NCBI GenBank assembly: GCA_944349895.1
Contig: CALVNQ010000001.1
Coordinates: 1 to 48,947 of the forward strand
DNA from: an uncultured Clostridia bacterium
Lineage (GTDB): Bacteria > Bacillota > Clostridia > Christensenellales > UBA1242
Length of the DNA: 48,947 nucleotides
Direction of reading: 5' to 3'
The number at the start of each line of letters is the position of its first letter. Position 1 is the first letter of the stretch. The notes beneath the pieces are model-generated. The model was not told where the DNA came from and searched no databases. It saw only the letters and a program-made list of their open reading frames with translations. Of the stretch, positions 1 to 48,947 are shown piece after piece. A program made the position numbers and the translations under genes.

Positions 1-1304
1 TTATCAAACTCTATTCCCATATCTTCGGCGTATGATTTGGCTTTATCTATGCCCACATATGATAAAACTTTTATTGCGGGGATATTAATCGATTTTGATA
101 TTGCCTCTGTTATTGAGACATAACCCCTATATTTACCATCTACGTTTTTAGGATTATAATCTGTAAGTACTAATTGTTCATCTAAAATTTGTGTGCTGGG
201 TGATATTATATCTTCGTTTATTGCGGGGGCGTATACCAGTATAGGCTTAATAGTTGAGCCCGGTTGACGTTTTGCATTTAAAATCTTATATGCGCTACTG
301 CCTTCATATGCCTTAACAGTATGCTTTTTTGTGTCCAATACTATTCCTGCGTGATCGGCACTTTTAAAATCTTCACTTAAAAGTGCTTTGTGTAAATTAT
401 CTTGCGTCTCTTTAGAAAGGTATGTGTGTATTTTATACCCTCTTAAGGCAATTTCCTTAGCTGGCAGATTTAAAATTTTGCATGCTTCATCTAAAGAAGC
501 TTCGCTGTAAGAATTGAGTCTGTTGGTATTTTCAGTTTGTAAATTAAGGCTTATAGGTTTATTTTTTGCTGTCAAGCATTCTTCTTCGTTTATAAATTCA
601 CTTTTTAACATTTCTGAAAGAACTAAATTTCTTCTGTTTAATGCATTAGACGGATTTGTTATAGGTGAATATTTGTTTGGAGATTTTATCATTCCGGCTA
701 AAAGAGCAGATTCTTCCAAACTTAAATCTTTTGATGATTTAGAAAAGTAATAATTGGAAGCGTTTTCTAATCCATAGCAATTGTTGCCATAATATATAGC
801 ATTCAAATATTTTTCAAGTATCTCATCTTTTGAATAAGATTTTTCTAATTTTTTTGTTAAAATTATTTCTTTTATTTTTCTCTGGAAGGTTTTTTCGGAG
901 GATAAATGAGTGTTTTTGATTAGTTGCTGACTTATTGTTGAGGCTCCTTCTTTAAGACTTTTTGATAATATATTATTTATCCCTGCTTTTATTATACGCT
1001 TATAGTTTAAACCATTATGGTTATAAAAATTCTTATCTTCTATGGCTATGAAAGATTCTTTAACGTAGCATGGAAGTAAATCCAATTTTGCATAAGCATT
1101 GTTAAAAGTATTATCTTGTTTTATAGGTCTATTATCACAATCATATATTTCTATTGATAAAGAAGATGAAGAAAGTTTATTGTCATCTAGTTCCAAATAC
1201 GAATATTTCGCAAAATTAATACCTATAAATATTGCTCCGAATAAAGCAATCACACAAAAGATTATTATAACTGTTATGAGCGATATTTTGACAAATTTCT
1301 TCAT
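1..1304 (-). CDS. Class A penicillin-binding protein (PBP1A type), partial: C-terminus beyond window
   Basis: This is a bifunctional murein synthase that polymerises glycan strands and cross-links peptides at the outer face of the membrane. The 434 codons present start at ATG 1304-1302 and stay open to the window edge. Residues 8-31 form an N-terminal membrane anchor. The GT51 domain shows EDKNFYNHNG at 89-98, which carries the catalytic Glu89, and EGASTISQQL at 119-128. The transpeptidase domain shows GSTIK with the nucleophile Ser350 and Lys353, and SIN at 405-407. The KTG motif would lie outside the window. The gene is divergent from miaB across a 68-bp gap. The ribosome site is weak (AAAGAAG about 13 nt upstream of the ATG). 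The family call is firm; which paralogue it is cannot be decided from this sequence. Confidence 0.93.
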   Translation of the reverse strand, partial: MKKFVKISLITVIIIFCVIALFGAIFIGINFAKYSYLELDDNKLSSSSLSIEIYDCDNRPIKQDNTFNNAYAKLDLLPCYVKESFIAIEDKNFYNHNGLNYKRIIKAGINNILSKSLKEGASTISQQLIKNTHLSSEKTFQRKIKEIILTKKLEKSYSKDEILEKYLNAIYYGNNCYGLENASNYYFSKSSKDLSLEESALLAGMIKSPNKYSPITNPSNALNRRNLVLSEMLKSEFINEEECLTAKNKPISLNLQTENTNRLNSYSEASLDEACKILNLPAKEIALRGYKIHTYLSKETQDNLHKALLSEDFKSADHAGIVLDTKKHTVKAYEGSSAYKILNAKRQPGSTIKPILVYAPAINEDIISPSTQILDEQLVLTDYNPKNVDGKYRGYVSITEAISKSINIPAIKVLSYVGIDKAKSYAEDMGIEFD

Positions 1305-1337
1305 ATTTCTTAATATGCTTCTTTAAAAGCAAATTAT

Positions 1338-1366
1338 TTGCAAATCTTTATAAAATTTTGTATAAT
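1338..1366 (+). promoter_or_regulatory. Promoter of miaB, leaderless layout
   Basis: TTGCAA at 1338-1343 and TATAAT at 1361-1366 are separated by 17 nt. The ATG of miaB at 1373 begins 6 nt after the -10 box, so transcription is expected to start at or next to the A of the ATG. There is no Shine-Dalgarno. Confidence 0.75.
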
Positions 1367-1372
1367 AACGTT

Positions 1373-2497
1373 ATGTTATATCATATTGTTACATTTGGCT
1401 GTCAAATGAATGTTCATGAATCGGAAAAAATTGCGTTCATTCTTGAAAGTAAGGGTTATAAACTTACCGAAAATAGGGAAGATGCGGACGTAATAGTTTT
1501 TAATACTTGCGCTATCAGAGAAGGCGCAGAAGACCGTATGTTTGGTAATGTTGGGGCATTGAAAAAACTTAAAAAACAAAAGCCCAATTTGATTATAGCT
1601 GTTTGTGGATGTGCTACGCAAAAATATAGCACTGGAGAATATATTAAAAATAAATTTCCTTTCGTTGATATTGTCATTGGAACTTTCAATTTACATAAAC
1701 TAGATGATTATTTAGATCAAGTCAAATTTAAAAAAGTTTTTGATATTTGGCAAGAGGGAGAAATTGACGAGCAGAAAAGTTATCTTAGATCAAGTGGCAA
1801 AAACGCATGGGTAAATATCATGTATGGTTGTAATAATTTTTGTACATATTGTATTGTGCCTTATGTTAGAGGGCGTGAGAAGTCAAGGAAGCCAGAAAAT
1901 ATTTTAAAAGAGGTTCAAGAAATTGTTAATTCTGGTTTATATAATAAAATTACACTGCTCGGACAAAATGTTAATTCTTATGGCAAAGACTTGGACATAA
2001 ATTATAATTTTACTAAGCTCTTAAAAGATATAACTTCAATAAATGGAGATTTTAAAGTTGGATTTATGACATCTCATCCAAAAGATATTACTGACGAACT
2101 GATTGATGAAATTGCAACGAATGATAAAATACTTAAAGAAGTTCATTTGCCTGCTCAAAGTGGAAATAATAGAATTTTGAAACTTATGAACAGATCTTAT
2201 ACTCGAGAAAAATACCTTGAAATAATTAATAAAATAAAAAAACTTATTCCAAATGTTTCGCTCACTTCTGATTTTATTGTTGGATTTCCTACTGAATCCG
2301 AAGAAGAATTTCAAGAAACATTGAATCTTGTTGAGGAAATTAAATTCAATAGTATATTTGCATTTATTTATTCTCCAAGAGAAGGGACGGTCGCCGCAAA
2401 AATGGATGGACAAATACCAGAAGAAATTAAACGCAATAGAGTTAATAGACTTTTATCACTAGAGAAGAAACTTCAAAAAGAGGTTAATAAAAAATGA
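1373..2497 (+). CDS. miaB: tRNA-2-methylthio-N6-isopentenyladenosine synthase MiaB, lacking the TRAM domain
   Basis: This radical-SAM methylthiotransferase adds a methylthio group to i6A37 of tRNA, acting after MiaA, whose gene is in the same operon. The N-terminal domain has the three cluster cysteines in FGCQMN (C10), NTCAIRE (C46) and CGCATQ (C80). The radical-SAM motif CNNFCTYC gives C153, C157 and C160. The GCQMN and NTCAIRE signatures favour MiaB over MtaB or RimO. The protein has 374 residues and stops after the radical-SAM domain, while typical MiaB proteins have over 430 and end in a TRAM domain. No TRAM-like sequence follows, because the stop overlaps the mutS start (ATGA). A TTG at 1358 is in frame, but it lies upstream of the -10 box, so ATG 1373 was chosen. 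Confidence 0.9.
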   Translation: MLYHIVTFGCQMNVHESEKIAFILESKGYKLTENREDADVIVFNTCAIREGAEDRMFGNVGALKKLKKQKPNLIIAVCGCATQKYSTGEYIKNKFPFVDIVIGTFNLHKLDDYLDQVKFKKVFDIWQEGEIDEQKSYLRSSGKNAWVNIMYGCNNFCTYCIVPYVRGREKSRKPENILKEVQEIVNSGLYNKITLLGQNVNSYGKDLDINYNFTKLLKDITSINGDFKVGFMTSHPKDITDELIDEIATNDKILKEVHLPAQSGNNRILKLMNRSYTREKYLEIINKIKKLIPNVSLTSDFIVGFPTESEEEFQETLNLVEEIKFNSIFAFIYSPREGTVAAKMDGQIPEEIKRNRVNRLLSLEKKLQKEVNKK

Positions 2498-5067
2498 AAG
2501 TAACACCTATGTTGCAACAATATCTTAATGTTAAAGAAAAATACCCTGGGACTATCTTATTTTATAGGCTCGGTGATTTTTATGAGATGTTTTTTGAAGA
2601 TGCTGTTGAAATAAGCAAAGCATTGGATCTGACATTAACCCAAAGAGGTGGAGCCCCAATGTGTGGAGTTCCTTTTCATGCTGCAGAGACTTATTTGCAA
2701 AAATTAATTTCTATGAATTATAAAGTTGCAATTTGCGAACAATTAACACAAGCCGGGACAGGTAAAATGGTTGAGAGAGATGTTGTTAGAGTTATAACGC
2801 CAGGGACTGTGACCGAAGACATAATGTTGGATAATTCAAAAAATAATTTTATTTTATGTGTTTTTAAATCAAACGATAGATTGGGTATGAGTTATGCCGA
2901 TATTACAACGGGACTTTTTGAAGTCGAATATGTTGAAGAAAATTTATCAAAAGCTTTGATTGATACTTTAACTCGTATAAATCCAAGCGAAATAATTGGG
3001 AATGATGAAGCAATTATTCTATTTAAATCTTTGCCAGTTAGTAATTTAGGGACTTTCCCTCAAATGCAATCATATTACGATTGGGCATTTAGACAAGAAA
3101 GATGCAATCAAAATTTAAAAAAACAATTTGGCGATAACTATGCGAAAGTATATGAAATTGAAGATAAAAAAGAGTCAATAATTAGCTCTGGGGCTTTAAT
3201 TGAATATATTTCGGAAACACAAAAAAGACAAATTAAATCTATTAAGCATTTGCAATTAGTAAGGAATTGTGATTATATGCAGATTGATGCTACTGCAAGA
3301 AGAAACCTTGAATTGGTTGAGACCATTAGAGAAAGAAAAAGATATGGTTCATTAATTTGGCTTTTAGACAGAACCAAAACAAGCATGGGGGCTAGAAAAT
3401 TTAGATATTATTTTGATCACCCTTTGCAATCACCGGTTTTGATTAATGAACGTTTAAATAAAGTTGAAGAACTTGTTAGAAAGCCTGTTATTCGTGATGA
3501 AATTAATGAGCACCTATCTTGCGTAGGAGATATTGAGCGATTGGCAGGAAAAATTGCATATGGAAATGTGTCCCCGAAAGATTTATTGTCCCTCAGAAAT
3601 TCTTTAAAAAAATTGCCAGATCTTAAAAAAGCGTTAGATAAATCTGAAAGTCTTAAAGCCCTGAATCAACGAATTAATGGCTTCGAGGATTTATATATAT
3701 TACTTCTTAATGCTATAGATGATGATGCTCCATTGCTTTTAAGAGATGGGGGATTTATTAAGCCCGGTTTTAATAGTGAACTTGATAGTTTAAGGAATAT
3801 TAAAACTGAGGCAAAAAAATGGGTTGAAAGTTTAGAAAAAGAAGAAAAAGAAAAAACTGGGATTAAAAGCTTGAAAATAATTTCCAATAGAGTCTTTGGT
3901 TATTTTATAGAAATAAATAAAAAAGATATTTCTCATGTCCCACTTTACTATAAAAGAAAACAGACTGTTGCGAATAATGAAAGGTATATAACAGAAGATT
4001 TAAAAATTATAGAGGATAAAATTCTAGGAGCAGACGAAAAGGCTATAAAGCTTGAAAATATCATTTTCGAGCAACTAAAAGAACATTTGTTAGGTACTGT
4101 TGATGATCTGCTTTCTTCAGCTGATGCAATAAGTGAAGTTGATGCAATAAATTCTTTGGCTGTTTCTGCAATTACTCATAATTATACTCGCCCTGAAATT
4201 TCTGATGAAATCAATGAAATCAAAATTGAAGGAGGGAGACATCCTGTTGTTGAGGCTTTCTTGAAAGATAATTCATTCATTTCAAATGACACATTTTTAT
4301 CATCTCCCGATGATCAAATCATGATTATAACCGGCCCTAATATGGCTGGTAAAAGTACTTATATGCGCCAGGTTGCCATTATAACTTTTATGGCGCACAT
4401 TGGTAGTTTTGTCCCAGCTTCATACGCAAAGATAGCAATTACCGATCGTATTTTTACAAGGGTTGGCGCAAGTGATGATTTAGCTTTTGGGCAAAGTACT
4501 TTTATGGTCGAAATGAGCGAAGTAGCAACAATTTTAGCTAATGCTACCGAAAGAAGCCTTGTAATTTTAGATGAGATTGGAAGGGGAACATCAACGTTTG
4601 ATGGGTTAAGTATAGCATGGGCTGTTGTTGAACATTTATCTAAAGTATTGCCTGCGAAGACCCTTTTTGCAACTCATTATCATGAATTGACAGATTTAGA
4701 AGGCAATTTGGATGGAGTAAAAAATTATAAAATTATGGTTAAAGAGCTCGATGATGATGTTGTTTTCTTGAGAAAAATAGCAAGAGGCGGTGCGAATAAA
4801 AGCTTTGGTATAGAAGTGGCGAGGATGGCAGGTTTGCCTAAACAAGTTCTTGACAGAGCAAAGATTATTTCTAAAAATTTAGAAAAATTTAATCAGAAAC
4901 TTGACGCCTCTGTTTTAAATAATTTAGATATAGAAAAGAAAGAAAATAATAAGGTGAAAGAAGAGGTTTTTAATATTTTAAAAGATTTAGATACAAATAG
5001 GATTTCGCCAATGGGTGCTTTTGATATACTTGTTGACCTTGTTAATAAAGTTAAGGAGGAAAAATGA
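2494..5067 (+). CDS. mutS: DNA mismatch repair protein MutS
   Basis: MutS is the mismatch-recognition ATPase that scans new DNA as a dimer and recruits MutL. At 857 aa it has normal length. The mismatch-reading Phe-x-Glu motif is F29-Y30-E31 in GDFYEMF. The connector, lever and clamp domains follow, and the C-terminal ABC-type ATPase has Walker A GPNMAGKST from G614, Walker B LVILDEIGRGTST near 686-698 and the ATHYHEL switch. The start overlaps the miaB stop by 4 bp and the stop overlaps the mutL start by 4 bp, indicating translational coupling in a miaB-mutS-mutL-miaA operon. Confidence 0.98.
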   Translation: MKVTPMLQQYLNVKEKYPGTILFYRLGDFYEMFFEDAVEISKALDLTLTQRGGAPMCGVPFHAAETYLQKLISMNYKVAICEQLTQAGTGKMVERDVVRVITPGTVTEDIMLDNSKNNFILCVFKSNDRLGMSYADITTGLFEVEYVEENLSKALIDTLTRINPSEIIGNDEAIILFKSLPVSNLGTFPQMQSYYDWAFRQERCNQNLKKQFGDNYAKVYEIEDKKESIISSGALIEYISETQKRQIKSIKHLQLVRNCDYMQIDATARRNLELVETIRERKRYGSLIWLLDRTKTSMGARKFRYYFDHPLQSPVLINERLNKVEELVRKPVIRDEINEHLSCVGDIERLAGKIAYGNVSPKDLLSLRNSLKKLPDLKKALDKSESLKALNQRINGFEDLYILLLNAIDDDAPLLLRDGGFIKPGFNSELDSLRNIKTEAKKWVESLEKEEKEKTGIKSLKIISNRVFGYFIEINKKDISHVPLYYKRKQTVANNERYITEDLKIIEDKILGADEKAIKLENIIFEQLKEHLLGTVDDLLSSADAISEVDAINSLAVSAITHNYTRPEISDEINEIKIEGGRHPVVEAFLKDNSFISNDTFLSSPDDQIMIITGPNMAGKSTYMRQVAIITFMAHIGSFVPASYAKIAITDRIFTRVGASDDLAFGQSTFMVEMSEVATILANATERSLVILDEIGRGTSTFDGLSIAWAVVEHLSKVLPAKTLFATHYHELTDLEGNLDGVKNYKIMVKELDDDVVFLRKIARGGANKSFGIEVARMAGLPKQVLDRAKIISKNLEKFNQKLDASVLNNLDIEKKENNKVKEEVFNILKDLDTNRISPMGAFDILVDLVNKVKEEK

Positions 5068-6989
5068 AAATTAATTTGCTAGATAGCATGGTTTTTAATC
5101 GTATCGCTGCAGGAGAAGTTGTTGAAAAACCTGCATCTATTGTTAAAGAATTAGTTGAAAACAGCATTGATGCAAAAGCCACGGTTATTAGTATAGAAAT
5201 AGAAGATGGCGGGAAGAAGAAAATTATTGTGTCAGACAATGGACACGGCATTGATAAAGAAGATTTACATAATGCTTTTCTTCCTCATGCCACAAGTAAA
5301 ATCTCAAAAGTTGAAGATTTGGATAAAATCCAAACTCTTGGTTTTAGGGGTGAAGCTTTGGCTTCAATAGCTTCTGTTTGCCATATTTATGCTTCTTCCA
5401 AAACCAAAGATGAAGATGTTGGGCATAGCTTAAGAATTGATGGAGGGCTTTTTAGTGAAATTAAAGAAGTTGCACGTAATGAAGGGACAACCATAGAAGC
5501 AACTGACTTGTTTTACAATGCTCCTGTAAGAGCCAAATTTTTAAAAAGATCTAAAATTGAGGAAAGCGAGATTACTCATCTCGTAGAAAAATTTATGCTT
5601 GCACATCCAGAAATATCTTTTCTATATGTGGTTGATGGGAAAATGATATATAACACAATATCATCTGAGTTATCTGACATAATATATACCATATATGGTA
5701 AAGAGGTTTACGAAAATCTTCTAAAAATAGATCAAGAATACGAAGGAATTAAAATAAATGGGTTTGTTGTTTCACCTAAATTTTCAAAAGTTAACAGGAC
5801 CAATCAAACTCTTTTCGTTAATGGGAGGTATGTAGAAAATTATTTGATATCTTCTGCTGTGCAGGGTGCTTTTGAACCTTTTTTGATGAAAGGCAGATTC
5901 CCAATATATATTTTAGGGTTGACTGTTCCAGCAGATTCTGTTGATGTCAATATCCACCCAACTAAACGAGAAGTTAAATTTGAAAACTCTAATAAGATTT
6001 TTGGGTTTGTAAGGAGCGCTGTTGAAAATGTTTTATTAAAAGCTAATCATATTGCTGGTTATGAATTTAATCATCAAAATGACATTAATCAATATTCCGA
6101 AGCTGAACTCTTAGATTCTAACAACAAAGAGGGTTTTAGACATCTGCCTGTTGCTGATATTGAACCATTGCCTATTAAAGAAGGTGTCAGTTATAAAGAT
6201 AACAAGCCTGATGATAAAATTAAATATCCTATTAAAGAAGCAAATCTTAATTCTCACATTACAAAGACAGATATTCCTGATTTTAGAAAAATCGTTCTTG
6301 ACGATGAGTCAAGTAATGATTCAAATGGTCCTAGAGTGTTTTTTGATCAAAAAAAAGTCAAAAATGTTGATGAAGTTATCTTGAATAAAGCTTCAGAAGA
6401 TACATTTTTATCGGCTTCTGTGAAAGATGATATGAAGATTTTAGGTTCTTTATTTTCTACTTATCTAATTGTTGAATACGATGAAAAAGCATATTTTATT
6501 GATCAGCATGCAGCTCATGAAAGAACTTTATTTGATAAATTATGCAACCAAGTTGAAAACTCATCGGTAATGAAACAAACTCTCTTGTTACCTTTTATTT
6601 TGAATTTATCACCGAAAGAAAAAGTTAAATTTATTGAAACTATTGATGCTTTGAAATTATTAGGTTTTGAAATAAATGAAAAAGATGATTCGTATCAAAT
6701 TACAGCAATTCCTTTGATCTTAAACGGTATTAATTTAAAAGATTTTTTTGAATCGGTTTTTAAAGATGAATCTATATTTGACAAAAGCGCTAGTAATATT
6801 ATGAAAGAAAGATTAAGTCAATATGCATGTAAACATGCTATAAAAGCCGGGGACATTATCTCAAAAGAACAGATTGCTTTTCTAATTGACGAAATGAGGA
6901 AGGGTGTTTTATTGTGTCCTCATGGCAGACCTGTTGTCATAGAAATGTCTAAATATGATTTTGAAAAATTATTTAAAAGAGTGATATGA
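5064..6989 (+). CDS. mutL: DNA mismatch repair endonuclease MutL
   Basis: MutL is a GHKL-ATPase matchmaker and, in bacteria lacking MutH, the strand-nicking endonuclease. Residues 1-330 form the ATPase domain, with NRIAAGEVVEKP from residue 12, the KELVENSIDA box (catalytic Glu29), DNGHGI and FRGEALASI. A variable linker spans about 340-450. The C-terminal domain has DQHAAHE from D480, the ACKHAIKAGD box and CPHGRP from C618, the metal-site signatures of nuclease-type MutL. The last acidic position of the DQHA(X)2E(X)4E motif is Asp instead of Glu. An AAGGAGG site sits just before the start and the ATG overlaps the mutS stop. Confidence 0.97.
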   Translation: MKINLLDSMVFNRIAAGEVVEKPASIVKELVENSIDAKATVISIEIEDGGKKKIIVSDNGHGIDKEDLHNAFLPHATSKISKVEDLDKIQTLGFRGEALASIASVCHIYASSKTKDEDVGHSLRIDGGLFSEIKEVARNEGTTIEATDLFYNAPVRAKFLKRSKIEESEITHLVEKFMLAHPEISFLYVVDGKMIYNTISSELSDIIYTIYGKEVYENLLKIDQEYEGIKINGFVVSPKFSKVNRTNQTLFVNGRYVENYLISSAVQGAFEPFLMKGRFPIYILGLTVPADSVDVNIHPTKREVKFENSNKIFGFVRSAVENVLLKANHIAGYEFNHQNDINQYSEAELLDSNNKEGFRHLPVADIEPLPIKEGVSYKDNKPDDKIKYPIKEANLNSHITKTDIPDFRKIVLDDESSNDSNGPRVFFDQKKVKNVDEVILNKASEDTFLSASVKDDMKILGSLFSTYLIVEYDEKAYFIDQHAAHERTLFDKLCNQVENSSVMKQTLLLPFILNLSPKEKVKFIETIDALKLLGFEINEKDDSYQITAIPLILNGINLKDFFESVFKDESIFDKSASNIMKERLSQYACKHAIKAGDIISKEQIAFLIDEMRKGVLLCPHGRPVVIEMSKYDFEKLFKRVI

Positions 6990-6990
6990 C

Positions 6991-7878
6991 ATGTATAGAG
7001 CTATTTTTATTTTAGGGCCGACAGGAGTTGGTAAAAGTGAGTTCGCTGTTAAAATTGCTCAATTGTTTAATGGGGAAATTATTTCTGCTGATAGCGTACA
7101 AATTTATAAAGGCTTGGATATAGGTTCTGCTAAAATAAAAAAAGATGAAATGCAAGGCATTATACATCATGCTATTGACATTTTAGAACCTAATCAGAAT
7201 TTTTCGGTCTTTGATTTTGTTGAAATGACAAAAAAATTAATCCAGGATATATCTTCAAGAGGGAAATTGCCCATTATTGTCGGGGGTACTGCGCTCTATG
7301 TTAAAGCTTTAATGGAAGGGTATGATTTTGGAGGTAAAGAGAAAGAGTCCACTTTTAGAGAAAAACTATGGCATATTGACAATTCAGAACTTATGGATAT
7401 GTTAAAAAAATATGATCCCATTAAAGCTTCTAAAGTTGAAATGAATGATAAGAAAAAATTGATTAGATACATTGAATTAGCTAAATATGGGAAAGAACCT
7501 GGGAAATCTGAAACCGATATAGATTTTTTTGCTTTCGCATTAGTTTTGGATAGAAACATTTTGTATGAAAGAATTAATTCTAGGGTCGATAAGATGATTG
7601 AACTTGGTTTGATTGATGAAGTTAATAATTTAAAACAAAAGGGTTTTAATATTGAGAATCAGTCTATGAAAGCGATTGGCTACAAAGAAACCCTAGATTA
7701 TTTAGACGGTAAAATTTCAATTGACGAACTAATAAGTTTGATTAAACAACACACAAGAAATTATGCAAAAAGACAGATGACTTTTTTAAGAGGAATGAAA
7801 ATTAAAATGTTTGATCGTTATGCCGAAAATGATATTATAAATAAAGTGGAGGAATGGTATGGAAATAAAAATGATTGA
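6991..7878 (+). CDS. miaA: tRNA dimethylallyltransferase MiaA
   Basis: MiaA transfers a dimethylallyl group to N6 of A37 in tRNAs reading U-initial codons, making the substrate for MiaB, which is encoded first in the same operon. The P-loop GPTGVGKS lies at 9-16, followed by the SADSVQIYKGLDIGSAK substrate-binding segment and the IVGGTALYVKAL box. The length of 295 aa is normal. The start lies 1 nt after the mutL stop. The 3' end overlaps the next gene by 20 bp. Confidence 0.97.
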   Translation: MYRAIFILGPTGVGKSEFAVKIAQLFNGEIISADSVQIYKGLDIGSAKIKKDEMQGIIHHAIDILEPNQNFSVFDFVEMTKKLIQDISSRGKLPIIVGGTALYVKALMEGYDFGGKEKESTFREKLWHIDNSELMDMLKKYDPIKASKVEMNDKKKLIRYIELAKYGKEPGKSETDIDFFAFALVLDRNILYERINSRVDKMIELGLIDEVNNLKQKGFNIENQSMKAIGYKETLDYLDGKISIDELISLIKQHTRNYAKRQMTFLRGMKIKMFDRYAENDIINKVEEWYGNKND

Positions 7879-9064
7879 AGAGGCCCTTTTGTCAAATTTT
7901 AATGAAATTGATAAAGTTTGTTTCATTAATCAAAAAAAAGTTTTAAAAGCTTTCCAAAGTTGTAAAGTTGATTCTTCGATGTTTTCTGGGACAACGGGAT
8001 ATGGTTATGATGATAAAGGTAGAGAAACTTTATGTAAACTTTATGCTAATGTTTTTGGGGCCGAAGAGGCTATTGTAAGTCCATTGCTTACCTGTGGAAC
8101 TCACACTATTTCAACAGCTTTATATGGACTTTTAAGACCTGGGGATACTTTATTATCTATTAGTGGAGATTTGTATGATACCCTTTCTGAAACCCTTTTT
8201 GGTAAAGGAAATGGTAGCCTTGAAGATTTCGGGATTAAATATGAAAAAATAGATTTGCTTGATGATGATTTCAATTATGACGAAATAGAAAAATTTGTAA
8301 AAAATATCGCTCCTAAAGTTGTTTTTGTCCAAAGATCTCGTGGATATTCAACGAGAAAAGCTCTTAATATTCAACAAATGCAAAAAGTTTTTTCTTTTGT
8401 TAAAAATCTTTCTCCAGATTGTTTTATTATGGTTGATAATTGTTATGGGGAGTTTGTGGAAGATAAGGAGCCTTCTGAAGTTGGCGCAGATGTAATTGTT
8501 GGCTCTTTAATAAAAAATCCAGGGGGAGGTATTGCTCCAACAGGTGGATATATTGTCGGCTCACATAAAGCTATTAGTTTAATTTCAAAAAGGTTTACTT
8601 GCCCTTCTTTAGGTTTAGAAGTGGGATCTTATGAATTCGGGTATAGACTCTTTTATCAAGGCCTTTTTTTAGCGCCACATGTTGTTGCACAATCTATTAA
8701 AGGAGCTTTAATTATCGCTAAAGTTATGGAAGAAAAAGGTTATAAAGCTATACCGTCAACTAATCAAAAATCAAGTGATATTATTACAAGTATCATTCTT
8801 AATGACGAAAAAAAGTTAATAAAATTTGTTCAAATGATACAAAAATTTTCTCCAGTTGATTCTTTTGTTACACCTATGCCTTGGGATATGCCGGGTTATG
8901 AAGATAAAGTTATTATGGCGGCAGGAACTTTTGTTGGAGGCGCCTCGATCGAACTTTCATGTGATTCCCCAATAAAACCACCTTTTGTTGCTTATTTTCA
9001 AGGGGCTTTGACATACGAACATGCTAAGGTGGTAGCAGAAGAGCTTATGTTAAATTTCGACTAA
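7859..9064 (+). CDS. PLP-dependent methionine gamma-lyase family protein (YnbB-like, 'aluminium resistance' family)
   Basis: The protein is a fold-type I PLP enzyme of the family often named aluminium resistance protein. Its physiological substrate is not established from sequence; related enzymes cleave sulfur amino acids. Visible features are the glycine-rich FSGTTGYGYDDKGRETL near the N-terminus, CGTHTIS, a MVDNCYGEF box for the PLP pyridine ring, and the Schiff-base lysine K219 in SLIKNPGGG. The length of 401 aa fits the family. A GGAGG site at about 7849 supports ATG 7859, and an in-frame ATG at 7871 is a less likely start. Location directly after miaA is typical in Bacillota. Confidence 0.85.
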   Translation: MEIKMIEEALLSNFNEIDKVCFINQKKVLKAFQSCKVDSSMFSGTTGYGYDDKGRETLCKLYANVFGAEEAIVSPLLTCGTHTISTALYGLLRPGDTLLSISGDLYDTLSETLFGKGNGSLEDFGIKYEKIDLLDDDFNYDEIEKFVKNIAPKVVFVQRSRGYSTRKALNIQQMQKVFSFVKNLSPDCFIMVDNCYGEFVEDKEPSEVGADVIVGSLIKNPGGGIAPTGGYIVGSHKAISLISKRFTCPSLGLEVGSYEFGYRLFYQGLFLAPHVVAQSIKGALIIAKVMEEKGYKAIPSTNQKSSDIITSIILNDEKKLIKFVQMIQKFSPVDSFVTPMPWDMPGYEDKVIMAAGTFVGGASIELSCDSPIKPPFVAYFQGALTYEHAKVVAEELMLNFD

Positions 9065-9149
9065 TTTTTAGTTTTATTTTGTAAAAAAGAATTTTTTATA
9101 TATTTTATAACAAAGTTCTTTTTTTATATATTCTTAAATAAATTATAAT

Positions 9150-9755
9150 ATGTCCTTATATAAATCTAAATCTTTATTTCAAAAATCTAAAACTTCTCTT
9201 TTATCAAAGTGTAGGGAAACAAAGGGAAGAATAATTGTATTTTTAGTTATTACCCTTATATGCTTCATTGCCGGTATCGTGGTTTATGCTTCTTTGCCAA
9301 CTTTTTATCCCGCAGATGAATACATTTTAAACTTCAATGGCGTTAATTCGGGATTTGGTGCTTTTTTTTCTAGGTTGCTTTCTGTCAGTTTAGTTATGGG
9401 TTTATGCTTTGTTTTTTCTTTAACAATTTGGACTTTACCTTTAGGTGTTACTATTATCGGTTTTAGAGCTTACTTATTAGGATTTAATATAAGTGCTTTA
9501 TGTGCTAATTTTGGTTTGTCTGGTTTGATTGATGCAGTCTTGATTGTTTTACCTTGCCAGATTTTAATATTATTTGGTTTAATTTTATATTTTTCTTTTA
9601 TTTCTAAAACCTGTTCTTTGTGTAGAAAATTTGGCGAGAGAAATTCAATTAAATGGAAGATTATATTTTGGTTTTGGATTTTCTTTATTTTAATCAATAT
9701 TATCGAGACATTATTGTTATTTATTTTCTCTTCAAAAGTCATACTTGTAATTTAA
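9150..9755 (+). CDS. Multipass membrane protein, possibly SpoIIM/DUF95-like
   Basis: The protein has 201 aa with about five hydrophobic segments: roughly 27-48, 74-100, 105-125, 130-152 and 168-200. The central pattern FRAYLLGFNISALC followed by a glycine-rich turn and ILIVLP-like segment resembles the SpoIIM family, membrane proteins of the engulfment machinery, but the match is partial and was judged by eye. The ATG at 9150 is the only start allowed, since an in-frame stop lies at 9135-9137, and no Shine-Dalgarno is visible. It stands alone between the miaB operon and the carboxypeptidase gene. The alternative is an unrelated stage-specific membrane protein. Confidence 0.45.
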   Translation: MSLYKSKSLFQKSKTSLLSKCRETKGRIIVFLVITLICFIAGIVVYASLPTFYPADEYILNFNGVNSGFGAFFSRLLSVSLVMGLCFVFSLTIWTLPLGVTIIGFRAYLLGFNISALCANFGLSGLIDAVLIVLPCQILILFGLILYFSFISKTCSLCRKFGERNSIKWKIIFWFWIFFILINIIETLLLFIFSSKVILVI

Positions 9756-9803
9756 GAATAAAAAAATCTTTTCTGAAAACAATAACTCTAAAAAGGAGTT
9801 AAT

Positions 9804-10955
9804 ATGAAAAGATTTTTTATATTTAGTATTATTTCTGCCATAATTATCTCAACATATTGTGGTATTGCGCCAACTCAAGTGTTTGCTTCAACAGAAAACG
9901 AAATTTCTTCTAAAAGTGCTATTTTGATGGATTATTCTTCAAAAGAAGTTTTGTTTGAGAAAAATTCTCACGATAAAGTTCCAGTCGCAAGTATGGTTAA
10001 GATGATGACTATACTCTTGACGTTGGAAGAAATAGATAATGGGTCCTTAAACCTTGATGATATGCTTACAACTTCCGAAAATGCCGCTGGTATGGGTGGT
10101 TCACAAGTTTTTATTGACCCTTTTGTTGAATATAGCGTTGAAGATATGTTAAAAAGTGTTATCGTTGCCTCAGCTAATGATGCTAGCGTGGCTTTAGCAG
10201 AGCATATTTCAGGATCTGAAGATGCTTTTGTTAAAAAAATGAATAACCGAGCTAAAGAATTGGGTATGGTTGGCACTAACTATGTTAACTGTACCGGTTT
10301 GCCCGCTCCAGAGCAATATTCTTCTGCTTATGATAGCGCTATTGTTTTATCCGCTGTTAGCAAACATGACTTATATCATAATTACAGCACTATTTGGATG
10401 GAAGATTTAGTTCATCCTTCTGGAAGAATTACCGGTTTAGTTAATACAAACAGGCTTATAAAGTATTATAATGGTTGCGATGGTGGTAAAACTGGTTCAA
10501 CCAATGAAGCGGGTTGCTGTTTGGCAGCAACAGCCAAAAGAGATGATATGCGACTTATTAGCGTAGTTGTGGGTGCGAAAGATTCAAAAACACGATTCAA
10601 TGAATGTTCTTCTCTTTTTAACTATGGTTTCAGCAATTTCGAAAATGTCAATCTCGTTTCTCAAGATAATGTTATTGCCAGCATTCCTGTTTCAAAAGGT
10701 AAGTGTGACGAAATTAAAGTGTTTGCTAAAGAAGATTTTTCAGCTTTAGTTAAAAAAGGCGAGGAAAGTAATTATCAAATTGAAAATAGATTCCCTAATG
10801 TTATTAAAGCTCCTATAAAAGCTGGAGAAAAAATTGGTTCTATTGTAATTATTAAAGATGGAGTAATTGTCAAAGAGATTGAAGTTATTTCAAAAACTGA
10901 TGTTAAAAAAATAACTTACCTGGATTCTTTAAAGAAAATTAGCGAAAATTGGTAA
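9804..10955 (+). CDS. Serine-type D-Ala-D-Ala carboxypeptidase (DacF/DacB-type PBP5 family)
   Basis: This exported low-molecular-weight penicillin-binding protein trims the terminal D-alanine from peptidoglycan stem peptides. A signal peptide spans about 1-29 and ends at QVFA. The three active-site motifs are complete: S63-M-V-K66, S123-A-N125 and K229-T-G231. A beta-rich C-terminal domain follows from about 275. The length of 383 aa fits PBP5-type enzymes. A strong AAGGAG site precedes ATG 9804 and a terminator follows. In spore formers this family includes the sporulation enzymes DacB and DacF, but sequence alone does not separate them from the vegetative DacA. Confidence 0.93.
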   Translation: MKRFFIFSIISAIIISTYCGIAPTQVFASTENEISSKSAILMDYSSKEVLFEKNSHDKVPVASMVKMMTILLTLEEIDNGSLNLDDMLTTSENAAGMGGSQVFIDPFVEYSVEDMLKSVIVASANDASVALAEHISGSEDAFVKKMNNRAKELGMVGTNYVNCTGLPAPEQYSSAYDSAIVLSAVSKHDLYHNYSTIWMEDLVHPSGRITGLVNTNRLIKYYNGCDGGKTGSTNEAGCCLAATAKRDDMRLISVVVGAKDSKTRFNECSSLFNYGFSNFENVNLVSQDNVIASIPVSKGKCDEIKVFAKEDFSALVKKGEESNYQIENRFPNVIKAPIKAGEKIGSIVIIKDGVIVKEIEVISKTDVKKITYLDSLKKISENW

Positions 10956-10963
10956 AAATATTT

Positions 10964-10990
10964 AAACCCACTTAAACTAAGTGGGTTTTT
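10964..10990 (+). terminator. Rho-independent terminator after the carboxypeptidase gene
   Basis: A 10-bp stem AAACCCACTT / AAGTGGGTTT with a short loop is followed by a T-run. Confidence 0.9.
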
Positions 10991-10992
10991 AG

Positions 10993-11022
10993 TTGTCAAA
11001 TTATTATTTTTTGTGATATACT
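10993..11022 (+). promoter_or_regulatory. Promoter of the M50 protease-scpAB operon
   Basis: TTGTCA at 10993-10998 and TATACT at 11017-11022 are 18 nt apart. The ATG at 11032 is only 9 nt beyond the -10 box, so any leader would be about 3 nt and could not contain a Shine-Dalgarno. Confidence 0.65.
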
Positions 11023-11031
11023 CTTTTGCGT

Positions 11032-11691
11032 ATGATTTACTATTTATTCACTCTCGAATTAACAGGATGGGAATTTTTCGCTTTTATTATGGCCTATTTT
11101 ATTGCCATAGTAATTGCTTTTTCTGCCCATGAATTTTCTCATGCCCTTGTTGCTAATTTGTGTGGTGATGCCACAGCTAAATCGGCTGGCAGACTTTCTC
11201 TTAATCCATTCAAACATATCGACTCGTTCGGAATGCTAGCTTTTCTTTTTGTAGGTTTTGGTTGGGCTAAACCTGTGCCTGTTAATCCTTTACATTTTAG
11301 AAACTATAAAAAGGGAGTAAGGCTTGTTTCTATTTCTGGAATTATTACTAATTTGATTTTAAGCTTTTTATTTAGTTGTCTTTGTTATTTTATCAGCCCT
11401 TTATTAAACTTAAATAATGTATTTTTTATATTTTTGTTTTATTTTTTAATGATTTCAACCACAATAAATTTATCTCTTGCGTTTTTTAATTTATTACCAA
11501 TTTTCCCGCTAGATGGTTTTAATTTTGTGAGTTCTTTTTTAAAACCTGATAATAAGTTTGTACAGTTTATGTATCGTTTCGGTAATATTATTTTATTGTT
11601 ATTAATTATTCTGCCAGTTTTTGATTTAATCTATTATTACGGGGTTATTGGTATTGAAAATTTATTTTTTAAGTTTTGGGGGCTCTTTTAA
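11032..11691 (+). CDS. Site-2 protease family membrane metalloprotease (M50, YwhC-like)
   Basis: This is an intramembrane zinc protease with about five membrane segments. The zinc motif HEFSH is at 33-37 and the third ligand lies in LPIFPLDGF at D161. The length of 220 aa is typical of the short YwhC-type members, which lack PDZ and CBS domains. Its substrate is unknown. Its stop TAA shares a base with the scpA ATG (TAATG), and an M50 gene next to scpAB is common in Bacillota. ATG 11032 is preferred; an upstream in-frame TTG at 11026 is possible. Confidence 0.88.
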   Translation: MIYYLFTLELTGWEFFAFIMAYFIAIVIAFSAHEFSHALVANLCGDATAKSAGRLSLNPFKHIDSFGMLAFLFVGFGWAKPVPVNPLHFRNYKKGVRLVSISGIITNLILSFLFSCLCYFISPLLNLNNVFFIFLFYFLMISTTINLSLAFFNLLPIFPLDGFNFVSSFLKPDNKFVQFMYRFGNIILLLLIILPVFDLIYYYGVIGIENLFFKFWGLF

Positions 11692-12449
11692 TGGAAAATG
11701 TTGAAAATGAACAATTAAATTTTTTAGATGATAAAGTCAGATTTAAGCTTGATAATTTTGAAGGGCCTTTAGACCTTTTATTACATTTAATCAAATCAGC
11801 TAAAATGGACATTATGGATGTAAAATTAGCCGATATAACTGAACAATATTTAGAATATATGCAAGATATTTCTTCTGTTGATATGGAGAAGGCGGGTGAA
11901 TTTATTACAGTCGCCGCAACTTTGCTTGAAATCAAGTCTAAATATCTTTTGCCAGTCATGGAAGAGCCTTCTGATGAAGAAGAAGATAGCGAAACTTTAC
12001 TTCTTAGACGACTTAAAGAATATGAACTGTTTAAAAATATAGGTTCCACATTAAAGGAAAGGGAAGATATTAATAAATTTTATAGAGCCCCTGGCGAAGA
12101 AACCGAAAAAGTTAAAATTATTATTAAAGATATGGTTTTGGACAAACTTTTAGATGCTTTCGCTGGAATTTTGGCTAAAGCAAGTTTAAGAAAAAAAGAA
12201 GCTCCTGCACCAAAAACTGTAGTAAAAGATAGATTTACTGTTGCTGAAAAAATTATTTCTATAAGAAATTTTGCCAGAGAACATAAAAGATTTGATTTCG
12301 AAGATTTGTTTGTCCCAGATATGACTAAAAGTGAAATGATTAATGTCTTTCTTGCGTTGTTAGATTTATTAAAACTTCAATCAGTTAGGGTTGAACAAAC
12401 TGGTATTTTTAACAAAATACATATTATTTCTAATGAGGAGGGGGTATGA
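11691..12449 (+). CDS. scpA: Segregation and condensation protein A
   Basis: ScpA is the kleisin subunit that bridges the two Smc heads of bacterial condensin, and the smc gene lies at about 28.9 kb in this window. The N-terminal signature FEGPLDLLLHLI at about residues 20-31 is diagnostic, followed by the helical segment with ITEQYLEYM and a C-terminal winged helix. The length of 252 aa is normal. ATG 11691 overlaps the preceding stop. An alternative TTG at 11676 would lie inside the upstream gene. Confidence 0.96.
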   Translation: MENVENEQLNFLDDKVRFKLDNFEGPLDLLLHLIKSAKMDIMDVKLADITEQYLEYMQDISSVDMEKAGEFITVAATLLEIKSKYLLPVMEEPSDEEEDSETLLLRRLKEYELFKNIGSTLKEREDINKFYRAPGEETEKVKIIIKDMVLDKLLDAFAGILAKASLRKKEAPAPKTVVKDRFTVAEKIISIRNFAREHKRFDFEDLFVPDMTKSEMINVFLALLDLLKLQSVRVEQTGIFNKIHIISNEEGV

Positions 12450-13108
12450 GTACCATTGATACCAAATATAATCTAAAAGAAGTTTTAAGAGCCATCTTAT
12501 TTGTCGCTGGTGACGGTGTTGAAAAAGAATACTTAGCAAGTAAGTTGGACGTTACTATGAAAGAATTGGAAAAGGCTGTTTGTGATCTCGAAGATGAGTG
12601 TTCCAAAGATAATGGATTGCATCTTATCAGATATAAAAATAAAATTCAATTAGCTTCCAATCCTAATTTTGCTAATTATATTTCTGATGTTCTAAGTCCA
12701 GTTAGAGAAAAGTCTTTGACAAGAGCTGCCCTTGAAACATTAGCTATTATTGCTTATAAACAACCTGTTACTAAACTTGAAATAGAAGATATCAGAAGAG
12801 TCAATTGTGATTATGCAACACAAGCTCTTCTTGACCAAAATATGATTGAAATTGTTGGTAGAAAAGATGCTGTAGGTAGGCCTTTGTTATTTGGTACCAC
12901 AGATGATTTTTTGAAAAGATTTAATATTAATTCGGTTGAAGATTTACCTGATTATGATGAACTTATGGAAAGAATTAAAGTTTTACATGATGAAGAAGAG
13001 CCAGAGAATAATTCTTTATTTAAAAATGTAGATGATTTTAAGTTTGAAGATGAGCTTCCACCTTTGGAAGAAGGAGAATCTTATAATGTTATTAATGTTG
13101 ATGATTAA
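12446..13108 (+). CDS. scpB: Segregation and condensation protein B
   Basis: ScpB is the winged-helix dimer that binds ScpA in the Smc-ScpAB complex. Two winged-helix domains are visible: the N-terminal one in RAILFVAGDGVEKEYLASKL and the C-terminal one in LETLAIIAYKQPVTKLEIEDIR, followed by the GRPLLFGTTDDFLKRF motif and an acidic tail. The length of 220 aa is slightly above typical because of the tail. The start overlaps the scpA stop (ATGA) and a terminator follows. Confidence 0.96.
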   Translation: MSTIDTKYNLKEVLRAILFVAGDGVEKEYLASKLDVTMKELEKAVCDLEDECSKDNGLHLIRYKNKIQLASNPNFANYISDVLSPVREKSLTRAALETLAIIAYKQPVTKLEIEDIRRVNCDYATQALLDQNMIEIVGRKDAVGRPLLFGTTDDFLKRFNINSVEDLPDYDELMERIKVLHDEEEPENNSLFKNVDDFKFEDELPPLEEGESYNVINVDD

Positions 13109-13116
13109 TTTTATTT

Positions 13117-13141
13117 AAACGAGCGTGCGCTCGTTTTTTTT
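13117..13141 (+). terminator. Rho-independent terminator after scpB
   Basis: The inverted repeat AAACGAGC / GCTCGTTT with loop GTGC is followed by a T-run. Confidence 0.92.
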
Positions 13142-13177
13142 AAAATAATTTTATTTTTTTAAGCATAATATATTTTT

Positions 13178-13291
13178 GTGAAAGTAACAGTCAAAAAAAA
13201 ATTAACATTGAAAAAAGCTGTTTTATTTTTAATTATTTCTAATATCACAGCTCTTTTTGTTTTATTGGTATGTGTGCTATGCGGATTTTAA
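13178..13291 (+). CDS. 37-aa single-pass membrane peptide preceding spoIVFB
   Basis: This short frame opens with GTG 13178 and ends at TAA 13289-13291, overlapping the spoIVFB start by 22 bp. The product has a very basic N-terminus (seven Lys in the first 13 residues) followed by one hydrophobic helix of about 22 residues. A TAATAT box at 13166-13171 lies exactly 6 nt before the GTG, the same spacing as other putative leaderless genes in this window, though no good -35 box is seen. It occupies the place of spoIVFA in the classical spoIVFA-spoIVFB operon, but no SpoIVFA homology can be claimed. It may only serve to couple translation into spoIVFB, or may not be a gene at all. Confidence 0.45.
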   Translation: MKVTVKKKLTLKKAVLFLIISNITALFVLLVCVLCGF

Positions 13292-14118
13292 AAAAAATAC
13301 CAATTCATCCAACTTTCATTTTAATTTTTTTATGGTTTTTAATTTCAGGGAAAACCATTGAGTTTTTTACTTTATTTTTTGTTCTTTTATTTCATGAATT
13401 GGGTCATTATTTAGTGGCTAAAAAGCTTGGATATAAATTAAATGGTTTTTATTTGGCCCCTTATGGTGTCGCTTTAAATTATAAAGATGGAAAGTTTTTG
13501 TCTTATGATGAAGTTAAAATAGCTCTAGCAGGCCCTTTTGCTAATTTTCTTTTTAGTTTTGTTATGGTGGGTTTATGGTGGATTTTTCCATTATTTTATG
13601 CTTATACTTGCGACTTTGCTTATTTTAGCTTTTTTTTAGGTTTGTTTAATTTACTTCCTGCTTATCCTCTTGATGGTGGGAGAATTTTAGTAAGTTTGTT
13701 AAGTGAAAAAATTCAAAGAAAAACAGCTTTAAATGTTTCCATATATTTTAATGTGTTTTTCTCGATATTATTTTTTGTTTCCTTTGTTATTTCTTGCTCT
13801 ATTAATTATAATCCTACTTTAGCTTTGATGGTGGTTTTTTTATTAGGTGGAATTATTGATAGTAAATTTGAATGTAAATATGATCAAGTAAACCTCTTTA
13901 ATAAAAAGTTAAAAGATTTTTCACATGTCAAATTTTTAATGGTCTCTGATGAGGTTACGTTAGGCGAAATGATGAGAGCAATCGACCTTTCAAAATTTAC
14001 TTTATTTTATATTATAACTCATGAAGATAAAGTAAAGGTTATGACTGAAAAAATGGTTTTAAAACTTTGCCTTAAAGAACCAATAACCAAAAAAATTAAA
14101 GAATTAAATATCAAATAA
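13270..14118 (+). CDS. spoIVFB: SpoIVFB-like site-2 protease, pro-sigma-K processing candidate
   Basis: This M50B intramembrane zinc protease has several membrane segments and a C-terminal CBS-like region, the architecture of SpoIVFB, which removes the pro-sequence of sigma-K in the mother cell. HELGH is at 42-46 and LPAYPLDGG carries D135, the third zinc ligand. The CBS-like region starts near 220. The length of 282 aa matches the family. The start is either ATG 13270, inside the upstream small frame, or ATG 13279; neither has a clear Shine-Dalgarno. A sigma-K gene is present at 33.4 kb, so enzyme and likely substrate are in the same genome. Family membership is clear and the SpoIVFB assignment is likely. 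Confidence 0.8.
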   Translation: MCAMRILKKIPIHPTFILIFLWFLISGKTIEFFTLFFVLLFHELGHYLVAKKLGYKLNGFYLAPYGVALNYKDGKFLSYDEVKIALAGPFANFLFSFVMVGLWWIFPLFYAYTCDFAYFSFFLGLFNLLPAYPLDGGRILVSLLSEKIQRKTALNVSIYFNVFFSILFFVSFVISCSINYNPTLALMVVFLLGGIIDSKFECKYDQVNLFNKKLKDFSHVKFLMVSDEVTLGEMMRAIDLSKFTLFYIITHEDKVKVMTEKMVLKLCLKEPITKKIKELNIK

Positions 14119-14134
14119 TGTCAAATATATTTTT

Positions 14135-14644
14135 ATGAAACAAACTTTAAAATATATTTATGATAAACTTCAAGAACAACTTAAATATGCAGAAACAAAA
14201 CATTCGATTTCTATTACTTTGGCTTCTGCTTTAACCGTTTTTTCAGCAACTTATTTAGAATCTTCTACTCCGCTTATAAATGCTTTAAGTGCTATTTCCA
14301 TAATTTTTTCTATTGTTTCTGTTCTGTATTCTTTTATTGCTTTGTCTTCAAAAAAAATCCATTTTAAAAAAAGTGGTTTTTCTAATCATCATAAACTTGT
14401 AAATTTAGTTTATTTTAAAGATATATCTTCTTTTTCACCAGAGGATTATTTAAATCATCTTTCTTCTTCTTATCCTATATTTAAAAAATATAAAGCAGAT
14501 AATTTTGACCTTGATCTTTCAAAACTTGTGGTTGCAACTTCAAAAACCATTTATTCTAAATTATTATTATTCAATTTTGCTTTAAGTTTTTTGATATTAA
14601 GTTTATTTTGTGAATGCGCAGTTATTATTTTAAAAGGAATTTAA
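14135..14644 (+). CDS. PycTM-like membrane protein (Pycsar effector family candidate)
   Basis: The product has 169 aa. Residues 18-42 combine a YAETKHS motif with a first membrane helix, a second helix spans about 48-70, a cytosolic segment contains LVYFKDI (91-97) and SPEDYL (101-106), a helix with SKTIYSKLLLF follows, and a last hydrophobic helix spans about 143-166. This order (A-[DE]-x-K before helix 1, [YF]-F-x-D-I after helix 2, a basic Lys-containing helix before the last membrane segment) is how I remember the PycTM family, membrane effectors of Pycsar antiphage systems triggered by cyclic pyrimidine nucleotides. It is followed within 1 nt by another gene, and a nucleotide cyclase lies 0.85 kb downstream. 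There is no Shine-Dalgarno. The assignment was made by eye. Confidence 0.6.
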   Translation: MKQTLKYIYDKLQEQLKYAETKHSISITLASALTVFSATYLESSTPLINALSAISIIFSIVSVLYSFIALSSKKIHFKKSGFSNHHKLVNLVYFKDISSFSPEDYLNHLSSSYPIFKKYKADNFDLDLSKLVVATSKTIYSKLLLFNFALSFLILSLFCECAVIILKGI

Positions 14645-14645
14645 A

Positions 14646-14969
14646 ATGTTAGATTTTGATAAAAGTTTGCTTTTTTGGATTAATGATATTTTAGAAGATG
14701 ATCCGTTGCCTGATGAAATTCGATTTCTTTATTTTTGCATTATACATGATAAGGTTGGTTATCACTTAGAGTTTAAAGGTAGTGAAATTAAAAATAAGTA
14801 TTACTTTGAATATAATCCTTTGGAAGCTCAATTTTATTATTTTTTCTATCCTGACGATATCAACCTTTTTAAAGACGAATTAATTTTAGCAATAAAAAAC
14901 CTTTCGTGTTTTCAAAACCGAAAGGTGTTTATTTTAGAAGATGATAAATTGTTCGAGGTCGATCATTAA
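14646..14969 (+). CDS. Small acidic protein of unknown function
   Basis: The product has 107 aa, is acidic and rich in aromatic residues, and shows no signal peptide or membrane segment. I do not recognise the family. The start ATG 14646 lies 1 nt after the stop of the PycTM-like gene, so the two are very probably co-transcribed. The last 4 bp overlap the end of the convergent gene on the minus strand. Small acidic partners next to effectors are sometimes inhibitors, but nothing in the sequence shows that here. Confidence 0.7.
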   Translation: MLDFDKSLLFWINDILEDDPLPDEIRFLYFCIIHDKVGYHLEFKGSEIKNKYYFEYNPLEAQFYYFFYPDDINLFKDELILAIKNLSCFQNRKVFILEDDKLFEVDH

Positions 14970-15409
14970 TCAAGATATGGTATTAATTTATCGATGCTTC
15001 CTTTTTGGTAAGTTTTTAATTTTTCTAGTATTTCATCCAGCTCAGTTGAAATATTTTTATGGTCAGAACCGTCTTTTATACATGTTATATAACCCATAAA
15101 AGACCCTAATAGTAGCAATTCAGTGATTTTTCTGTTTGATTTATCTGTCATTGTTGACATATTAACGCTCATCCACATTTTCATTTTTTCCCACCAATTA
15201 TTGCCTTTAATGCCCGAGATATTTTCACTTTTCGCAAATAGCTCACATTCTTTTGCTAACGCCATATAGTCGCTTTGTATTTCTGCTACAACTTTTTTAA
15301 AAGAGTCGTCTTCTATTTTGGGCAAAATATCTTCAATTGATTGAGTCCCAGCGTTTATGTTTTGATAAATAGCATTAACATAATCCATTAGTAATTCTTC
15401 TCTTTCCAT
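14966..15409 (-). CDS. Conserved helical protein of unknown function, ferritin-like in appearance
   Basis: The product has 147 aa and is predicted almost entirely alpha-helical. The central block WWEKMKMWMSVNMSTMTDKS, followed by ITELLLLGSFMGYI, resembles a hypothetical protein family that I recall from Clostridia, with a K-x-N-T-x-x-D-x-S motif and a four-helix layout. The function is unknown. ATG 15409-15407 has a good AGGAGAT site upstream. It is convergent with the preceding gene pair (4-bp overlap) and divergent from the cyclase gene, so it is an independent transcript inside the putative cyclase/effector island. Confidence 0.75.
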   Translation of the reverse strand: MEREELLMDYVNAIYQNINAGTQSIEDILPKIEDDSFKKVVAEIQSDYMALAKECELFAKSENISGIKGNNWWEKMKMWMSVNMSTMTDKSNRKITELLLLGSFMGYITCIKDGSDHKNISTELDEILEKLKTYQKGSIDKLIPYLD

Positions 15410-15495
15410 TTTTATCTCCTTTTGAAATTATTTTGTTATTAAAAAATTTTTCTATTCATGGAATACTATTTTTTATTTTTCTCAAAATATTATGT

Positions 15496-16908
15496 ATGAG
15501 ATTGTCTACTAAAATTTTTATTGTTCTTTTTGTAGCAACGTTTGTTCCTTCACTTGTTTTAGGACAATATATTTTTCAAGGTATTCTGCCAACAGGTACC
15601 GGCTTTATTATAACTTTAAATGCTCTCGGCATTTCTGGTATTGTTTTTACAATAATTAGTAATATTTTTGGTGCAATTCTTTATTTTAGATTTTTAAAGA
15701 CATTGAAGCTTTCTAAAATCATTTTCTTTTCTACTTTTCCTTTAACTATTGTTTATTCTTTGTTAATATTTTTCATCGCTATTTTGGGTAGCTTAAATGG
15801 ACAATTAGCACTTTCTTTACAATATATCCTTAATATTTCTTCTCAGAATCCTTATAATTCTATTCTTTGGGGAATTTTGCTTACTTTGGTTTACATTCTT
15901 GCGTTATTCTTTATTTATACTTTGGTTTGTAGGCCTGTCCAAAGATTTGAAAAAATTGCGCATAGGTTAGGGGATGGTAGGGTTAGAGAAGAAAAATTTG
16001 AGGTAGGGAAAAGTAAACAATTTCAGAACATTGAGGCTTCTTTAGAAAAAATAAATTATAACTATAAAGAAAAAGAAAATTTAGTTAGGCAAACTGATTT
16101 AGAAGCTCAAAAGTTTATTCCTAAACAATTTTTAAAATTTTTGGGGAAAACATCTATAACAGAACTTGAACTTGGAAATCAAGTTCAAAAACATGCTACC
16201 ACTTTTTTTTGTGATATAATTAGTGCTACAAAAGTTTCTACCTCGTTATCTCTTGAAGAAAATTTTAATTTTATTAATTCTTATTTAAATATCGTTTCTC
16301 CAATAATCAGAAAATATGACGGCTTTGTTGATAAATATTTGGGTGATGGAATTTTAGCTGTTTTTCCAAGGCCAGAAATCGCTATTGAGTGTGCTACAGC
16401 CGTGTGTAGAGCAATCGAAATAAAAAATAAATCTCAAAAATTTTTGCCAAATGTTGATGCCAGAATTTCTATACATACTGGTGAAATTATTTTCGGTATT
16501 GTTGGAGAAGAAGAAAGAATGAGCCCAACTATAATTTCTGATGTCGTTAATTTCGCTTCAAAAATGGAAGAAATAAATAAACTAATGGGCACTAAGGTTA
16601 TTTTTTCTAAAGAAACCTTAAATGAAATTCCAACAAAATTTGAGCTTGCATATAGGTTTATTGGAAATATTAGCTTAGATAATTCACAGACTACATCTTT
16701 GTTTGAAAGTTTGGAGGTTTATCCTAGGAAAAAAAGAGAAAGGCTTATTCATTTAAAGAAAACTTTCGAAGAAGGTGTTAGGTTTTTTAACTCGAATGAT
16801 TTTCTACAAGCTAGGAAATGTTTTAAGGAAGTTTTGACTTATGTTAATGATGATAAAGCTTCTTATGTATATTTTAACAAAGCATGTGATAAAATTGATG
16901 ATGCGTGA
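15496..16908 (+). CDS. Membrane-bound class III adenylate/guanylate cyclase with HAMP-like linker
   Basis: The product has 470 aa. Four membrane helices lie in the first 160 residues, followed by a HAMP-like segment (RPVQRFEKIAHRLGDG) and a linker ending in FLGKTSITELELGNQVQ. The cyclase domain spans about 233-400. The two metal-binding aspartates are D240 (FFCDI) and D284 (KYLGDG). K280 and T345 fit the Lys/Thr adenine-selecting pair of CyaC-type adenylate cyclases. N352 is present, but the usual transition-state Arg of N-x-A-x-R is Lys356. The C-terminal tail resembles a TPR-like repeat (residues about 425-470). ATG 15496 is the best start; the frame also allows TTG 15433. cAMP is the most likely product and a cyclic pyrimidine nucleotide is possible. 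Confidence 0.85.
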   Translation: MRLSTKIFIVLFVATFVPSLVLGQYIFQGILPTGTGFIITLNALGISGIVFTIISNIFGAILYFRFLKTLKLSKIIFFSTFPLTIVYSLLIFFIAILGSLNGQLALSLQYILNISSQNPYNSILWGILLTLVYILALFFIYTLVCRPVQRFEKIAHRLGDGRVREEKFEVGKSKQFQNIEASLEKINYNYKEKENLVRQTDLEAQKFIPKQFLKFLGKTSITELELGNQVQKHATTFFCDIISATKVSTSLSLEENFNFINSYLNIVSPIIRKYDGFVDKYLGDGILAVFPRPEIAIECATAVCRAIEIKNKSQKFLPNVDARISIHTGEIIFGIVGEEERMSPTIISDVVNFASKMEEINKLMGTKVIFSKETLNEIPTKFELAYRFIGNISLDNSQTTSLFESLEVYPRKKRERLIHLKKTFEEGVRFFNSNDFLQARKCFKEVLTYVNDDKASYVYFNKACDKIDDA

Positions 16909-16914
16909 TTCTTC

Positions 16915-16943
16915 TTGACAAATAAATGATTTTGTCGTAAAAT
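16915..16943 (+). promoter_or_regulatory. Promoter of the zinc-ribbon/TM2 gene and mnmA, leaderless layout
   Basis: A consensus TTGACA at 16915-16920 and TAAAAT at 16938-16943 are 17 nt apart. The ATG at 16950 starts 6 nt after the -10 box. No Shine-Dalgarno is present. Confidence 0.85.
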
Positions 16944-16949
16944 TTTTGC

Positions 16950-17459
16950 ATGGAATTTAGAGGAAGACAAACTCAAAAATGCCCAAGATGTGGTGGCAAG
17001 GCTCTTATTAATCAGTACAAGTGTCCTGATTGTGGGCTAATTTTTGCTAAACTTGATATGGCTACAAATAAAGCCGCATCTCAAAGGTATAAAAATAGAG
17101 AAAAAAGCGCAATTGTTTTTGTTAAGAAAGTGCCTATTGATTTGAAAAGATGGAAATTAATTTTATACACTGTTTTATTTGGTTTGTTTGGTGCGCAGTA
17201 TTTTTATACTAAAAGATGGTGGTGGGGTTTATGTTATATTTTAGGTTTCACGCTTTTGTCGGTGTGTGTTATTTTTAATGCGCCTTTACTTAACATTTGG
17301 GATGGGGGGCTTATTAGTTTCTTTGGTTTAATTGTGGGTGTTTATGGAGTTTGTTGGATGTTTGATATATTTAAAGTGTGTTTAGGTAAATTTAAGATTC
17401 CTGTTTCTCTTCCTAAAAATGAATTAAATGCTGTTATATTATCCAAGGAGGAAGATTAA
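16950..17459 (+). CDS. Zinc-ribbon and TM2-domain membrane protein
   Basis: The product has 169 aa. An N-terminal zinc ribbon uses CPRCGG and CPDCG (residues about 10-27). A basic linker follows, then a TM2-like pair of helices with the signature [18 protein letters not shown] near 80-97, and a further helix to about 150. TM2 proteins are small membrane proteins of largely unknown function. The gene is headed by a strong promoter with no leader and is followed after 1 nt by mnmA, which has its own AGGAGG site inside the 3' end of this gene, so the two form an operon. Confidence 0.8.
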
Positions 17460-17460
17460 A

Positions 17461-18531
17461 TTGAGAATTGTTGTTGGTATTAGTGGGGGGGTTGATTCTT
17501 CTGTTGCCGCTTATTTGCTTAAAAAACAAGGCCATGAAGTTATCGGTTTGTTTATGGTAAATTGGGAAGAGAAAGATGGTTCTTGTACTGCTGAAGTCGA
17601 TTATGAGGATGTTAAAAGAGTTTGTAATAAACTAGATATTCCTTACTATTCGGTCAATTATTCTAAAGAATATTTCGATAGAGTTTTTAAATATTTTTTA
17701 GAGGAATATAAATTGGGCAGAACTCCTAACCCAGACGTTTTGTGTAACAGAGAGATTAAGTTTGGCCCATTCTTAGAGCAAGCAAAAAAATTAGGAGCAG
17801 ATTTTATAGCTACAGGTCATTATGCGAAAAAAATAGAAAAAGACGGTAAATTTTACTTGGCTAAGGCTCATGACCTTAATAAAGATCAGTCATATTTTTT
17901 GAATCAACTGTCTCAAAAACAGCTTGCTAGCGTAATTTTCCCACTTCAGGATATCGATAAGCCAAAAGTAAGAGAAATCGCACATAATTTAGGTCTTTCA
18001 ACAGCAGAGAAAAAAGATTCTACAGGTATATGTTTTATTGGCGAAAGAAATTTTAAAAATTTTCTAAAAGATTATTTGCCCGCTAAGCCTGGCAATATCT
18101 TAGATTTAAATGGACAAATAGTAGGTAAACATGACGGATTGATGTTTTATACTCTTGGGCAAAGAAGAGGCTTAAATATAGGTGGGAAAAAAGGTGGAAA
18201 TGGGGAAAGATGGTTTGTTGTTAAAAAGGACCTTGTTAATAACAATTTGATCGTTTCTCAAGGGGAAGAAGATGCTTTATTTTCTAATGGACTTTATGCT
18301 AATCAAATGAATTGGATCCCAGAACTGCCAAAAGAAAAAAGCTTTGACGCTTTCGCAAAATTTAGATATAGACAGCCTGATCAAAAAGTTAAAGTTTTTA
18401 TTGAAAATGACAAAAATATTAAAATCGATTTTTATGAAAGACAAAGAGCTATTACTCCTGGACAATTTGTGGTCCTTTATGATGAAAACGGGCTTTGCCT
18501 AGGTGGTGGCGTTATTGAAAAAGCATATTGA
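17461..18531 (+). CDS. mnmA: tRNA-specific 2-thiouridylase MnmA
   Basis: MnmA thiolates U34 of Lys, Glu and Gln tRNAs using persulfide sulfur. The PP-loop SGGVDSS lies at 8-14. The catalytic Cys95 is in [12 protein letters not shown] and the second catalytic Cys191 in [12 protein letters not shown]. The central and C-terminal beta-barrel domains follow. The length of 356 aa is normal. The start is TTG 17461, supported by AGGAGG at about 17445 and by the universal [11 protein letters not shown]-terminus. The stop overlaps the -35 box of the next promoter. Confidence 0.97.
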
Positions 18532-18555
18532 CAAATTCTTTTTTTTATGTAAAAT
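18528..18555 (+). promoter_or_regulatory. Promoter of the 127-aa unknown gene
   Basis: TTGACA at 18528-18533, overlapping the mnmA stop, and TAAAAT at 18550-18555 are separated by 16 nt. A short leader with AGGAG follows. Confidence 0.8.
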
Positions 18556-18575
18556 AGTAATACAGGAGAAAAAAT

Positions 18576-18959
18576 ATGAATATAGAAAACCTTGTAGAAG
18601 ATATAAATGAATCATATAAAAACTTTATTTCAGATGTTCGCAATTTTTGTCGTCAAAACCCGGAGGCGACTTTCCTTAATAATTTTTTTGAGGGATATTT
18701 AAAGGATAGTTATTTTGATATTAATACTAATGAAAAACCAGCAGATATTTATAAAAATATTAAGGTATCCAAGAAGAATTTTAAGGGAATTTGTGATGTT
18801 GTTAATGAATTAGTTGAAGCTTCAGTAGAGAAAAATTACGATAACTTAAATTATGAATTATATTCTAATATTATTTTGAGTGAGAATGATGTAAAAGACA
18901 AATTTGATGAAGCCTTGACTGTTATTTCTAATCTTATAGGACCTAAAACAGAAATTTAA
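18576..18959 (+). CDS. Acidic helical protein of unknown function
   Basis: The product has 127 aa, is acidic and Asn-rich and is probably all-helical, with no signal peptide, membrane segment or recognisable motif. The start ATG 18576 is supported by an AGGAG site and a strong promoter of its own, and a terminator begins at the stop, so it is a monocistronic gene. I do not recognise its family. Confidence 0.7.
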   Translation: MNIENLVEDINESYKNFISDVRNFCRQNPEATFLNNFFEGYLKDSYFDINTNEKPADIYKNIKVSKKNFKGICDVVNELVEASVEKNYDNLNYELYSNIILSENDVKDKFDEALTVISNLIGPKTEI

Positions 18960-18981
18960 AATGCTTTTTAGCATTTTTTTT
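18958..18981 (+). terminator. Rho-independent terminator after the 127-aa gene
   Basis: The stem AAATGCT / AGCATTT is followed by a T-run. The -35 box of the tRNA promoter begins 2 nt later. Confidence 0.85.
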
Positions 18982-18982
18982 A

Positions 18983-19011
18983 TTGACAAAATTTTTAATT
19001 TTTGATAAATT
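18983..19011 (+). promoter_or_regulatory. Promoter of tRNA-Ser, now upstream of the 93-bp repeat array
   Basis: TTGACA at 18983-18988 and TAAATT at 19006-19011 are 17 nt apart, predicting a start near 19018, about 3 nt before the first GCAGAGG repeat start. That is the spacing expected for a tRNA gene placed directly at 19021, but the intact tRNA begins 279 bp further on. Confidence 0.75.
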
Positions 19012-19020
19012 ATTTCCATT

Positions 19021-19299
19021 GCAGAGGTGTCAGAGTGGCCATACCCCAAAATATAATAAATATATTTTGGGGACCCCGAACGAATTCGACCACTCTTGAC
19101 CTTCGAAGAATATGCAGAGGTGTCAGAGTGGCCATACCCCAAAATATAATAAATATATTTTGGGGACCTCGAATGAATTCGACCACTCTTGACCTTCGAA
19201 GAATATGCAGAGGTGTCAGAGTGGCCATACCCCAAAATATAATAAATATATTTTGGGGACCCCGAATGAATTCGACCACTCTTGACCTTCGAAGAATAT
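19021..19299 (+). repeat. Three tandem 93-bp units containing the tRNA-Ser 5' end, a hairpin and an inverted tRNA arm
   Basis: The units start at 19021, 19114 and 19207 and differ only by a few substitutions. Each begins with the first 18 nt of the downstream tRNA-Ser, continues with a perfect 12-bp hairpin (CCCCAAAATATA / TATATTTTGGGG, loop ATAAA; 19044-19072 in unit 1), and carries ATTCGACCACTCT, the exact reverse complement of tRNA positions 19311-19323. GGTGTCAGAGTGG (19026-19038) and CCACTCTTGACC (19090-19101) can form an outer stem, so each unit is a nested palindrome. The stretch 18959-19519 holds only this array, the tRNA, and promoters. No protein is likely: the frames across it are repeats of 31 codons because 93 is a multiple of 3. 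Confidence 0.97.
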
Positions 19300-19388
19300 G
19301 CAGAGGTGTCAGAGTGGTCGAATGTGCACGCTTGGAAAGCGTGTGTGGTTAACAGCCACCTCGGGTTCGAATCCCGACCTCTGCGCCA
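19300..19388 (+). tRNA. tRNA-Ser(GGA)
   Basis: The acceptor stem GCAGAGG pairs with CCTCTGC, followed by discriminator G and an encoded CCA. The anticodon arm CACGC-TTGGAAA-GCGTG gives anticodon GGA, reading UCC and UCU. A long class II variable arm (GTGG / CCAC) and the T-loop TTCGAAT confirm serine. All arms are intact. No promoter lies immediately upstream; the likely promoter is beyond the 93-bp repeats. Confidence 0.97.
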
Positions 19389-19447
19389 TTTTTTTATATT
19401 TTAATTTGTATGATGTAAATACAATATTTTTAACATATGTCTTTTTG

Positions 19448-19477
19448 TTGACAAAATTTTTCTTTTTACTATATAAT
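19448..19477 (+). promoter_or_regulatory. Promoter of the zinc-ribbon membrane protein at 19519
   Basis: TTGACA at 19448-19453 and TATAAT at 19472-19477 are separated by 18 nt. Confidence 0.8.
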
Positions 19478-19518
19478 AAAAATGTAGAATATTGTACTTT
19501 CTAAGATAAGGAGAAAAA

Positions 19519-20316
19519 ATGAAAGATAAAGTTTTGTATGGATTAGGGTATGTTTTTAGTGTTATATTAGGTTTTTTCACGATAATTTTTCTTGCAATTC
19601 CTTACTTATCACTTTTCGGAAAAACTGTTGATAATAACGCTTTGGTCCCAGTTGTAACCAACTATTTTTCTTATGATATAAGTGGTTACAAAACTATGGA
19701 TTTGTGGCAATTAGGGTTTAGTGGAGTTATGACTTCTTTGTTACAAATATTTATTTTAATTTTAAGTTTATTATTGATAGTTTGGGGTGTATGTGGGTGC
19801 TTAAAAATTTTTGGGCTGTTTAATAAATTCCCTAACAAAATAGGTAAGGTAAAGTCTAAAACTGTTACAAATATTTTATTTTATATTTATTTGGCTTTAT
19901 CAGTTTTATTATTAATTTTTTTGATTGTTGTTTCAGCAACAAATCAATTTTCAGATGATCATTATGGAGAAACAACAACTACCGGGCTTAAATTATCTGC
20001 TGGTGTATTTTTGACATTAATTTTAGTTTTAGCGTTTTTAGTGACGACATTAATAATTAGTAAAAAACATCCAATCAATGAAGAAACAGTTTTTGATGTT
20101 TACGTTTGTTCTGGATGTGGTCGTAATGCTAATCCACATCATAAGTTTTGCTATAAATGTGGAGAAAAAATTATTAAAAAAACCGATGATGTGTTGGATA
20201 AAATTGAAACCGTTGAAGAGGAACAGGTTGTAGACGTTAAAGTAAGCAATGAAGAAAATATAAAAGATGAAGAAGAATCACTCCCAAAGAAAAAGAAGAA
20301 AAGAAAACTTTTTTAA
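19519..20316 (+). CDS. Membrane protein with C-terminal zinc ribbon
   Basis: The product has 265 aa. Four hydrophobic segments lie at about 8-32, 74-98, 116-142 and 156-178, with an extracellular loop between the first two. A cytosolic zinc ribbon (CSGCG and CYKCG) follows near 198-219, and then an acidic and finally lysine-rich tail. It has a strong promoter, an AAGGAG site and its own terminator, so it is monocistronic. I do not recognise a named family. Confidence 0.8.
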   Translation: MKDKVLYGLGYVFSVILGFFTIIFLAIPYLSLFGKTVDNNALVPVVTNYFSYDISGYKTMDLWQLGFSGVMTSLLQIFILILSLLLIVWGVCGCLKIFGLFNKFPNKIGKVKSKTVTNILFYIYLALSVLLLIFLIVVSATNQFSDDHYGETTTTGLKLSAGVFLTLILVLAFLVTTLIISKKHPINEETVFDVYVCSGCGRNANPHHKFCYKCGEKIIKKTDDVLDKIETVEEEQVVDVKVSNEENIKDEEESLPKKKKKRKLF

Positions 20317-20344
20317 CACGAATATTATCTCGTGTTTTTTTTTG
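20316..20344 (+). terminator. Rho-independent terminator
   Basis: ACACGA / TCGTGT with an 8-nt loop is followed by a long T-run, starting at the stop codon of the preceding gene. Confidence 0.88.
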
Positions 20345-20441
20345 TTACTTTTCTAGTATCTTATTTTATATAAAATATATAATAATTTTTGCTTTACATT
20401 TATTTTATATTTTGATAAACTTGTTTGTAAGTAGGTGAGTT

Positions 20442-21296
20442 ATGATAAAGTTTTCAACAGATTCAACGTGTGATCTTCCTAAACACATACTTGAGGAATA
20501 TGATATAGCTGTTATTCCTCTCGTTGTTACTTTAGGTGATAAAGAGTACTTAGATGGAATAAATATTTCACCTGATGATATTTTTGATTTTGTAAAACAA
20601 TGTGGAGAATTGCCTAAAACGGCAGGACGAAGCATTGAGGATTTTAAAGAATATTTTCTTAAGCTCTTAGAAAAAAGTGAAACAGTAGTTCACTGTGGAA
20701 TTGGATCTAAATTATCGGTTTGCTATCAAAATGCTTGTCTTGCTGCACAAGAAATTGGTGAAGACAAAGTAAAAGTAATTGACAGTAAATCGCTCTCAAC
20801 CGGAACAGGACTAATTTTAATGCGTGGGGTTGAAACTTATAAAAATGGTGGTAAATTAAGCGACATAGAAAAATCTATGATTTATGCTTCTGACAGAGCA
20901 CAAGCCTCTTTTATGGTTGATAAACTTGATTTTTTATACAAAGGGGGGAGATGCTCTAAATTTTCATTTTCTGTTGCGAATATGTTAAGAATCAAACCTA
21001 GGCTTGAAGTTATCGATGGGAAATTAATTAATACCGGCAAAGAAATTGGCCCTCTCAAATCTGTTCTTATAAAATATGTCGACGCAATTTTAAAAAAATA
21101 TAACAGACCAAATAAAAATATTTGTTTTGTTACTCATACAAAAATGGATGATGATATCATTAATTCAATAGTTGAATATGTTGAGTCTAAACATATTTTT
21201 GATAAAGTTGAATCTACATTCGCCGGAAGTGTTATAACTTCTCATTGTGGAGAAGGGACGCTGGGTATTTTATTTTTGAATGATTCCGAGCAGTAA
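20442..21296 (+). CDS. DegV family fatty-acid-binding protein
   Basis: DegV/FakB proteins bind a fatty acid and present it to the kinase FakA for phosphorylation and entry into phospholipid synthesis. The N-terminal FSTDSTCDLP motif, PLVVTLGDKEYLDG, the LPKTAGRS segment and the later DFLYKGGRCS box are characteristic. The length of 284 aa is normal. ATG 20442 has a GTAGGTGAG site. It appears to head a small run with the HIT and RNase HI genes. The FakA partner is not in the window. Confidence 0.93.
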   Translation: MIKFSTDSTCDLPKHILEEYDIAVIPLVVTLGDKEYLDGINISPDDIFDFVKQCGELPKTAGRSIEDFKEYFLKLLEKSETVVHCGIGSKLSVCYQNACLAAQEIGEDKVKVIDSKSLSTGTGLILMRGVETYKNGGKLSDIEKSMIYASDRAQASFMVDKLDFLYKGGRCSKFSFSVANMLRIKPRLEVIDGKLINTGKEIGPLKSVLIKYVDAILKKYNRPNKNICFVTHTKMDDDIINSIVEYVESKHIFDKVESTFAGSVITSHCGEGTLGILFLNDSEQ

Positions 21297-21322
21297 GTTT
21301 AGAGATATTTTTAGAGGTTGGT

Positions 21323-21718
21323 ATGTGTGTTTTTTGTTCAATTGTAAAGGGGGATATTCCTTCTTATAAAATTTATGAAGATGAAAATTTTTTGGCTTTT
21401 CTTGATATCTCTAATGATGTGGAGGGACATACTTTGGTGATCCCAAAACAGCATTTCATTGATCTTGATGAATGCCCCGACGATTATTATATTAAACTTA
21501 TGCTTTTAGTTAAAAAAATTTCTAAACATTTTTTAAATCTCGGTTATAGCGGTATTAATATTGTGTCTAATTGTAAAAAAGATGCTGGTCAAGAAATTGA
21601 ACATTTTCATGTTCATATTTTTCCTAGGAAAAAAGCAGATGGAGCAAAGCTTGTTATGCATGAAGCTATTGTTAAGAGTGATTTGAACGAAATCTCTAAA
21701 AAGTTGAGGATGAGCTAA
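21323..21718 (+). CDS. HIT family nucleotide-binding protein (Hint-like)
   Basis: This histidine-triad hydrolase of nucleoside phosphoramidate type substrates has the triad HFHVHIF with H94, H96 and H98. The N-terminal C2 and C5 together with the PKQHF histidine fit the optional zinc site of Hint-type proteins. The length of 131 aa is normal. The start ATG 21323 has a GAGG site. The stop lies 2 nt before the rnhA start, consistent with co-transcription. Confidence 0.94.
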   Translation: MCVFCSIVKGDIPSYKIYEDENFLAFLDISNDVEGHTLVIPKQHFIDLDECPDDYYIKLMLLVKKISKHFLNLGYSGINIVSNCKKDAGQEIEHFHVHIFPRKKADGAKLVMHEAIVKSDLNEISKKLRMS

Positions 21719-21720
21719 TT

Positions 21721-22167
21721 TTGAAAAAAGTTATTTTATATACTGATGGAGCATGTTCTGGAAATCCTGGAATCGGAGGATGGGCTGCAATTTTAAAAAA
21801 TGGAGATTATCAGAAAATTTTGAGTGGTGGGGAAAAAGATACTACTAACAATCGTATGGAGCTTTTGGGAGTTATTAATGGCTTGGAAGCCTTAAAACAA
21901 CCTTGTGAGGTCGAAATTTATAGTGATTCAGCATATGTAATTAATGCCTTTTTGCAGGATTGGATATCATACTGGGTATTAAACTATTGGACTACTAAAT
22001 CTAAAAAACCAGTTCAAAATGTTGAGCTTTGGAAAAGGTTGTTAGAAGCTTGTAAGCCACATCATATTAAATGGTTTAAAGTTAAAGGTCATGCCGATAA
22101 TGAATTAAATAATTTATGTGATCAAATTGCACGTGAGCAAATAAGTAAAATAAAATCGTCAAATTAG
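21721..22167 (+). CDS. rnhA: Ribonuclease HI
   Basis: RNase HI degrades the RNA strand of RNA-DNA hybrids. The four catalytic acids are visible: D9 in YTDGACSGNPG, E47 in NNRMEL, D69 in YSDSAYV and D134 in NNLCD. The basic handle region (KSKKPVQNVELW) is present. The length of 148 aa is like the E. coli enzyme. The start is TTG 21721, with a GAGGATGAG site inside the upstream gene. The stop codon lies in the loop of the terminator. Confidence 0.96.
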   Translation: MKKVILYTDGACSGNPGIGGWAAILKNGDYQKILSGGEKDTTNNRMELLGVINGLEALKQPCEVEIYSDSAYVINAFLQDWISYWVLNYWTTKSKKPVQNVELWKRLLEACKPHHIKWFKVKGHADNELNNLCDQIAREQISKIKSSN

Positions 22168-22182
22168 CTGACGATTTTTTTT
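22153..22182. terminator. Bidirectional terminator between rnhA and the DUF4364 gene
   Basis: The inverted repeat AAATCGTCA / TGACGATTT has T-rich sequence on both sides and lies at the meeting point of two convergent genes. Confidence 0.85.
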
Positions 22183-22741
22183 AATCTGTGTTTACTAAAT
22201 TTTCATATACATATTCGTACACATTTGGAGCTTGTCTTTTCCATTTTTTATCGGCTTCTATTGCACTTTGCCTAGAAGGTGCTTTTATTTTTATTTCAAA
22301 CATTGGTGTTGCAATCATAGGTTCGTAGATTCTTAAAGTTATTGTATAAGATCCATCTTCATTTTTGAGGTAAGTTGATGTATATTCTTGTGATGTTTTA
22401 ACTGACATTTTATTTTTCTTCACGTAGTCTGTCATTTGTTCTCTTAGCACATAAGGTATTCTCGTGTATAATTGTGCCAAACAGTCTCTGCCCGTGTATG
22501 TTATTGAATATAATTCATCATTTTCGGCATTTTCTGTTTTATAAATGAATCCCGTTTCATTTAATTCAATTATCACAGATACACAATCCATATAACTTAT
22601 CCAATCATTTTCTATTGAGCAAATGTCAAGGATTGAGTTTTTTGTTAAAGGTATTTCCATTTTTTCCATGAAAAAAAGTAAGATCAATTTTAACCTTATT
22701 TTTTCTTCATTATTAATCTCATTAGTAATAAAATTATCCAT
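22181..22741 (-). CDS. DUF4364 family protein, winged-helix fold predicted
   Basis: The product has 186 aa and matches the DUF4364 pattern known from Clostridia: an N-terminal helical winged-helix part with IRLKLILLFFMEKMEIPLT, then WISYMDCVSVIIELNETGFI and YSITYTGRDCLAQLYTRIPY, and a beta-rich C-terminal half. The family is presumed regulatory but its targets are unknown. The start is ATG 22741-22739. It is divergent from the gene at 22828 with only 86 bp between, so the promoters face away from each other in that gap. Confidence 0.85.
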   Translation of the reverse strand: MDNFITNEINNEEKIRLKLILLFFMEKMEIPLTKNSILDICSIENDWISYMDCVSVIIELNETGFIYKTENAENDELYSITYTGRDCLAQLYTRIPYVLREQMTDYVKKNKMSVKTSQEYTSTYLKNEDGSYTITLRIYEPMIATPMFEIKIKAPSRQSAIEADKKWKRQAPNVYEYVYENLVNTD

Positions 22742-22827
22742 GACTAAATAATAGCAGTTTTTTTTTAATATTGCAAATTTTTTATTGTTTTTTTTTAAGT
22801 ATGTGATAAAATATATAAGAGGAAATT

Positions 22828-23646
22828 ATGGAAAAATTGTTTAGTGTTAAAAACTTTATTAATTTATGTAATGAACTTATTGAAACCAAACTTTTATTTG
22901 TTGATAAAAAAATAGAAGCTATTTTAGAAGCGATTGCAACTTCACCAGAAATTTATGAACTTTTATCAGAATGTGTAAATCAATTCAATAAAGATAAAGA
23001 GTTTGAAAAGGCTTTTACAAAAGATTCAAATGGTAACAAGGTTTTTATCATGCCTAAAGAAGAATATAAAATTTTGGCTTTGGTTTTTTGTCTCCTCGCT
23101 GATATTAAAAATGGTAAAATAGAATTTGATCAATTGGTGGCTGACTATTTTTCTGAAGAACCTGGAAAACTAACTGTAAGTTTATTTATGAAAAATGTTA
23201 TAGAGCCTTTTAAAAATTTGGTTAAAGATGCCTTTCAATTGCAAGATGAATTGGAAAACAATTTAACCGAGAATTTAAATGAACAATATGGCGATAGGGA
23301 ATTAACACCAGAAGAAAAGCTTAAAATTGTGCCATTCCCAATTGAGAGATCTTCAAATTATTTAAAAGATCCAACAGGTATTTGTCAAACATTTATATTA
23401 GCTAAAAATGTTGCAATAGAAATGATTGAAAGACTGAATGAAGAAAAAAGTAATCAACAAATTGAAGATGTGATTTTTATGCTTCATAGTGTTATTATTT
23501 CTTGTATAGAACAAGATTTTGACTTGCTTAATGGTCTTGTGACAGGTTTAAAATATTCTACTAAAGGGGTTAGAGTTTTAAAACATTTAATGAAGGAACT
23601 TGAAGAAATTGTTAAAGATCAAATTGATCATGAAAAGTCTAAATAA
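22828..23646 (+). CDS. Cytosolic helical protein of unknown function
   Basis: The product has 272 aa and is acidic and helical, with no signal peptide or membrane segment. I recognise no motif. An AGAGGA site supports ATG 22828, and TAAAAT just upstream suggests its own promoter. Its last 8 bp overlap the end of the convergent ylbJ-like gene. It could be a lineage-specific conserved protein; nothing points to a function. Confidence 0.75.
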   Translation: MEKLFSVKNFINLCNELIETKLLFVDKKIEAILEAIATSPEIYELLSECVNQFNKDKEFEKAFTKDSNGNKVFIMPKEEYKILALVFCLLADIKNGKIEFDQLVADYFSEEPGKLTVSLFMKNVIEPFKNLVKDAFQLQDELENNLTENLNEQYGDRELTPEEKLKIVPFPIERSSNYLKDPTGICQTFILAKNVAIEMIERLNEEKSNQQIEDVIFMLHSVIISCIEQDFDLLNGLVTGLKYSTKGVRVLKHLMKELEEIVKDQIDHEKSK

Positions 23647-24559
23647 ATAAAAATATAATTGCAGTCAGTATTGTTGAAATTAAACCATGTGTAATTTTTT
23701 GAACTGAAAATAACCATAATGGCATTTTCAGTTTTTTTAACATTGCCATTGATTGAAGTATTGTTGAAATGCCACCAAAACTAATTAAAAAACTACATGT
23801 TAATGTGGCAACAAATATTGTCAAATTTGAAGCTTCTATGCACCCTTTGGTTAATTCAATTATCCCTTTAGCTAAGGGTATTAATGAAGATGGGAGTAAG
23901 TTTATTATAGGAGATATCATTTCAATCAAGATAAAAAAAAGACAAATTATTGCTCCAACCGATAAAACACTTTGCACAGAATTTAAAACTATATCTCCAA
24001 AAGAAGCTTGTCCTTTATCTTTTTTTACATTATCAAGCTTAACTTTTTCGTCTTTAATTTTTATACCCCTATATATTAGTCCATTTAATAAAGCCCCTAA
24101 AACATGAGAGATGAAAAGAATGAGCCCTATTTTAGCGCTATTCATTAAAAGGGCACCAACTGTTCCTATGATAAACATTGGCCCAGAATTAGAACAAAAA
24201 CTGCACATCTTATATGCTTCATTTTTTGATATTTTTCCATTCTCATAAAGGTCGGCAGTCATTTTTGCGCCAACGGGGTATCCAGCCAATATACTCATAA
24301 AATAAATGTAACTCGCACAACTTGGTACTTTATATAATTTCATCATAGTTTTTGAAAATGGTTTAGTAAAAATTTCCATAGTGTCCAAATCAATTATTAA
24401 TTTTGTTAAAATCATAAATGGGAGCAAACAAGGTAAAACATTAAATGTCCATGCGGATATTCCGTCTAATGCAACCGCAATATATTTTTTTGCATTAATT
24501 GATAATATTATAATAATCATTAGTATTATTAATGATGTTAAAATTTTTATTTTTTTCAA
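23639..24559 (-). CDS. ylbJ: YlbJ-like sporulation integral membrane protein
   Basis: The product has 306 aa and eight or so membrane segments. The motifs NVLPCLLPFMIL, ILAGYPVGAKMTADL and CSFCSNSGPMFIIGTVGA match the YlbJ family (nucleoside-recognition/Gate-domain proteins) needed for spore cortex formation in B. subtilis. The start is TTG 24559-24557 with an AGGGGTGAT site. It is divergent from pta and convergent with the preceding unknown gene. A Gate-domain transporter other than YlbJ is possible, but the pattern and the sporulation context favour YlbJ. Confidence 0.85.
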   Translation of the reverse strand: MKKIKILTSLIILMIIIILSINAKKYIAVALDGISAWTFNVLPCLLPFMILTKLIIDLDTMEIFTKPFSKTMMKLYKVPSCASYIYFMSILAGYPVGAKMTADLYENGKISKNEAYKMCSFCSNSGPMFIIGTVGALLMNSAKIGLILFISHVLGALLNGLIYRGIKIKDEKVKLDNVKKDKGQASFGDIVLNSVQSVLSVGAIICLFFILIEMISPIINLLPSSLIPLAKGIIELTKGCIEASNLTIFVATLTCSFLISFGGISTILQSMAMLKKLKMPLWLFSVQKITHGLISTILTAIIFLFI

Positions 24560-24577
24560 AAATCACCCCTAAAGCAT

Positions 24578-24606
24578 TTGACAGATATAGGACATTTTTA
24601 TATACT
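24578..24606 (+). promoter_or_regulatory. Promoter of pta-ackA
   Basis: TTGACA at 24578-24583 and TATACT at 24601-24606 have a 17-nt spacer. The leader is about 35 nt. Confidence 0.8.
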
Positions 24607-24647
24607 ACTTCTTATCTAATAAATAATATTAATAAGGAAATATTTTT

Positions 24648-25634
24648 ATGTTTGATGTAAAAAGATTATATTCTAGAGCAAGAGCTAAAAATAAGACAAT
24701 CGTCTTTCCAGAAGCTGGATTTTGCGATAAGATAATAGAAGCTGTTAAAATTTTAAAAAAGAAAAAAATTTGTAATGTTATTTTGATCGGTGATGAAAGC
24801 AGCTTGGTCATAAGAGATAAATCTTTGTTAGATTTTACTATAATGAATCCTAAAACTAGTTCATTAAAAAATAAATTAGTTAAACATCTTTTTTCAAAAA
24901 GAAAAGATAAAGGCATGACTATGGAAGAAGCAGAAAAGCTGGTTTTGGATCCCTACTATTTTTCCACCTTGCTGGTAGATTTGAATATAGCTGATGGTAT
25001 GGTTGCTGGTGCAGCTTCTTCAACTGCAAGGGCAATTAAACCCGCTCTTCAAATTATTAAATCTAATAAAAAAGATGGGAAAGTTTCTTCTTCATTCTTT
25101 ATATATGGGAAAAACAAATTTTTAAAAAATAAATGTTTGATTTTGGCTGATTGTGGTTTGATTGAAAATCCTACTGCTGATCAATTGGTTGAAACAGCAA
25201 ATCAAAGTGTTGATACAGCCAAAATGCTTGGATTAGATGAAATGAACTTAGCATTTTTATCTTATTCAACTAAGGGTAGTGCAAAAGGTGAATTAGTTGA
25301 AAAAGTGAAAAAAGCTGCGAATAAATTTAATAGACCTGCTGTTATAAGCGATGGAGAATTACAACTGGATGCAGCGTTAAGCCCAGAAGTTGCTGAAACA
25401 AAAATGCCTGGTGGAAAACTTAAAGGGAATGCTAACATTTTAATTTTCCCCGATTTAAATTCAGGGAACATAACATATAAAGCTATACAATTGTTTGGAA
25501 ATTTAAATGCCATTGGGCCAATAGTTCAAGGCTTAAAAAAACCAGTAAATGATTTGTCGAGAGGCTGTTCGGTTCAAGATATAGTCACATTAAGTGCGAT
25601 TACTGCACTTCAAGCAAAGGAGAATACAAAATGA
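24648..25634 (+). CDS. pta: Phosphate acetyltransferase
   Basis: Pta converts acetyl-CoA and phosphate to acetyl phosphate. With AckA it forms the ATP-yielding acetate branch of fermentation. Family motifs are KTIVFPEAG near the N-terminus, DGMVAGAASSTA, the STKGSAKGE segment, LQLDAAL and the C-terminal NILIFPDLNSGNI and RGCSVQDIV. The length of 328 aa is that of the short bacterial enzymes. The stop overlaps the ackA start by 4 bp. Confidence 0.96.
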   Translation: MFDVKRLYSRARAKNKTIVFPEAGFCDKIIEAVKILKKKKICNVILIGDESSLVIRDKSLLDFTIMNPKTSSLKNKLVKHLFSKRKDKGMTMEEAEKLVLDPYYFSTLLVDLNIADGMVAGAASSTARAIKPALQIIKSNKKDGKVSSSFFIYGKNKFLKNKCLILADCGLIENPTADQLVETANQSVDTAKMLGLDEMNLAFLSYSTKGSAKGELVEKVKKAANKFNRPAVISDGELQLDAALSPEVAETKMPGGKLKGNANILIFPDLNSGNITYKAIQLFGNLNAIGPIVQGLKKPVNDLSRGCSVQDIVTLSAITALQAKENTK

Positions 25635-26836
25635 AAATTTTAATAATCAATGCAGGAAGTTCATCAATAAAATTTCAATTATTTGAAATGGAAAATGAAA
25701 AGGTTATAGCTAAAGGTGCTTGCCAAATGATTGGTCTTGCTGACCCGTTTATTGAATTTAAGGCAAATGGGAGAGAAATAATAAAACACCTTCCTATGAA
25801 AGATCATACTCAGGCTCTTGAAGCAGTCCTCGATACACTTTTGAATAGTGAGCTTGCTGTTATTAAATCGTTTGACGAAATTTCTGCTGTCGGTCATCGA
25901 TGTGTGCAAGGTGGCTGGTTATATAGCGAAAGCGTTTTAATTACAGATGAAGTTATTGAAAATCTAAAGAAAACAAAAGATATTTCTCCTCTTCATGCAG
26001 AAGCAAATATCGCCGGCATGGTGGGGTGCAGAAAGGTTATGCCTAATACACCACAAGTTGTTGTATTTGATACTGCTTTCCATTCAACAATGCCTGAAAA
26101 AGCATTTATGTATGGAATCAAATATGAGGATTATGAAAATTTCCATGTTAGAAAATACGGCTTTCATGGAACAAGCCACAGATATATTTTAGGAGAAACT
26201 GCAAAAATAATGGGGAAAGATCCAAAGGATATTAAAATTGTTTCTTGTCATATCGGCAACGGATCTTCTATAACGGCTATATCAGGTGGGAAAAGCATTG
26301 ATACTTCAATGGGATTTACTCCTTTAGAAGGTGTTATGATGGGAACTAGGTCTGGTGACATAGATCCTACAGTAGTGGCTTTTTTGGCTGATAAAAAAAA
26401 TAAAACAGCATCTCAAATTATAGATTATTTAAATAAAGAGTCTGGTGTGATGGGTATTTCAGGTGTTTCAAGCGATATGAGAGAACTCAACGATGCAATT
26501 CAGAAGGGAAACGAAAGGGCAAAATTGGCATTGGACATGATGTGTTATAGAATTACTAAACATGTTGGTGCAATGTTAACTGTTCTCAATGGTGCTGATG
26601 CTATAGTTTTCACAGCAGGGATTGGGGAAAATCAAGAAGATCTTAGAGAAAAAGTTTTGGATAGTTTATCTTTTGTTGGAGTTAAATTTGATAGAGAAAA
26701 AAATAACCATTTACCAAGAGGGACTGTTGAAGAAATTTCAACGCCTGATTCAAAGATAAAGGTTTATAGAATACCTACTAATGAGGAACTTTTAATTGCT
26801 AGAGATACTGTAGAAGTTGCTAAATTAAATAATTAA
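25631..26836 (+). CDS. ackA: Acetate kinase
   Basis: AckA transfers the phosphate of acetyl phosphate to ADP, giving acetate and ATP. It is an ASKHA-fold kinase. Signatures are INAGSSSIKFQLF at the N-terminus, VFDTAFHSTMP with the catalytic Asp, RKYGFHGTSHRY, IGNGSSITAI, TRSGDIDPT and FTAGIGENQ. The length of 401 aa is normal. It is translationally coupled to pta (ATGA overlap). Confidence 0.98.
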   Translation: MKILIINAGSSSIKFQLFEMENEKVIAKGACQMIGLADPFIEFKANGREIIKHLPMKDHTQALEAVLDTLLNSELAVIKSFDEISAVGHRCVQGGWLYSESVLITDEVIENLKKTKDISPLHAEANIAGMVGCRKVMPNTPQVVVFDTAFHSTMPEKAFMYGIKYEDYENFHVRKYGFHGTSHRYILGETAKIMGKDPKDIKIVSCHIGNGSSITAISGGKSIDTSMGFTPLEGVMMGTRSGDIDPTVVAFLADKKNKTASQIIDYLNKESGVMGISGVSSDMRELNDAIQKGNERAKLALDMMCYRITKHVGAMLTVLNGADAIVFTAGIGENQEDLREKVLDSLSFVGVKFDREKNNHLPRGTVEEISTPDSKIKVYRIPTNEELLIARDTVEVAKLNN

Positions 26837-26866
26837 TATATTTTTCAATGTTAAATAAAATTTTGC

Positions 26867-26895
26867 TTGACAAAGTTTAGTTAAATAAATATAAT
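26867..26895 (+). promoter_or_regulatory. Promoter of rpmF
   Basis: TTGACA at 26867-26872 and TATAAT at 26890-26895 are separated by 17 nt, close to a perfect consensus. Confidence 0.88.
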
Positions 26896-26928
26896 TGAAA
26901 AGAATGTAGAAATTTTAAGGAGGATATC

Positions 26929-27123
26929 ATGGCTGTTCCAAAGGGAAAAGTTTCAAAAGCAAGAAGAAACTCAAGAAATTCCGCTAATTTTAAGGCAAAC
27001 GCACCAACTTTAGTTGAGTGCCCACAATGTCACGAGCTTAAAGCTCCACATGCAGTTTGTAAAAAATGCGGAGTTTATAAAAACCAAACTGTAATTAAAA
27101 CCGACAAAAAGGAAAATAAGTAA
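26929..27123 (+). CDS. rpmF: 50S ribosomal protein L32, zinc-binding form
   Basis: L32 is a small protein of the large ribosomal subunit. The N-terminus MAVPKGKVSKARRNSR is diagnostic. Four cysteines in CPQCHELK and CKKCG form the zinc ribbon, so this is the C+ form that requires zinc. The length of 64 aa is normal. It has a strong promoter and an AAGGAGG site, and is followed by a terminator, though rpmF next to plsX is a common arrangement. Confidence 0.98.
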   Translation: MAVPKGKVSKARRNSRNSANFKANAPTLVECPQCHELKAPHAVCKKCGVYKNQTVIKTDKKENK

Positions 27124-27139
27124 AATTTCAAAATATTAG

Positions 27140-27168
27140 TTGTCTTATGTGATAATACATACTATATA
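27140..27168 (+). promoter_or_regulatory. Possible upstream promoter before the rpmF-plsX hairpin
   Basis: TTGTCT at 27140-27145 and TATATA at 27163-27168 are 17 nt apart. A transcript from here would start just before the terminator hairpin at 27181, so it may be attenuated or may not be used. Confidence 0.4.
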
Positions 27169-27179
27169 TTGTGATATTA

Positions 27180-27211
27180 AAATAAGTAAAATTACTTTAC
27201 TTATTTTTTTT
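27180..27211 (+). terminator. Terminator after rpmF
   Basis: The 10-bp AT-rich stem AATAAGTAAA / TTTACTTATT is followed by a T-run. The 3' arm contains the -35 box of the plsX promoter. Confidence 0.75.
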
Positions 27212-27224
27212 ATTTTGATAAAAT
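27196..27224 (+). promoter_or_regulatory. Promoter of plsX-rnc-smc-ftsY, overlapping the rpmF terminator
   Basis: TTTACT at 27196-27201 and TAAAAT at 27219-27224 have a 17-nt spacer. The predicted start is about 20 nt before the plsX ATG. Confidence 0.65.
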
Positions 27225-27250
27225 ATCTCAGTAGATTTAATGAGGTTTTT

Positions 27251-28261
27251 ATGAAAATTGTTGTAGATGCTTTTGGTGGAGATAATGCTCCTAAAGAAAT
27301 TGTCGAGGGTGCATTATTGAGTTTGCAAAAACATGATGATCTTGAGATTATTTTGTGTGGTGATAAATTAACTCTTGAAAAGCTTCTTGAAAATAGATAT
27401 GCTAATAGAGTTACAATTGAACATGCTCCAGATATTATATCAAATGATGATACTCCCACTGAGGCAATTAGGAAAAAAGATAACTCTTCTCTTGTTAAAG
27501 CTTTTGATATTTTAAAAAATAATGATGATGTTATTGCTTTGGTTTCAGCAGGCTCTACAGGAGCAATTTTAACTGGAGCTATAATGAAGATTGGTAGAAT
27601 TAAGGGAATATCTAGGCCTGCTCTTGCTCCTATTTTACCTACAAAGCTTCCAAACAAAGATGTCCTTCTAATTGACAGCGGGGCTAATGTAGACTGTAAA
27701 CCAATTAATTTGCAACATTTTGCTTTAATGGGAAGTGCGTATTATTCCATTTTATATGGTGTCGAAAATCCAAAAGTGGGGTTACTTTCTAACGGCGTGG
27801 AAGAACATAAAGGAAATGAATTAACTAAAGAGGCTTTCCCTTTGCTCAAAAGTTCACCAATTAACTTTATTGGGAATGTCGAAGCTCGTGAATATATGTC
27901 AGGGAATATTGATGTTATGGTTGCCGAAGGTTTTGCTGGTAATGTCCTTCTTAAATCTTCAGAGGGAGCAGTTTTGGCAGTTCTTTCTTTACTTAAACGA
28001 TCTATTAAATCCCATTTTCTTAGCAAACTTGGTGCTATTTTTATGTCTAAGACTTTTAAAGAATTGAAAAACAGAATTGATGTTTTAGGCAAGCATGGGG
28101 GGTCTCCTTTCTTAGGTTGTAAGAAACTTGTAATGAAAAATCACGGCTCTTCTAATAGAAATAATATCGCTTCTTCTATTGAACAAGCCATTTTACTTTA
28201 TAATAACAAACTGATTCAAAAAATTGAAAAAGCAATTGAGGTGACGAATGCAAACTCTTGA
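27251..28261 (+). CDS. plsX: Phosphate acyltransferase PlsX
   Basis: PlsX makes acyl phosphate from acyl-ACP as the first step of phospholipid synthesis. The N-terminus KIVVDAFGGDNAPKEIVEG is diagnostic, followed by ALVSAGSTGAILTGA, RPALAPILPT and DSGANVDCKP. The length of 336 aa is normal. ATG 27251 with a TGAGG site was chosen over upstream TTG 27140, which would add an unrelated hydrophobic stretch. It overlaps rnc by 14 bp. The usual fabD-fabG-acpP genes between plsX and rnc are absent here. Confidence 0.96.
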   Translation: MKIVVDAFGGDNAPKEIVEGALLSLQKHDDLEIILCGDKLTLEKLLENRYANRVTIEHAPDIISNDDTPTEAIRKKDNSSLVKAFDILKNNDDVIALVSAGSTGAILTGAIMKIGRIKGISRPALAPILPTKLPNKDVLLIDSGANVDCKPINLQHFALMGSAYYSILYGVENPKVGLLSNGVEEHKGNELTKEAFPLLKSSPINFIGNVEAREYMSGNIDVMVAEGFAGNVLLKSSEGAVLAVLSLLKRSIKSHFLSKLGAIFMSKTFKELKNRIDVLGKHGGSPFLGCKKLVMKNHGSSNRNNIASSIEQAILLYNNKLIQKIEKAIEVTNANS

Positions 28262-28877
28262 AGACAAAATAGGATATAAGTTTGCTGATAAAACATTGCT
28301 GACAAGGGCATTAACTCATTCATCTAAGTCTGCTAAAAATTATGAAAGATTGGAATTTCTTGGTGATAGTATTTTAGATTTTCTTGTGGGGGAATACTTA
28401 TTCAGAAATTCAGATAAAGACGAAGGATTTCTTACAGTTGTGAGAAGCCATTTTGTTTCAGAAAACTATCTTTGCTCTATTTTTGATAAACTCGATTTAT
28501 CTGAAAATGTTATCAGAGGTAAAAGTTTAACGGGACAACTTTCAAAAGCTGTTAAGGCTGACATTATTGAAGCTATTATTGCGGCAATTTATCTGGATAG
28601 TTCCCTTCAAACTGTTAATGATTTTATTGAGAAAAATTTTGATCTTAAAAATTTTAATGACATTAAAAATACTAATTTTAAAAGCAAATTGCAAGAACTT
28701 GTTCAAGCAGGTTTTAAATGTGCTATTAAGTATGATACTGTCAAAATCGAAAATGGTTTTCTTGCTTCCTTTTATATGGATGAAGATTTAATCGCATCAG
28801 CAGAGGGAGTGGATAAAATTTCAGCAGAACAAAATTGTGCCGAAAAAGCTATTAAAATTTTGTTTAAAGATAACTAA
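28248..28877 (+). CDS. rnc: Ribonuclease III
   Basis: RNase III cuts double-stranded RNA, including rRNA precursors. The signature ERLEFLGDSILD at 33-44 carries the metal ligands, and ADIIEAIIAAIYLD supplies the second acidic cluster. A double-stranded RNA-binding domain follows from about residue 145 (KSKLQELVQ). The protein of 209 aa is slightly shorter than typical (about 225-240). Its start lies inside the plsX 3' end, and smc follows after 21 nt. Confidence 0.95.
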   Translation: MQTLEDKIGYKFADKTLLTRALTHSSKSAKNYERLEFLGDSILDFLVGEYLFRNSDKDEGFLTVVRSHFVSENYLCSIFDKLDLSENVIRGKSLTGQLSKAVKADIIEAIIAAIYLDSSLQTVNDFIEKNFDLKNFNDIKNTNFKSKLQELVQAGFKCAIKYDTVKIENGFLASFYMDEDLIASAEGVDKISAEQNCAEKAIKILFKDN

Positions 28878-28898
28878 TGAATTTAAAAGGATTTTTAT

Positions 28899-31800
28899 AT
28901 GATATTAAAAAAGATTGAAATGGCTGGATTTAAATCTTTCGCCGACAGGACTATTATTGAATTTAATGACGGTTTCACTGCTATTGTGGGGCCTAATGGT
29001 TGTGGTAAAAGTAATGTCGCCGATGCTATTCGTTGGGTTTTAGGGGAACAGAAGGTTAAAGATTTGCGTGCTGATAACATGCAAGATGTCATTTTTAATG
29101 GAACCGAAAAACGAAAAAGTTTGTCATACTGTGAAGTTTCGTTACATTTTGATAATTCAACTCGTTATTTTGATTTCGATTATGATGAACTTATTATTAC
29201 TAGAAAGCTTTATCGTTCGGGAGAAAGTGAATATCTTATAAATAAAAATACATGTTTACTTAGAGATATAACAAATTTGTTATATAACAGTGGTTTGGGT
29301 AAAAGTGGCTATTCTATTGTGGGACAAGGTAAGGTTACTGAAATTGTTGAGAGTAAGCCTGAAAGTAGGCGAGCAATGTTCGAAGATGCCGCAGGAATTG
29401 CTAAATATAAAAAGGAAAAAACTGACGCAGAGAGAAAACTCGAAGTCGCAAGACAAAATTTAGATAGAGTTGGTGATATCCTTCTTGAAATTGACAGACA
29501 AATGGGCCCTCTTAGAAAACAAGCCGAAAATGCTAAAAAATATTTAGATTTTAAAAACGATTTAAAAGATTTAGAAGTTAATGCCTATGTTTATCAATAC
29601 GAAAATGCCAATGAGTTTAAAAATAAAATTAGAGGCAAGCTTACTGCCATTAATGAAGAACTTTCTTTAAGAGAAAACGATCTTAAAGAGGCAAGTGATA
29701 AATATGATCAGTCGATGTCTAAACTTTCTAATTTTGACGCTTCTCTTTCTGCCATCAATGCTAAAATCTTAGAATTAACAGTTAATCTTGAAAAGCAAGA
29801 AGGAGAGACCAAGATCGCCAGGGAAAGAATCCTTTTTACTCAAAAAGAAAATGATAGGCTTAATTTAGATATAAGCAATGCTCAAAAATTTATTGATGCA
29901 GCAAATGAGCAGTTGCAGACCAAAACTAAGGAACTTTCCAATCTTCAACAAAAGCTTTCTTCTCTAGAATTAAGTTTTAATGAGTTATCAGAAGAATACA
30001 ATAATTCTGCAAAACAGATTGAAATAATCGAAATAGAAGCAGGGAAATCTCAAAAAGAGTTTATACAGGCCCTTGGTTCTTTGTCTGATGTTAAAAGCTC
30101 TATTTCAAAATATGCAACTGAAAAAGAATTACTCTCATCTAGTTTTGATAATCTAATTAAACAAATTGACGAGGAAAACTCTAAAAGACAGGATTTAGAA
30201 ATTTCTTGTAATTCACTTAAAGAAAAAATAGAAGTTAATTCTCAAAAAATTCAAAATTTAAATTCAGAAAAAACTTTATTATCAGGTAAAGTAGCTTCAT
30301 TACAGCGTCAACTTCAAGATTTTGAAACAAACAGACAAAATAAGACAACCGAATTGAAAGTTTTTGAAAATCGCTTAAAGCTTCTTTCAGAAATGCAAGC
30401 AGAATTTGAAGGTTATAACTATGCAGTAAAAAAATTATTAAAACTTAATGCTCAAGGTACTGAAATTTCTAAAAATATTGTTGGTGTGGTTGCGTCTTTG
30501 ATTAAAGTCCCTGAAAAATTTGAAACTGCCATTGAGGTTGCTCTCGGCTCTTCTGTTCAAAATATTGTTACTTATGATGAAAACGGGGCTAAGGAACTTG
30601 TTGATTATCTTAAATCTAATAATTTCGGCAGAGCAACCTTTTTGCCAATTTCTTCAATGAAGAGAAGATCTGTAAATGTCGAAGGTATATCGAATTTAAA
30701 GGGATATATTGGTATTGCTAGTGAGTTAATTAATTTTGATAAAAAGATTGATAATGTCATCTCTGGGCTTTTAGGAGGGACTATTATTGTTGAAAAGCTT
30801 ATTGATGCTATTGAAATTTCTAGAAAATCAGGTTTTGCCTTTAAAATTGTTTCTCTTGAAGGAGATGTTATCAACCCTCAAGGTTCTATAACAGGGGGAA
30901 GTAAGAAAAGTGAAGCTGTGGGCATAATGAGCAGAGAGAGAGAAATTGATACTTTGAAAAACGAAATTCAAAATCTTTCTTCTTTCTTGCAAAATATCCA
31001 ACAAGAAAAAAAATCTCTGGAAGACGAATTTAAATTAAATAATGAAAAATTTGATAATTTGAATAAATCTTTATCTTCTTTAACTGTGGAAATATCTGCT
31101 GATAAAGTCAAATTAGAGTCACAATCAAATTTACTAAATGAAATTTTAGCCGATATAAATTTACTTGAAATGGAAAAAAACTCGGTTTCTAACAAATTAA
31201 ACCTTGTTTCTGCTGAATATGATAAAACCGCATTATTACAAAGTGCTTTAAGTGGTAATGAAACCGATGCAAATGCTGTAATGGAGGAAAGAAGAAAACT
31301 ATCAGAGAAATTGCGTAAAGATAGAGAAAATTTAAGCGCTAATTTAACATCTGTTAAAGTTGAGATCGCTTCAACAAAATCTAATATCTCTTCTGTTAAA
31401 GCTGATATTATAAGATTGGAAAATGAAATCGGATCTCAGAAAGAAAATCTTCACTTAATTTCTTCTCATTTGCAAGACAATTTGGTTTTCATTGATTCCG
31501 CTGAAAATATGATTAAACAAAAATTGGCCGCTGCTCCTTCAAGTGCCGTTAAAGAAGAATTAAATTCTTTAACTGATAAACAAAAAAAGACTGAACAAGA
31601 AAAAATCAATTTGTCGGCTTTAATTAGAGATTTAGATTTACAAAAAACTTCTATAATGGAAAACATAAGTTCTATCAATGACCGTAAATTTAGAGAGGAA
31701 ATGAATCTTTCTAAAGTTGATACCGATATTGAAAATATGCAAGAAAGAATTTTTGAAGAATATTCTCTTAGCTACAATGATTGTTTAGGTTTTAAAAGAG

Positions 31801-32483
31801 CTGATTTTGATATTAAAATTGCCATGCCTGAAATAGCTAGAATTAAAAAATCTATCAGTGCTTTGGGCCCTATTAATGTTAATGCAATTGAAGATTGTTC
31901 GGCACTTCTTGAAAGATATAACACTTTATCAACTCAATCTGATGATTTGAAAAAGGCAGAAGAAGATTTGACAAAAATTATCAAAGATTTGTCTTCAATC
32001 ATGGTTGAAAAGTTTACTAGCGAACTTGAAAAAATTAATGATAGTTTTAAAATAACTTTTAAAGAGCTTTTTGGTGGTGGGAATGCTATGCTTGAACTTG
32101 TTGACCCAGAAAATCCATTAGAAAGTGGAGTTGAAATTTTTGTCCAACCTCCTGGTAAAAAAATTCAGAATATGTCCCTTTATTCTGGTGGAGAAAAGTC
32201 TCTTACAGCTATGGCTCTCATTTTTGCTATACTTAGAATCAAACCACTGCCTTTCTGTCTGTTTGATGAAGTTGAAGCTGCTCTCGATGATTCAAATGTT
32301 GAAATCGTAGATAAATATCTTAAAAAACTTTCTGATTCAACTCAATTTATTCTGATAACTCACAAAAAACCTACAATGGAATATGCTGAAGCTCTTTTCG
32401 GTGTCACAATGGAAGAAAAAGGTGTTAGTAAAATTGTTTCGGTTAAACTTTCAGATGCTATTAAGCAAGCAGAGGTGGAATAA
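28899..32483 (+). CDS. smc: Chromosome segregation protein Smc
   Basis: Smc is the ATPase core of bacterial condensin, working with ScpA and ScpB encoded at 11.7-13.1 kb. The N-terminal head has GFKSFADRT and Walker A GPNGCGKS at 31-38. Long coiled coils flank a hinge domain at about 500-660. The C-terminal head has YSGGEKSLTAMAL near 1095 and the Walker B segment LFDEVEAALDDSNV. The length of 1194 aa is normal. An AAAGGA site precedes the start and the stop shares a base with the ftsY start (TAATG). Confidence 0.98.
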   Translation: MILKKIEMAGFKSFADRTIIEFNDGFTAIVGPNGCGKSNVADAIRWVLGEQKVKDLRADNMQDVIFNGTEKRKSLSYCEVSLHFDNSTRYFDFDYDELIITRKLYRSGESEYLINKNTCLLRDITNLLYNSGLGKSGYSIVGQGKVTEIVESKPESRRAMFEDAAGIAKYKKEKTDAERKLEVARQNLDRVGDILLEIDRQMGPLRKQAENAKKYLDFKNDLKDLEVNAYVYQYENANEFKNKIRGKLTAINEELSLRENDLKEASDKYDQSMSKLSNFDASLSAINAKILELTVNLEKQEGETKIARERILFTQKENDRLNLDISNAQKFIDAANEQLQTKTKELSNLQQKLSSLELSFNELSEEYNNSAKQIEIIEIEAGKSQKEFIQALGSLSDVKSSISKYATEKELLSSSFDNLIKQIDEENSKRQDLEISCNSLKEKIEVNSQKIQNLNSEKTLLSGKVASLQRQLQDFETNRQNKTTELKVFENRLKLLSEMQAEFEGYNYAVKKLLKLNAQGTEISKNIVGVVASLIKVPEKFETAIEVALGSSVQNIVTYDENGAKELVDYLKSNNFGRATFLPISSMKRRSVNVEGISNLKGYIGIASELINFDKKIDNVISGLLGGTIIVEKLIDAIEISRKSGFAFKIVSLEGDVINPQGSITGGSKKSEAVGIMSREREIDTLKNEIQNLSSFLQNIQQEKKSLEDEFKLNNEKFDNLNKSLSSLTVEISADKVKLESQSNLLNEILADINLLEMEKNSVSNKLNLVSAEYDKTALLQSALSGNETDANAVMEERRKLSEKLRKDRENLSANLTSVKVEIASTKSNISSVKADIIRLENEIGSQKENLHLISSHLQDNLVFIDSAENMIKQKLAAAPSSAVKEELNSLTDKQKKTEQEKINLSALIRDLDLQKTSIMENISSINDRKFREEMNLSKVDTDIENMQERIFEEYSLSYNDCLGFKRADFDIKIAMPEIARIKKSISALGPINVNAIEDCSALLERYNTLSTQSDDLKKAEEDLTKIIKDLSSIMVEKFTSELEKINDSFKITFKELFGGGNAMLELVDPENPLESGVEIFVQPPGKKIQNMSLYSGGEKSLTAMALIFAILRIKPLPFCLFDEVEAALDDSNVEIVDKYLKKLSDSTQFILITHKKPTMEYAEALFGVTMEEKGVSKIVSVKLSDAIKQAEVE

Positions 32484-33379
32484 TGGGATTATTTAAAAAA
32501 ATCGCGCACGCCTTAAAAAAAACAAGAGAGGCTTTTGCAAGAAAAATTGATACTATTCTTAGCCATGGAGAATTAGATGATAATTTTTATGATGATTTAA
32601 CAGACATCCTTATTTCTTGTGATATGGGAGTTAATACTTCATTTGAAATAGTTGATGAGCTTAGAATTTTTGCTAGAAAAAATAAAATCAGAACTTCTGA
32701 TGATGTTAGAAAAGCTTTAAAAAGTATTTTAATTTCTATGCTTAATAATGCTCCAAAATTAGATTTTTCTTTTCCTTCTGTTATCACTATTATAGGTGTT
32801 AACGGTGTCGGCAAAACAACAACTATCGGTAAACTCGCAAAGTATTTTTCGGATTTAGGTAAAACTGTTACTTTAGTCGCAGGTGATACTTTTAGAGCTG
32901 CAGCAAGCGAGCAACTTACTTTATGGGCTAGCCGTTCAAAGACAAGAATTATCAAACATGCAGAAGGAGCAGATGCCGCTGCTGTCGTTTATGATGGGAT
33001 CGCAAGCGCTAAGGCGAAATCAACAGATGTTCTTATTATTGATACTGCTGGAAGGCTTCATACAAAAACAAATTTAATGGAAGAATTAAAGAAAATTAAT
33101 AAAGTTATAAATAGAGAGTATCCAGAGGCACAAAAATTATCTTTTATTGTTCTTGATGCTACTACAGGACAAAATGCTCTCAATCAAATTTCAGCATTTA
33201 ATGAGTTTGTTCCAATTGACGGTATTGTTCTTACAAAATTAGATGGGACTGCTAAAGGTGGAGTTGTTATTGCCATTGAAAAAGATTTAAACAAACCTGT
33301 GGTTTTTATTGGGACGGGAGAAGGAATTGATGATATTGAAATCTTTGATGCTGAAAACTTTGTAAATGAATTATTTTAA
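32483..33379 (+). CDS. ftsY: Signal recognition particle receptor FtsY
   Basis: FtsY is the membrane-associated GTPase that receives SRP-ribosome complexes. The four-helix N domain is followed by the G domain with GVNGVGKTTTIGKLA from residue 105, the insertion-box segment GDTFRAAASEQL, DTAGRLHT, and LTKLDGTAKGG. At 298 aa it consists essentially of the NG domain, without the long acidic A domain of some FtsY proteins. It follows smc directly, a common Bacillota arrangement. Confidence 0.97.
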   Translation: MGLFKKIAHALKKTREAFARKIDTILSHGELDDNFYDDLTDILISCDMGVNTSFEIVDELRIFARKNKIRTSDDVRKALKSILISMLNNAPKLDFSFPSVITIIGVNGVGKTTTIGKLAKYFSDLGKTVTLVAGDTFRAAASEQLTLWASRSKTRIIKHAEGADAAAVVYDGIASAKAKSTDVLIIDTAGRLHTKTNLMEELKKINKVINREYPEAQKLSFIVLDATTGQNALNQISAFNEFVPIDGIVLTKLDGTAKGGVVIAIEKDLNKPVVFIGTGEGIDDIEIFDAENFVNELF

Positions 33380-33446
33380 AAAAAAATATGTACAAGCAAA
33401 ATTCGGTAAATTTCGACATATACATTTCTCTATAAGGAGTTGTGTT

Positions 33447-34157
33447 GTGTTTGAAAGTTTACCGTTTTTTTTAAGCAAATTGCGTTGTTTTACTGCTTTC
33501 GTAAATAATACTGAGGGATTTCCCAAACCTTTATCTAAAGAAAAAGAAAGAGAATTGCTTGTTGCTTTTCATGAAAAAAACGATTCTAGAGCTAGATCTA
33601 AATTAATTAACCATAATCTTAGGCTTGTTTCTCATATTGTTAAGAAATATGCTGGATCTGTTTCTATTGAGGTAGACGATCTTATTTCTGTTGGAACTAT
33701 AGGATTAATAAAAGCAATTGATTCTTTTAAATATGAAAAAGGCGCTGGCCTAGCAACTTATGCTTCAAAATGTATTGATAACGAAATTTTAATGTTGATT
33801 AGAGTTAATAAAAAACATAAAGATACAATTTCTTTGTCTAGTAAGTTCGCTTCCGATAAGGAAGGAAATGAAGTTTTGTTGATGGATGTTTTAGAGTCTG
33901 ATGAAGATGAAGTAGAAGATGCAGTTTCTTCAAGTTTTTTAATGGAAAAAATTAATCAATCTATCGAAAAGCATCTTTCTAAAAGAGAAAAGGAAATTTT
34001 AAATAAAAGATATGGGCTTAATGGTGAAAAAATTTATACCCAAAAAGAGTTAGCTGAAAAAATGGGTATTTCAAGAAGCTATGTTTCAAGAATTGAAGCC
34101 AAAGCCCTTGATCTCATAAAAGACGATTTAGCCAAAAATTATTATGATAAAATTTAA
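33447..34157 (+). CDS. sigK: RNA polymerase sporulation sigma factor SigK, pro-form, uninterrupted
   Basis: Sigma-K directs the late mother-cell sporulation programme. The product has 236 aa. A hydrophobic pro-sequence of about 20-25 residues starts with FESLPFFLSKL and is followed by the FPKPLSKEKE box typical of sigma-K. Region 2 (LINHNLRLVSHIVKKY, DDLISVGTIGLIKAI, LATYASKCIDNEILM) and region 4 (SKREKEILNKRYGL, TQKELAEKMGISRSYVSRIE) are complete. GTG 33447 has an AAGGAG site 7 nt upstream, and this gives a protein of canonical length. The gene is not split by a skin element. The CATATACAT-like stretch at about 33416 might be part of a sigma-E-type promoter, but this is speculative. Sigma-E is the main alternative and fits less well. 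Confidence 0.85.
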   Translation: MFESLPFFLSKLRCFTAFVNNTEGFPKPLSKEKERELLVAFHEKNDSRARSKLINHNLRLVSHIVKKYAGSVSIEVDDLISVGTIGLIKAIDSFKYEKGAGLATYASKCIDNEILMLIRVNKKHKDTISLSSKFASDKEGNEVLLMDVLESDEDEVEDAVSSSFLMEKINQSIEKHLSKREKEILNKRYGLNGEKIYTQKELAEKMGISRSYVSRIEAKALDLIKDDLAKNYYDKI

Positions 34158-34163
34158 AATAAG

Positions 34164-34192
34164 TTGCTAATTAAATTTTTTTATTGTATTAT
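34164..34192 (+). promoter_or_regulatory. Promoter of the DisA_N-like gene
   Basis: TTGCTA at 34164-34169 and TATTAT at 34187-34192 have a 17-nt spacer. Confidence 0.6.
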
Positions 34193-34212
34193 TTTATTGA
34201 ATAGAGGTTATT

Positions 34213-35574
34213 TTGGTTAAAGAGAAATTTTATGATGTTGTTAATAGATTGATACTTCCACTATTTACAGGTTCTCAACTTATAGGGGAAGAGGAATCTA
34301 ATGCCAGAGAAGCAGAAGTCGCTTTAGGAAAACAAAATTCTCTTTTAATAAAACCAAATAAAATGTCAGATTATAGGTTGATTATAAAACGTGGAAGAGC
34401 TTTTCAAACTTTTGAAATTAATCTATTAAAAAATATTTTAAAAGAAATTGATACTGTAAATGAAGCAGAGTATCTTGATCCCACTTATGAACTAACTTTA
34501 CAAGAAAAAGCAATTGAAAAAGCCATTTGTGATAGTATAGCTCTTACAGCTTCATCGACTATGCTTGGTTTGGTTACTTTTCTTAATAGATGGAGTAATA
34601 GAACCTATGAAGGTAAAAAAATTAATTTTGGCATTATCCTTAATTTAAATGATACTGATGAAGAACTTTCCCTTCATTATAAAAATATTTTGTCTACCGA
34701 TTTCTTTGCCTTACTTTCAGACGGTAAAAGCTCCTTTGTTGAATTTAATCGAGACGGATATTTAATGGGGTATGTTTCTTTGTCTAAAATTAGAAATTAT
34801 TCTTCAACTGCACCAAATGAATTTAATTATGTTGCAAAATATTGTGGAGAAAAAAAAGTCGGCATAGCTTTAACAGAAAACGGAGATCTTTTAATATTTA
34901 AAAATCGAACTCTCATGTTTGCAAAAAGAAGAGGGAAATGGAATATTTATAGCCATGAAGAAGTTATTCAGCTTTTGGGATACCGAAGTCCTCATTCTTT
35001 AAAAGAAATTAGAAGAGCGATTTATCTTTCTGCTATTGACTGTTCTTTTAAATATTCAGGAGGTATCATAATTTATTTAAAAAAAGATTCAGCCTCTTTA
35101 GCTCTTTCCCATGTCGATGCAAGAGATATTGTTTCAGAAAAATATTACAAATTAAAAAAAGAAATTGAACTCGAAGAAGCCGATAAACTTTATAATCTTT
35201 CTTCAGCTCAAAAAACAAAGGATTTTTATTCTTGTGATTATGAAGAATTTTTATTGAAAAATAAATGTTACAAGACACAATGTCTTAAACAAATTATTGA
35301 AGGTAAAAAATTTCATGAACTAGGCAGAAAACTAAGAGAAGAAATTATCGCCATGGATGGAGCAACTATTATTGATTTTGATGGTACTGTCATTGCTGTT
35401 GGAGCGATTTTAAAAATTGAAGCTCGAAGTTTAAGTGGCGGGGGAAGATTAGCTGCAGCAATTGACTTGGCTAAATATGGAGTTTCTATTAAAATTTCTC
35501 AAGATGGAATTATTCAAGGCTTTTCATCAGATAAGAAAAATCCTAAATCTAAACTTTTATTCACAGTTAGTTGA
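34213..35574 (+). CDS. Protein with C-terminal DisA_N-like (diadenylate cyclase fold) domain
   Basis: The product has 453 aa and no membrane segment. The C-terminal region from about 365 reads LGRKLREEIIAMDGATII and continues with AVGAILKIEA and GGGRLAAAIDLAKYGVSI, ending in SQDGIIQGF. This follows the DisA_N layout: the DGA motif, the VGAIL strand, then the place of RHR. Here the RHR position reads RLA, so only the first Arg remains. The long N-terminal part is unrecognised. Domains with a similar glycine-Arg variant have been discussed as DAC-like enzymes or sensors linked to nucleotide signalling; I place this protein there by inference. The start is TTG 34213 with an AGAGG site. rnpB follows directly. 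Confidence 0.65.
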   Translation: MVKEKFYDVVNRLILPLFTGSQLIGEEESNAREAEVALGKQNSLLIKPNKMSDYRLIIKRGRAFQTFEINLLKNILKEIDTVNEAEYLDPTYELTLQEKAIEKAICDSIALTASSTMLGLVTFLNRWSNRTYEGKKINFGIILNLNDTDEELSLHYKNILSTDFFALLSDGKSSFVEFNRDGYLMGYVSLSKIRNYSSTAPNEFNYVAKYCGEKKVGIALTENGDLLIFKNRTLMFAKRRGKWNIYSHEEVIQLLGYRSPHSLKEIRRAIYLSAIDCSFKYSGGIIIYLKKDSASLALSHVDARDIVSEKYYKLKKEIELEEADKLYNLSSAQKTKDFYSCDYEEFLLKNKCYKTQCLKQIIEGKKFHELGRKLREEIIAMDGATIIDFDGTVIAVGAILKIEARSLSGGGRLAAAIDLAKYGVSIKISQDGIIQGFSSDKKNPKSKLLFTVS

Positions 35575-35577
35575 TTG

Positions 35578-35606
35578 TTGACAAATCTTTATAAAATTGT
35601 TAAAAT
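35578..35606 (+). promoter_or_regulatory. Promoter of rnpB
   Basis: TTGACA at 35578-35583 and TAAAAT at 35601-35606 have a 17-nt spacer. The predicted start near 35613 coincides with the P1 helix. Confidence 0.88.
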
Positions 35607-35614
35607 GTTATCGT

Positions 35615-35947
35615 CAGTTAAACATGTGGTCGCAGTTTGCTGTTAATATGCAAAGTGAGGAAAGTCCGAGCATCATAAGACAGAGTGCCAGTTAACGGCT
35701 GGTGAAGGCGACTTCAAGGAAAGTGCAACAGAAATAAACCGCCCGTAAGGGCAAGGGTGGAAAGGTGAGGTAAGAGCTCACCGGAATTGTGGTAACATAA
35801 TTCGCTCTGTAAACCCCACTCGATGCAAGGTTAAGTGAGAACTATGCGAGTCTTACGTGTTCTCCAAAAACACCGCTTGAACCTTTTGGCGACAAAAGGT
35901 CTAGATAGATGACCACATAATACAGAACTCGGCTTATAGTTTAACTG
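35615..35947 (+). ncRNA. rnpB: RNase P RNA component
   Basis: This is the catalytic RNA that removes tRNA 5' leaders. Helix P1 is formed by CAGTTAAAC at 35615-35623 and GTTTAACTG at 35939-35947. The conserved core elements are GAGGAAAGTCCGAGC near 35655 and AGATAGATGACC with ACAGAACTCGGCTTATAG near the 3' end. Its own promoter and terminator flank it. The detailed class (A or B) was not worked out. Confidence 0.97.
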
Positions 35948-35951
35948 ATTT

Positions 35952-35978
35952 AAGCAAACTTTTAGGTTTGCTTTTTTT
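35952..35978 (+). terminator. Terminator of rnpB
   Basis: The stem AAGCAAAC / GTTTGCTT is followed by a T-run. The next gene's -10 box lies only 10 nt further on. Confidence 0.88.
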
Positions 35979-35999
35979 ATTTTAGTCTAAAATTAATTT

Positions 36000-37193
36000 A
36001 TGAAAACAAAAAATTATATTTTTAATATGACCAGTTTGATTATTAACCGATTAAAATTTCATGCCCCGTATTGTGAAGCAGAGGATATTGATTTTGAAAA
36101 AATTATTGAGGCAGGAGTAGATCCAACTCTTCCTGTTTTTGTTTTTGAAAAACCTTTGACTAAAATTATGATTAAGTGCTTTAAAAATGCTAAAAAAAAC
36201 ATGAAATTTAATCTTGTGGTGCCTTATGCTTTAACTAAAAAAATAAAAGATCTTGATGTTATAGCATCATGTGAAAAAGAAATAAAAAAATTAAACATTA
36301 ATTATAAATCTGGTTTAAAATTTGATTTGCTAAATCAAGAAAATTTTATCAGAATTAATAGCAATGAAATCGATAAAACTTTGAACGGCTTTTTTCTTGA
36401 AAGTTTTAAGATTATTGATGATGTTAGTTGTTTTACACGTGAATTTATGCTTTCTGGGAATAATGTTTTTGCAGAATTTTTGAATACAAGTTCAGATAAT
36501 AAAGAAATTGATTTTGAAATAAATTTTAATTTAGGTAAAGGTTATTTTAATTTTTTAAGACATCAAAATTGCATTGAGATTGTTAATCTTTTTAGTCTTG
36601 AAAAATTGTTTTTTAACTTTTCTTCTAATGTAAATAAATTTTTATTTTCTTGTGTTGATGGCGTTGAGAATTCATCTTATGCAAGGATTTATTTAAAATC
36701 AAAAATAATTTTAAAGCCCAAACAAAAGAAGTCATTCTTTTTCAATTTAGGATCAAATAAATTCTTACTTCATAATCGAGATGAAATGGATTTTTTTATG
36801 ACATTAGCAGATAAAAAAAATAAAGAAAAATTTGACGTCCAAATTATATCAAATAATAAATGCGAGCAAAGACTTTTAAATAATGTTTTACCAAAAAAAA
36901 TTTATATGGCTTGGCTTTTACGCCAACATGATATTGAAAGTGAGAAGAGATATATAAATTTAAAAGAAAAATTTGTTATTAAAAAAAATGATCAATATTT
37001 TTTGCAAAATACTTCTCAATTGAATGAGTTAAAACTTTTCAATGGTTCTGATTATAAAGTAATTTATATAATAAAAAATGCTGATTTTTTTGGCAAACCT
37101 TATTTGCAAATTGGGAATACTAAATATATTGATAAAAAAACCCTTTCTTTTAAGGAAATTTCAAGCAAAAATCAGTCAATTTATGTTTCTTAA
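36000..37193 (+). CDS. Large basic cytosolic protein of unknown function
   Basis: The product has 397 aa and is rich in Lys, Asn and Phe, with no signal peptide or membrane helix. The second half alternates beta-like strands and ends with a segment around RLLNNVLPKKIYMAWLL that faintly recalls glycan phosphorylase (GH94/GH36-type) proteins, but this is too weak to assign. TAAAAT at 35988-35993 lies exactly 6 nt before ATG 36000 and no Shine-Dalgarno exists, so the mRNA is probably leaderless. No -35 box is convincing. The gene is monocistronic. It could be a fast-evolving or decayed protein. Confidence 0.7.
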   Translation: MKTKNYIFNMTSLIINRLKFHAPYCEAEDIDFEKIIEAGVDPTLPVFVFEKPLTKIMIKCFKNAKKNMKFNLVVPYALTKKIKDLDVIASCEKEIKKLNINYKSGLKFDLLNQENFIRINSNEIDKTLNGFFLESFKIIDDVSCFTREFMLSGNNVFAEFLNTSSDNKEIDFEINFNLGKGYFNFLRHQNCIEIVNLFSLEKLFFNFSSNVNKFLFSCVDGVENSSYARIYLKSKIILKPKQKKSFFFNLGSNKFLLHNRDEMDFFMTLADKKNKEKFDVQIISNNKCEQRLLNNVLPKKIYMAWLLRQHDIESEKRYINLKEKFVIKKNDQYFLQNTSQLNELKLFNGSDYKVIYIIKNADFFGKPYLQIGNTKYIDKKTLSFKEISSKNQSIYVS

Positions 37194-37269
37194 TAAAATT
37201 CTTCTATTTCCCTTTATTTATAAGCTTAAAACCTTACTTATGTTTAATTTTAAAATTTTATTATAATTC

Positions 37270-37298
37270 TTGTTTATTTTTTGTGGTTGTGATATAAT
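37270..37298 (+). promoter_or_regulatory. Promoter of rarA operon, leaderless layout
   Basis: TTGTTT at 37270-37275 and TATAAT at 37293-37298 have a 17-nt spacer. The rarA ATG at 37305 is 6 nt downstream of the -10 box, with no Shine-Dalgarno. Confidence 0.75.
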
Positions 37299-37304
37299 TT
37301 CCTT

Positions 37305-38573
37305 ATGGAAAATTTGAATCCACCACTTGCAGAAAGGATGCGACCACTTTCACTTGATGAATTTTATGGTCAAGATCATATAGTTGGTAAAGGCAAGTTG
37401 CTTCGAAGGGCTATCGAATTTGGCAATGTCGGTAGTATGATATTTTTTGGCCCCCCAGGGACTGGCAAAACAACCTTGGCTCAAATCATCGCTAAAACGC
37501 TTGACGCCGACATTGAAAGGTTGAACGCTGTTGCTAGTGGAGTCGCTGATGCAAAAGCTATTATTGAAAAAGCAAAAAAAAATAAATTACTATTTGGTAA
37601 AAATACATATTTGTTGTTAGACGAATGCCATAGATGGAGCAAAAGTCAAAGCGATTGTGTGTTAGAAGCCATTGAAAAGGGAGATATTTTTTTTATTGGG
37701 TCTACCACCGAAAACCCTTATACCTCTATGACAAAAGCTATTGTCTCACGTTGCAGAGTGGTTGAACTTAAACCACTTTCTAGGATGGATATAAAAAAGG
37801 TGTTGATACGAGCTTTAAGAGATGAAGAAAAAGGCCTTGCTATTCTGCCAATTGAAATTGACGATGAAGCTTTAGATTATTTGGCCGAAGTTTCATCAGG
37901 TGATGCAAGAACTGCTTTAAATGCTTTGGAACTTGCTGCAAACACAACCCCTTTAAATAAAAATAAAAAAATCATAATAGATAAACAGGTTGTTTCTGAG
38001 TGCCTCGATCGTAAACCTTTGTCTATCGATATTGATAACTATTACGATTTACTTTCTGCTTTTTGTAAAAGTTTAAGAGGGAGTGATGCTGATGCAGGTT
38101 TATTTTATGCGCAGAGACTTATAGAAGCTGGTTGTGACCCTTTGATTTTGGCTAGAAGAATGATAGCTCATGCTTCCGAAGATATAGGTATGGCTGATTC
38201 AAACGCTTTATTAATGGCAATATGTGCTCATTATGCAGTTAAAAATATAGGTTTGCCTGAAGCTATGTTAAACTTGTCTCATGCAATTATTTATCTTTGT
38301 GAGGCCGAAAAATCCAACTCAGTTTTGATTGCTATGCATAAATCAAAAGACGATGCGATAAATTTGAGAGATGATTTTGTTCCTAATCATTTAAAAAATC
38401 ATCCTTCTATAAATAAAGATGGGCATGGTGCATATAAATATCCTCATGATTTTGGTGGTTATTGTAAACAACAATATTTGCCTGATTCAATAAAAGATCA
38501 CATTTATTATCAACCAGGACAAAATGGTAGAGAAAAAAATATTATTAGAAAAAAGTTTAAAGGAGATAAATAA
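37305..38573 (+). CDS. rarA: Replication-associated recombination protein A (MgsA/RarA), AAA ATPase
   Basis: RarA is a clamp-loader-like AAA ATPase acting at stalled replication forks. The N-terminal LAERMRPLSLDEFYGQDHI, Walker A GPPGTGKTT, Walker B LLLDECHRW, sensor 1 STTENPYTS and the SGDARTALNALE sensor 2 region are all present. The C-terminal tetramerisation domain ends in a PGQNGREKNI box. The length of 422 aa is normal. In the Walker B region the usual DE[IV]HRFNK is DECHRWSK. The gene is followed by three genes with tight spacing up to polA. Confidence 0.95.
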   Translation: MENLNPPLAERMRPLSLDEFYGQDHIVGKGKLLRRAIEFGNVGSMIFFGPPGTGKTTLAQIIAKTLDADIERLNAVASGVADAKAIIEKAKKNKLLFGKNTYLLLDECHRWSKSQSDCVLEAIEKGDIFFIGSTTENPYTSMTKAIVSRCRVVELKPLSRMDIKKVLIRALRDEEKGLAILPIEIDDEALDYLAEVSSGDARTALNALELAANTTPLNKNKKIIIDKQVVSECLDRKPLSIDIDNYYDLLSAFCKSLRGSDADAGLFYAQRLIEAGCDPLILARRMIAHASEDIGMADSNALLMAICAHYAVKNIGLPEAMLNLSHAIIYLCEAEKSNSVLIAMHKSKDDAINLRDDFVPNHLKNHPSINKDGHGAYKYPHDFGGYCKQQYLPDSIKDHIYYQPGQNGREKNIIRKKFKGDK

Positions 38574-38575
38574 TT

Positions 38576-39649
38576 ATGTTTAGTAAACGCAGCGATGGAA
38601 TTAAAGTTAAAAAACTTGACCCTGTTATGAAAGCAGAATCATTCTTTCTTCCAACAAGAGAAGGGTCCCAAAATTTTATGACAATTGACTTTAGATGTGA
38701 AGCAATTGATGATTTTATTTCGAAACAACGTAAATTGGGAAATTCTTATACTTATACTCATGTTATGATGGCATCTTTGGTCAGATTACTTTATTTACGT
38801 CCAAAATTGAACTATTTCATAAACCATAATGTTGCATATGAGCATAAAGACATTTCTATAAGTATGGTCGTCAAAAAAAAGCTTACCGAAGAGTCAGAAG
38901 ATGTCGATCTTAAATTTCATTTTACCGGTAGAGAAAGTTTGCCAGAAATAAAGGAGTATGTTGATAAATTAATAGCAGATAATGTGTCAGAAGATTCAGT
39001 TTATGGAACTACTAAGGGCGCAGATATTTTGGGCAAACTTCCAAATTGGCTTTTTAGATTTGCTTTAAAAGTTATAAGGTGGCTTGACAGACATAATATG
39101 TTGCCTAAATCACTCATTGAAGCGAGTTGTTTCCATTCAAGTTTATTTTTGACTAATCTTAAATCTATTAAACTTGATGCTATTTATCATCATCTTTATG
39201 AGTTTGGTACTGCCAGCTTGTTTATTGCAATGGGAAAAGAAAAGATCGCACCTGTTGTTGAGAAAAATAAAGAATTGAAATTGGGAAAAGTTATGAGCGT
39301 TGGTATTACTATGGATGAAAGAATTGCCGATGGATTTTATTTCGCAAAATCTTTAAGATTATGGAAGGATATTTTTGAAAACCTCGATTGCCTGCTTACT
39401 TCAATGCCTGATGATGGTTCTAAGAAAATGATTATTAAAAAACGAAAAAAGAAAGCAAAAAAATCAAAAGTAAAAACAGTTAAAATGAAAAAAGAAAAAA
39501 CTAAAAAAGATAAACAAGATAAAGCCTTAATTCTTTTGAAAAAGAAGCAAGAGAGAGAAGAAAAAGCTAAATTAAAAGAAGAAAAAGAAAAACTTAAAGA
39601 AGAAAGAAAAATTCTCAAATTTGAAAAAAAACATAAGAAGGAGGCATAA
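38576..39649 (+). CDS. 2-oxoacid dehydrogenase E2-like protein without lipoyl domain, catalytic His replaced
   Basis: The product has 357 aa. Residues 1-280 resemble the trimeric CAT/E2 acyltransferase fold, with YTHVMMASLVRLLYLRP, SLFLTNLKSI and MSVGITMDERIADGFYFAKSL. In true E2 enzymes the HxxxDG motif supplies the catalytic His; here the stretch reads DERIADG, with the His replaced by an acidic residue. There is no lipoyl or subunit-binding domain. A highly charged Lys/Glu tail covers about 283-357. A structural or regulatory pseudoenzyme is likely. It starts 2 nt after rarA and its stop shares a base with the next start (TAATG). Confidence 0.75.
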   Translation: MFSKRSDGIKVKKLDPVMKAESFFLPTREGSQNFMTIDFRCEAIDDFISKQRKLGNSYTYTHVMMASLVRLLYLRPKLNYFINHNVAYEHKDISISMVVKKKLTEESEDVDLKFHFTGRESLPEIKEYVDKLIADNVSEDSVYGTTKGADILGKLPNWLFRFALKVIRWLDRHNMLPKSLIEASCFHSSLFLTNLKSIKLDAIYHHLYEFGTASLFIAMGKEKIAPVVEKNKELKLGKVMSVGITMDERIADGFYFAKSLRLWKDIFENLDCLLTSMPDDGSKKMIIKKRKKKAKKSKVKTVKMKKEKTKKDKQDKALILLKKKQEREEKAKLKEEKEKLKEERKILKFEKKHKKEA

Positions 39650-39954
39650 TGAAAAGATTAATTTATTTTATTTTATCTATTTGTGTTATCGCTTATGTGG
39701 GGTTAATGATCTATGTGGCCGCTGTGCCAAACTTTGCTTCATTAGGCACAGCAGGTGAAGTTTTAAGGTATGTTTCAATGTATGGAGGAGTGGCCCTTTT
39801 GGTTGCTTTCGCTATAACTAATTTTACAGGTAATATTTTTAAAATTTTACTTCTAATTTTACTTATACTTGTTACAGCTTTCTATGTTTTTGTTGTAGCT
39901 TTCCCAGATTACTTTGCAGATTTGTTTGGTCTTACCGAAGCTTTAATTTCTTAA
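39649..39954 (+). CDS. Small three-helix membrane protein
   Basis: The product has 101 aa with hydrophobic helices at about 4-26, 43-62 and 66-88. No motif is recognisable. It is translationally coupled to the E2-like gene and lies 10 nt before polA, so it belongs to the rarA operon. The function is unknown. Confidence 0.75.
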   Translation: MKRLIYFILSICVIAYVGLMIYVAAVPNFASLGTAGEVLRYVSMYGGVALLVAFAITNFTGNIFKILLLILLILVTAFYVFVVAFPDYFADLFGLTEALIS

Positions 39955-39964
39955 GGAGAGATTT

Positions 39965-42463
39965 GTGAAAAAAACGATTATCATTGACGGTAATTCTTTA
40001 GCAAACAGAGCTTTTTATGCTCTTCCATATTTAACTGACACCAAAGGGAATCCTTCAGGTGCTGTTTTTGGGTTTGTCAATATTTTAATAAAATTAATTA
40101 CTGAAGAAAAACCTGATGGTATTATTGCTGCTTTTGACCATGCAAAAAAGACTTTTAGAAATGAACTTTTTAAAGATTATAAAGCAACAAGAAAAGAAAC
40201 TCCAATAGAATTAAGAGAACAATTTCCTGTTATAAAAAATCTTTTAAAAGAAATGGGTATACTTGTTATTGAGCAAGAAGGAATCGAAGCTGACGATATT
40301 ATAGGAACGGTGGTTAAATCTTTAAAAGGTTCAAAAATTATTTTGTCTGGGGATAGAGATTTGTTGCAGTTAATATCGCAAGACACACAAGTTTGGCTTA
40401 CCATTAAAGGGGTAAGCCAAGTCAGTAAAATTGGGTTAAAAGAATTAAAAGATAATTATGGGATTTTACCAGAGCAATTGACCGATTTGAAAGGTCTGAT
40501 GGGGGATTCTTCTGATAATATTCCAGGGGTGTCAGGCATCGGCGAAAAGACTGCTCACAAATTAATAGAAGAATATTACAATTTAGATGGTGTTTATTCT
40601 AATTTAAATTCTATTTCAGGCAAATTAAATGAAAAGCTTTTAATAGGAAAAGAAATGGCTTATTTATCTAAAAAATTGGCCACAATTAAAACAGATGCTC
40701 AATTAAATGTTGATTTTAATAACAATTCATACATTTTTCCTTTTAACGAAAATATAAAAAAGAGTTTTGAGTTGTTCGGATTTAACAGTCTTTTAAAAAA
40801 GAACGATTTGTTTTCAGATTTAAATATTGTGCAGGAAAAAATAAGAATTCAATTAAATTCTAAAAATGATATTTTTGAGCTCATCAAAAAAATAGAAACA
40901 CAAATAGCCTTTGATTTGGAAAATATGGAGTTTTCTATAAAAAGTGGGGAAATTTATTTTCTCAATCCCACAATAGATATGTTTTCTGATTTCATTTCTT
41001 TAAATGAAGTTATTGATATCCTAAAACCTATTTTTGAAAATTGTAATATTTTAAAAATTATAAAATCATCTAAGAATGTTTTACATTTTTTGGATAAATT
41101 AAATATTCAATTAAACAATTTTTTTGATATTGGTCTTGCTAATTATTTAATACATGTGGGAGAATCTGTTACTGATTTATCAAATTCTTGCGACGATTTC
41201 TTTGTGCTTAAAACTTCGTTAGAAAAAGAACTGAAAAGTTTAGATTTAGATTATTTATATTTTAATTTAGAACTTCCTTTATCAAGAGTTTTATTTGAGA
41301 TGGAAAAAACTGGTTTTAAAATTGATGAAAAAGCGTTAAATGAATTGAATTCTGTCTTTTCATCTAAAATCCTAGATTTACAAAATGATATTATTGATTT
41401 GGCCGGTGAAGACTTCAATATTAACTCTCCTAAGCAAGTTGCTTCAATCTTATTTGATAAATTAGGACTTAAATCTTATAATAATAAAAAAAGATCCACT
41501 AGCATTGATATTTTGAATGATATCAAATGGCAACACCCCATAATTGAAAAAATTATATCTTATCGTAAGTATCAAAAACTAAAATCAACATACATCGATG
41601 TCTATTTAAAAATTATTTCTTCAACTGGGGATATAATCCATACCAACTTTAATCAAACTCTTACAAATACGGGAAGAATTTCAAGCACAGATCCTAATCT
41701 TCAAAATATACCTGCAAATGACGAAGAAGGGAAAGTTTTGAGAAAAATCTTTATTTCAAAATTTGATAACGGAAAGATTTATAGCGCAGATTATAATCAA
41801 ATTGAATTGAGACTTTTGGCTGATATGTCTGGTGAAGAAAAATTAATTGAAATATTTAAAAATAATCAAGATGTCCATGTAATGACAGCATGCCAAATTT
41901 TCAATGTTTTACCTGAACAAGTTACTCAAAAGATGAGAAGGGAAGCTAAGGCTGTTAATTTCGGAATAATTTATGGTATAAGTGACTATGGCTTGTCACA
42001 AAATATTCGAGTCGCTAGAAAAGAGGCTAAAAATTATATAGATTCTTATTTTGAAAATTTCCCGAAAGTTAAAGAGTTTTCTGAAAAAAATATCGCTTTT
42101 GCAAAAGAATATGGATTTATTAAAACTAAGTTTGGAAGAATTAGACATATACCCGAAATTAAATCATCAAATTTTAATATTAAAAGTTTCGGCGAAAGAG
42201 TGGCTATGAATATGCCTTTGCAAGGAACTGCTTCTGATATTATTAAGTTTAGTATGCTTAATGTTTCAAACCAACTGAAAAAAATGAAGTTAAAATCACA
42301 GCTTATTTTACAAATTCATGATGAACTTGTGTTAGACGTTTTCCCAGGAGAAGAAAACTTGATTGAAAATTTGTTGCACGATACCATGGAAAAGTGGATT
42401 AATCTTAATGTGCCTTTGCCTATTTCTATTAAATTTGGTGAAAATTTGTTTGATTGTAAATAA
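39965..42463 (+). CDS. polA: DNA polymerase I
   Basis: Pol I fills repair gaps and removes RNA primers. The N-terminal 5' nuclease domain (residues 1-290) has IDGNSLANRAFYAL, DHAKKTFR, IEADDIIGT and GDRDLLQL. The middle exonuclease-like domain keeps a DLE pair and FFDIGLANYL, but I see no Tyr-x-x-x-Asp motif, so proofreading is doubtful. The polymerase domain has DYNQIELRLL (motif A), RREAKAVNFGIIYG (finger helix) and LQIHDELVLDV (motif C). The length of 832 aa is normal. The start is GTG 39965, with AAGGAGAG upstream. Confidence 0.96.
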   Translation: MKKTIIIDGNSLANRAFYALPYLTDTKGNPSGAVFGFVNILIKLITEEKPDGIIAAFDHAKKTFRNELFKDYKATRKETPIELREQFPVIKNLLKEMGILVIEQEGIEADDIIGTVVKSLKGSKIILSGDRDLLQLISQDTQVWLTIKGVSQVSKIGLKELKDNYGILPEQLTDLKGLMGDSSDNIPGVSGIGEKTAHKLIEEYYNLDGVYSNLNSISGKLNEKLLIGKEMAYLSKKLATIKTDAQLNVDFNNNSYIFPFNENIKKSFELFGFNSLLKKNDLFSDLNIVQEKIRIQLNSKNDIFELIKKIETQIAFDLENMEFSIKSGEIYFLNPTIDMFSDFISLNEVIDILKPIFENCNILKIIKSSKNVLHFLDKLNIQLNNFFDIGLANYLIHVGESVTDLSNSCDDFFVLKTSLEKELKSLDLDYLYFNLELPLSRVLFEMEKTGFKIDEKALNELNSVFSSKILDLQNDIIDLAGEDFNINSPKQVASILFDKLGLKSYNNKKRSTSIDILNDIKWQHPIIEKIISYRKYQKLKSTYIDVYLKIISSTGDIIHTNFNQTLTNTGRISSTDPNLQNIPANDEEGKVLRKIFISKFDNGKIYSADYNQIELRLLADMSGEEKLIEIFKNNQDVHVMTACQIFNVLPEQVTQKMRREAKAVNFGIIYGISDYGLSQNIRVARKEAKNYIDSYFENFPKVKEFSEKNIAFAKEYGFIKTKFGRIRHIPEIKSSNFNIKSFGERVAMNMPLQGTASDIIKFSMLNVSNQLKKMKLKSQLILQIHDELVLDVFPGEENLIENLLHDTMEKWINLNVPLPISIKFGENLFDCK

Positions 42464-42477
42464 ATTATAAAATTTAT

Positions 42478-42507
42478 TTGACGAAACTTTATTTAAAATG
42501 GTATAAT
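42478..42507 (+). promoter_or_regulatory. Promoter of ruvX, leaderless layout
   Basis: TTGACG at 42478-42483 and TATAAT at 42502-42507 have an 18-nt spacer. GTG 42514 lies 6 nt after the -10 box, with no Shine-Dalgarno. Confidence 0.72.
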
Positions 42508-42513
42508 TCTCTT

Positions 42514-42948
42514 GTGATAAGAAATGATTTTGTTAGGCACATGGGCATAGATTTTGGTGATAAACGCATTGGTATTGCTTTTTCAGATTTGTCAGCTACA
42601 TTGTCTTCTCGTTACGAAGTTTATGTTTGCAAAGGGTATGAACAAGATATCCAATACCTAACCGATTTAGCCAAAAGTATGCAAGTTAAAAAGGTGGTTT
42701 TCGGTTTGCCGTTAAATGCTGATGGCACAGAAAGTGAACAGACTTTGAAAACTAAATCATTTGCCAGAGACTTTTCTCTTTATAGTCAAATTGATATTGA
42801 TTTTGAAGATGAAAGATTTTCTTCTTTGGAAGCCGATGAAATTTTAAAACAGTCAAAATTAAATTGGAAAGAAAGGAAAAAAATTTTAGATAAAGTTTCT
42901 GCCGAAATCATTTTGCAAAATTATCTCAACAAAATTAAAAGGGGTTAA
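42514..42948 (+). CDS. ruvX: Putative pre-16S rRNA nuclease / Holliday junction resolvase RuvX (YqgF)
   Basis: RuvX/YqgF is an RNase H-fold nuclease implicated in 16S rRNA 5'-end maturation. MGIDFGDKRIGIAFSD gives the first catalytic Asp. VVFGLPLNADGTESEQ and the later IDFEDERFSSLEADEIL provide the remaining motifs. The protein has 144 aa from GTG 42514, or 135 aa from ATG 42541, which matches the usual family N-terminus. The GTG is supported by its exact position relative to the -10 box. The DUF1292 gene follows 3 nt later, as in B. subtilis yrrK-yrzB. Confidence 0.92.
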   Translation: MIRNDFVRHMGIDFGDKRIGIAFSDLSATLSSRYEVYVCKGYEQDIQYLTDLAKSMQVKKVVFGLPLNADGTESEQTLKTKSFARDFSLYSQIDIDFEDERFSSLEADEILKQSKLNWKERKKILDKVSAEIILQNYLNKIKRG

Positions 42949-42951
42949 ATT

Positions 42952-43338
42952 ATGAGCGCAGTAAAAAAGAATGATGTAAAAAAACAAGAAGAAGAGGAAA
43001 TTGTAAAAGTTGACCTTCTTGATGTACTTCTTGATGAAAACAATACAGCACCTATTTACATGTATGATGAATCAGGGAAACAACTTAAATTCGAACAAGT
43101 CGCAGTTATCCCATATGGTGAAGATGATTTATACTGTATTTTAAAGCCTTTAACTAAAATTGATGGAATCGCTGATGACGAAGCTGTCGTTTTTAGAGTT
43201 GATGAAGATGACAACGGTGAAGCTATATTGAGAGTAGAGGATAGAGAAGAAATTGCTATATCTGTTTTCGATCAATATTATAACCTTATTGAAGAATCAG
43301 AAGGCGAAAAAGCTAAAAACAAAAAAAATAAAAAATAA
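42952..43338 (+). CDS. DUF1292 family protein (YrzB-like)
   Basis: The product has 128 aa, is acidic and belongs to DUF1292, recognised from the pattern IYMYDESGKQLKFEQVAVIP, YCILKPL and EAVVFRVDEDDNGEAILRV. The core spans about 22-105, with a charged lysine-rich tail. The family is found next to ruvX throughout Bacillota and its function is unknown. It forms an operon with ruvX. Confidence 0.9.
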   Translation: MSAVKKNDVKKQEEEEIVKVDLLDVLLDENNTAPIYMYDESGKQLKFEQVAVIPYGEDDLYCILKPLTKIDGIADDEAVVFRVDEDDNGEAILRVEDREEIAISVFDQYYNLIEESEGEKAKNKKNKK

Positions 43339-43345
43339 TTTTAAA

Positions 43346-43375
43346 TTGTATATTTTTTCTTAAATTGCCTACCAT
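43346..43375 (+). promoter_or_regulatory. Possible promoter of the 44-aa peptide gene
   Basis: TTGTAT at 43346-43351 and TACCAT at 43370-43375 have an 18-nt spacer. The -10 is weak. Confidence 0.45.
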
Positions 43376-43414
43376 AAAAGCACAGGGAAACCTGAATAAT
43401 GGGAGGTGAAAACT

Positions 43415-43549
43415 ATGTTTGGCAAAAAAAATGCTAACAAAAGCAAGAAGGCTACTAAAAATTACAATTCTTCAAGTAAAAATGTAGAAGCTTCTAGCGA
43501 GAACAAATCTTCTTCTAAAAATGAGAAGTGCTGTTCTAACAACAAATAA
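43415..43549 (+). CDS. 44-aa Lys/Asn/Ser-rich peptide ending with a Cys-Cys pair
   Basis: This short frame starts at ATG 43415 with a near-perfect GGGAGGTGA Shine-Dalgarno, one of the strongest in the window, and ends at TAA 43547-43549. The peptide begins MFGKKN, is mostly Lys, Asn and Ser, and ends in KCCSNNK. It has no signal peptide or membrane helix. A small CAGG-GAAA-CCTG hairpin lies just upstream of the ribosome site. It stands alone between the DUF1292 gene and ytxC, followed at 43640 by a terminator. The family is not recognised. Lineage-specific small proteins of this kind are easily missed. Confidence 0.7.
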   Translation: MFGKKNANKSKKATKNYNSSSKNVEASSENKSSSKNEKCCSNNK

Positions 43550-43639
43550 AGTCCTTAAGCTAAAATTATTTTATAATTTTATCTAGCTGACTTTATGTCT
43601 GAATCTTTATGATTCTTAATTATGGTTTTGACCAATCAC

Positions 43640-43667
43640 AAAAAAAGAGGGAACACCTCTTTTTTTG
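43640..43667 (+). terminator. Terminator downstream of the 44-aa peptide gene
   Basis: An 11-bp stem AAAAAAAGAGG / CCTCTTTTTTT with loop GAACA. The 204-bp gap between 43549 and 43753 also contains an AT-rich hairpin at about 43562-43582 but no other gene that I can see. Confidence 0.82.
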
Positions 43668-43752
43668 TTTCTGTTTTTTATTAACAAAATTCCACAAAAT
43701 TGTTCGAGTATTTTTTTTTCTATTGCATAAAATATTTTTGGTTAGGTGATTT

Positions 43753-44526
43753 ATGTGGGAATTTTCGATAAGTTTAAATTCAGATAAAAATGAACTTGCA
43801 AGTTCTATTTTTAACATTTTAAAAAAAGAGCTTGCTAAATTTAATGCCATTGTTGCAATAAGTAATCAAAATGAATATTTTTGTATTGTCATAGCTGTTG
43901 ATAACAATTTTAAAAATGATGCCGAAATTATTTTATTACGAACAATCACTTTGGCAATTTGCCAAAGTTTTAAAGCCGATTATTTAAATAAATACTTAAG
44001 TTTACCTAATCAAGACGAAATTGGGGTAACTGCTTTTAAAAAAGCTTTAATTAATTTCGATAAAGAAACAGATTACTTTATCATTTCAAAAGCTATAAAT
44101 TTTGACGAATTCCTTTATTTAGAAAGTTTTTATCAATTTAAATTAAAAAAATTGAGAGACAAATGGGGAGAATTGGTTAGGCTGGCAAACGAAAATCGAG
44201 ATTATCTTGTTTCCACAGACGCTTTCTTTGATTTACTTAAATTTTTAATTGATAATCTCGATATCGAAAAAGAAGAAATAGATGTCGTTGAAGATGAAAA
44301 AGGTTACTATATTTGTGACGAAGGTACTAAAAGTCAACCTCTTTCTTCTTCGGCCCTTATTTCTTCACTTATTGATCTTTCTCCTCAAAAAATAAACATG
44401 TATTGTTCTTGTGAAAATAGCGCCACTTCTTTATTGCAAACTATTTTTGATCGTAGGTTCAATTTGCTTTCGACTAAGGAAAATAATATTGAAAATATTG
44501 AAAATTTAAATTTTTTACTAAAATAG
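43753..44526 (+). CDS. ytxC: YtxC-like putative sporulation protein
   Basis: The product has 257 aa. The C-terminal half matches the YtxC family: DAFFDLLKFLIDNLDI, then a beta segment with VVEDEKGYYICDEGTK, then SALISSLIDLSPQKINMYC and IFDRRFNLL. The C-terminal cysteine-rich ending seen in some members is absent. YtxC is linked to sporulation in Bacillus, where it lies directly upstream of thrS, as here. A TAGGTGAT site precedes ATG 43753. The family call is fairly sure from motif order and synteny. Confidence 0.8.
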   Translation: MWEFSISLNSDKNELASSIFNILKKELAKFNAIVAISNQNEYFCIVIAVDNNFKNDAEIILLRTITLAICQSFKADYLNKYLSLPNQDEIGVTAFKKALINFDKETDYFIISKAINFDEFLYLESFYQFKLKKLRDKWGELVRLANENRDYLVSTDAFFDLLKFLIDNLDIEKEEIDVVEDEKGYYICDEGTKSQPLSSSALISSLIDLSPQKINMYCSCENSATSLLQTIFDRRFNLLSTKENNIENIENLNFLLK

Positions 44527-44555
44527 TTGACTTATCTTATTTTTGGCTGTATATT
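44527..44555 (+). promoter_or_regulatory. Promoter of the thrS T-box transcript
   Basis: TTGACT at 44527-44532 and TATATT at 44550-44555 have a 17-nt spacer. It begins right after the ytxC stop. Confidence 0.8.
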
Positions 44556-44561
44556 AAATAT

Positions 44562-44773
44562 AACATTTGTGGAGCATTAAGACAAGTAGCATCCTTAAAA
44601 GTGTTCAGAGAAGAGTTGGTCGGTGAAAAACTCAAAACGGAGAGGAATGTGAAACCACTTTATGTGTTGATGCAAATTTAAAATTAAAGTGGTGATATTT
44701 TTCACAATTAAGGTGGAACCGCGGTTTATTTTAGATCGTCCTTAAATTCTTAGGGACGTTTTTTATTTTACTT
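44562..44773 (+). promoter_or_regulatory. T-box riboswitch controlling thrS
   Basis: This leader senses uncharged tRNA-Thr and permits read-through when charging is low. Stem I carries AGAGAAGAG and related bulge elements. A likely specifier is ACC at 44654-44656, followed by A, matching tRNA-Thr(GGU). The T-box sequence AGGTGGAACCGCG is at 44711-44723. The alternative terminator CGTCCTTAA / TTAGGGACG at 44737-44758 is followed by a T-run. The specifier was chosen by position and codon match, not by folding. Confidence 0.93.
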
Positions 44774-44789
44774 TTATAAGGAGAGTTTT

Positions 44790-46529
44790 ATGGAAAAGAA
44801 AAAAGAATTTGATGAAAAACTTCATATTATGAGACATTCACTGGCTCATGTTTTGGCTAAAGCTTTGGTCGATATTTATCCAGAAACAAAATTAACTATT
44901 GGTCCAGCTATCGATGACGGTTTTTATTATGATATTGATTTAAACACACCTATTTCTCCCGATGATTTTAAAAAAATAGAAAACAAAATGGACGAAATTA
45001 TTAGAAAAGGCGAAGAATTTAAAAGAGTGGTGGTTTCAAAACAAGATGCATTAAAATTGTTTAAAGATAATCAATACAAAGAAGAACTCATTAATGATTT
45101 GCCTGAAAATGAAGAAATTTCACTTTATTATCTTGGAGATGATTTTGTCGATCTTTGCAGAGGTCCTCATGTTGAAAATTGCCGATCGCTTCAAAATGCA
45201 GCTTTTAAAATCCATGCTGTTAATGGTGCTTATTGGAGGGGCAATGAAAAAAATAAAATGCTTCAAAGAGTTTACGCATATGCCTTTAAAACTAAAAAAG
45301 AATTATCAGATCATATCTCTATGTTAGAGGAAGCTAAAAAAAGAGATAATAGAAAATTGGGGAAAGATTTAGAGCTCTTCATGATTTCTCCTGAAGGACC
45401 TGGATTTCCTTTTTATCTTCCTAACGGAATGATTGTAAAAAATATTTTGATTGATTATTGGCGTGAGATTCATAAAAAAGCTGGGTATAAAGAAATATCA
45501 ACGCCAATTATGCTTTCGCAACATCTTTGGGAAACATCAGGCCATTGGGATCACTATAAAAATAATATGTATACAACTAAGATTGATGATTCTCTTTTCG
45601 CTGTTAAACCTATGAATTGTCCTGGCGGGATTTTAGTTTATAAAAACTCTCCTCATTCCTATAGAGATTTACCATTAAGAATAGGAGAATTAGGTATTGT
45701 CCATAGACATGAAAAATCTGGCGAACTTGGTGGGCTACTCAGGGTGCGATGTTTCACGCAAGATGATGCACATATTTTTATGACTCCAAACCAAATTAAA
45801 GATGAAATTAAAGGCGTTATTGCTTTGATAGATAAAGTTTATAAATTATTTGGTTTTACCTACCATGTCGAATTATCAACTAGACCTGAAAATAGTATGG
45901 GCAGTGATGAAGATTGGGATCTTGCAACCCATGGTTTGAAGAATGCTTTAGATGATCTTAATGTCGATTATGTAATTAATGAAGGTGATGGTGCTTTTTA
46001 TGGGCCTAAAATTGATTTTCATTTGAATGATGCTATTGGCAGAACATGGCAATGTGGGACTATTCAATTGGATTTTCAACTTCCTCAAAGGTTTGATCTC
46101 GATTATGTTGGTGAAGATGGTATGAAACATAGACCAATTATGATCCATAGGGTTATTTATGGATCAATTGAAAGATTTATGGGAATTTTGATTGAACATT
46201 TTGCTGGGGCTTTCCCTTTATGGCTGGCACCTGAACAAGTTAGAGTTTTACCTATTACTGACAGAAATTTAGATTATTGTAATTCTGTAGTTAAAACTCT
46301 ACAAGAAGCCAATATTCGAGTGTCTATTGATGACAGAAATGAAAAAATTGGATATAAGATTAGAGAAGCGCACAATAAGAAAATTCCTTACATTATTATA
46401 ATTGGTGATGATGAACAAAATAATAATACAATTTCAATTCGTGGCAGAGGAAATGAAAATCAATCAGGTTTAATTTTAAATAAATTTGTCGAAAGATTAT
46501 TGGAAGAAATAGAATCTAAAAAAATTTAG
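44790..46529 (+). CDS. thrS: Threonyl-tRNA synthetase lacking the N-terminal TGS domain
   Basis: ThrRS charges tRNA-Thr. The product has 579 aa and begins directly with the editing domain (MRHSLAHVLAKAL, the first zinc-type histidines of the N2 domain, and CRGPHV). The class II core has the zinc Cys in MKPMNCPGG-like sequence, the QDDAHIF His and MIHRVI His, and motif 2 HRHEKSGELGG. The anticodon-binding domain starts near 475. Typical bacterial ThrRS has about 640 aa with an N-terminal TGS domain of about 60 residues, which is missing. No upstream coding capacity exists, because the T-box terminator ends 17 nt before the ATG. An AAGGAGAG site supports the start. Confidence 0.96.
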   Translation: MEKKKEFDEKLHIMRHSLAHVLAKALVDIYPETKLTIGPAIDDGFYYDIDLNTPISPDDFKKIENKMDEIIRKGEEFKRVVVSKQDALKLFKDNQYKEELINDLPENEEISLYYLGDDFVDLCRGPHVENCRSLQNAAFKIHAVNGAYWRGNEKNKMLQRVYAYAFKTKKELSDHISMLEEAKKRDNRKLGKDLELFMISPEGPGFPFYLPNGMIVKNILIDYWREIHKKAGYKEISTPIMLSQHLWETSGHWDHYKNNMYTTKIDDSLFAVKPMNCPGGILVYKNSPHSYRDLPLRIGELGIVHRHEKSGELGGLLRVRCFTQDDAHIFMTPNQIKDEIKGVIALIDKVYKLFGFTYHVELSTRPENSMGSDEDWDLATHGLKNALDDLNVDYVINEGDGAFYGPKIDFHLNDAIGRTWQCGTIQLDFQLPQRFDLDYVGEDGMKHRPIMIHRVIYGSIERFMGILIEHFAGAFPLWLAPEQVRVLPITDRNLDYCNSVVKTLQEANIRVSIDDRNEKIGYKIREAHNKKIPYIIIIGDDEQNNNTISIRGRGNENQSGLILNKFVERLLEEIESKKI

Positions 46530-46541
46530 TTAAATTTTGCT

Positions 46542-46570
46542 TTGAATTTGTTTTAAACTTATGCTACAAT
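46542..46570 (+). promoter_or_regulatory. Promoter of yajC
   Basis: TTGAAT at 46542-46547 and TACAAT at 46565-46570 have a 17-nt spacer. A leader with AAAGGAG follows. Confidence 0.75.
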
Positions 46571-46599
46571 CATAGAGAATATAATTAAAGGAGAATATT

Positions 46600-47085
46600 A
46601 TGTCACAAATTTTAGCATTAGATGCAACTCAAATTGTTTTGATTGTTTTGATTGCTCTCTTGGTTATTGCTTATCCTATTTTGATCATGAGAAAAAATAA
46701 AAAGGAAACCCAAAGAATGGCCGAACAGACCAATTCTTTAAAACGAGGGGATAAAGTGCTTACCACAAGTGGAGTTTATGGCAAAATTGTTGATATTAAA
46801 CTTGACGGATCGGCTAAACAAGTTACTATTGAAACAGGAACCGATAAATATAAAAGCTTTATGACAATTGATGCTTATGCAATTTATCAAGTTATTAAAG
46901 ATGAACCTGTTATTGCAAAAGAAATCCCAAATGATAAAAATGAGAAAAATTCAGCAAAAGATAGTGTTGGTAAAGAGCAAGAAAAAACAAATCAAAATAA
47001 AGATGACAAAACTTCAAAAATCGATCAGGCTACAACTGAAACTGCAAATGAACTTAAAAAAGAAAACACAAAAAAAGAAGGTTAA
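46600..47085 (+). CDS. yajC: Preprotein translocase subunit YajC
   Basis: YajC is a single-pass accessory protein of the SecYEG-SecDF translocase. A transmembrane helix spans about 12-30 and is followed by RKNKKETQRMAEQTNSLKRG and the KVLTTSGVYGKIVDI core. The length of 161 aa exceeds the usual 85-110 because of a Lys/Asn/Glu-rich low-complexity tail from about 105. It lies upstream of the TIGR04086-like gene and secD, a common Clostridia arrangement. Confidence 0.93.
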   Translation: MSQILALDATQIVLIVLIALLVIAYPILIMRKNKKETQRMAEQTNSLKRGDKVLTTSGVYGKIVDIKLDGSAKQVTIETGTDKYKSFMTIDAYAIYQVIKDEPVIAKEIPNDKNEKNSAKDSVGKEQEKTNQNKDDKTSKIDQATTETANELKKENTKKEG

Positions 47086-47101
47086 TTGCTTTCTTTTTTT
47101 A
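47070..47101 (+). terminator. Possible AT-only terminator at the end of yajC
   Basis: A stem of A-rich (47070-47079) and T-rich (47091-47100) arms with an 11-nt loop overlaps the yajC stop. The stem is weak because it is almost GC-free. Confidence 0.45.
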
Positions 47102-47117
47102 TTATCATCATATTTTT

Positions 47118-47146
47118 TTGAGTCCAAGCATAGTTTAAAGTATAAA
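47118..47146 (+). promoter_or_regulatory. Promoter of the TIGR04086-like gene
   Basis: TTGAGT at 47118-47123 and TATAAA at 47141-47146 have a 17-nt spacer. Confidence 0.55.
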
Positions 47147-47166
47147 ATTTGCTTAAGGAGTCAAAT

Positions 47167-47580
47167 ATGAAAATGAGAACAAAAAACTTGGAAGAAAAAA
47201 AACATAACGGGATTTTTCTTTCAATCATCAAGGGGACTTTTATTGCTCTATGTGTTAGTCTAATTGGAATCTTGATTTTCGCATTTTGTCTCAAATTCAC
47301 TTCACTTTCTGACAAACTTATAACTCCTATTAATCAGGTTATCAAAGGCTTAAGTATTTTTCTTGGGGTTTTGTTCGGACTTAAAAAACAAAAAGAAATG
47401 GGACTTGTCAGTGGGCTTTTGATTGGTTTATTTTATACAATGCTAGCTTTTCTGACTTTTTCAATTTTAAACTCTTCTTTCGTCTTTGATCGCACTTTAT
47501 TAAATGATATTGTTTTTGGAGCTATTATTGGTGGAATTTGTGGTATAATATGCGTCAATATTAAAAAAACTAATTCGTAA
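47167..47580 (+). CDS. TIGR04086 family membrane protein (YrzE-like)
   Basis: The product has 137 aa with four membrane helices arranged as two pairs: GIFLSIIKGTFIALCVSLIG and the next segment, then VIKGLSIFLGVLFGLKKQKE followed by GLVSGLLIGLFYTML and the final glycine-rich helix ending before KIKK-like residues. This is the TIGR04086 pattern, found between yajC and secD in Clostridia. The function is unknown. ATG 47167 with AAGGAG is the start; TTG 47149 lies before the ribosome site and is rejected. Confidence 0.85.
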   Translation: MKMRTKNLEEKKHNGIFLSIIKGTFIALCVSLIGILIFAFCLKFTSLSDKLITPINQVIKGLSIFLGVLFGLKKQKEMGLVSGLLIGLFYTMLAFLTFSILNSSFVFDRTLLNDIVFGAIIGGICGIICVNIKKTNS

Positions 47581-47594
47581 ATATAAAAAAACAT

Positions 47595-47624
47595 TTGACA
47601 CTCGCCCCTTGGTTCTTATATAAT
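47595..47624 (+). promoter_or_regulatory. Promoter of secD
   Basis: TTGACA at 47595-47600 and TATAAT at 47619-47624 have an 18-nt spacer. Confidence 0.85.
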
Positions 47625-47653
47625 AAATAAGTAATTACTACAAAGGGGTTATA

Positions 47654-48947
47654 ATGACTAAAAAACGTTCTATTTGGAAATTTGTCATACTTGGATTGAT
47701 TGTCATTTTAGGTCTTGTTTTGTCCTTTGCTTCTTTTCCAATAGCAGGAACTTATTATAATTATAATGGTTTTATAAATGCTATACCTCTCGGTCTAGAT
47801 TTGTCCGGGGGTGTTTCTGCTGTTTACGAAGCTTCAATTTCAGATACATCTAACACTTCAGATTTAGGTAGCGCAATTGAGTCAACTATATCAAGATTAG
47901 AAAGTCTTCTTTATGATGAAGGGTTTTCTGAGGCAACAATTGTTCGCCAAGGTTCTTCAAGAATTAGAATTGAAGTTCCTAATCTTACAGACACAGATGA
48001 ACTTTTTGATATTATAGGACAACCTGCCTCTCTTTATATCACGTTACAAGATACTTTTAATGTTAATAATCCGGAAGCTTATACAGGTGAATACATTTCA
48101 GGTACTGAAATAAGCGATGTCTATGTTAATTATAATAATAATGATAGCACTTATGGTGTTGTCTTGAATTTTAATAGCACAGGGAATCTTAAATTTTCTA
48201 ATATGACTGAAAGTGCAGCAAATGGTTCTCAGATTTTGTATGTCTATATTGGTAATGATGACCCATTGCAACTTACTTGTACCGAAAAAATTACAGGGGG
48301 GAGCACTTTTATTTCAGGTGGTTCAATTGTTGACTACGAAAGTGCAGATGCTTATGCAAAAATGATTATGTCAGGGACATTTAGCGCTTCACTTGAACTT
48401 GTTGAAAGTACCGTGGTTTCAGCGACTTTAGGCAGAGACGCATTAACTTACGGTCTTATAGCTGCAGGTGTCGCTATTATTTTAGTTATGCTGGTTATGT
48501 ATTTAAGATATGGGCATTTTGGTTTGTTAGCTAATTTATCTTTAATTATTTACATGATTCTTATGTTATTCTTCTTGCAGGCAATACCTTTTATTCAATT
48601 GACACTTCCTGGAATAGCAGGTATTATCCTTTCTATTGGTATGGCTGTTGATGGGAATGTTATTATTTTCGAAAGAATTAAAGATGAGTATGCTTCAGGT
48701 AAAAAAATACCTCTTGCAGTTAAAAATGGTTTCAAAAAAGCTTTTTGGCCTATTTTCGACTCTAATATAACCACTATTTTTGCTTCGATAATTCTCTATA
48801 TACTTGGCACTGCTTCTATAAAAGGTTTTGCTTTAACTTTGCTTTTAGGAATAGTTTTATCTATGTTCTCAACAATGGTAGTCACAAGATTTTTGGTTAA
48901 ATGGTATTTGCCTTTAAACTCTACTAATGCTAAAAAACTTAAATTAA
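47654..48947 (+). CDS. secD: Protein translocase subunit SecD, partial: C-terminus beyond window
   Basis: SecD pulls exported proteins across the membrane using the proton gradient. The 431 codons present begin at ATG 47654 with an AAGGGG site. Residues 8-30 form the first membrane helix. IPLGLDLSGGVSAVYEA is the conserved start of the periplasmic P1 domain. The TLGRDALTYGLIAAG segment opens the membrane domain, which contains GIAGIILSIGMAVDGNVIIFERIKDE, the proton-path helix with its Asp. The frame runs open to the last base, so it could be SecD alone or a SecDF fusion. Confidence 0.95.
   Translation, partial: MTKKRSIWKFVILGLIVILGLVLSFASFPIAGTYYNYNGFINAIPLGLDLSGGVSAVYEASISDTSNTSDLGSAIESTISRLESLLYDEGFSEATIVRQGSSRIRIEVPNLTDTDELFDIIGQPASLYITLQDTFNVNNPEAYTGEYISGTEISDVYVNYNNNDSTYGVVLNFNSTGNLKFSNMTESAANGSQILYVYIGNDDPLQLTCTEKITGGSTFISGGSIVDYESADAYAKMIMSGTFSASLELVESTVVSATLGRDALTYGLIAAGVAIILVMLVMYLRYGHFGLLANLSLIIYMILMLFFLQAIPFIQLTLPGIAGIILSIGMAVDGNVIIFERIKDEYASGKKIPLAVKNGFKKAFWPIFDSNITTIFASIILYILGTASIKGFALTLLLGIVLSMFSTMVVTRFLVKWYLPLNSTNAKKLKL

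Follow-up and report, generated by a model that had tools for sequence, protein, structure and literature searches.

Tandem palindromic units built from tRNA pieces at a tRNA-Ser(GGA) gene, an instance of a genus-wide and apparently undescribed repeat family in tiny-genome gut Clostridia

The tRNA-Ser(GGA) gene of the window, i.e. of the whole stretch of 48,947 nucleotides that was analysed, follows the gene mnmA and is separated from a promoter-like sequence by a tandem array (19020-19317, period 93, 3.2 copies, 98% match; Table 1). A 127-aa open reading frame between mnmA and the array (18576-18959) has no Pfam match. The first-pass annotation had described three tandem 93-bp units, each composed of the first 18 nt of tRNA-Ser, a perfect 12-bp hairpin and a 13-nt antisense stretch. 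This description was borne out base by base, and all parts were found again in their places. The three units, located between the promoter and the intact tRNA gene, are 98-99% identical. In each of them the 13-nt antisense arm is the exact complement of 19311-19323, and the antisense stretch extends, imperfectly, toward nt 1 of the tRNA. One further step had escaped the first-pass annotation: on the 3' side of the hairpin the sense tRNA sequence returns for some six bases (CGAATG, or CGAACG in unit 1) before the fold-back begins (AATTCGACCACTCT..). Since sense bases resume past the hairpin, the latter is lodged inside a copy of tRNA nt 1-25 that is followed by its inverted copy (X-hp-Y-Y'-X'). 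The earlier view that the units derive from the tRNA gene is supported. The whole unit is predicted to fold into one three-way-junction palindrome (-35 kcal/mol, z = -6.2); this fold and that of 370 nt (z = -12.3) both exceed chance.

Table 1. Features at the tRNA-Ser(GGA) locus of the window
Feature	Position	Strand	Basis or remark
mnmA (tRNA 2-thiouridylase)	17428..18531	+	Pfam PF03054, PF20259, PF20258; anchor for finding the locus in relatives
Sigma-70-like promoter TTGACA-17-TAAATT (promoter-like)	18983..19011	+	Sequence; identical promoter abuts tRNA-Ser in unit-free L065, L072; remains ahead of unit 1
Unit 1 (X-hp-Y-Y'-X'-leader)	19021..19113	+	
Unit 2	19114..19206	+	
Unit 3	19207..19299	+	
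X, sense copy of tRNA-Ser nt 1-18	19021..19038; again 19114-19131, 19207-19224	+	
hp element, unit 1, lodged at tRNA nt 18/19 (D-loop)	19041..19080	-	R1 match 40.4 bits
hp element, unit 2	19134..19173	-	R1 match 32.9 bits
hp element, unit 3	19227..19266	-	R1 match 40.4 bits
Perfect 12-bp hairpins of units 1, 2, 3	19044-19072, 19137-19165, 19230-19258		
Antisense arm, unit 1	19084..19096	-	Exact for tRNA nt 12-24, imperfect on to about 19107
Antisense arm, unit 2	19177..19189	-	
Antisense arm, unit 3	19270..19282	-	
Intact tRNA-Ser(GGA)	19300..19388	+	

It is extremely improbable that the array is an artefact of assembly. The assemblies are short-read assemblies, and 6 of the 28 tRNA clusters of the window's genome lie within 100 nt of a contig end, which makes copy numbers unreliable; the numbers of units given here are those of the assemblies. 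However, the same structure is present at the same locus in assemblies of independent projects (L081, L094, L100), SNPs distinguish the units and the flanks are clean. In the window's genome, ends within 100 nt of tRNA genes, found in contigs C5, C11, C12, C16, C17 and C21, are far above expectation. This pattern suggests that unresolved tRNA arrays break these assemblies at tRNA genes.

Comparison of the locus across related genomes, as proposed in the first-pass annotation, yielded empty, single-unit and multi-unit loci. The tRNA-Ser loci of relatives were located via mnmA; these relatives are uncultured Clostridia, and wider matches include records labelled Candidatus Caccopulliclostridium and Christensenella. 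One unit and a remnant are present in L100, two units in L081 and one in L094. In the close relatives L065 and L072 there are zero units and the promoter directly abuts the tRNA; such closely related empty loci confirm the earlier claim that the units were inserted behind the promoter. Carriers are interleaved with non-carriers in a tree of MnmA, at least three changes being required, and the empty L072 is the sister of the filled L100 (support 100/96). The antisense arm matches the tRNA-Ser of each host (CCAC/GTGG in the window, CCGC/GCGG elsewhere, ATTAGA/TCTAAT in L094), and in L094 this agreement with the intact tRNA holds even outside the reach of the unit's sense arm. Several units are common to different species at the same tRNA and were therefore inherited, not newly formed there.

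The hairpin element (hp) has the consensus TC-GGGGT-CCCCAAAA..TTTTGGGG-T-GA. An exact-pattern search with the hairpin core matched at 33 sites, distributed over 19 of the 112 congeners, and the reversed pattern used as a control had no match. A covariance model (R1) found hp in 97 of the 112 congeneric genomes. Order-wide, 107 of the 396 genomes had a match, and they belong to 34 of the 142 genera sampled; all these counts rest on rough E-values and on metagenome assemblies. All nine matches in the window's genome lie at five tRNA genes (Ser-GGA, Leu-TAA, Leu-AAG, Glu-CTC, Ile). For eight further genomes, picked among hp carriers, 78 matches were listed and 58 of them measured for their distance to a tRNA gene: 43 lie within 500 nt, and of the 15 more distant ones 9 can be seen to lie within tRNA fragments, in many cases at the end of a contig. 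Overall, about 90% of the hp copies of the relatives are beside a tRNA gene or within a tRNA fragment. An ordinary dispersed palindrome unrelated to tRNA, which the first-pass annotation had named as the case that would speak against its reading, is thus not what is found in this genus, where hp is concentrated at tRNA genes. Its suggestion of a palindromic mobile element stands in so far as the hairpin is a dispersed family; a restriction to tRNA-Ser does not, since hp is concentrated at many different tRNA genes. The array is one case of a genus-wide and apparently undescribed family of tRNA-anchored palindromic repeats in tiny-genome gut Clostridia.

Some further repeats were seen in the course of these comparisons. 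At L150 (G100) hp lies between halves that resemble a dispersed repeat (CATTTCGAC..GTGGAGAAATCT), and no tRNA is nearby. A second palindrome, GGAGCRAAC..GTTTGYGACG, often directly follows hp (L016, L030, L031, L042, L268) and looks like another small repeat family. More large palindromes (GCGGGGACAACYARAAWTT..CCCCGCG) occur near tRNA-Ser or around hp (L006 1330-1410 in G036; L285 and L287 in G078).

Where tRNA fragments flank hp, the element resides in the D-loop (between nt 18 and 19 in Ser, 13 and 16 in Leu) or in the T-loop (56 and 58 in Glu, 59 and 60 in Met) of a partial tRNA copy that is paired with an inverted copy. In upstream-type units the sense 5' part, whose D-loop contains the hairpin, precedes the antisense part; in downstream-type units the antisense part comes first and is followed by a sense 3' part that has the hairpin in its T-loop and runs through CCA. 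The intact tRNA is retained alongside the units. Other hairpins may replace hp in units (Lys, Phe, Ile, Gln, Met). Pieces of at least 12 nt of a tRNA gene were present in its own 600-nt flanks at 10 of 38, 16 of 38 and 14 of 37 tRNA genes of three genomes (40/113 in total), compared with 18/1,288, 50/1,272 and 31/1,242 pairings (99/3,802 in total) in the control with flanks of other isotypes; outside the clade, such self-pieces were found at 2 of 32 tRNAs. When alleles were compared symmetrically, the flank fragments matched the host's allele better in 60 cases and that of another species in 18, with 77 ties. An exception is the downstream Ile unit of the window's genome (L193, G000:C14): its acceptor end is CATCTCTACCA, the present tRNA-Ile has CACGACTACCA, and CATCTCTACCA is also found in displaced Ile halves of genome G053, which would be expected had tRNA-Ile later changed or been replaced. 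Local tandem arrays are present at tRNA genes for Lys (186 bp, 100%), Glu (128 bp, 96%) and Ile (143 bp, 96%) as well as for Ser (93 bp, 98%), and these arrays are recent.

Two single loci of the window's genome may be added. At L193, the tRNA-Ile locus, there are two upstream units with different hairpin cargo, placed in the anticodon loop. At L162/L185 (G000:C8) the intact tRNA-Leu(AAG) gene is followed downstream by another, nearly full-length copy that has hp in its D-loop. A general targeting of hairpin loops by hp was rejected on the enclosing-stem statistic, in which complementary flanks were not in excess over mismatched pairs.

Searches of the Y1, reverse transcriptase and integrase families identified no enzyme responsible for the units. 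The Y1 transposase (PF01797) is present in 13 of the 112 congeners, in which the median number of hp is 6 versus 4 (p = 0.026, uncorrected); being missing in the window's genome and only weakly associated with hp number, it was discarded as the driver. Reverse transcriptases occur in 26 of the 112 genomes, none of them the window's, and a retroelement product was likewise discarded as there is no association with hp number among the 112 genomes. At least one tyrosine recombinase gene is present in every genome but one. Integrase number was rejected as a predictor of hp load: it is not significantly correlated with hp number in the 112 genomes (rho 0.17, p 0.08), and 20 of the 25 genomes with at most one integrase-family gene still carry hp. 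In the window's genome no integrase is near the arrays, the only full-length PF00589 gene and one fragment being elsewhere, and no mobile-element gene was found near the Ser array. Ten array loci gave no Rfam match other than tRNA. No phage record matched the unit, two plasmid matches were at chance level, and a viral 17-mer match, within a phage-like coding region of a viral contig, was dismissed as chance. Genome G053 harbours an integrative element with a tyrosine integrase and a MobL relaxase at tRNA-Ile (L305:1-5300, L304:8600-9174). This element seems to carry in a complete tRNA-Ile whose acceptor stem differs, and the displaced old tRNA-Ile 3' half lies with hp units near the end of another contig.

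We tentatively read the units as selfish palindromes that arose by local inverted duplication of tRNA ends and insertion of hp, with later expansion between direct repeats; among the readings considered this one ranks first, and a cassette moved by a recombinase second. The end of a tRNA gene would be duplicated locally in inverted orientation by hairpin-driven template switching in replication, at the tRNA's own hairpins, and hp would then insert into a loop of the spare tRNA copy. Direct repeats of 18 bp or longer between unit and tRNA, which are sufficient for slippage, would subsequently allow tandem expansion, either by this route or by unequal exchange. Both arms would be held to the host's own tRNA by correction of the palindrome and by conversion with the intact gene. 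The build of the units, the hp family with its tie to tRNA genes, the loop positions, the matching arms and the occurrence of units among relatives were observed; we infer these steps and their order, and also that the units are neutral passengers, presumably tolerated since one intact tRNA is always kept. Template switching, hp insertion and palindrome correction together would explain why the arms are inverted and why they agree with the gene beside them. The association of hp with tRNA genes, its recurring position in tRNA coordinates, the own-allele fragments and the local tandem arrays count in favour, as does the failure of reverse transcriptase or integrase counts to predict hp number. 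The slightly higher number of hp in Y1 genomes, the lack of a general excess of complementary flanks and the inheritance of units across species count against it, and neither an intermediate nor a new event was observed among the genomes compared. Fold-back synthesis alone does not explain the constant loop placement of hp or the spread of one hp family to many tRNA species.

The precise loop position would be easier to understand, and with it the restored tRNA, if a recombinase moved the unit. A tyrosine recombinase, either Xer or an integrase passing through, would insert a non-coding cassette, [hp-Y-Y'-X'-leader-X], at a dyad of the D-, anticodon- or T-loop, and the terminal X would restore the tRNA as in genomic islands. 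The precise break point in D- or T-loops, the tRNA that is always restored, the original promoter that remains outside the first unit, the nearly universal tyrosine recombinase gene and the genuine island at tRNA-Ile of G053 are in line with this model. A circle of only 93 bp would approach the limit that the stiffness of DNA sets, a point that weighs against it. Stem-loops of tRNAs are known integrase sites, their D, anticodon and T loops are proposed borders of integrase cleavage, and pTN3-like integrases use the 5' half of the gene (PMC8371274). On the other hand, the arrays of the window's genome have no adjacent integrase, integrase number does not predict hp number, each tRNA would need a separate cassette, and antisense arms are missing from known att fragments. 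We regard insertion by a recombinase as rather unlikely. The units might then even constitute a new class of minimal, gene-less mobile cassettes homing to tRNA genes. A recombinase of the host (Xer-type), or a borrowed one, would insert such hairpin elements of about 90-190 bp at loop dyads (D-, anticodon- or T-loop); the missing tRNA end that they bring along would restore the gene, and tandem arrays would build up upstream or downstream of the tRNA. This, however, is an unlikely outcome.

Scars of islands would require successive integrations, each of which pushed a half-tRNA outward, followed by deletion of most of the island, with hp falling into the dead copies. Displaced half-tRNAs do occur at the genuine G053 island, the fragments reach the tRNA's own end like attR/attL pieces, and a comparable tRNA fragment is described in an archaeal population (PMC3293823). 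Yet the remnants are always short, bear antisense arms and have no gene remains, the tandem copies are 96-100% identical, and the Ser array has no mobile-element gene nearby; we consider such scars improbable. With the earlier proposal of a decaying integration site the partial direct copies agree; the antisense arms and the missing nearby integrase in the window's genome do not. Very improbable is a device at the RNA level, in which the units, transcribed ahead of the tRNA, serve as decoy or antisense and tune maturation of tRNA-Ser. In the predicted equilibrium fold the full transcript would misfold, the acceptor 3' strand being taken by unit 1 in place of the tRNA's own 5' strand (mean P 0.98), the full MFE is -163 versus -141 kcal/mol for separate folding, and in L094 the antisense follows the intact tRNA where the unit's sense arm does not cover it. 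However, co-transcriptional folding would close each unit first, the sister of a carrier lacks units (L072 versus L100), and the same design is found downstream of tRNAs and at unrelated isoacceptors, with varying hairpins. Apart from the equilibrium fold nothing supports the regulatory switch suggested in the first pass, and sister species differ in whether they have units. Given local closure of the units during transcription, their erratic presence in sisters and the downstream copies, the array is regarded here as tolerated rather than as a switch.

Broken copies of the gene itself accompany roughly a quarter to two fifths of the tRNA genes in the three genomes analysed for this, which have only about 0.8-0.9 Mb. 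Even tRNA genes, which are essential and often single-copy, can thus be a main breeding ground of repeats, and the natural series of empty locus, one unit and array is available for studying how palindromes originate and are corrected. What the units reveal may be a homing cassette not known before or else a strong mutation process driven by hairpins, and they suggest a reason for the breaks of short-read assemblies at tRNA genes in these uncultured bacteria.

Our literature search found no description of such tRNA-built palindromic repeats, and each of the nearest kinds fails or lacks a defining feature. Fragments at attachment sites of islands, made by tyrosine integrases (PMC8371274, PMC3293823), resemble the units in the partial direct repeat that accompanies an intact tRNA, in the D-, anticodon- and T-loop positions and in the restored gene, all of which were found here; they differ in that no integrase gene or island remains adjoin the Ser array and in that the units have antisense arms, hp and the form of tandem units of about 90-190 bp. 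Repetitive and double hairpin elements of fungal and sponge mitochondria look mobile by a mechanism that is not known; they share conserved stems, variable loops and insertions differing between close genomes, but, unlike for the present units, neither a construction from host tRNA arms nor a fixed place in tRNA loops is described for them (PMC2800124). With REP/REPIN sequences and their Y1-type RAYT the units share the short, dispersed, non-autonomous extragenic palindrome with a conserved, asymmetric 5' tag (GGGGT here; R1 model, 97 of 112 genomes). They differ in that the window's genome has no Y1 transposase (PF01797), in their location in tRNA fragments and in tRNA arms that match each host gene. 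As regards MITEs, the units do have inverted arms, which are tRNA-derived, and a search of the Y1, reverse transcriptase and integrase families found no parent transposon. In reduced genomes, Rickettsia palindromic elements are tolerated within genes or close to them; the units share this tolerance and differ in being largely made of the target tRNA itself.
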